Assembly: GCA_021846395.1 (NCBI GenBank)
Contig: JAJZXB010000015.1
Coordinates: forward strand, 1-34,052
DNA length: 34,052 nt
From: Thermoplasmata archaeon
GTDB taxonomy: Archaea > Thermoplasmatota > Thermoplasmata > Thermoplasmatales > Thermoplasmataceae
Direction: 5' to 3'
Below, piece after piece: positions 1 through 34,052 of the stretch. Made by a program: the position numbers and the translations under genes. The stretch's first letter is position 1. Every line of letters starts with the position of its first letter. The notes beneath the pieces were generated by a model that was not told the origin of the DNA, made no database searches, and worked only from the letters and a program-made list of their open reading frames with translations.

Positions 1-1
1 G

Positions 2-715
2 GATAAGGGTTTAAGTGAAACTCATGGTTTAATTTTAAATCTTTTAAGAAAATATTTTGAATCGGGTGGATTCCCAGAAATTGTTGTGAAAAATTATGAA
101 TATAGATCATATTTATCAATAATGGTTGATGATATAATATTCCGTGATATTGTTAGCAGATATAAGATAAGGGAAATTAATGGATTGAAAAATCTTCTAT
201 AATATGTTTTGGATTCGTTTTCAGGTGAAATTACAGGGCACTCAGCATCTAAAGTTTCAGGGTTAAGTATACATTCAACAGTTTTCATTTAAAACAAAAA
301 TCAGAAAAAACTTCCCCAGGAAGGGTTTACTGTGTTGGCATTGGCATATTAAATTCAAACGATATTAACTTTAGCAACAATAATGGCAAATTCATGGAAA
401 ATACAGGGGCAATAGAACTTATGAAGAGAAGCAATTTCAAAAGGATTTTAATGTTTATTATTTTAAAGATAATAATACGGAAGTTAATTTTGTTATAAAG
501 CAGGGAAACAAAATTACAGAATTGGTAAATGTAACACACTCATTTAAGGTTAATAGCATAAAAGGCAAGGAAATCAATAGAATAATAAAGACGGCAAAGA
601 AATGTCCTGCGATAATTTAACTACAATAACATGGTATTATGAAGGTAGTAAAAATATTAATGATCTTTCAACAAATTTCATACCTTTAGGGAAATGGTTA
701 ACGAAAAATAAATAA
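2..715 (+). pseudogene. Decayed AAA ATPase (DUF4143/COG1373 family), C-terminal part, cut by the window edge
   Basis: Conceptual translation from base 2 gives the C-terminal half of an ATPase of the AAA_14/DUF4143 kind, including YFESGGFPE and DDIIFRDIVSRYKI, which are hallmark stretches of that family. The frame stops at TAA 200-202. The same frame then carries on with recognisable family sequence (SGLSIHSTV) to about 290. A frameshift leads to RVYCVGIGILNSND from 304 and to MENTGAIELMKR. Another leads to the nuclease-like segment TEVNFVIKQGNKITELVNV (from about 450). A third leads to the tail NLTTITWYYEG up to the stop at 713-715. One nonsense codon and at least three frameshifts make this a clear pseudogene. 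Its N-terminal Walker half lies left of the window. Intact members are about 380-450 residues and occur in many copies in archaea, with poorly known function. A second, better preserved member lies at 8052-9330. Confidence 0.85.
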
Positions 716-753
716 TAAGTATAAAATTTATTTAGCAAGAATTTTTAATAAAT

Positions 754-763
754 AAATAATTAT
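754..763 (+). promoter_or_regulatory. Putative TATA box for the XPD helicase gene
   Basis: An A/T-only stretch (AATAATTATA region) lies about 25-30 bases before the ATG at 786. There is no Shine-Dalgarno sequence in the few bases before that ATG. The spacing fits an archaeal TATA box giving a leaderless mRNA. The surrounding region is AT-rich, so the exact box is uncertain. Confidence 0.4.
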
Positions 764-785
764 ATCATTTTATTATCTGTACACA

Positions 786-2636
786 ATGGAAAAATTTGAA
801 CCCAGGGAATGGCAGAATTCGCTGATAACCACAATATCAAAAAATCTTGAGGAGAAAAATACAATGGCGATTGAAGCCCCTACGGGTTCTGGAAAGACAA
901 GCTTCATTTTATATCTGTCATTTTTAACAAATAAGAAAATAATATATTTGACAAGAACCCACAATGAATTTTCAAGAATTTATGAGGACAATTACAAATA
1001 TTTCAATTTGCCAATTATATATTTATATGGAAAAAGCAGCCTGTGCCCATTGAAGGAAAGGTGGTATGATACAGATGAGGAATCACAGAAAAATGTTTGC
1101 AAGGGTTGCATATTGAAGGATAAAATCTCAATAATAAATTTAAATTCTGCCGAATCACCTGAGGATTTTATTGAGTATTTAGTGGATGATTCAACTGAAA
1201 AAATAAGAAAAGATATAGAGAATAAAAACGTTGAAAGGGATTCAAAGGGGAATCTAATGGTTATGAAAAATGATAAGATCATTTCATACTGTCCATATTA
1301 TTCAATAAGGTCAACAATGAAGAATGCAAGAATCATTGTAATGACCTATAATTATTTACTTAACCCAGCGATAAGATACAGTATATTTTATGGGGATGAG
1401 GAATCAATAAATTTGAATGATTATTATGTTGTATTTGATGAGGCGCATAACCTTGATTCCGTTCTGGAAAACTTTGGAAGATCCATCTCCCAGAAATATG
1501 TTGATGGTGCAATAAAACAGCTAGTTGATAACTTTCCTCTTGATAAATACCGATGCCATGAAAGAATTGAGGCAAATTTGATTCTTGAAAAATTGATGGA
1601 CAATTTCAATTCAGAAAAGGCTGATTACTCATTGAAACTATTCAAATTCAACAATGATATAAAGTCCAGATTAAATGATATCGGGCCTTTAAGAAAATTT
1701 TTGGAAGAATACGAAAAAATAAATGAAGAAAAATCGTTTAGGGAGAGAAAGAGAAATTATCTGGAATCTGTATACAATTTTCTTGATGAATATAACCATC
1801 TGGAAAATGGAGATATATATTTAACAGTGGAAGGAAAAAGGGAAAATATAAAATTAAAAATAATGTACTACAATACATCTGAATATCTGTCATTTTTAAA
1901 GGATAAGGCAGTGATATTCATGTCCGGAACAATGCCCTCAGCAGAGCATGTATCAAAGGTATGGAATTTTGACAGCGTTTTATATTTAAAGGTTAATGAA
2001 CTATTTTTCAATACAGGAGGAGTAAAGAAATATGACATAATCAGGGGATTTACAACCGTGGGAAAGTATCGCGAGAATCTTGGCAATTGGTCAAGTATGC
2101 TGAAGCACTACATGGAATTTTCTTTAGAAACATATAATAAGTCCGAAAAAAGTGTTCTGGTCGCAGTTCCTTCATATAAAATATTATTCGGCGATTCAGA
2201 AAAGCAGATTCCTGGAATAGCATCATTTTTACCATCTGATATGAGAAAAAATGCTGTTTTTGAAACAAAGAAAATATCATTTTCAAGTATAGCAAAAAGG
2301 GCATATAGGGAAAAATTGATAATATTTTCGGTCCATGGCGGAAAACTCTTGGAAGGAATACAGATAATAAAGGATAGAAAGAGCCTGATCAGTGATGTTA
2401 TAATAGCAGGATTGCCATTGATACCAATGGATGATTACCGGAAAAACAAGATAAAATATTTAACTAAAACACTGGAAGGAAACAATATGTACAATATTTT
2501 ATATTATGAATATGCCTTAATAAAGGTGAAGCAGGCTGCAGGAAGATCAACAAGATCACCCGAAGATTCCGCAAATATATATCTATGCGATGATAGATTT
2601 GATTCATCATACTGGAGAGAAAATCTTTTAACCTGA
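786..2636 (+). CDS. xpd: XPD/Rad3-family Fe-S DNA helicase
   Basis: ATP-dependent 5'-3' superfamily 2 DNA helicase; the family acts in nucleotide excision repair and genome maintenance. Visible motifs are Walker A APTGSGKT (residues 31-38), the DEAH box in VVFDEAHN (215-222), and the C-terminal arginine-finger motif QAAGRSTRS (from residue 583). Four cysteines (87, 105, 108, 169) lie between motif I and the DEAH box, where XPD family members bind a 4Fe-4S cluster. The distance from the third to the fourth cysteine is rather long. The length of 616 residues fits archaeal XPD proteins. The start at 786 is the first ATG after an AT-rich promoter, and the protein begins directly with the Q-motif-like FEPREWQ. 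It stands alone with its own promoter; the next gene is a decayed methyltransferase. Confidence 0.93.
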   Translation: MEKFEPREWQNSLITTISKNLEEKNTMAIEAPTGSGKTSFILYLSFLTNKKIIYLTRTHNEFSRIYEDNYKYFNLPIIYLYGKSSLCPLKERWYDTDEESQKNVCKGCILKDKISIINLNSAESPEDFIEYLVDDSTEKIRKDIENKNVERDSKGNLMVMKNDKIISYCPYYSIRSTMKNARIIVMTYNYLLNPAIRYSIFYGDEESINLNDYYVVFDEAHNLDSVLENFGRSISQKYVDGAIKQLVDNFPLDKYRCHERIEANLILEKLMDNFNSEKADYSLKLFKFNNDIKSRLNDIGPLRKFLEEYEKINEEKSFRERKRNYLESVYNFLDEYNHLENGDIYLTVEGKRENIKLKIMYYNTSEYLSFLKDKAVIFMSGTMPSAEHVSKVWNFDSVLYLKVNELFFNTGGVKKYDIIRGFTTVGKYRENLGNWSSMLKHYMEFSLETYNKSEKSVLVAVPSYKILFGDSEKQIPGIASFLPSDMRKNAVFETKKISFSSIAKRAYREKLIIFSVHGGKLLEGIQIIKDRKSLISDVIIAGLPLIPMDDYRKNKIKYLTKTLEGNNMYNILYYEYALIKVKQAAGRSTRSPEDSANIYLCDDRFDSSYWRENLLT

Positions 2637-2882
2637 TATATTTGCTGCCCTGTATAATCTCCAATCGGTATGGGGAATAAATACATATTAAACCTTAATT
2701 CACCAATTTTTACGTAACATGTCAAGATCAACTCCCAGTTCATCCCTGATTTCCTTTGCCTTCTTCGGGATTTCACTCATTATTTCCGCCTGAGCTGGCC
2801 GGTAGACCCTTATCCTTTACCCCATATTCCCTGCCCATTCTATTGGGAATCTGGAAGTGCATGCCCAACGCAAGGAGGTTAA
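2637..2882. other. Non-coding gap between helicase and methyltransferase remnant
   Basis: No credible intact gene. Base composition shifts from very AT-rich to clearly more GC-rich at about 2730. On the minus strand a short frame (about 2787 down to 2707) starts MSEIPKKAKEIRDELGVDLD and ends after 26 codons. It could be the first part of a lost gene, but I do not recognise it. The methyltransferase frame is closed by TAA at 2880-2882. Confidence 0.5.
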
Positions 2883-3614
2883 GGAATAGATACGGAATGG
2901 TACCTGATTGCCCAATACAATGTTGGAAGGCTCTACGACAAGGACATGTCTCTGGATGAGTACAGAGACTTTCTGACATCAATTTGGAAAGAAGTATACA
3001 GAGTTCTTGTCCCGGGAGGGAGAGTATGCGTAAACATTGCAAACCTGGGCAGGAAACCATACATTCCATTGCACACCTTTATAATTCAGGACCTTCTCAA
3101 CATCGGTTTTCTAATGAGAGGGGAGGTCATTTGGGATAAAGGTGCAACTGCTAGTTCTTCGATTGCATGGGGAACCTACCTCTCAGCCAAGAATCCAGTT
3201 CTCAGGGACTCACATGAATATATCCTCATTTTCTCAAAAGATACTTTCACACGTGGAGCCAAAGATAATATGAAGTCTACGTTCTCAAAAGACGAGTTTA
3301 TAGAATTTACGAAGAGCGTCTGGTCCTTTAATGCTGAATCAGCAACTAAAATAGGGCATCCTGCTCCATTCCCCGTGGAACTTCCTGCTAGATGTATAAA
3401 GTTATACACTTTTGAAGAAGAAGTGGTACTTGATCCATTCATTGGCAGTGGAACTACTGCGGTTTCAGCAATTGACCTCAACCGTCATTATGTCGGTTAT
3501 GAGGTGGATGGTGAATACGTTAAGATAGCAGAAAAACGCATCAAACAGGCGATAGGAAGAAAAAACCAACAGACACTCCCGGGTGAAATTTCACCCTCTG
3601 TTAAGAATGTGTGA
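2883..3614 (+). pseudogene. N-terminally truncated beta-class DNA (N4/N6) methyltransferase
   Basis: The open part codes for the C-terminal two thirds of an adenine-N6/cytosine-N4 DNA methyltransferase. From the ATG at 2946 there are 222 residues, with the SAM-binding motif I DPFIGSGTT at residues 163-171, the segment PAPFPVELPARCIKLYT typical of beta-class enzymes just before it, and VPGGRVCVNI after the catalytic region. The catalytic DPPY/SPPY motif should lie just upstream. The frame there reads YLIAQYNVGRLYDKD, so the PPY has become AQY, and a TAA at 2880-2882 cuts off anything further. An intact enzyme would be about 280-320 residues. ATG 2946 has no obvious ribosome site. Composition is visibly more GC-rich than the flanking genes, suggesting transfer. 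The protein could still be made, but without its catalytic motif it should be inactive. No restriction enzyme gene is recognisable beside it. Confidence 0.75.
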
Positions 3615-3765
3615 ACAATCTTGAATGGTAATTTTTGCATAGGACTTTATTGATTCTAAAGGGCACTTATAATTATCCCACTTCAATCACTTTATTTAAA
3701 CTTTGCCCTGAATGCAGATCCTGCATACAAAAAAATACTTTTTTAGTTTGCTCTAATACCATCCT

Positions 3766-4944
3766 ATGGTAGATGTATATAAAATTATAAAAAAATATCA
3801 GTTTGGACTAGTACTTGCCATTTCCAGTTTTATGCTGGCCATATTGTCCTATAAACTCACTGGTACAGGCCTATGGTGGGGAGTCACCGGTGCAGAAAGC
3901 CAAATTGGTGGCGTTTTCTGGAGTTATTTTGGCTTTCCAGTAGGTAAATTGGCATATTACCATCTTTATAAAATTCCTCAATTTAGCCAGGCCTTTACAT
4001 GGTTTCTTGTATTCGGTATTATTCTAGGGTCATTTTTTATCTCATCAGCAAGGGGAGAATTTTCCATTAGGCAGATACCAAACAAATGGATGGCTTTGAA
4101 AATCTTAATTGGAGGATTTCTTATAGGGTATGGAACCCGAATGGCTGGCGGTTGCAATATAGGAGATTTTTATTCGGGATTTGCAACTGGAAGTGCATGG
4201 GCTTTTCCATTTTTTCTGGCAATGATTCTGGGAATTTATACGGTCTCCGTACTGGGTAAACACAGGGTTTGGAAGGCATTTCCTGCAGAATATTCCAGCA
4301 ATGTCATATGGCCCAGAAAAAAATTTCAGACAATGATCCTGGCAATTTCGATTATTTTAATTGCAATTCTTATTATTCTTGGATTTCACAGCAATATGGT
4401 TGAACTATGGCTCATTTTTGGCATTATATTCGGAGTTACCGGTTACATTGGATCACTTTGCTTTCAAACATCATTCAGGGAAACAATTTCAGGATCAAAT
4501 AAAAAAGAAATGGTAAAAATACTTTCTATTTCTCTTCTTGTATTTGCCATTCTATCGCAGATCGCAATACTTGGTTTTGGAATTAGAGTTAATTTCTTCT
4601 TTGACCAAAGTGAAAGCATTAGTTTCCAGTCAATCGGTGGATATATTTTTGGCATTGGAATGGGACTGGCGTTCAACTGTACATACAGTATGGAATGGAG
4701 AATGGGATCAGGCAATATACAGGCAATTCTTGCGTTCTTGGGTCTTACATTTCTGGGTGCACCGGCATTCGCCCTAACATATTCATGGTGGCATTATGCA
4801 GTCCCACAGATTGTGATGCCTGCTTCATACTGGCAATTTTCCCTTTACAGATTTGGAATTCCTGGAGCAATCCTTATTGACGTTTTCCCCGTTCTATGGT
4901 TTCTTTACGCTAAACGGTTTTCATGGGGAAAAAAGATTTCATAA
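3766..4944 (+). CDS. YeeE/YedE (TsuA-type) thiosulfate or sulfur-compound transporter
   Basis: Integral membrane protein of 392 residues with about ten hydrophobic segments. It carries two family signatures: GTRMAGGCNIGD (residues 123-134, Cys130) and GSLCFQTSFRE (229-239, Cys232). In the bacterial thiosulfate importer TsuA/YeeE, paired cysteines in such motifs relay thiosulfate across the membrane. The domain is duplicated (two YeeE halves), as expected for the full-length family. Import of thiosulfate or a related reduced sulfur compound is therefore likely, but the substrate is inferred. No sulfurtransferase gene (TusA, DsrE, rhodanese) lies next to it. It appears to be a single transcription unit, with an AT-rich promoter stretch around 3690-3745. 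The ATG at 3766 is the only reasonable start. Composition is slightly richer in GC than downstream genes. Confidence 0.85.
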   Translation: MVDVYKIIKKYQFGLVLAISSFMLAILSYKLTGTGLWWGVTGAESQIGGVFWSYFGFPVGKLAYYHLYKIPQFSQAFTWFLVFGIILGSFFISSARGEFSIRQIPNKWMALKILIGGFLIGYGTRMAGGCNIGDFYSGFATGSAWAFPFFLAMILGIYTVSVLGKHRVWKAFPAEYSSNVIWPRKKFQTMILAISIILIAILIILGFHSNMVELWLIFGIIFGVTGYIGSLCFQTSFRETISGSNKKEMVKILSISLLVFAILSQIAILGFGIRVNFFFDQSESISFQSIGGYIFGIGMGLAFNCTYSMEWRMGSGNIQAILAFLGLTFLGAPAFALTYSWWHYAVPQIVMPASYWQFSLYRFGIPGAILIDVFPVLWFLYAKRFSWGKKIS

Positions 4945-4982
4945 ACCATCCATTATTATAACTTTGGATTAAAAAATATATT

Positions 4983-5195
4983 TTATTCTTTTATATTTTT
5001 ATTGTTAGTATGTAGTTTGTATTTACCATTTTCAGTGTCGTACATGTTAATATCGTAAATTGTGCTAGTTGCACTGTGTAAACGCCAAATGAAAATTGAT
5101 CCAGGCAGTCTATCATTAAGAAATGGAGGCTGGAATTGAAGAAGATGGAAGATGTTTATATGATTAGGACGATGAGGGTATGAGTATAATGGAAG
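4983..5195 (-). pseudogene. Unrecognised coding remnant (about 70 codons, no start)
   Basis: Within the gap between the transporter and the peptidase (4945-5536), the minus strand keeps one frame open from TAA 5196-5198 down to TAA 4983-4985. The translation looks like real protein, with stretches PHRPNHINIFHLLQF, NDRLPGSIFIWRLHS, TSTIYDINMYD and TENGKYKLHTNNKNIKE at the end. There is no start codon at a sensible place, so this is the C-terminal end of a truncated gene. I cannot name the family; an interior piece of a DDE transposase is a weak guess. The rest of the gap (4945-4982 and 5196-5536) holds nothing recognisable apart from AT-rich promoter sequence before 5537. Confidence 0.4.
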
Positions 5196-5536
5196 TTATA
5201 AATTAGCAAAAATCAGAAAACAATTAATTATTATAGGTAATATCGCATAATTCATTGCGGCCATTGAAGAAATAATATATGTTACGCAATTGGGGTGTTA
5301 TAAAAAATAGTAACAATTAACCCATATGCATGTAATTCAAAATCATGTTATTTGTTTTATAAGATACAGGTAATTTATTGATAATATTGCATTATCTATT
5401 ATTTTAGTTATAAATAAGATATAGAAAGCAGGAAAAAATTTAACTCCTGTGGATGAGAAATTCTTTCAGGGAGAGGGAAGAATGTTCCTTAACAGAATGA
5501 TAAATAATATTAAATAAAATACTTCAATTATAAACA

Positions 5537-7495
5537 ATGGAAAGCAAAACGGTGAATGAACCATTAAAATTTTCAATAGAATATATGGATTTTAAAAATG
5601 ACCCTGCTGAAGATTTTTATAAATTTTCAAATGGTAAATGGCTTGAAAAAGCCAAAATACCTGGTGATAAAACAAGGCACGAAGCTTTTTCAATTCTTGC
5701 AGAAAAAAATCTGTATAAATTGAAATCAATTTTAGGTGAATTAAAAAATAAGGAAAATCCTGATAAAATAGAAAAAATGGTAAGTGATTTCTATAAATCA
5801 GGTATGGATACAGAATTAATAGAAAAATTGAAGTTCGAACCACTGAAAGATATGGTGAGTATTTTAGATGATATGAAGAGCCATGCGGATTTGCCATTAG
5901 TATTATCAAAACTTTCTATGAATGGAATAGACACTTTATTTGGCTTTGGTTCAGAAGCAGACGAAAAGAACAGTGAGATATATGCATTTTATTTGATGCA
6001 ATCTGGGTTATCATTGCCAGATCGTGATTATTATTTAAATGACCAGTTTAAAGATATTTTAAAGGAATATGAAAAGCACATAAAAATAATGCTTGATTTG
6101 TATGGATATGAAAACCCTGAAAAATTTGAGAAAAAAATTGTAAATATAGAGAAAAAAATAGCAGAATTTTCAAGGTCTAGAGTCGATTTAAGAGACCCAG
6201 AAAAGAATTACAATAAAATGCTTTTAAACGAATTATCTGAAAATTATAAAAACTTTGATTTCTCTTTATTTTTAAACATTATAAATTTTAAGCATTCAGA
6301 TTATGTTATCATAGGACAGCCCGAATTTTTTAAAAATGTAATTGATTATTTCGAAACATTGAATATAGATGATATAAAAAATTATTTATTCTGGAAAATA
6401 CTGAATTCAACTGCATCTCTTTTGCATAAGGAGGTCAGAGATGAGGATTTCAGATTTTATAAAAAAGTTCTTCTTGGCCAAGAAAAGCAGGAGGAAAGGT
6501 GGAAAACTGTAGTTAAGGTTATTGATGCGTCCATAGGGGAGGCTCTGGGAGAATTATATGTTAAAAGATATTTTCCACCTGGTGCAAAGGAAAGAATGAT
6601 GGCAATGATCTCAGATATAGAAGATGTTTTTAAAGAAAGGCTAAAAAATGTTGAATGGATGACTCCAAAAACAAAGGAAATGGCATTGAAAAAATTCTCA
6701 AAGTTCAATGAGAAAATCGGATATCCAGACAAATTCATGGATTATTCATCGATAAAAATAGAAAAAAATGATTATTTTGGCAATGTTCTCCGAGCTGATT
6801 TGTTTGAAATGAATCGCCAGATGAACAGAATAGGAAACAATGTGGATAAAACTGAATGGGAAATGACACCTCCGACCGTAAATGCATACTTCAACCCTTT
6901 AAAGAATGAAATTGTATTCCCAGCAGGAATATTGCAGCCACCATTCTTTGACAACGAAATGGATGATGCCGTGAATTATGGTGGCATAGGAGGAGTAATA
7001 TCACATGAAATAACACATGGTTATGATGATGAGGGAAGGCATTTTGATGAAAACGGCAATCTTGTGGATTGGTGGTCAGAAGAAGATGCAAGAAAGTTTG
7101 ATGAATATGCAGATAAGGTTGTTAAATTATATGATTCTCTGGAGATCCTTCCAGGAATACATGTCAATGGAAAATTAACGCTAGGAGAGGACATAGCGGA
7201 TTTGGGAGGAGTGTATATTGCATATAATGCCCTTGAAAATCATCTGAAGAAACATCCTGAATTGAACAAAAAAATAGATAACTTAACCCCTGAGCAGAGA
7301 TTTTTCATATCATGGTCGCAGGTGTGGAGAGGAAAAATAAGGGAAAATGAAATAAAAAGATTAATAACAATCGATCCACACGCCCCCTCAAAATTTAGGG
7401 GAGAAGTACCGGTATGGAATCATGAAGAATTTGAGAAAACATTCAAGGAATATATAAAAAATGATAAAAAGAAGGAGAAAATAAAAATTTGGTAA
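5537..7495 (+). CDS. M13 family zinc metallopeptidase (neprilysin/PepO-like)
   Basis: Zinc endopeptidase of 652 residues, the usual length for bacterial PepO-type members. The zinc motif HEITH lies at residues 490-494 (SHEITHGYDDEGR), and the third ligand motif GEDIADLGG at 550-558 (Glu551). The substrate-backbone motif NAYFNP and the FPAGILQPPFF stretch precede the zinc site. The N-terminal half carries the M13 N-domain (DPAEDFYKFSNGKW, residues 17-30), and the family C-terminus with FRGEVPVWNHEEF is complete. There is no signal peptide or N-terminal membrane anchor, so it should be cytosolic, where it would cut peptides rather than folded proteins. It is monocistronic, with AT-rich sequence and no Shine-Dalgarno site before ATG 5537. 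It could work on peptides in a peptide-scavenging acidophile, but there is no direct link to the ABC transporter further on. Confidence 0.96.
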   Translation: MESKTVNEPLKFSIEYMDFKNDPAEDFYKFSNGKWLEKAKIPGDKTRHEAFSILAEKNLYKLKSILGELKNKENPDKIEKMVSDFYKSGMDTELIEKLKFEPLKDMVSILDDMKSHADLPLVLSKLSMNGIDTLFGFGSEADEKNSEIYAFYLMQSGLSLPDRDYYLNDQFKDILKEYEKHIKIMLDLYGYENPEKFEKKIVNIEKKIAEFSRSRVDLRDPEKNYNKMLLNELSENYKNFDFSLFLNIINFKHSDYVIIGQPEFFKNVIDYFETLNIDDIKNYLFWKILNSTASLLHKEVRDEDFRFYKKVLLGQEKQEERWKTVVKVIDASIGEALGELYVKRYFPPGAKERMMAMISDIEDVFKERLKNVEWMTPKTKEMALKKFSKFNEKIGYPDKFMDYSSIKIEKNDYFGNVLRADLFEMNRQMNRIGNNVDKTEWEMTPPTVNAYFNPLKNEIVFPAGILQPPFFDNEMDDAVNYGGIGGVISHEITHGYDDEGRHFDENGNLVDWWSEEDARKFDEYADKVVKLYDSLEILPGIHVNGKLTLGEDIADLGGVYIAYNALENHLKKHPELNKKIDNLTPEQRFFISWSQVWRGKIRENEIKRLITIDPHAPSKFRGEVPVWNHEEFEKTFKEYIKNDKKKEKIKIW

Positions 7496-7631
7496 TTTTA
7501 TCTATTTTTCATTAATTCTTGGCTGCCCTATAATGCACAGTTTCTGGTTGATAGTGTCATTTATCTTGTGTATATTAAAAGATGCTTCCTCTGGAACATT
7601 TCCTCTATTTTATAACCTGAACTCTCTGCAT

Positions 7632-7895
7632 TTAGGTACATGATATAGATTCCAGGGCATCAAGGATTTCTTTCTGCTTTTTTGTCCTCTCCCTTTCTAC
7701 AAGTTTTCCATCAATGTCAATCATCTGGAGTTTCTCCAGTTCAAGGAATGCCTTGTCAATGGAGTATTTCCTGCTCAATCCTGATTCTGACATCATCTTC
7801 CTGATTCTGAGCCTGAGTATCAGTGAGATAAATAGCACAAATATGAGTCCTTTAGTTGTGGCAGGTGTCCCTGTCCTCAATGGAAATTGATCTGC
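7632..7895 (-). pseudogene. IS transposase C-terminal remnant (IS1634/IS4-like)
   Basis: A minus-strand frame of about 88 codons ends at 7632. It reads FPLRTGTPATTKGLIFVLFISLIL, continues with RLRIRKMMSESGLSRKYS, and ends with a KLVERERTKKQKEILDALES-type tail. This pattern (a hydrophobic KGxxFVxFISLIL helix, then RxRIRKxM, then a charged tail with TKKQKEILDAL) is the typical C-terminal end of large DDE transposases of the IS1634/IS4 type seen in archaea. Everything upstream, including the catalytic residues, is missing; past about 7895 the sequence is no longer family-like. I saw no terminal inverted repeats. The flanks (7496-7631 and 7896-8051) hold no other gene, but the AT-rich run at 7990-8050 probably includes the promoter of the next gene. 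Confidence 0.6.
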
Positions 7896-8051
7896 CCCAG
7901 CAAAAACTGTAACAATTTTTTTTAATTTATTATTTGTTGGCCAAATAACTTTTTTATAATTTTTAAATTTATTACCTTTTTAAGTTATTAAATTTAGAAA
8001 ATAATAACATTATAAAGTAATTATTTATATATTTAAATTACATTATAATAT

Positions 8052-9330
8052 ATGGATATCTCAGAACTTGAAAAATTCAATGAATGGTGGATTAATGGCA
8101 AGGTAAGAAAATCATTATTGGTTAAATACAAAAGAATACTTTATTATGGCATTGAAAAAAATCTAGACAACAGGTTTATAGTTTTAATATATGGGCTCAG
8201 ACGCATGGGCAAAACAACAATTATTTATCAATTAATAGACCATCTTTTAAAAAATAAAAACAAAATGAAAATTTTATATTTCATTTGATGAAATTCAATA
8301 TAATCTGGATGATGTTTTAAAAACATATCAGGAAAAGATATTGAATAAGAGTTTTAATGATATTGAAGATAAAATATACCTATTTCTTGATGAAATAGAA
8401 AAATTACCTGATTGGGAAAACAGGGTAAAAATATATTATGATTTATATCCCAACATAAAGTTTATTATTACCGGTTCAGTATCTATATCTTTAAGGAAGG
8501 GATCAAATGAAAGTTTGGCTGGACGCCTATTTTCATATTTTTTACCTCCATTAACTTTTGGTGAATATTTGGAATTGAATAATCTAAAACTGGATGGCAT
8601 AATAAATAATATAGATTTATATAAAAATAAAATAATTCCATTATTTTATAAATATATAAAATATGGAACTTTTCCTGAACTTTTATTTAATAATGATGAT
8701 GAATTCGCAAGGGAATACATATTTGGGACCGTTATTGATAGAATAATTTATAAAGATATATCTGATGAGTTTCATGTTAATGATACCAATCTTTTAAAAA
8801 TATTATTAAAAACCGTGATAGAAAGACCAGGTATGATATTAAATTTTAAATCTCTATCAGAAAATTATGGTAGGGACCAAAGAACAATATCCAATTATTT
8901 TGAGTATTTACAATTTGGGCTCTTAACTAAAATAGTATACAATTATAGGCCAAATGAGGTTATAAGCATGAGAAAATTAAAGAAATGTTATTTATCAACC
9001 CCAAATCTCATTTTTGCCATGTCAGCCAATTTTGATGAAAAACTTCCATATATACTTGAAAATTTAGTCTTAATGCATACCAACTGTAATTATTTTTATA
9101 AAAATAACTTTGAAGTAGATTTTATTTTAAAAAAGGATAGTAAAATAATACCCATAGAAGTTAAAAAATCATACAAATCTATAAAGCAAATTAACAATTT
9201 CCTAAAACACTATAGTGATAAGGTTATGCATTCATTGATGATAACATTAAATGATGAGTCCATATCGGAAAATATAAAAATTATTCCAGTTTATAAGTTT
9301 CTTTTACTTGAGGAATATAAATATGATTGA
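8052..9330 (+). pseudogene. AAA ATPase (DUF4143/COG1373 family) interrupted by a single frameshift
   Basis: Two frames together make one complete AAA_14/DUF4143 ATPase. The first (8052-8288, 78 residues) holds the Walker A motif GLRRMGKTT (residues 48-56) and stops at TGA just after KILYF. The second frame is open from about 8281 (SFDEIQYNLDDV) to the stop at 9328-9330. It holds Walker B YLFLDEIEK, the sensor stretch FIITGS, the DUF4143 core (GTFPELLFN, VIDRIIYKDI) and the C-terminal nuclease-like VDFILKK...IIPIEVKKS. Expected KILYFSFDE is broken around 8275-8283, so a one-base change would restore the gene of about 425 residues. No other defect is visible, so this is either a recent inactivation or a sequencing error. 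The function of these ATPases is not settled. Confidence 0.85.
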
Positions 9331-9715
9331 TATTTTTTAAAAACCATCATTTTAATCTTAAATTTTAAAATTATGCCACGGTATACACATTTTTTATAGG
9401 AGTTCAAGGAAGTAATTCCCATTCTCCATAGATGATATTAATTGTGGGGAGAATCTCCATTAGAGATGGTTGTGTAATCAATTAACTATACTGATATGAT
9501 CAGCAAAGATGAAAACTATCATTCCGAGGGGCACCTATTGTATGGTTACCTGCATCATAAACCTGAGAAATACAGAAAATTCATGTCTATGTACATAAGA
9601 ATCCCGCAGCTTTGATGCGAAGTCACTCACTTTATTAGTAATCCATTAGCACAAATTAAAATATCGAATTAGGTAATAATAAATATAACTAAATACTATA
9701 AACTGTTATATTTTC
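9331..9715. other. Intergenic region with one short frame
   Basis: No recognisable gene. A 39-codon plus-strand frame from ATG 9496 to TGA 9613-9615 begins MISKDENYHSEGHLL and contains YGYLHHKPEKYRKF; it has no ribosome site and I do not recognise it, so it may be a gene scrap. There is a small inverted repeat ATTCTCC/GGAGAAT around 9420-9455. AT-rich sequence from 9660 leads into the MFS gene. Confidence 0.4.
9681..9688 (+). promoter_or_regulatory. Putative TATA box for the MFS transporter gene
   Basis: AAATATAA lies 28-35 bases before the ATG at 9716, and no Shine-Dalgarno site is present, as expected for a leaderless archaeal transcript. Confidence 0.4.
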
Positions 9716-11101
9716 ATGAACGGTAATGGTACTGGTTCAAGTTATGAAAAAAAATCCATAATTGCAAGAATGCAACGAATAGACGAATGGCCACTTCCAA
9801 AGTCCTTTTTAGCAATAATAGCACTTGGGTATTTTTTTACATTCTACGATGTTACTGATATAGGCTTTGCAATGCCTGCCATTGCACCCCAATTTAACTT
9901 AGTGGGATCGGAGATTTTATTTCTGGCCTTATCAATAGGGCTTATAGGATATGTATTTGGTTCGTTTATCATAGGGGGTTTATCGGACAGGTATGGACGA
10001 TATCCAATGCTAATTATTACCATGGCATTGATGGCTCTTGGGTCATTTGGAGATGCAGCATCAGTGAACCTTGATATGCTCGTCATATTTAGATTCATCA
10101 CCGGTCTTGGATTGGGTGCAGATTTGAACCTTATTCCTGCGTATATAGGTGAATTTGCACCAGCTGAAAGGAGAGGGCACCTTGCACAGATAACATTCTT
10201 CCTGGGCATACTGGGGCAGGCAGTGACGCCATTCGTTGCCCTGGCACTTGTACCGCCCTTTTACTATGGGTGGAGAGTGCTGTTTTTCATAGGAGGGTTA
10301 ATCGCTGTAATAGCAGTTATATTGAGAACTGAACTTCCAAGGTCCCCAAGATGGCTCGTTTCACACGGAAGAGTTAAGGAAGCCGACGGAGTTGTTTCCA
10401 AATTTGAGAAATATCTAAAAGATAAAGGGCTCTCCTTACGCAAAATAAAGGATGAAGATATAAATAAAATAAATTTAGAGGATGAAACTAGCCGGATTCC
10501 CTTCAAATACCTATGGCAAAAACCATACAGATTGAGAATGCTTATATTTGGCCTGTGGTGGGGACTCTGGTACATTGGGAATTATGCCTTCCTTGGAGAT
10601 GCGGCAACCATTCTCTCCTCATCTGGTGTTTCCGTGGCAAGTTCTATCCTTTACATAGCCATAGGGGCGATAGGGTATCCAGTTGGAGCAATATCTTCCT
10701 GGTTTATATCAGATAAAATAGAAAGAAAAATTATTATATTTGGAGGCTCCATAATGTGGCTTATTGGTATGCTTATATTTGGGAGCAAATATAATGATAT
10801 AACCTTGATAATAGGAAGTTTCATAGCTTCCTATGCCCTTGCCTTCACTCTTGGAATTGCCTATCTGTATACCTCTGAAAGCTATCCAACAAGGGCAAGA
10901 ACATCTGGATTTGCAATGGGGGATGGACTTGGCCATATAGGAGGAGCCATAGGGGCACTTCTACTGCCTGTCTGGGTGACAGAAATTGGATTTTTCGGAG
11001 GATTTGCCTTTATTGGGTTTACCACACTAATAGCCGGAATAATACTTGTTGTTTGGGGTTCCATGGCCACAGGAAAGCAGCTGGAATCAATTTCGGCATA
11101 G
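9716..11101 (+). CDS. Major facilitator superfamily transporter (metabolite:H+ symporter/sugar porter type)
   Basis: A 461-residue membrane protein with twelve hydrophobic segments and clear MFS signatures. GGLSDRYGRYP (loop 2-3 motif) lies near residues 89-99, the RFITGLGLGADLNLIP helix follows, LPRSPRWLVSHGR precedes the long central loop, and ESYPTRARTSGFAMG lies in the second half. These match the metabolite:H+ symporter/sugar porter branch, whose members take up sugars, aromatic acids or dicarboxylates. The substrate cannot be read from the sequence. The neighbours are enzymes of acyl-CoA metabolism (dead acyl-CoA dehydrogenase; hydratase, lyase and CoA-transferase operon), so an organic acid is an attractive guess. 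At the growth pH of these acidophiles proton symport is expected to be strongly driven. The start at 9716 follows a TATA-like box. Confidence 0.9.
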   Translation: MNGNGTGSSYEKKSIIARMQRIDEWPLPKSFLAIIALGYFFTFYDVTDIGFAMPAIAPQFNLVGSEILFLALSIGLIGYVFGSFIIGGLSDRYGRYPMLIITMALMALGSFGDAASVNLDMLVIFRFITGLGLGADLNLIPAYIGEFAPAERRGHLAQITFFLGILGQAVTPFVALALVPPFYYGWRVLFFIGGLIAVIAVILRTELPRSPRWLVSHGRVKEADGVVSKFEKYLKDKGLSLRKIKDEDINKINLEDETSRIPFKYLWQKPYRLRMLIFGLWWGLWYIGNYAFLGDAATILSSSGVSVASSILYIAIGAIGYPVGAISSWFISDKIERKIIIFGGSIMWLIGMLIFGSKYNDITLIIGSFIASYALAFTLGIAYLYTSESYPTRARTSGFAMGDGLGHIGGAIGALLLPVWVTEIGFFGGFAFIGFTTLIAGIILVVWGSMATGKQLESISA

Positions 11102-11144
11102 TGAGTTAAAAAATATTTATATATTTTTATTATTATTTTTTTGC

Positions 11145-12153
11145 ATGGCCATAGAATATCCAGGAAATGTTAATGAAAATGATGAACTTTTAATTAAAAT
11201 AGTAGGGGAAATAACACGGAATTTTGGGAAAAATTACTGGAAAAAGTTTGAAGAAAGGCATTTATATCCAAATGATTTTGTCAGGGGAGTTCACAAAACA
11301 GGATTTATTTAAAATACCAATACCTGAAAAATATGGTGGAGGAGGTCTTGGGATAAAAGAGGGATCACTAATTCTTGAGGAGATCAATGTATCCGGTGGC
11401 AATTCCCAACCTTTCCACGGACAGTATTACATGACATGGTTTCTGTCAAAATTTGCAAGTGAGAAACAAAAAAATGCTTTGTTCCCTGATCTTGGAAGTG
11501 GAAAAATTAGAATGCAGAGTATGGGGCTTACCGAACCTGATGCTGGATCAAACACTCCAATTGTCAATACATTTGCCACAAAATCAAATGGCAAATATAT
11601 AGAACGGTTAGAAAATATTCACATCCAGGATTGAGGAACCATGCTGGGTTTTGATTGTGACCAGAACAAAAAAATATGAGAAGGTTTCAAAGAAAACAGA
11701 CGGAATTAGCCTTTTTTTGTTGGGTCCTGAGGAAAAGAAACAGATTGAGTTTACAAGGATTAAAACAATGTTCAATAGCCAGACATATCAGGTATTTTTA
11801 AGGGATGTCCAAGTTCCAGCAGAAAATATTATCGGAAGGGAAAATGAGGGGTTTTCATATTTAATGCACGTTCTCAATCCCGAGAGGATTTTGATAGCAT
11901 CTGAAAGCATAGGAGATATGAGATGGTTTATTGAAAAGTCATCAGAATATGCGTCAAGCAGAATAGTATTCAGCAGGCCAATAGGCCAGAATCAGGGAAT
12001 TCAGTTCCTATTGCTGACATATATGCAAAAATGCTCTCAGTGGCATCATTGAGATGGGATGCAACCACCATGTACGATAATGGAGGAGATATAAAGAAAA
12101 TTGTACTTTCATATATGTGCCACAATGTTTTGAACATGCCAAAATCCTACTGA
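11145..12153 (+). pseudogene. Acyl-CoA dehydrogenase, frameshifted and truncated at the 3' end
   Basis: Three overlapping frames give consecutive parts of an acyl-CoA dehydrogenase. ATG 11145 opens MAIEYPGNVNENDELL to stop 11310-11312. The next frame carries KIPIPEKYGGGGLGIKEG, SGGNSQPFHGQYY and the signature LTEPDAGSNTP (about 11530-11570). After about 11600 the reading must shift, through an in-frame TAG (NG*KIFTSRIEEPCW), to LIVTRTKKYEKVSKKTDGIS and GRENEGFSYLMHVLNPER. A last shift near 12000 gives PIADIYAKMLSVASLRWDAT, ending at TGA 12151-12153. Intact enzymes are about 380-400 residues; about 50-60 C-terminal residues are gone and the end collides with the stop of the opposite CoA-transferase gene (7-base overlap). 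It once oxidised an acyl-CoA with an FAD cofactor. A TATA-like ATATTTATATA at 11113-11123 still precedes it. Confidence 0.9.
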
Positions 12154-13559
12154 TTTTCAAACCATTCAGCTGCAAGATGAATATCATACGGAATGTGTTT
12201 ATTTTTGCATCCGTTAAGGTATTTTATCAGGGAATCCCTGTAAGGAGGACTGGCACAGTTGTTTATGATTTCAATCGCCTTCTCCCGCGGATCCTTCCAT
12301 CTGAGATCTGCTATTCCATTTTCAGTAACTATAAAATCTACCATCTGCTTTGGTATATCAACATTTGAAAGCAAGGGCACTATCTTGGATGTTCTCGAAT
12401 CTCTGGAAAGCGAAGTCAGGGCAACTATAACATACTTTCCTGAAGAGGCAAAATCACCAGAGCCACCAACACCGTTGTAGATATTTCCATTTATATGGGA
12501 AACATTTACGGATCCATATATGTCGGCTTCAAGTGCCTGCTGGATAACTATTGCATTCAATCTTCCTATAATTTCCTGGTTGTTTGTTATGTAATTTGGT
12601 CTCAAAACCAGCGAGTTAATGTAATCAGCATATGAATTTAGAAATTTTGCTGTGTATTTTTCATCTCCAGGGAGTGTGTATAAAGCTGAAGCACTTATTT
12701 TGTCTATCTTGTCCCCTATCTTTTCGATCCATTTTGATGGGGCAATTTCGCACCATATCTTCAAATTATCATATGGTGATGCATCTATAAGGGATGTGGC
12801 AATTGATCCTGCACCCACCTGCAATGGCTCCACATTTTTAAATGCAATGAATTCTGTAAGAATTTTCCAGATATTGTTTGAAATTATGTCAATATTTTTT
12901 GGGGGTCTTCCATAGGAACTTCCGGATTCTTCTTTCCTATCCGTAAAAATTATGCCCTTTATTTTGTCTTTTTTAATTTTTAAGTACCGGCTTCCTGGCC
13001 TGTCATAAACATGTTTTATACCTGCCGTTTTTCTGCTTTTTAGTGGTATAATATCATGAAGACCATCCAGATCGGGCTTGTCTGTATTTATTTCTATCAA
13101 AATATTTTTTGCCGCATATTCAAGAGCAGGAACAGCATCAATGGAAAGTGACGGCACAATCCCATTTTCACCTATGGCTGTTGCCTCAAAAATTAAAAAG
13201 TCTATTTTATTTCTCATTTCATATCCCATGAGCCGTGAATACCTGGAAACAAAATAATCCATCATCATGGTTTTCCCGTTGTTTACAGATAATCTGCTTT
13301 TATTTCCGCTTAAATAATAGAACCTCCTTTTTATTTCCAGTTTGGACATTTCATCCTCAAATGTATCAGTTGTTCCACCACCAGTATATAGAGTGATATT
13401 TTTACCCTTTGCATTTATTGAAAGTTCTGAAGGGATCTCCTTGGGAATGGACTGTCCACCCATGCCACCAAAGGCTATTGAGTTTGCATTCGTAAGCATT
13501 CTTGCAGCTTCATCCACGCTGATGACTTTTTCCCTAAAGGATCCAGTTATTCTTTCCAT
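12147..13559 (-). CDS. Acetyl-CoA hydrolase/transferase family (family I) CoA-transferase
   Basis: A 470-residue enzyme of the Ach1/Cat1 family, which moves CoA between organic acids, usually from succinyl-CoA or acetyl-CoA. The expected glutamyl nucleophile is Glu271 in LKIWCEIAP, after LQVGAGSIATSLI (residues 246-258). The conserved C-terminal stretches GVGGSGDFASSGK (363-375) and VTENGIADLRWKDPREKA (411-428) are present. The gene is third in a minus-strand operon after the MaoC-like and CitE-like genes; 17 bases separate it from the CitE stop, with GGTG as a weak ribosome site. With those two partners the natural role is activation of a C5 dicarboxylate (itaconate or mesaconate) to its CoA ester, as in the bacterial rip/ict-ich-ccl systems, where the CoA-transferase is also of this family. 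Substrate is inferred. Acetate or succinate CoA transfer remains possible. Confidence 0.88.
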   Translation of the reverse strand: MERITGSFREKVISVDEAARMLTNANSIAFGGMGGQSIPKEIPSELSINAKGKNITLYTGGGTTDTFEDEMSKLEIKRRFYYLSGNKSRLSVNNGKTMMMDYFVSRYSRLMGYEMRNKIDFLIFEATAIGENGIVPSLSIDAVPALEYAAKNILIEINTDKPDLDGLHDIIPLKSRKTAGIKHVYDRPGSRYLKIKKDKIKGIIFTDRKEESGSSYGRPPKNIDIISNNIWKILTEFIAFKNVEPLQVGAGSIATSLIDASPYDNLKIWCEIAPSKWIEKIGDKIDKISASALYTLPGDEKYTAKFLNSYADYINSLVLRPNYITNNQEIIGRLNAIVIQQALEADIYGSVNVSHINGNIYNGVGGSGDFASSGKYVIVALTSLSRDSRTSKIVPLLSNVDIPKQMVDFIVTENGIADLRWKDPREKAIEIINNCASPPYRDSLIKYLNGCKNKHIPYDIHLAAEWFENQ

Positions 13560-13576
13560 TAATACACACCCATTGT

Positions 13577-14392
13577 TTACGGATTTTCACCACTATTCTT
13601 AATTATGCTTTCCGCCATTCTTATATGCACCGAGTCAACCAACTGCCCATCGACGTTTAGAGCACCTTTTCCCATTGAGGATGATTCCCTGTATGCCCTT
13701 ATTATTTTTTTGGCCCATTCAATCTCCTCTCTGGTCGGTGAAAAAATCTGGTTGGCAATTGCAACTTGCGATGGATGTATGACCTGCTTCCCCTCATACC
13801 CAAGAGACTTCGCTTCCCTGCACTCCTCGGCAAAGCCATCAGAATTGTTGAGGTCAAAGTAAACTTTGTCCATAGCTTTAACACCAAAGGATCTTGAGGA
13901 AATGGCAACTTTGGTTTTCAGATACAGGTTTGATGAATAACCCTGAATATTGCCGCCTGCCGAAAATGATAGATCGCCTGCCGCCCATGAAACCATTTCA
14001 ATGCCCTCCTGGGATATTACATCATCCAGCTTATTCATGCCCCTTGCTGTTTCAATCAGGGCTATTACTGGTATGCCAAGATGTCTGTAGATATGGCTCA
14101 GCCCCAATTCTGATTTTGGAACCACAAGATAATCCGGCTTTTTTTCTGCCCTGTCAATGGCTATAATATCATGGTAGAAATATCCCGTATCCATGGCGTT
14201 TATTCTTATGGCTATTTTTTTCCTTGCCGTACTATTTTGAATAAATTCTAGAATAAACTCACGTGCAGAATCTTTTTCACTGTCAGGAACTGAGTCTTCA
14301 AGATCAAATATAATCATGTCTTCATCCATGTCAGAACTTTTGTTCACCATTTTTTTATTGTTAGAAGGCACATATAGTTGGGATCTTATCAT
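13577..14392 (-). CDS. CitE/HpcH-family acyl-CoA lyase (citramalyl- or malyl-CoA lyase-like)
   Basis: A TIM-barrel C-C lyase of 271 residues from the ATG at 14392. Family marks are MIRSQLYVPSNN at the N-terminus, IIFDLEDSV (residues 27-35), RIN (Arg63), LIETARG with the metal ligand Glu114, WAAGDLS with the second acidic ligand Asp140, GKQVIHPSQ (201-209), and the tail VDGQLVDSVH. Enzymes of this kind split (S)-citramalyl-CoA to acetyl-CoA and pyruvate, or malyl-CoA to acetyl-CoA and glyoxylate. A start at 14404 (MVIIMIRS) is possible, but 14392 aligns with the family and has GGTGAT five bases upstream, placed over the stop of the preceding hydratase gene; this points to translational coupling. 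It is not a classical citrate lyase subunit, because no CitF or acyl carrier CitD is present. Confidence 0.9.
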   Translation of the reverse strand: MIRSQLYVPSNNKKMVNKSSDMDEDMIIFDLEDSVPDSEKDSAREFILEFIQNSTARKKIAIRINAMDTGYFYHDIIAIDRAEKKPDYLVVPKSELGLSHIYRHLGIPVIALIETARGMNKLDDVISQEGIEMVSWAAGDLSFSAGGNIQGYSSNLYLKTKVAISSRSFGVKAMDKVYFDLNNSDGFAEECREAKSLGYEGKQVIHPSQVAIANQIFSPTREEIEWAKKIIRAYRESSSMGKGALNVDGQLVDSVHIRMAESIIKNSGENP

Positions 14393-14397
14393 TATTA

Positions 14398-14865
14398 TCA
14401 CCATTTTTTATTTTTAACAGGAATCATAAAGGTTCTTACCATTTCCATAACCTCTTCAGATTTCTGGTTTAATCCTGTTGTCTTAATTTTCACAACCCCA
14501 AATCCTTCATGTGTTTTTGATTCTCTCTTATCTAAAACCTCAACCTTGGCATATAATGTATCCCCAGAAAATACAGGCGCCTTGAATTTTACATTTTCTA
14601 TTCCAAGCATGAAGCCATTTTTGCTTGTATATTCAACAGATAAGCCCACCACAATTGCCATGGTAAACATGCCATTCACAACAAGCCTTCCATTGAATGG
14701 ATTCCCGGAATAATTTTTCTGAGTGTAATCACTATTGAAATGAATTTGATTGTTATTGTTTGTCAGAAGTGTGAACCATATATTATCATTGTCCGTTATG
14801 GTTCTTCCAATTTCGCTTAAATATACGCCTCCAATTTTTATATCTTCATAGTAAACATCATTCAT
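14398..14865 (-). CDS. MaoC-like hydratase (mesaconyl-/itaconyl-CoA hydratase candidate)
   Basis: Hot-dog-fold hydratase of 155 residues. The MaoC signature appears as WFTLLTNNNNQIHFNSDY (about residues 30-47). The usual catalytic Asp of GDxNPIH is Asn here, while the His is kept. From memory, mesaconyl-CoA hydratase-like proteins also have WFTLLT followed by Asn in place of Asp, which would favour a C4/C5-dicarboxylyl-CoA substrate over plain enoyl-CoA; this needs an alignment. FMLGIENVKFKAPVFSGDTL is the typical second half. It is the first gene of the operon hydratase-lyase-CoA-transferase, with a TATA box about 22-29 bases before its ATG. Its TGA stop lies 5 bases before the ATG of the lyase gene. 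The likely reaction is hydration of itaconyl-CoA or mesaconyl-CoA to citramalyl-CoA, or of a similar substrate. Confidence 0.85.
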   Translation of the reverse strand: MNDVYYEDIKIGGVYLSEIGRTITDNDNIWFTLLTNNNNQIHFNSDYTQKNYSGNPFNGRLVVNGMFTMAIVVGLSVEYTSKNGFMLGIENVKFKAPVFSGDTLYAKVEVLDKRESKTHEGFGVVKIKTTGLNQKSEEVMEMVRTFMIPVKNKKW

Positions 14866-14886
14866 TAAAGTCGTAATTCTTGTATC

Positions 14887-14894
14887 TATTTAAA
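14887..14894 (-). promoter_or_regulatory. Putative TATA box of the hydratase-lyase-CoA-transferase operon
   Basis: On the minus strand TTTAAATA lies 22-29 bases before the ATG at 14865, with no ribosome site in between. This fits a leaderless first gene followed by coupled downstream genes. Confidence 0.45.
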
Positions 14895-15085
14895 TTTGAC
14901 TTTAATTTCAAAACTTAAACATTCACGCTCTCTGTTTTATTATGGCACAATAAAAGTTTTTTTTACATTAATCCAAAAAAATACAATTCACAAAAATGTC
15001 AATTAGGGCATACAATTTATAATAAAATTTCAGGTTTTGCAGCTGTTAATAAAATAATATGGCGGTAATGTTATTTAAAAAATTT

Positions 15086-15226
15086 TTATTTTTTCGAACC
15101 GCCAGCTGAAAGCAATTTTTCAGGAAATTCAAGGCCACGAGTTTCAGGAATTAAAAAGATCAGAGGAATTATTATTATAAAACCAATTATTGTGTATGCA
15201 ATCGAATGAATAATTAACTGGCATAA
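15086..15226 (-). pseudogene. C-terminal remnant of an MFS (sugar porter-like) transporter
   Basis: A minus-strand frame of about 46 codons, with stop at 15086-15088, encodes a last transmembrane helix (YTIIGFIIIIPLIFL) followed by IPETRGLEFPEKLLS and GGSKK. The PETRG(L/K)xxE pattern directly after the twelfth helix is a hallmark of MFS sugar-porter-type proteins. The frame is closed upstream by TAA (15227-15229), and no earlier part of the gene is recognisable. It points the same way as, and lies upstream of, the hydratase operon. The rest of the gap 14866-15342 shows the operon promoter and nothing else I can identify. Confidence 0.65.
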
Positions 15227-15342
15227 TTATTCAATACATTTTTATGTGGTTCATTCTTCATACAGTTGTGCCCACTTCAAGAAAGAAAGCGAAGGCACAA
15301 TAAATAGAAAATATCACGTGATTCAAAGTCACTGGTGATAAC

Positions 15343-16329
15343 CTATGGCCGCAGGTGGTTTCTAATCCATTCAATTCTGTTGGAGATTGCACGTTTTGTA
15401 ACACTCGCCTCAGGTGCCTGTGAATGCCAGCTATGAAACGTGCCCGGATATACATGTAGTTCCACCGGCACATTATCTGCCATCATCCTTGATGCATAAT
15501 CTATATCTTCATCCCTGAAAACTTCCATCCCTCCAACTTCGATATACGATGGAGGCAAATTTCCAAGGTATTTTGCACGTGATGGGGCAGCATATTGCGA
15601 AACATCTGAAGTTCCTGCCAGATCGCCAAGCAGGGCATGCCATCCAAGCAAATTCATCTCTCTTGGCCAGGAAGGCCACGCTCCTGAGCATAATAGGCTG
15701 GAGGATGTAATGTTTCTGTCATCTAACATTGGGGCTATAAGAGCCTGAAATAGTATTCTGGGTCCACCTGAATCCCTTGATTTGATTGCAATGGATGCAG
15801 CAAGTCCACCCCCCGCGCTTTCACCCATAAGCCCTATTCTGGATGAATCTATATTGAGATCCTTTACATGGTCCGATATCCACTTCAGGCCGTCATAGCA
15901 ATCCTCCATGCCGGCAGGATAGGGGTATTCTGGTGCAAGCCTGTAATCCACATCCACAACTATAGCCTGAAACATGTTTGATAATTTTGATAGCTCTTCC
16001 ATTTCATTATCTATATCCCCGGAGATCATTCCCCCACCATGAATTTGATAAATGCATGGCAATGGACTGTGTTGTAACCGTGGCCTATAAATCAACAATC
16101 TTATGAAACCATCACCATTACTTCGTGGAATCATTATCTGTTCATGCATTACTGTTTGCTTAATATATCCATCTGGGTGGTCATACTCTCTAAGGACATT
16201 CTTCAAACAAAATACCTTTGAGTTTATATCTTTATAGTTATCAATTAAATCAAGAATTCTTTTGGTATCTTTGCTCCCCTCTTCAACCGCTTTTCTCAGT
16301 TCCGGATCAAAATCTTCATTTTTATACAT
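15343..16329 (-). CDS. Alpha/beta-hydrolase, hormone-sensitive-lipase family carboxylesterase
   Basis: From the start at 16329 the protein has 328 residues, the normal size for archaeal HSL-type esterases. It shows the oxyanion motif HGGG (residues 97-100), the nucleophile elbow GESAGG (Ser171), an acidic residue in EVFRDED (Asp273) and the catalytic His in GTFHSWH (299 or 302). VDYRLAPEYPYPA is another family mark. The frame is open up to 16425, but the extra 32 residues are unlike the family. The ATG at 16329 has GGTGAGG about 8 bases upstream, so it is preferred. It should hydrolyse short-chain esters; no signal peptide is present, so it is probably cytosolic. It is monocistronic, and its stop lies close to the dead MFS scrap. 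Confidence 0.9.
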   Translation of the reverse strand: MYKNEDFDPELRKAVEEGSKDTKRILDLIDNYKDINSKVFCLKNVLREYDHPDGYIKQTVMHEQIMIPRSNGDGFIRLLIYRPRLQHSPLPCIYQIHGGGMISGDIDNEMEELSKLSNMFQAIVVDVDYRLAPEYPYPAGMEDCYDGLKWISDHVKDLNIDSSRIGLMGESAGGGLAASIAIKSRDSGGPRILFQALIAPMLDDRNITSSSLLCSGAWPSWPREMNLLGWHALLGDLAGTSDVSQYAAPSRAKYLGNLPPSYIEVGGMEVFRDEDIDYASRMMADNVPVELHVYPGTFHSWHSQAPEASVTKRAISNRIEWIRNHLRP

Positions 16330-17070
16330 GCTTTTATCCTCACCTGTTGTCATTTTAGTGGAAATATGATTCAGTTTTCCCGGAAAATCTGCATATACCA
16401 TCTTGCATCTGAGCAAAAAACGCAAATATGCCGGTTAAAAATATATATCCCACTCATCTGGGCATATGCTGGAACAGCAACATCCAGAGAACTTTTATTG
16501 TGATTTCATATAAAAATATATTCATTAATCAAGTTCTACAATGGCATGTTGAAATTTTTCAGGATAGTCCTAATTACTGAACCAGTGACTGGCCATCATC
16601 TTTGTATTAAATCCACAGTCAGTAATACTTATCGCAGATATCATAAATAACGATATTCAAACATAACTATCATGATGATATAACAGATAAAACTTTATAT
16701 GAAATGCGCTCAATAATGCATGCCTGTAAATAAATTTGCAACATTGAAAATATATAAAATATTCTGAATTTAGATAAATATCGGTATTTTATCAGAAAAA
16801 TTTTATTGTATTTCATCCTGTCCCACTCAAAATTTATATATTATGTAATTCTATTTTAATAATTTAATAAAAACAGACAAACAGTTAAAATATAAACACA
16901 CATTAAACATCTGTGATTCACCACCCAGTTATCCTATGGAATTGTGATTTAAAGCATTTACTGCATCCAAAATTGTAATAATTCTTGATTTTATAGATAT
17001 ACTACACATACTATATTTTTAAGTATCAATATTCAAGCAATATTTAAATAATAGAAGTTTATGAAAAGGC
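16330..17070. other. Long intergenic region between divergent genes
   Basis: About 740 AT-rich bases separate the minus-strand esterase from the plus-strand ABC operon, so both promoters lie here. I see no protein-like frame, tRNA or strong repeat. The length leaves room for a small RNA or regulator-binding sites of the sugar/peptide operon, but none can be supported from the sequence alone. Confidence 0.5.
17041..17050 (+). promoter_or_regulatory. Putative TATA box of the ABC transporter operon
   Basis: TATTTAAATA sits 21-30 bases before the ATG at 17071. Just upstream is AATATT-N5-AATATT (about 17029-17045), a small imperfect symmetry that overlaps the box and could serve an operator, though in such AT-rich DNA it may be chance. 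Confidence 0.45.
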
Positions 17071-18906
17071 ATGAAGAAAAATCATTTGATTTTAAAGAGA
17101 TCGTTAGTCGTAGCAGTTGTTATTATAATGGTTTCGCTATCCATTGTAAGCCTGTATCAGTCGAGCACACAAAACGCTTTTAATATTAAAGCAGCCACGT
17201 CATCAAGCACCTCAAATAATAGCACAATATATATTTCTCCCGGTCCATCACCTGCATTTACCAACAATTTCAATCCTTTCATCGGTCCGTGGAATGGACC
17301 AGTAGGTATAATGGGTTTAATGTATGAACCCTTGTTCCAGATCAATACCTATAATGGAACTGTTATCCCATGGCTTGCTACCAATTACTCATGGAATTCA
17401 GGTGCAACTGTATTAACAATGCATCTAAGACAGAATGTTACGTTCAGCAATGGGATGAAATTCAACGCTTCAGATGTTGTATATACATTTAAGGTACAGA
17501 AAAACGTATCAGGACAATGGACCTTTTTGAAAGGTATAGATGCCGTAAATCAATATGAAGTTCAGTTTACATTTAAATCCCCAAGCTCTCAGGATCTGTT
17601 TTATATAGGCTCTAACTTTATTATACCAAAAGCTATGTTTTCAAACACAACAAATCAATCACTTTTAAAGACAATGATAGTTAAAAACCCAGTGGGCACA
17701 GGTCCATACATGCTTGATAGTTTTTCACCACAGAAAATAGTTCTAAAGGCAAATCCAAATTACTGGCAGAAAGGTGAACCTAAAATAAAGTATGTGGTAT
17801 ATAGAGATTACGTAAGTGCCAGCGCATTGACATTGGCAATGCAGAGAGGACAGGTAGATTGGACTTCGGCTTTCGCACCAAACATAACATCTCTGTTTGT
17901 TTCGCACAATCCAAAATATAATCATTTCTGGTTTCCACAAGGCCAGCCTGTGACACTGTTGACAAATGACGCTTCCTATCCATTTAACACGTCATATTTC
18001 AGACAGGCAATCAGCGTGGCAATAAATAGAACGCAGATACAGAATGTGGGCGAGTATGGTTACGAAAAGCCAGCAAATGCAGCAGGATTACTATCTCAGC
18101 AGTTAGGTGAATTGAATTCAACAAATACCGCACTGGCGAAAAAGCTTTCAGAATTTAATATATCTTATGCCAAAAAAATACTTAAATCACACGGTTTCAC
18201 AATAAATAGCAAAGGACAGCTGGTCGAACCTAATGGCACAGTATTGCCTCCTATCAATCTTATGTCAGTTGCAGGCTATACTGATTGGGATACAGATATA
18301 TCAATAATAGCCCAGGATCTAAATCAACTTGGAATAAAAGTTATATTACAGACACCATCACAGAGTACAGTATCAAACGATATTATAACTGGAAATTATC
18401 AGATGGCTCTTTATGTTTCTACGGGAATAGGTCCAAATGCATGGTATGATTACAGCAGTCTTACAGGACCAGTACACATAGGATCAAATGCAACCACAAA
18501 TCCGGAAAGATGGAATACCACAGGAACTGGGTTTATGCACTATTTCAACAACTTCACGAATACAACAAATACCTCAACTCAGGGATCCTATATAAATCAT
18601 ATGGCTTCAATAATGCTTAATCAGATGCCAGTTGTTTATGTTATGAACTCAGCAAACTGGTATGAATATGTGAACTCTTCAATAGGTGGATGGCCCAGTG
18701 CTAAAAATCCATACTGGCTTCCCATGCCATGGTATCCTGGACCAAATGAGGTTGTAATGCTTCACCTATACATTAAGCATCCTGTAAGCAATACCGGGCT
18801 TAGTGCTTATGAATACTATATAGTAGGGGGAGTTGTCGTTGCAGCGATAGCAGGATCAGGAGCAGCAATGTATTTAAGAAAGAAAAAAATAAGAGGGGAG
18901 GAATAA
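17071..18906 (+). CDS. ABC transporter solute-binding protein, family 5 (Opp/Dpp type)
   Basis: Extracellular substrate-binding protein of 611 residues. Residues 12-30 form a hydrophobic signal or anchor (SLVVAVVIIMVSLSIVSL) after a basic start. The SBP family 5 domain follows (PLFQINTYNGTVIPWLATN, then VVYTFKV and PVGTGPYMLDSF). A second hydrophobic segment at about 582-601 (IVGGVVVAAIAGSGAAMY) ends in RKKK, so the protein is held to the membrane by its C-terminus. The mature part is very rich in Ser, Thr and Asn, with many NxS/T sequons, as expected for a glycosylated archaeal surface protein. Family 5 proteins bind peptides, but several archaeal ones bind cello- and other beta-oligosaccharides. 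The TrmB and GH1 genes downstream favour a sugar here. First gene of a five-gene operon. Confidence 0.93.
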   Translation: MKKNHLILKRSLVVAVVIIMVSLSIVSLYQSSTQNAFNIKAATSSSTSNNSTIYISPGPSPAFTNNFNPFIGPWNGPVGIMGLMYEPLFQINTYNGTVIPWLATNYSWNSGATVLTMHLRQNVTFSNGMKFNASDVVYTFKVQKNVSGQWTFLKGIDAVNQYEVQFTFKSPSSQDLFYIGSNFIIPKAMFSNTTNQSLLKTMIVKNPVGTGPYMLDSFSPQKIVLKANPNYWQKGEPKIKYVVYRDYVSASALTLAMQRGQVDWTSAFAPNITSLFVSHNPKYNHFWFPQGQPVTLLTNDASYPFNTSYFRQAISVAINRTQIQNVGEYGYEKPANAAGLLSQQLGELNSTNTALAKKLSEFNISYAKKILKSHGFTINSKGQLVEPNGTVLPPINLMSVAGYTDWDTDISIIAQDLNQLGIKVILQTPSQSTVSNDIITGNYQMALYVSTGIGPNAWYDYSSLTGPVHIGSNATTNPERWNTTGTGFMHYFNNFTNTTNTSTQGSYINHMASIMLNQMPVVYVMNSANWYEYVNSSIGGWPSAKNPYWLPMPWYPGPNEVVMLHLYIKHPVSNTGLSAYEYYIVGGVVVAAIAGSGAAMYLRKKKIRGEE

Positions 18907-18929
18907 GACAAATGTCAAGGTGCTAATAA

Positions 18930-19934
18930 ATGAGAATACCGATAAAATATATAATTAAAAAAATTTCTTTATTTTTTGTGGTTTTTATGGGAGCCATTAC
19001 GGTAAATTTTGCTTTGCCCAGAATGATGCCAGGAAATCCGGCACAGGTTGTTTACAGTCAAATATTAAGAGCAGGAGGCAGTGGAGTAAGTCCAGTATAC
19101 CTGAATCAGTTAGAAGTTGAATATGGCTTATCAAAAGCCCCTCTTTATATCCAATATTTTCAATATTTAGATAACCTATTTCATGGTAATTTGGGAGTTT
19201 CTATATCTTATTTTCCAGAGCCAGTATCGACAATACTTGCGCAGGCACTTCCATGGACATTATTTCTTGTAATATCCTCCATTACAATTTCTTTTTTTAT
19301 AGGAAATCATCTTGGCAGATACGCAGGTACAAATAGAAATACCGGAAAGGATCTTGCAATAGATTTATTTTCAATGTTTATGGCAGCATTTCCTGCATTT
19401 GTTCTTGCTTTTATTATTCTTGATATATTCGCAGTTTATGGCAATTTGTTTCCAATTGGTGGCGCATATGGAATAAGTGTTAATGAAGGTTTAAATGTGC
19501 CGTTCATTTTAAGTGTTCTTTATCATGCATTTTTACCAGCTCTTACTATAATCCTTATTTCACTCGGCGGATGGGTACTTGGCATGAGAAATAACATAAT
19601 TCCAAGCCTTAACAGTGACTTCATAAATTATAGTGAAAATCTTGGTTTCAAAAAATATCAGATAAAGAGCATAGCATACAGAAATGCAATACTGCCAAAC
19701 ATGACTGGATTTGCCATGTCCATTGGTTTGTCCACAAGTGGCGTTATAATAGAGGAATCAATTTTCTCCTATCCGGGTGTTGGCATGTATATGATTAATG
19801 CAATTAATTCTCTTGATTACCCTTTAATACAGGGCATATTTTTAATGGTTGTAATTGCTGTTCTTATTGGAAACTTTGCTGTTGATATATTATATGGGTT
19901 CTTGGATCCCAGAATAAGGCAGGAGGGAGATTGA
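18930..19934 (+). CDS. ABC transporter permease, DppB/OppB type
   Basis: Membrane permease of 334 residues with six hydrophobic segments. The N-terminal stretch PRMMPGNPAQ is typical of the DppB family. The cytoplasmic EAA loop, which docks the ATPase, is seen around GMRNNIIPSLNSDFINYSENLG, and the C-terminus VDILYGFLDPRIR is the usual DppB ending. It starts 23 bases after the binding-protein gene. It pairs with the DppC-type permease that follows to form the transmembrane channel. Confidence 0.93.
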   Translation: MRIPIKYIIKKISLFFVVFMGAITVNFALPRMMPGNPAQVVYSQILRAGGSGVSPVYLNQLEVEYGLSKAPLYIQYFQYLDNLFHGNLGVSISYFPEPVSTILAQALPWTLFLVISSITISFFIGNHLGRYAGTNRNTGKDLAIDLFSMFMAAFPAFVLAFIILDIFAVYGNLFPIGGAYGISVNEGLNVPFILSVLYHAFLPALTIILISLGGWVLGMRNNIIPSLNSDFINYSENLGFKKYQIKSIAYRNAILPNMTGFAMSIGLSTSGVIIEESIFSYPGVGMYMINAINSLDYPLIQGIFLMVVIAVLIGNFAVDILYGFLDPRIRQEGD

Positions 19935-19935
19935 A

Positions 19936-20889
19936 TTGGAAGAAAAATCGAATTTGAATGAAAAGAATATATATAATAAATCCACAAAATCAAAAGTGCG
20001 TACATCTGTGATAAAATCAACTTTGGGCACTTTGCTTAAAAACAATAAATCAAAGACCGGATTTATTATGCTTTTATCCATTATTACATTTTCAATTATA
20101 GGAATTTTTTATTCCCCTTATAATCCAAATGCGTACCTATTTAAAATTGCCCAACCACCCAATTCCGTAAATTTACTTGGCACTACAGGGTATGGGCAGG
20201 ATGTTTTCTCAGAATTGCTAAGAGGTGCAGCACCAACCTTGATGATTGCATTTACAGTGGGATTGCTGGGAACATTAATAGCCGTTCTTGTTGGAATATT
20301 TGCAGGTTTCACCTCAAAAACAACAAATGCCGTTATTAACATATTTATAAACATCTTTCTTGTTATACCTGGAGTACTGTTAATCATGCTTTTTGGTACA
20401 TATTTTATGGGAATACGCCAGAATCTTGGTTATTTACCAACAATAATTATACTTGTTATTACTGGATGGGCATTCGGTGCCAGAACCTTCCGTTCTATAA
20501 CATTATCAATTGTAAAACGTGATTTTGTGCTTTCATCAATATTGATCGGGGAATCAAAAATAAGCATAATAGTCAGACAGATTATGAGGGCAATCATGCC
20601 GATTATTGTTTCCAATTTTTTCTTCACATCAATGTATGGTGCAATGGGATTAACCTTCATTGAATATCTTGGTGTGGGCAATATCCAGCAGGTAAACTGG
20701 GGGACAATGCTTTACTGGGCAATAAACTATGAGGCATATTTAACCGGAACATGGTGGTGGATACTACCTCCAAGCATAATGATTTCATTACTAATGTTTT
20801 CATTGATACTCCTGAATTTTGGTCTTGATGAAATGGCAAACCCCTCATTGAGGGTATTTAAAAAGAAAAAGAGAGATAAAAATGAATGA
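19936..20889 (+). CDS. ABC transporter permease, DppC/OppC type
   Basis: Second permease, 317 residues. Residues from about 35 form the first helix, then HPF-type family sequence (LLGTTGYGQDVFSELLRGA) and the EAA loop near GARTFRSITLSIVKRDFVLS. The end LNFGLDEMANPSLR is a DppC hallmark. The start is TTG at 19936, one base after the DppB stop, with AGGAGG about 10 bases upstream; no ATG lies near enough to replace it. The tight spacing implies coupled translation with DppB. Confidence 0.93.
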   Translation: MEEKSNLNEKNIYNKSTKSKVRTSVIKSTLGTLLKNNKSKTGFIMLLSIITFSIIGIFYSPYNPNAYLFKIAQPPNSVNLLGTTGYGQDVFSELLRGAAPTLMIAFTVGLLGTLIAVLVGIFAGFTSKTTNAVINIFINIFLVIPGVLLIMLFGTYFMGIRQNLGYLPTIIILVITGWAFGARTFRSITLSIVKRDFVLSSILIGESKISIIVRQIMRAIMPIIVSNFFFTSMYGAMGLTFIEYLGVGNIQQVNWGTMLYWAINYEAYLTGTWWWILPPSIMISLLMFSLILLNFGLDEMANPSLRVFKKKKRDKNE

Positions 20890-21673
20890 ATTAATCAGAA
20901 CAGAAAATTTAACTAAGGAATTTGAAACGCGCAAAGGGTTTACAGGAATTACAAAAATAAAGGCATTGGATAATGTAAATATATCACTTTATCCAAATGA
21001 AATAGTGGGCATAGTTGGAGCCAGTGGTTCAGGAAAAAGCACTCTGGCTAAAATACTTGTATTTCTATACAAATCAACATCCGGAAAAATATATTTTAAA
21101 GACGAGGATATTACAAAAATACATGGAAAATCCCTAAAAAAATACAGAAAGGAAATACAGATGGTTTTTCAGGATCCATATGCATCACTTGACCCATATC
21201 ATTCAATAGAATGGCATATAAAAAGGCCATTATTGATCTCCCATTATTCAGGTAATATTGATGACAGGATAGATGAGTTGATGAATATGGTCAAGCTCAC
21301 ACCCCCCGAATCCTATAAGAATAAATTTCCACATCAGGTTTCGGGCGGACAGAGGCAGAGGGTTTACATTGCCCGAGTTCTTGCACTTAACCCACAAATT
21401 TTAATCGCAGATGAACCCGTATCAATGCTTGATGTTTCACTGAGAATAGACGTGCTTGATTTATTATTAAAAATAAAAAACGAGCTTGGCATAGGAATAA
21501 TTTATATTACCCATGACTTGAATACTGTCAGCATGGTTACAGATAGAATATATGTTTTGCATAACGGTGAGGTTGTTGAAGACGGTCATACAAATACCAT
21601 ATTGACCTCTCCACAAGATGGATACACAAAGGCGCTCATTGAAGCTGCATCGGATCCCTACAAAAGGATATAG
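20882..21673 (+). CDS. ABC transporter ATP-binding protein (Dpp/OppF type)
   Basis: A 263-residue ATPase that energises the transporter. Walker A GASGSGKST (46-54), Q-loop VFQDPY (95-100), signature VSGGQRQR (153-160), Walker B ILIADEP (173-179) and the H-loop in YITHD are all intact. Its ATG at 20882 overlaps the end of the DppC gene by 8 bases. It lacks the long cysteine-bearing C-terminal extension found on its partner, so the two ATPases form an asymmetric pair as in other Opp systems. Confidence 0.93.
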   Translation: MNELIRTENLTKEFETRKGFTGITKIKALDNVNISLYPNEIVGIVGASGSGKSTLAKILVFLYKSTSGKIYFKDEDITKIHGKSLKKYRKEIQMVFQDPYASLDPYHSIEWHIKRPLLISHYSGNIDDRIDELMNMVKLTPPESYKNKFPHQVSGGQRQRVYIARVLALNPQILIADEPVSMLDVSLRIDVLDLLLKIKNELGIGIIYITHDLNTVSMVTDRIYVLHNGEVVEDGHTNTILTSPQDGYTKALIEAASDPYKRI

Positions 21674-21682
21674 GTGATAATC

Positions 21683-22657
21683 ATGGATAGTAGTGCAATA
21701 GAAATTAAAAATTTAAACGTGGGTTATAATACTGAAACTGACTTTTCATTGATAATTAAGAATTTCAATTTATCAATAAAAAAGGGTGAAATATTTGGCA
21801 TTGCAGGGGAATCAGGTTCAGGAAAAAGCACTCTGGCTCAAGCGATATACCGGTCAGTCAAGTACCCTGGAGAAATAGAAAGTGGAGAAGTAATATTCAA
21901 GGATAAAGATATAATGAAAATGGAGGCAAATGATCTCAGAAAAATAAGGGCAACTTTATTTTCCTTTATTCCACAGGCAGCAATGAATGCATTGAACCCT
22001 GTTAGAAAAATCAGGTACCAGTTTTACGATCTTCTAATCGCGCATGGAATTTTGCCAGAAAAAAATAATGATAAAATATCTGCTGTGCTGAAAATGGTGA
22101 GATTAAATGAAAGTGTACTGGATAACTATCCCCACGAACTGAGCGGAGGAATGAGGCAGAGAACAGTTATAGCAATGTCAATTTTATTGAACCCCGAAGT
22201 GGTCATACTTGATGAGCCAACAACTGGCCTGGACGTTCTTGTTGAACATGAAATACTTAAAGATCTTAAAAATATTCAAAGGAAATATGGAATCACAATG
22301 ATATTCATAACGCACGATCTTGCAATACTGTACGAAATTTCAGATAGAATAGCAATGATTTATGCTGGAGAAATAGTTGAATTTGGGGCAAGGGATGATA
22401 TGCTGGAAAATTCAACACATCCATACAATTTTCTATTATTGAAAAACATTCCAAGAATTGGAGTGAAAATGGATAATATAATAAAGCTAAAGGGAAATCC
22501 ATCAAATTTCAAGGAGAATTTTCCAGGGTGTCAGTTCTATGAAAGATGCCCATTTTCAAAGGGAGAATGCTCCGAAAAACATCCAGATCTGAGGGAGTAT
22601 TCAAATGAACACTATTACAGATGTATAAGATTTCCAGAATGGAAGCAGAATGTATAA
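21683..22657 (+). CDS. ABC transporter ATP-binding protein (Dpp/OppD type)
   Basis: Second ATPase, 324 residues from ATG 21683. Walker A GESGSGKST (42-50), signature LSGGMRQR (153-160), Walker B VVILDEP (173-179) and FITHD are intact. The C-terminal oligopeptide-transporter domain has the usual cysteine cluster (FPGCQFYERCPF, then GECSEKHPD and CIRFPEW); in related proteins these cysteines can bind an Fe-S cluster. A GTG at 21674 would add three residues, but the ATG at 21683 has AGGTGAT placed just before it, partly over the stop of the previous gene, so it is preferred. Last gene of the operon. Confidence 0.92.
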   Translation: MDSSAIEIKNLNVGYNTETDFSLIIKNFNLSIKKGEIFGIAGESGSGKSTLAQAIYRSVKYPGEIESGEVIFKDKDIMKMEANDLRKIRATLFSFIPQAAMNALNPVRKIRYQFYDLLIAHGILPEKNNDKISAVLKMVRLNESVLDNYPHELSGGMRQRTVIAMSILLNPEVVILDEPTTGLDVLVEHEILKDLKNIQRKYGITMIFITHDLAILYEISDRIAMIYAGEIVEFGARDDMLENSTHPYNFLLLKNIPRIGVKMDNIIKLKGNPSNFKENFPGCQFYERCPFSKGECSEKHPDLREYSNEHYYRCIRFPEWKQNV

Positions 22658-22786
22658 ATAATCATGGATTTTGATACAATTTTAAAGTATGGAAATCCAT
22701 TCAACTGCATAAAAATAACCTATTTTTATCTTGAAATTGATCATAAATAATATAAATTTATATAATTTAAATCAATTAATATTTAA

Positions 22787-23791
22787 ATGGAAAAGGATGA
22801 TATATTTAATGGCTTATCAAAACTGGGGTTAACCGCATATGAAATAAAAATATATGAAACCCTTGTACTTGCTGGCAAGGCAATGACTTCAACCGAGGTT
22901 GTTAAGCTCACCGGAATTCCGCAGCCCAGAATTTATGATTTATTTAGCACACTGGTAAAAAAAGGATTTATAGAGGAAAGCATCGATAAGCATAAAAAAT
23001 ACAGGGCCGTACCTGTATTGAATATTTTTAAGCGTGAAAAGGAATGGCTCGAATCATATTCACTAAACATTCAAAAATATGTTGAAAATAAGAAAATATA
23101 TGAAAATGCGCCAACTAACTTTTTATCCTTATATGATGGTGAAAAAGATATAATTAACAAGACATTATCAATGATAGAAAGTGCAAATAAAGAATTGATA
23201 ATATCAATTTCTGGGGATAAATATGATGTACTGAATAGCTCAATTGAATCAGCGTATAAGAGAGGGGTCACCGTTGCATTACTGGTTTTCAATAAAAGCA
23301 AGATAAATTTTGATGGAGATATACTTTTAAGAAACATTGAAGGTAAACCGACTGAACTGATTGTAAGCGACAGGAAATGCGGGCTTATAAATATCGAGGT
23401 AAAATCAAAGAATAAGAAAAACTCACTATACTTTGAGGAGGATAATTTCATACATGTTATCTCATATTATTTTAACCAATCTCTGTGGCAAAATGCAAAA
23501 ATTCTAAAAAATTTTACAGCAAAAAAAGATTACCGGTTCTGTGATATATGGCTTACCTGTGATTTTATTGATTTCTTTTTATCAAATAATTTTTCCATTA
23601 CTGGAGAGGTTAGGGGATATTATCACGATGATTTGAGAACCATAAAGGGAAAAATAATAAAAACAGAGAGGATACCATTTGTTAGAAATTCCTTTTACAT
23701 AGAAACAAAGAATAAAATATATTCAGTTGGAGGGAAAACAGGCAACCTGGAAGATATCAAGATGCTTTTTTGTAATTTTAATCTACTATAG
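22787..23791 (+). CDS. TrmB-family transcriptional regulator
   Basis: A 334-residue regulator. Residues 1-75 hold the TrmB winged helix (GLTAYEIKIYETLVLAGKAM, IPQPRIYDLFSTLVKKGF). The remainder contains the linker and the C-terminal ligand-binding region of TrmB proteins. TrmB family members bind sugars and control sugar transporter and glycosidase genes in archaea. It sits between an ABC transporter operon and a GH1 glycosidase gene, all on one strand, which suggests that it controls both. It starts 129 bases after the operon and has its own AT-rich promoter (TTTATATAATTTAAATC at 22756-22772), so it is probably separately transcribed. Confidence 0.88.
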   Translation: MEKDDIFNGLSKLGLTAYEIKIYETLVLAGKAMTSTEVVKLTGIPQPRIYDLFSTLVKKGFIEESIDKHKKYRAVPVLNIFKREKEWLESYSLNIQKYVENKKIYENAPTNFLSLYDGEKDIINKTLSMIESANKELIISISGDKYDVLNSSIESAYKRGVTVALLVFNKSKINFDGDILLRNIEGKPTELIVSDRKCGLINIEVKSKNKKNSLYFEEDNFIHVISYYFNQSLWQNAKILKNFTAKKDYRFCDIWLTCDFIDFFLSNNFSITGEVRGYYHDDLRTIKGKIIKTERIPFVRNSFYIETKNKIYSVGGKTGNLEDIKMLFCNFNLL

Positions 23792-23845
23792 GATTAAGTA
23801 AGGGAATTTCAAAAAGTTATAAATAGGGATTCAAAATTTGCTGCT

Positions 23846-25291
23846 ATGTTTCCGAAGGGTTTTAAATTTGGATTTTCAGAAGCAGGTTTTCAATTTGAAA
23901 TGGGATTGAATGATATTGATAAAAACACTGACTGGTATATATGGTCTCGCGATAAATATAATGTTGAAAATAAGCTTGTTTCTGGCGATCTTCCTGAAAA
24001 CGGTCCAGCCTACTGGGATTTATATAGAAAGGACCATGATATAGCACAGAGCCTTGGAATGAATGCCGCAAGAATAGGAATTGAATGGTCAAGAATATTC
24101 CCAAATTCAACGGAGTCAATAAAAACAGGAATGGAAATTAAAGATGATGATATTTTAAGCGTAGAAATAGACGATAAATTGATGGAGGAGCTTGATAAAA
24201 TAGCAAATAAAAAGGCTTTGGATCATTACAGGGACATGTTTATGGATCTGAAAAAAAGGGGGTTTTATTTAATAATAAATCTCTATCACTGGTCAACTCC
24301 ATTATGGATAAATGACCCTTCAAAAAGAAATATAGAGAAGGACAATGCTGTAGGAAATTGCTTCAGTTTAAGATCCATAGGAGAATTTGCAAAATATGCT
24401 GCATATATTGCTTATAAATTCGGTGATATTACAGATAAATGGATAACAATGAATGAACCGAACATGCTGTTCAACGGCCAGTCAAGTACTGATTTATCGC
24501 CCCTAGCAACAAGAATAAGAAAAAAATTATTTGTTGAGGCACATTGCAGGGCGTATGATTCAATAAAAAAATATTCAAAAAAACCCGTTGGAATAGTATA
24601 TGCAAATGGCGATATGCAGGCCCTGACAGAAGATGATGTGGAAGCTAAAAACAAGGCTGAATATGAAATTAGATATTCATTTTTTGATGCCATAACAAAG
24701 GGAGATGTATCATGGTACACGAGTATAATGGACGAAAACAACAAAAAACATGGCAATTCTTCAAGGGATGATTTAAGAAATCATCTTGACTGGGTTGGAG
24801 TAAATTATTACAGCAGGGATGTATTGAAAAAGGAGGGGGATTATTGGTCAACAGTTACTGGATATGGCTACGCAACCGGAAACGTTGAAAAATCTATGGA
24901 CAACAATCCAGTAAGTGATACTGGTTGGGAAATATACCCAGAAGGAATATACAATCTGGTAATGTCATACCAGAAACATCTGAATCTTCCCATGATGATA
25001 ACCGAAAACGGTCTTGCTGATGCATCAGATAAATACAGGGCATATTATATTGCTTCCCATTTAAAATATCTTGAAAAGGCATATAATGACGGAGCCAAAA
25101 TAGAGGGATATCTGCACTGGGCATTGACTGACAATTATGAATGGGCAAACGGCTTTTCAATGAAATTCGGCCTGGCATCTTATGATGAAAAAACAAAGGA
25201 AAGAACTGTAAGAAATTCAGCAGAAATCTTAAAGGAAATTATAAAAGAAAATACTGTAAATGGAACGGTAGAGGGATTAATTCAAAAATAG
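23846..25291 (+). CDS. Glycoside hydrolase family 1 beta-glycosidase (LacS-like)
   Basis: A 481-residue GH1 enzyme close in length and layout to Sulfolobus LacS (489 residues). It begins with FPKGFKFGFSEAGFQFEMG, has the acid/base motif TMNEPN (Glu204) and the nucleophile motif MITENGLAD (Glu387, the same number as in LacS), and the typical C-terminal GYLHWALTDNYEWANGFSMK. It releases sugars from the non-reducing ends of beta-glucosides, beta-galactosides or cello-oligosaccharides inside the cell; there is no signal peptide. The promoter has TATAAATAG at about 23819-23827, some 20-27 bases before the ATG. Together with the ABC transporter and TrmB this forms a beta-oligosaccharide unit (inferred). 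Confidence 0.95.
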   Translation: MFPKGFKFGFSEAGFQFEMGLNDIDKNTDWYIWSRDKYNVENKLVSGDLPENGPAYWDLYRKDHDIAQSLGMNAARIGIEWSRIFPNSTESIKTGMEIKDDDILSVEIDDKLMEELDKIANKKALDHYRDMFMDLKKRGFYLIINLYHWSTPLWINDPSKRNIEKDNAVGNCFSLRSIGEFAKYAAYIAYKFGDITDKWITMNEPNMLFNGQSSTDLSPLATRIRKKLFVEAHCRAYDSIKKYSKKPVGIVYANGDMQALTEDDVEAKNKAEYEIRYSFFDAITKGDVSWYTSIMDENNKKHGNSSRDDLRNHLDWVGVNYYSRDVLKKEGDYWSTVTGYGYATGNVEKSMDNNPVSDTGWEIYPEGIYNLVMSYQKHLNLPMMITENGLADASDKYRAYYIASHLKYLEKAYNDGAKIEGYLHWALTDNYEWANGFSMKFGLASYDEKTKERTVRNSAEILKEIIKENTVNGTVEGLIQK

Positions 25292-25294
25292 TTT

Positions 25295-25328
25295 AAAAAG
25301 CAGCTTTTTTCCCAGAATTTTTTTAATT
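25295..25328 (+). terminator. Possible terminator after the GH1 gene
   Basis: A near-perfect inverted repeat AAAAAGC-A-GCTTTTT (25295-25309) is followed by runs of T (25318-25324 and 25327-25330). Oligo-T tracts act as archaeal terminators, and it lies a few bases after the GH1 stop. The three-part layout is convincing, but the loop is too short for a normal hairpin, so the T-runs may be what matters. Confidence 0.4.
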
Positions 25329-25568
25329 TTAAGCATATTGCGATAAAAATTACCATGTTATATCGTAGCTACTCTTCATACTGATAGAAAAACAGATAGA
25401 TGTTAAATGAATTTGAATTAAAATAAATGCAAAAACAATCGATGTGAGTATATGAGTATTAAAAAATTTAAACATAATGAATAAAGTATGGGGAAATTTT
25501 TGGCAGAAAGGCATATATAAATTGGGCAATTAAGCTAAAATTTTTTTTCAATAAAAATATAAATAACA

Positions 25569-27176
25569 ATGCAATTAAAAAAAATGAACGAAACCCTTTA
25601 TGTTCTTCTTCACGATTTTTTTGATGGCTTTAATGTGCATCAAAAACCCCATTACTTGAAAATAGAAGATGATATAATTGTAAGTCAGGGAGATTTAAAT
25701 GAAGATATTCTTAAAAAAATAAGCAGTGAAAATATAAAAATAATGGATTACAGAAAAAAGTTTGTTACTCCCGGATTCATAGATGCGCATAATCATTTTA
25801 TGCTAACGGCGTTGAAAGCACGATTTTATATAGACTTTTCAAATGTTTTTTCAATTGAGGATTTCGTAAATGTTTTAAAGAAAAATAAGAATAATGACTT
25901 TCATGGGTGGATTTTAGGATACAAACTGAATGAATACAATTTTAGTGATAATAATATTCCGGATAAAAAAATAATTGATAGGGTATTCGACCAAAATCCG
26001 GTATTTATAACCCAAACAACAGAACATTATGGGATCTGCAATTCTGAGGCTCTGAGAATATCAGGAATAGATAAAAACACTCCAGATCCTGAGGGAGGGA
26101 AAATTTCTAGATATTATAATAATGAGCCAGATGGCATTTTATATGAAGCACCTGCAATGGACCCTGTTAAGGATAAAATTCCTGGGTTTAATATAATTGA
26201 TTATAAAGATGCAATTTTATACTCCCAAAAACTGTACAGAAAGGCAGGGTTGTCATTTGTAAAGGATACGGGAGGAACAGGAAAGGACATAAATGAAGAT
26301 ATGAGAATTTGTGCATTAAATGAACTTTCACATGAAGGTAAAATAAAAATAAGAATAGGAATAGCACTCCCCATCTATTCCCTGAATGATCTGGATTATA
26401 AGGTGAATTTATCCAGAAAAATTGTTCAGAATGATTTTATCAAATTTTCGGGGTTCAAGCTATTTCTTGATGGCTCCATACTGGCAAAAACTGCATGGAT
26501 GAAAAAGCCCTGGTATGTGGATGGAAATAAGAATTATTTTTACGGAATAAATCTCTGGAATATGGGTGATTTTAACACTGCAATAGAACAATTATCCAAA
26601 ATTCAAACAAATATAAGTATACATGCAATTGGAGATAGGGCAATAGAAGAAGCCTTAAATGCCATTGAATATGCAGGTTTAAAAAAATGCAACTCCACGT
26701 TTTCAATTATACACGCTGATGTACTTTCAAAAGAAAATATGGAGAGAATAAAAAATTTAAATGTGAGTATAGAGACACAGTCTGCATTCATATATCATAT
26801 TGGAAATGCAGAACTAAACAATCTTAAAGGAAAAATGGATATCGAACTATTTCCTTATAAAACAATGATAAACCTTGGAATAAAAATAGCAAACAGTTCT
26901 GACAGTCCTGTATCAGATTTTTCACCTTTAACTGGCCTTTATTCCTCCCTATTCAGAAAAACAAAAAATAATGAAGAATGTTTTGATAAAAATGAATGCC
27001 TGGATATTGTAAACGCCCTTAAAATTTATACCTCAACGAGCTCTGATGTCATGGGCCTGAAAAACTACGGGAATTTCAATACAAATTCAATATTTGATCC
27101 GACTGTATTTGAAAATGATTATGCCTCACTTTATGCGAATTTAAAAAGATTGGGGGTAAGGATACACTGTTTATAA
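25569..27176 (+). CDS. YtcJ-like metal-dependent amidohydrolase
   Basis: A 535-residue member of the amidohydrolase_3/YtcJ group. Visible metal-site motifs are PGFIDAHNH (residues 68-76, His74 and His76), a later His in SIHAIGDRAIEEAL (about 350), a His in IIHADVLSKEN, and the catalytic Asp in NSSDSPVSDFSPLTGLYSS. The family hydrolyses C-N bonds in amides, often N-substituted formamides or similar compounds; the substrate cannot be named. There is no signal peptide, so the enzyme is cytosolic. It is monocistronic with no link to its neighbours. An ATG five codons inside is an alternative start. Confidence 0.88.
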   Translation: MQLKKMNETLYVLLHDFFDGFNVHQKPHYLKIEDDIIVSQGDLNEDILKKISSENIKIMDYRKKFVTPGFIDAHNHFMLTALKARFYIDFSNVFSIEDFVNVLKKNKNNDFHGWILGYKLNEYNFSDNNIPDKKIIDRVFDQNPVFITQTTEHYGICNSEALRISGIDKNTPDPEGGKISRYYNNEPDGILYEAPAMDPVKDKIPGFNIIDYKDAILYSQKLYRKAGLSFVKDTGGTGKDINEDMRICALNELSHEGKIKIRIGIALPIYSLNDLDYKVNLSRKIVQNDFIKFSGFKLFLDGSILAKTAWMKKPWYVDGNKNYFYGINLWNMGDFNTAIEQLSKIQTNISIHAIGDRAIEEALNAIEYAGLKKCNSTFSIIHADVLSKENMERIKNLNVSIETQSAFIYHIGNAELNNLKGKMDIELFPYKTMINLGIKIANSSDSPVSDFSPLTGLYSSLFRKTKNNEECFDKNECLDIVNALKIYTSTSSDVMGLKNYGNFNTNSIFDPTVFENDYASLYANLKRLGVRIHCL

Positions 27177-27716
27177 ACAGTTTAAATTAGTATCATTACT
27201 TAATATTGCATAATAATGTAGAAAATTAATTATATACACTTATGTTGATATTTTGATATATATGGGTTTCTATAAATATAAAGGACCAGGATTCAGGTTT
27301 TAAAATAGAAAAATTATATGTGAATGCTATTGTTTATAATGTGGGTTTTTATTGCACAGGCTTTATGAGGTACCCATTTATCTGGTAAATGAAAAGACAA
27401 TGGATAAATATCCACCACCTTCAAAATCCTTAAACAGAAACTGCGTAAAAGAGTGGTTAGGCGAATACAGGTATATGGATGAACTACATGATTGGAATCA
27501 ATTATGTGACGTTAAATAAAAATAAACAAACATTAAATAAACCAGTGGAAAATTGCCATAATAACCCGTACATTAATCCAGGGATTTTAGCAATGCCTCC
27601 CATTTCCAAATATTTTACGCATAGAATATCTATGGATAATAGAACCCTATTATGGTATGCATGAGGATTTAATTTAAAGCAGTATGGTATGGAAATATTT
27701 AGACAGTAATATTTTA
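27177..27716. other. Intergenic region with an unrecognised coding scrap
   Basis: The plus strand keeps a frame open from 27340 to TAA 27517-27519 with protein-like content (HRLYEVPIYLVNEKTMDKYP, then LNRNCVKEWLGEYRYMDEL, then HDWNQLCDVK). Another frame just before it (about 27293-27340) continues the same style (KIEKLYVNAIVYNVGFYC), so this looks like the frameshifted end of a lost gene. No start codon or family is recognisable. The remainder, 27520-27716, shows nothing. Confidence 0.4.
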
Positions 27717-28211
27717 TTAAAATTGCATTTTTTCTTTTCTGAAAAATTCCACGTTTTTAATATACCCTATATTGTATTCATTGCATATATACGGTATTTT
27801 TATTTTATTTCCATCCAGTTTTTCCTCAGTTATTACCACAATGTTTTTCCTGCCATTTATGGTCATCGAAAAATCAGATTGTTCAATGGCAAGTGCAACT
27901 ATCCACGGGTCCGCATCACAATTCCCATAATCCTTCACAAATGACGGATATTTCATTAATATATTTTTCACTATTTCTGTCTGTTTTACAGTAATTTTTT
28001 TAAACATATTCTCATTTTTCTTGCACCATGAATAAAGTGCATCATCATGCTTTGATATTTCATCTTTAACCTCAGCAGGAGCCATTATATAGTGCTGTTT
28101 GGATAGATTCCCCAGTGTTTTCCAGACAGTGGGAAAAATATCTATGGGATTGTGTTTGCTCAGATCAATCAATGATGAGGCATCTATTATATAATAATTG
28201 TTTGAAATCAT
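27717..28211 (-). CDS. DUF4411 PIN-like nuclease (toxin candidate)
   Basis: A 164-residue protein matching DUF4411, a PIN-domain-like family. It begins YYIIDASSLIDLSKHNPIDI with the first acidic residue Asp10, has PAEVKDEISKHDD in the middle, and GNCDADPWIVALAI with the second acidic cluster. PIN-type nucleases cut RNA and are common toxins. Its ATG overlaps the stop of the preceding XRE/ImmA gene by 4 bases (28208-28211), so the two are translationally coupled. DUF4411 genes next to XRE/ImmA genes are a recurrent bacterial and archaeal pair regarded as a toxin-antitoxin-like or stress module. The toxin role is inferred. Confidence 0.82.
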   Translation of the reverse strand: MISNNYYIIDASSLIDLSKHNPIDIFPTVWKTLGNLSKQHYIMAPAEVKDEISKHDDALYSWCKKNENMFKKITVKQTEIVKNILMKYPSFVKDYGNCDADPWIVALAIEQSDFSMTINGRKNIVVITEEKLDGNKIKIPYICNEYNIGYIKNVEFFRKEKMQF

Positions 28212-29350
28212 TTCATCACTCTTTCTATGACCTTATCGTAATTTTTTGATTTGATGGACAATAAATCAAGAACATCATTGTATGTTATGAAATCCTCCTG
28301 ATAATTGCTTTCAACAATTGATATAAATTTATATCCCATTTGAGATACGCATGTTCTCTCCTGTGGAATTACGGAATATTTATCTTTATCCTTTTTGTTT
28401 AATTTCTTTTCATTTTTGTGTGAATATTTCAGCGAATCAAATTCATCTTTTGTTATATAATTCAGATTTAGCATTTTAACCAGAAGGAACAATCTGCTTA
28501 TACTGTATTTATTTGACAGTCTAACTAATGTTTTATCCATTGTAATATTATCAACGTTTTTGAACAAGTCATCAGCCAGAGATTCAGGGAGTAAAAATGA
28601 TGATGCGAATCTGTTACACCATCTTTCTATATCATTTTGATTGGAATCATTTTCTTCAGGCAAATCAATTCCACCTTCCCCTAAGATAATATGACCGAAT
28701 TCGTGCATTATTGTGAATATTCTTGCCTCTATTTTATCTGCTGAATTTATGACCATAATATTTGGCTTTTCGTCGTTAAGAGTAAATCCTCTTGCATCCC
28801 CTATGGGAATTGAAAACTGAAATGTAAAAACATCAAATGTTTCTATACTGTGCCTTAAATATTTATATACATCATAAGAATTTTTAAAATTAATCTGTTT
28901 ATTTTCATCAAATTCAAACAATTGACGGTATTCATTTGCTATATTCTCTGGATTATCATTGATATTTGCCCTTCTTATTTTCTCCCTGTTTTTATAATTT
29001 ATATTTTTTTGAAGATCTTTTAAAATATTCTGTATATTTCTTGCTTTATTTATTATTGATATTGTTTTTTTATCAAATATGTTATTCTTTTCCGGAATTG
29101 ATCTGAAATCCCTTGGCATATTATATTCTTTTTTGGGCTTTGATAAGAAGAATAATGCAACCGGTTTTTTATAAATACTTGATAATTTTTTCAACTGACT
29201 TAATGTTAATTTTTCAGTTCCATTTTCAACATCATTTATAAAATCTATGGAAGTCTTCAATTTATTTGCAATTTCCTCAACACTATAACCAGAGGTTTTT
29301 CTTATCCATATAAGGACATTTTTGTTAACATCAATGGTGTCGGCTTTCAT
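28208..29350 (-). CDS. XRE helix-turn-helix / ImmA-IrrE zinc metallopeptidase (antitoxin candidate)
   Basis: A 380-residue two-domain protein. Residues 10-70 form an XRE HTH (KTSGYSVEEIANKLKTSIDF, NGTEKLTLSQLKKLS). From about 165 an ImmA/IrrE peptidase domain follows, with the zinc motif HEFGH (216-220) and the third-ligand helix WCNRFASSFLLPES (244-257). Proteins of this COG2856 type bind DNA and degrade repressors or partner proteins. It is the first gene of the pair with the DUF4411 gene. The pair reads on the minus strand, and its promoter must lie in the 29351-29691 gap, facing away from the HTH_10 gene. Autoregulation by the HTH domain is likely but not shown by the sequence. Confidence 0.87.
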   Translation of the reverse strand: MKADTIDVNKNVLIWIRKTSGYSVEEIANKLKTSIDFINDVENGTEKLTLSQLKKLSSIYKKPVALFFLSKPKKEYNMPRDFRSIPEKNNIFDKKTISIINKARNIQNILKDLQKNINYKNREKIRRANINDNPENIANEYRQLFEFDENKQINFKNSYDVYKYLRHSIETFDVFTFQFSIPIGDARGFTLNDEKPNIMVINSADKIEARIFTIMHEFGHIILGEGGIDLPEENDSNQNDIERWCNRFASSFLLPESLADDLFKNVDNITMDKTLVRLSNKYSISRLFLLVKMLNLNYITKDEFDSLKYSHKNEKKLNKKDKDKYSVIPQERTCVSQMGYKFISIVESNYQEDFITYNDVLDLLSIKSKNYDKVIERVMK

Positions 29351-29542
29351 TATAATTCCCCATATACAAAATTGATTTCTGAAAATAGTTCAATATTCTT
29401 TAAATTGTTTATGTACATTGAAATGAATATATTTTAGAATTTATTAAATTTTTCTTTATTTGCATGTTAATTCACGAAATTTTTTCATAATGGACTATGA
29501 GTATTTAAATATGATAATGGCAGCTCAACTCTTATCATCCAT

Positions 29543-29569
29543 ATGCGGTTTAAAATTATTATACCGCAT
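29543..29569. repeat. Inverted repeat, 7-bp arms (possible operator)
   Basis: ATGCGGT (29543-29549) and ACCGCAT (29563-29569) form perfect 7-base arms around a 13-base AT-only spacer. The GC-rich arms stand out in this AT-rich gap between two regulator genes. The centre-to-centre distance of 20 bases (two helical turns) suits a dimeric HTH regulator. It lies about 110 bases before the HTH_10 TATA box and about 200 bases from the XRE gene start. Confidence 0.4.
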
Positions 29570-29665
29570 CTATACTGGAAATCATTGGCATTCACTAAGA
29601 TGAAATGATTTATTTTTGGTTATTATCAATTATTTGAGAAATATAGTTTAAATCGGAAAGGAAAG

Positions 29666-29674
29666 ATATATATA
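29666..29674 (+). promoter_or_regulatory. TATA box of the HTH_10 regulator gene
   Basis: ATATATATA with a purine-rich BRE-like stretch (GGAAAGGAAAG) before it, centred 28 bases ahead of the ATG at 29698. No ribosome site lies between, so the mRNA should be leaderless. Confidence 0.55.
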
Positions 29675-29697
29675 CACATGTGGGTTAATAATTGATT

Positions 29698-30402
29698 ATG
29701 AATGAAGACATTTTCACCTTGCTTTCTTTTAATGCCAAACACCATTGCTGGAGCAGAGAAACAAGAGAATATGATGCTTCCCACCTTAAAATTCACCTTC
29801 TAACTTCCTATCCAGTAATAGGAAAAACAGATCTGTATACAGTTGCATCAATATACGGGATGAAATCAGATGTGAAAACCTTTCTTACCAAATTAAAAAA
29901 TTCAGTTAACGTAAAAAAAATTATTTCAACATCACAATATTATGATAATTTTAATAAGAATACTGTGGATACATTGCTGGAATTCATAGTAAGTTACAGT
30001 GATACCATAACCACAACTGTATCCAACTTCAATCCCCTGTCCTTCAATGTTAATATATTTAATGGAATTGAGCAGTGGAATGTCTATTTTGTAAACCCGA
30101 AAAGATATCAAATTGGCCATCTTTTAAAAAGCCTGGATTCAAATTTTGATATAAACAATAGCAGTGTTAAGAAAGTATCAAATGTGGATTTATACAGGGC
30201 ACCAGACAAATTTTATTTAAATATGGGCGAGGTTAAATTTATAGAATTTTTAATGGAAAGCGGATTTTTTAAATCCCCCAGATCGGCAAATCTTGAACAG
30301 ATTAGCAAAACACTTGGCATTTCTCCATCTACACTGAGTAGAAAGGTGAGGGATGTTGAGTCGAGAATTTTTAACAGACTTCTGGAATATGAAAATATGT
30401 AG
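29698..30402 (+). CDS. Bacterio-opsin activator-type HTH_10 transcriptional regulator
   Basis: About 234 residues. The C-terminus (about 180-234) is an HTH_10 DNA-binding domain, seen as KFIEFLMESGFFKSPRS, LEQISKTLGISPSTLSRKV and VESRIFNRLLEY. The N-terminal part (HHCWSRETREYDASHLKIHL) resembles the sensor half of small archaeal bat-like regulators and has HxC-type residues near position 17-18, but the ligand is unknown. ATG 29698 is preferred over TTG 29692 because of the leaderless promoter. It lies 50 bases before an APC permease gene on the same strand, so it may control the permease and the PLP enzyme after it. Confidence 0.82.
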   Translation: MNEDIFTLLSFNAKHHCWSRETREYDASHLKIHLLTSYPVIGKTDLYTVASIYGMKSDVKTFLTKLKNSVNVKKIISTSQYYDNFNKNTVDTLLEFIVSYSDTITTTVSNFNPLSFNVNIFNGIEQWNVYFVNPKRYQIGHLLKSLDSNFDINNSSVKKVSNVDLYRAPDKFYLNMGEVKFIEFLMESGFFKSPRSANLEQISKTLGISPSTLSRKVRDVESRIFNRLLEYENM

Positions 30403-30452
30403 TGCAACATATTGCAGAAATATTTAATTGATAATTGTAAGTACAATCATAC

Positions 30453-31853
30453 ATGGAAATCAGTGAAAAAGAAATGGTTGAATTAAAAAGAGGTACAATA
30501 CCGTTAAGTAAACTGGCAGTTCAGGGATTGGCTGTTATTGGCCCATCCATTACAGCGGCCATATTGATCACGGGAATAGCCGGAGTTGCACTATCAGCTA
30601 CACCTTTGGTTTTTATAATAGCAACAGTGGCAATTTTAATAAATGCCAACACTGCAATACAGTACTCCAAAAAAATAGCAAGTTCTGGTGGCTTTTTTAC
30701 ATATGCATCCCATGGCATAGGTCCAAGAACAGGAATAATGGCCGGTTTTTATCAGTTATTTTACAATATTAATAACGTTGCCTTTCTTGCACTATGGAAT
30801 GGATATTTTTTGGTCAGCATTTATTCATTTTTTACAGGAAATGGAGTCAGTTCATATACTATGTTACTAGTCGGCTTTATAACAGTGGCATTCTATTTTC
30901 TTATACAGTATTTTGGAATAAAGAAGGCAATTAACTTTAACTTTGTTACAGGGTTAATAGAAGCTGCATTTCTGGTTATTATATCCATAATTATAATTTT
31001 ACTGTCCCCCTCTTCAAATACAGCATACGTATTTACTCCTGGTTCTGCTGGAATAGGTGGAGTTGGATTGGGCATGATTCTAGCATTACTGTCATTCGGT
31101 GGATATACCACAGTGGTATCATTATCAGAAGAGGCAAAAGAGCCTAAGAAAAATGTTGGAAAGGCAATAATATTTACAATAATCCTTGCTGGATTTATAT
31201 TTGTACTTACATCATATGCTCTTACAATAGGCTGGGGATACAATAATATGGCTAATTTTGCCCTTTTGCCACTTCCCGGATTCACAGTTGTTAAGGCAAA
31301 GATTGGAATTATACCAACAATAATACTAGGCATTATTGTATTGAGCTCAAATCTTAATGCAGTAAATGGTCAGATGGTGAACCTTTCAAGAGTTGCATAT
31401 AGGATGTCAAGGGACGGCATCCTGCCAAAAAGTTTGGGAAAGGCACACCCAAGATATCAGACACCGTATATTTCCCTAATTGCCCTTACATTAATCAGCA
31501 CGGTTATTATGGTAATTGTATTCCTGCTGGTAACTCCAGCAATCGAGGCGGTTTTTCTGCTGGCTACAATGGCAACCGTTGGTACAATAATGGTTCACAG
31601 CATTACAAATATATCTCTCATACCCTATTCACTGAAAAATAAAGATTTTAAGGTTTTTATAACAGGTTTGCTCCCAGTACTGGGAACAATACTGATTTTA
31701 TATGCTTTATACGCTTCTATATGGCCACCTATATATCCATATTTTATTGCACCGGTGTTGCTAATTGTCTGGACAGTTATATGCATATTATATATAGTGC
31801 TGGTTATTAATAAGAAAACAAACATTGAAGAAATTGGGAAATTTACGCTTTAG
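30453..31853 (+). CDS. APC-superfamily amino acid permease
   Basis: A 466-residue membrane protein with twelve hydrophobic segments. The APC hallmark ITAAILITGIAGVAL in helix 1 and GGFFTYASHGIGPRTG in helix 2-3 are present, as are SFGGYTTVVSLSEEAKEPKK (helix 6) and RVAYRMSRDGILPKSLGKAHP (helix 8 loop). It takes up an amino acid or amine by proton or sodium symport. The substrate is not decided by the sequence. The SHMT-like enzyme overlaps or abuts its 3' end (9 bases from stop to the ATG), so the imported compound is probably the substrate of that enzyme. Confidence 0.92.
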   Translation: MEISEKEMVELKRGTIPLSKLAVQGLAVIGPSITAAILITGIAGVALSATPLVFIIATVAILINANTAIQYSKKIASSGGFFTYASHGIGPRTGIMAGFYQLFYNINNVAFLALWNGYFLVSIYSFFTGNGVSSYTMLLVGFITVAFYFLIQYFGIKKAINFNFVTGLIEAAFLVIISIIIILLSPSSNTAYVFTPGSAGIGGVGLGMILALLSFGGYTTVVSLSEEAKEPKKNVGKAIIFTIILAGFIFVLTSYALTIGWGYNNMANFALLPLPGFTVVKAKIGIIPTIILGIIVLSSNLNAVNGQMVNLSRVAYRMSRDGILPKSLGKAHPRYQTPYISLIALTLISTVIMVIVFLLVTPAIEAVFLLATMATVGTIMVHSITNISLIPYSLKNKDFKVFITGLLPVLGTILILYALYASIWPPIYPYFIAPVLLIVWTVICILYIVLVINKKTNIEEIGKFTL

Positions 31854-31862
31854 GTGATACAG

Positions 31863-33086
31863 ATGGAACTTGAAAACAATACAGAACACATACTAAACGA
31901 GTTGAATAACGCAGTTTTAAACCATAATAAACTCAGATCAGATAGCCTAAATCTCATAGCCTCGGAATCAATTTTATGGGACTCCACCAGCTTAGCAGAT
32001 TACGTAGATCTTACAAGGAGGGCTATTCTTGGAATACCGAATGAGCGTTACAGCGAGGGCGGAAAGTATATTGATATAATAGAAAACATTACAGAAAAAC
32101 TGCTAAAGGAGTCATTTAAAGCTTCCTTTGCTGAATGGAGGCCTATTTCTGGCTCAATAGCCGACGGAGTATTAATTCACGCATTGACCTCAGTTTCAGA
32201 CCCAGTTTTGGCAACCCCAACCCCACTGGGGCATCCTACCTGGCATGAAAATGGATATGCGGGCTTTAGAGGGTTAAAATTGTATGATACACCATATGAC
32301 TGGAATAATCTGGAACCAGATTACAAGAAACTTGAAGAATTTACCTCTGATAATAATATGAAATTAATAATAGAAGGATCATCTCTAATACTTTTCCCCC
32401 CGGACTTTAAAAAATTAAAAGAAGCATCCAACGGCATTCCAATATGGTATGACGGAGCTCACATTCTTGGCCTGATTATTGGGAATAAGTTTCCAAACCC
32501 GTTAAATTATGGAATTAATGCACTGAGTGGATCCACTCAAAAAACCATGGCAGGACCACTTGGTGGAGTTATATTGACAAATAATGAAAATATGTATAAA
32601 ACTATTGTTAAGGCAACATCCAATGATATGGCAACACCAGATTACAGCAGATATGTTATGCTAAGCAAGGTTCTATTAAACTGGAAAAGTTCGGGAAATT
32701 CACTTGCTAAAAATATTACAGAAAATGCCAAAACTCTAGCGGAAGAATTGGTGAACTGCGGAATGAGAGTTATTCTTGAGGAAAGGGGATATACATCCAC
32801 GCATCAGATTGGACTGGTGGCTCCAGGTGATATGTCATCCGAAATGGCTGCCAAACGCCTATCAATGAAAAATATTATTACAACGCCCTTTCCATTGCCA
32901 AAAGAGGCTAAATACAGCAATGTATTGCGTCTGGGAGTTACTGAATTGACACAAATGGGTGCTACAGAAGAGGATATGAAAATTGTTGCTAGAATAATTA
33001 ACGGTGCATTTACAAATGATAAAGACTCCATTGATAGCATTAAAAAATTACTGGGCACTTTGAAAGCGGAAAGGGTGAAATTATGA
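31863..33086 (+). CDS. Divergent serine hydroxymethyltransferase-like PLP enzyme
   Basis: A 407-residue fold-type I PLP enzyme of the SHMT family. SHMT-type marks are LNLIASES (29-36), NERYSEGGKYIDIIE (60-74), the cofactor motif WYDGAH (Asp197, His200) and the Schiff-base lysine in SGSTQKTMAGPLGGVI (Lys227). Canonical SHMT has THKTLRGPRGG at this point, and the folate-binding region and tyrosines differ, so this is not the housekeeping glycine-serine enzyme. A threonine/allo-threonine aldolase or other amino acid cleavage role is more likely. The start at 31863 has GGTGAT just upstream, within the GTG codon at 31854 that follows the permease stop. The coupling with the permease suggests uptake and breakdown of one amino acid. 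Confidence 0.85.
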   Translation: MELENNTEHILNELNNAVLNHNKLRSDSLNLIASESILWDSTSLADYVDLTRRAILGIPNERYSEGGKYIDIIENITEKLLKESFKASFAEWRPISGSIADGVLIHALTSVSDPVLATPTPLGHPTWHENGYAGFRGLKLYDTPYDWNNLEPDYKKLEEFTSDNNMKLIIEGSSLILFPPDFKKLKEASNGIPIWYDGAHILGLIIGNKFPNPLNYGINALSGSTQKTMAGPLGGVILTNNENMYKTIVKATSNDMATPDYSRYVMLSKVLLNWKSSGNSLAKNITENAKTLAEELVNCGMRVILEERGYTSTHQIGLVAPGDMSSEMAAKRLSMKNIITTPFPLPKEAKYSNVLRLGVTELTQMGATEEDMKIVARIINGAFTNDKDSIDSIKKLLGTLKAERVKL

Positions 33087-33162
33087 TGGAATATCTATAT
33101 TAATAGCTGATGGACTCCCAATTTATAAATATTTGACGAATTACTATAATTTTTATTTTTAA

Positions 33163-33295
33163 CCTATAATCAGATATGGATTTTTTAGTGGAAAAGAAAT
33201 AGATGTCTTAAAAGAATGGGGAAAGAGCATTAATACAGGCACTTGAATCTATATTAAGTTTAACAGAGCCTCATCATAGTCCAATGCATCAATAA
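33163..33295 (+). pseudogene. Short frameshifted coding scrap
   Basis: Two joined frames give protein-like text: IRYGFFSGKEIDVLKEWGKS (33169 to about 33230), then after a shift ALIQALESILSLTEPHHSPM (33227 to stop 33293-33295). No start or family could be recognised. It may be the end of a lost gene or chance. Confidence 0.3.
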
Positions 33296-33308
33296 TATTT
33301 TAAAAAAA

Positions 33309-33722
33309 TTATTTTATCAATTTATTTTTTATCTCATCTAATTCTACACCATTGAATTTTATTATTTTTTTAACCCACCATTCACCAATGAAATTTAGGT
33401 TGTCTCTTTCCCTTCTGGGAATCACGTGAACATGATAATGAAAAACACTTTGATTTGCTATTTTTGTATTGGAATTTATTAGGTTCACTCCATTTATTTC
33501 CATTTTTTCTTTAAGAATATGTGTAATTTTTTTAACAGTTTTAAAGACCTCCTGCAATGTTTCCTCATCAATATCATAAATATTTTCATAATGCGTTTTT
33601 GGAATTACCAATATATGACCTTTAGAAATAGGAAAAATGTCCAGAAATGCCAAGGTTTTTTTATTTTCATATATTTTATATGATTTTTCTTTTCCATTTA
33701 CGATGTCACAGAAAATACACAT
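33309..33722 (-). CDS. HIT family protein (histidine triad nucleotide hydrolase/transferase)
   Basis: A 137-residue protein with the histidine triad HYHVHVIPR (His95, 97, 99). The N-terminal CIFC (Cys2, Cys5), with His44, gives a likely structural zinc site. SKGHILVIPKTHYENIYDI is typical of the family, which hydrolyses AMP or ADP conjugates of nucleotides. The start ATG at 33722 is preferred over TTG 33731. A TTTATATA-type box about 25 bases upstream on the minus strand indicates a leaderless transcript. It is monocistronic and has no functional link to its neighbours. Confidence 0.93.
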   Translation of the reverse strand: MCIFCDIVNGKEKSYKIYENKKTLAFLDIFPISKGHILVIPKTHYENIYDIDEETLQEVFKTVKKITHILKEKMEINGVNLINSNTKIANQSVFHYHVHVIPRRERDNLNFIGEWWVKKIIKFNGVELDEIKNKLIK

Positions 33723-33868
33723 AAAATTCAATTATGTTATTCTATATAAATTATTTTCATCATAGATATAATACTTAACGACAAAATATTTATTTGATTT
33801 AGTATTAACATCTTTACCCAATTCCACATAAAAATATATTAAAATAAATAAATATAGGAAAGGAAAGT

Positions 33869-33878
33869 CTTAAAAATA
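33869..33878 (+). promoter_or_regulatory. Putative TATA box for the tandem tRNA genes
   Basis: CTTAAAAATA lies 25-34 bases before the first base of tRNA-Asn. An alternative AT-rich box at 33846-33856 would give a leader of about 20 bases. Confidence 0.35.
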
Positions 33879-33902
33879 AAGAAGCAATATCCTGACTGAA
33901 AT

Positions 33903-33975
33903 GCCGCCATAGCTCAGTTGGTAGAGCACTCGGCTGTTAACCGAGCGGTCGTCGGTTCAAGCCCGACTGACGGCG
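33903..33975 (+). tRNA. tRNA-Asn (anticodon GTT)
   Basis: A complete 73-base cloverleaf: acceptor GCCGCCA with TGACGGC, D arm GCTC/GAGC, anticodon arm CTCGG-CTGTTAA-CCGAG (GTT at 33936-33938), T arm GTCGG-TTCAAGC-CCGAC, and discriminator G at 33975. No intron and no encoded CCA. Within the acceptor stem position 5 (C) faces position 68 (A), a mismatch in an otherwise paired stem. Confidence 0.96.
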
Positions 33976-33978
33976 TCT

Positions 33979-34052
33979 GGGGTTGTAGCTCAGCTAGGTA
34001 GAGCGCCTGGCTCATAACCAGGTGGTCGTCGGTTCAAACCCGGCCAGCCCCA
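33979..34052 (+). tRNA. tRNA-CAT (elongator Met or Ile2)
   Basis: A complete 74-base cloverleaf ending at the last base of the window: acceptor GGGGTTG with CAGCCCC, D arm GCTC/GAGC, anticodon arm CCTGG-CTCATAA-CCAGG (CAT), T arm GTCGG-TTCAAAC-CCGGC, discriminator A. The anticodon stem lacks the three G-C pairs of the initiator, so it is an elongator Met or the tRNA-Ile2 whose CAT is modified to read AUA; sequence alone does not settle this. Only three bases separate it from tRNA-Asn, so the two are probably made from one precursor. Confidence 0.93.

Follow-up and report, generated by a model that had tools for sequence, protein, structure and literature searches.

A hydratase–lyase–CoA-transferase operon of Acidiplasma with a likely role in C5-dicarboxylate degradation

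The window analysed here, a stretch of 34,052 nt from an Acidiplasma genome, carries three intact open reading frames (ORFs) on the minus strand that form one operon in the order hydratase, lyase, CoA-transferase. The first gene encodes a MaoC-type hydratase of 155 aa (14398..14865; Pfam, NCBIfam, tree and motif). The second encodes a CitE-type C–C lyase (13577..14404; Pfam HpcH_HpaI, NCBIfam, alignment and trees) of 275 aa from the first ATG or 271 aa from the second, at 14392, and the third a family I CoA-transferase of 470 aa (12147..13559; Pfam, NCBIfam, PDB matches and alignment). The position and spacing of the operon given in a preliminary description hold: 17 bases separate the lyase and transferase genes, and 5 bases separate the hydratase and lyase genes if the lyase starts at its second ATG. 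On the plus strand lie an intact MFS transporter gene of 461 aa (9716..11101; Pfam Sugar_tr/MFS_1, synteny) and an acyl-CoA dehydrogenase pseudogene (11145..12154), recognised by tblastn and by DNA alignment with locus L080. The pseudogene carries a +1 frameshift near 11285, a 2-base deletion near 11602, an in-frame TAG near 11609, a −1 frameshift near 12019 and a 168-base deletion after about 12102.

Among 117 genomes of the order, only 4 carry the trio, with identical order and orientation in the three other genomes (protein identities 73–86%, 54–84% and 55–89%), among them the same-genus genome of Acidiplasma aeolicum VT (G041; contig NZ_LKBG01000100.1). In these three relatives, the trio faces an intact 392-aa acyl-CoA dehydrogenase and the MFS transporter, which adjoins the dehydrogenase or its pseudogene in all four trio genomes. 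A family III (CaiB) CoA-transferase lies alongside the trio in two of the three relatives and on a different contig from the trio island in A. aeolicum; it is absent from the window locus. The unit originally described as three genes was thus once part of a larger island, of which the dehydrogenase is broken and CaiB lost in the window genome. The trio itself is not a chance arrangement, given its recurrence in three other genomes and the purifying selection on its genes (dN/dS = 0.07–0.15 relative to the nearest relative). The dehydrogenase pseudogene, at 0.11, is not separable from this range and its decay is therefore recent; by the same token, selection on the trio continuing after the loss of the dehydrogenase is not proven.

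The hydratase matches Pfam MaoC_dehydratas (9e-17) and MC_hydratase (1e-13). Its best NCBIfam model is RipB_Ich (NF038241), with a score of 132.8 bits that falls short of the equivalog cut-off of 340, compared with 49 bits against the haloarchaeal 2-methylfumaryl-CoA hydratase model; no hydratase exceeded the Rip-model cut-off in 390 genomes of the same phylum and 274 sampled gammaproteobacterial genomes. In the tree, it groups with Ich/RipB-like, lyase-linked hydratases and apart from fatty-acyl hydratases, the placement that had been named as fatal to a C5 assignment. His42 is kept and Asn37 replaces the Asp of classical hydratase-2, as across the whole clade; tree and clade-wide substitution together rule out a fatty-acyl hydratase.

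The lyase matches Pfam HpcH_HpaI (1e-33) and scores 156.6 bits with NCBIfam RipC_Ccl and 148.6 bits with citE, both below cut-off, as against 49.5 bits with the haloarchaeal malyl-CoA lyase model. It retains all catalytic residues, D34-L-E36-D37, R67, E118, D144 and D257; R67, E118, D144 and D257, aligned with structures, provide the superfamily hallmarks of a conserved Arg, a C-terminal lid Asp and metal ligands (PMC3832036). In trees, it belongs to an archaeal clade separate from the bacterial RipC/Ccl clades, and a single clade with RipC and the PA0883-like Ccl lyases is rejected (AU p = 0.005). Its earlier designation as a C5 lyase is in keeping with the complete catalytic site but not backed by kinship with the characterised bacterial enzymes.

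The nearest characterised neighbours of the lyase in the tree are the malyl-CoA/β-methylmalyl-CoA lyases (Mcl) 5ugr and 4l9y, in an unsupported grouping (78/43). The former is also its best single PDB match, and the residue before the metal Asp is small in both, Gly143 here and Ala in Mcl. These features would suit a glyoxylate-forming route of the kind known from the methylaspartate and ethylmalonyl-CoA pathways. The hydratase product would then be β-methylmalyl-CoA, made from mesaconyl-C1-CoA, or malyl-CoA, and cleavage by the lyase would release glyoxylate together with propionyl-CoA or acetyl-CoA. We consider this route unlikely. In place of the Pro and Trp with which malyl-CoA lyases crowd pyruvate (PMC3832036), the operon lyase has Val and Gln, as does human CLYBL, and the hydratase scores far higher with the RipB/Ich model than with the haloarchaeal one. 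Further, profile searches of four genomes (G000, G041, G042 and G065) gave no hit for malate synthase above the cut-off. This result favours pyruvate rather than glyoxylate as the lyase product; together with the single CitE-like gene of each genome, it leaves no obvious outlet for glyoxylate.

By its sequence, the transferase belongs to the succinyl-CoA:acetate (AarC/ScpC/YgfH) subfamily, with Pfam matches to AcetylCoA_hyd_C (2e-33) and AcetylCoA_hydro (1e-7) and PDB matches to 2g39 (3e-62), AarC (1e-49) and RipA 3qli (4e-10). Homology to the subfamily is full-length, Glu271 aligns with the conserved catalytic Glu of the AarC YSEV motif and the GGSGDF loop is kept. The protein nevertheless scores below the subfamily cut-offs (NCBIfam YgfH_subfam 308.9 bits, cut-off 658.7) and differs in its loops (GFTGAGYPKEVP to GMGGQSIPKEIP, YSEVIQDG to WCEIAPSKW, and an inserted LPGDE). 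These loop changes are partly common to another archaeon, L135, which has the same combination of MaoC, dehydrogenase, CitE and class I transferase. Characterised relatives of the transferase act on acetate, succinate or propionate, the acids for which the subfamily is named, and the CitE and CitF families are distantly related to two of the genes; the trio could on these grounds serve citrate-lyase-like or acetate/succinate-type CoA metabolism of a short-chain acid other than a C5 one. Such a role is highly improbable, since a hydratase has no part in citrate cleavage. Citrate lyase itself is ruled out: the window and islands hold no CitD/CitF partner, and the order's true citrate-lyase β-subunits occupy a separate branch of the trees.

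In favour of a C5 reading, relatives of the hydratase recur beside dehydrogenase, CaiB and CitE genes in acid-soil archaeal metagenome-assembled genomes (L127, L128, L130, L131, L133 and L135) and likewise in proteobacteria. Two such clusters, L168 and L190, whose hydratases are ~42–45% identical to that of the operon, also carry MmgE/PrpD; no MmgE/PrpD isomerase gene was recognised when the ORFs of all four islands were read by eye and some of them scanned. Against a C5 reading, the island dehydrogenase shares only about 26% identity with those of L168 and L190 and has its catalytic Glu at the isovaleryl-CoA-dehydrogenase position, and the lyase falls in neither of the two bacterial clades of characterised citramalyl-CoA lyases. 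The position of the Glu is compatible with a 3-hydroxy-3-methylglutaryl (HMG)-CoA route, with the hydratase acting on 3-methylglutaconyl-CoA, the lyase on HMG-CoA, the transferase on acetoacetate and the dehydrogenase as an isovaleryl- or 3-methylglutaryl-CoA dehydrogenase. A precedent exists in the CitE-type Rv2498c of Mycobacterium, which is both a citramalyl-CoA and an (R)-HMG-CoA lyase, in a study that warns that function in the CitE-like family is not readable by bioinformatics alone (PMC6689899). Three observations make this route quite unlikely here: the Mycobacterium tuberculosis-type lyase does not group with the operon lyase, a carboxylase gene is not among the ORFs of the islands, and CaiB and the transporter suggest that a free acid is taken up and activated.

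The reading that we favour, with a probability of roughly 60%, is that the operon works in itaconate/mesaconate degradation as the core of a branched C5-dicarboxylate pathway. The transferase would activate mesaconate or itaconate, with acetyl-CoA or succinyl-CoA as the CoA donor. The hydratase would hydrate the resulting mesaconyl-C4-CoA or itaconyl-CoA to citramalyl-CoA, which the lyase would cleave to acetyl-CoA and pyruvate. The MFS transporter, whose best NCBIfam match is the aromatic acid/H+ symport subfamily at a score under cut-off, is a candidate importer of the acid. In the relatives with intact islands, CaiB and the acyl-CoA dehydrogenase would add a methylsuccinate branch that turns methylsuccinyl-CoA into mesaconyl-CoA. 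Decay of this branch in the window genome would leave the three-step route from mesaconate or itaconate, and the part-decayed island may mean that the pathway is being lost there. The genes and their order, their conservation, the catalytic residues, the positions in the trees and the decay of the dehydrogenase are direct observations; we infer the substrates, CoA donor, reaction direction and transport role.

Itaconate, mesaconate and methylsuccinate are protonated and membrane-permeant at the growth pH of extreme acidophiles. If the predicted substrates are right, the Acidiplasma group could feed on or detoxify these acids, as could, probably, relatives in acid soils, and the four genomes would form a small set that differs in the methylsuccinate branch, intact in some of them but lost from one. 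The pathway, known from bacteria and fungi, would also gain an archaeal variant, with the same chemistry reassembled from different lyase and transferase lineages. The preliminary description had suggested that the function would be new for the lineage, and no report for Thermoplasmatales, nor any paper linking Acidiplasma or its wider lineage with itaconate, was found in the open-licence literature.

How does the island compare with known systems? Yersinia ripABC shares the core trio of family I transferase, MaoC and CitE, and its RipB and RipC models are the best NCBIfam matches of the hydratase and lyase. These model names nevertheless do not suffice to assign the proteins to Rip, as scores fall far below the equivalog cut-offs and the trees disagree. 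RipA (3qli) matches only the transferase C terminus (residues 316–446, ~130 residues), and the operon holds an AarC/YgfH-type enzyme in place of the P. aeruginosa-/RipA-type itaconate CoA-transferase. The proposal that the layout is closer to the bacterial rip arrangement is thus not supported; of the proposed complete C5-dicarboxylate enzyme set, the fit to activation, hydration and C–C cleavage stands, but neither the lyase nor the transferase is orthologous to its Rip counterpart. The islands of the relatives contain, in addition, a transferase of family III, to which haloarchaeal Mct belongs. The haloarchaeal methylaspartate-cycle enzymes Mct, Mch and Mcl (PMC5592240) are likewise archaeal and act on mesaconate-type substrates, as predicted here, but Mct is absent from the window locus, and the Mch model spans 358 positions compared with a single-domain hydratase of 155 aa.

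The same reaction classes occur in the itaconate/methylsuccinate cluster of Pseudomonas aeruginosa and Cupriavidus necator, with Ict, Ich, Ccl, methylsuccinyl-CoA dehydrogenase and methylsuccinate isomerase (PMC12290011), which the relatives' islands resemble. These islands bring together genes for a CoA-transferase, an acyl-CoA dehydrogenase, a MaoC hydratase and a CitE lyase, and L168 and L190, with MmgE/PrpD, have the very gene set characterised for these acids. By contrast, the islands have no recognised MmgE/PrpD gene, a dehydrogenase of another subfamily and a lyase in a separate archaeal clade, and add a class I AarC-like transferase. Two convergent variants of the pathway have been recognised so far (PMC12290011); we tentatively suggest, at somewhat less than even odds, that acidophilic archaea assembled a third independently, in which lyases of an archaeal clade replace Ccl/RipC and a CoA-transferase of the acetate type replaces Ict/RipA.

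The MaoC-type hydratase (14865-14398), the CitE-type lyase (14404 or 14392, as alternative starts, to 13577) and the CoA-transferase of the acetyl-CoA hydrolase/transferase family (13559-12147) lie on the minus strand, in a genome that belongs to Acidiplasma. All three genes are full length and tightly spaced, with the gaps reported in the preliminary description (stop and start 5 bases apart, then 17 bases) borne out. That description had read the trio as a complete enzyme set for C5-dicarboxylate breakdown; the genes are indeed present, but in relatives they belong to a larger island. In Acidiplasma aeolicum VT and the metagenome-assembled genomes (MAGs) TL1-4.bin46 and TL1-4.bin55, the operon is convergent with an intact acyl-CoA dehydrogenase gene (392 aa), beyond which lies an MFS transporter. 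A divergent gene for a family III CoA-transferase (CaiB) comes next after the transporter in both MAGs, and in A. aeolicum VT a CaiB, 59% identical, lies on a separate contig. The transporter is intact in the window (93% identity to the TL1-4.bin46 copy). The dehydrogenase, intact in the three relatives, is here a pseudogene (11145-12154, plus strand) that carries five lesions or more: its reading frame is shifted twice and interrupted by an in-frame stop, and 2 bases are deleted at one place and 168 at another. The decay of this one branch of the island is recent. CaiB is absent from the window genome, the nearest copy genome-wide being a 36% paralogue. With the dehydrogenase broken and CaiB gone, what the preliminary description covered is the half that remains of a once larger unit. 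These gene contents and placements are direct observations.

Among the genomes of the order, close copies of all three genes occur only in the window genome and these three relatives, of which A. aeolicum VT and TL1-4.bin46 share its genus and TL1-4.bin55 represents another genus of the same family; no further close transferase was found among 390 genomes sampled across the phylum. A hydratase search of 84,980 species genomes returned archaeal relatives in Metallosphaera yellowstonensis, Thaumarchaeota MAGs, one Thermoprotei MAG and Euryarchaeota EA_19, together with many bacterial relatives from proteobacteria, Acidobacteria and Chloroflexi. M. yellowstonensis has two hydratase copies (L126 and L129, 63% identity to the window hydratase), with no CitE, dehydrogenase or CaiB in the vicinity; an AMP-forming acyl-CoA ligase-type gene comes after the L126 copy, and there are transposase-like ORFs round about. 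Other genomes of the phylum carry a second type of MaoC and CitE, about 35% and 29% identical, in a clade separate from the Acidiplasma pair. There, MaoC is close to CitE in 12 of 12 loci (L110-L121), mostly directly adjacent and more distant in L113 and L114.

The top-scoring model for the hydratase is that of the itaconate-pathway enzyme, RipB_Ich, at 132.8 bits, below its cut-off of 340 and far higher than the haloarchaeal 2-methylfumaryl-CoA hydratase (48.9 bits) or FabZ (31.9 bits) models. As the preliminary description had proposed examining, we placed the hydratase in a tree, where it falls within a clade of CitE-linked hydratases (82/93), separate from the N-domains of Mch, from PaaZ and from others. 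Throughout this clade, Asn replaces the Asp of classical hydratase-2 enzymes and the His is retained; its archaeal members have a short insertion in common. Support for this predicted placement is good but not decisive, because the fork is not starred and the tree contains long reference branches.

The aligned lyase has the full set of catalytic residues and sits in an archaeal clade (99/99), which the tree puts next to malyl-CoA lyases, though support for that position is not firm (78/43). A kinship with bacterial Ccl-type enzymes, as the rip comparison implied, failed: a common clade with RipC and PA0883-like lyases was rejected (p-AU 0.005), and so was joining the lyase with human CLYBL, a grouping picked after the tree was seen (p-AU 0.034). 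In malyl-CoA lyases and HaloMS, two residues crowd the pyruvate methyl (PMC3832036); the matching positions in the lyase, with columns matched from sequence by hand, are Val and Gln, as in CLYBL. Together with the failure to find a malate synthase above cut-off in the window genome and its three relatives, these residues favour citramalyl-CoA, rather than malyl- or β-methylmalyl-CoA, as the putative substrate.

The transferase belongs, by full-length homology, to the AarC/ScpC/YgfH subfamily. Its catalytic Glu and oxyanion loop are retained and its substrate loops are altered, in part in common with the EA_19 enzyme; it could serve either C5-acid activation or acetyl-CoA/acetate recycling.

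Several hydratase relatives elsewhere keep similar company. At five archaeal MAG loci (L127, L128, L130, L131 and L133), the genes next to them encode a related dehydrogenase (50-54%) and a CitE (35-44%), in many cases accompanied by CaiB and an ABC transporter of the branched-chain-amino-acid type, and EA_19 combines MaoC, dehydrogenase and CitE with the same unusual class I transferase as the window. In Advenella, the hydratase is grouped with MmgE/PrpD, dehydrogenase, CaiB and CitE, and in Stutzerimonas with MmgE/PrpD, dehydrogenase, CaiB and a TRAP transporter; in C. necator and P. aeruginosa, a gene set of this type has been demonstrated to break down itaconate and methylsuccinate (PMC12290011). 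The PDB entry closest to the Advenella lyase is 8khl, which, judging by length and name, would be P. aeruginosa PA0883. A related archaeal cluster without CitE, MFS-MaoC-dehydrogenase-CaiB (L083, contig G032:C1, 2785-7054), neighbours UxaA-like, malate/lactate-dehydrogenase-like and enolase-superfamily genes and probably acts on a different acid.

Elsewhere in the window, a 652-aa peptidase of family M13 (neprilysin-type) is encoded at 5537-7495 (plus strand) in this acidophilic archaeon, and adjacent DUF4411 and HTH-M78 (IrrE-like) genes with a 4-base overlap resemble a toxin-antitoxin pair (27717-29350, minus strand). An amino-acid permease gene and, directly after it, the gene for a divergent member of the serine-hydroxymethyltransferase family (98.6 bits to SHMT) occupy 30453-33086 (plus strand). 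Preceded by an HTH_10 regulator gene (29692-30402), they may be a small operon for amino-acid catabolism.

The most economical reading, for which we infer every substrate, is a pathway in which the MFS transporter would take up the acid and the class I transferase would load CoA, with CaiB perhaps doing so for methylsuccinate in the relatives. Methylsuccinyl-CoA would be oxidized wherever the dehydrogenase is intact, hydration would then yield citramalyl-CoA, and the lyase would cleave this to acetyl-CoA and pyruvate. The proposed itaconate/mesaconate-type breakdown stands as a probable likeness of function, but the suggested affinity to the bacterial rip layout does not survive: RipA of the Yersinia ripABC operon is only a distant cousin of the transferase, and by the tests made the trio is a member of neither ripABC nor the P. 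aeruginosa itaconate/methylsuccinate cluster.
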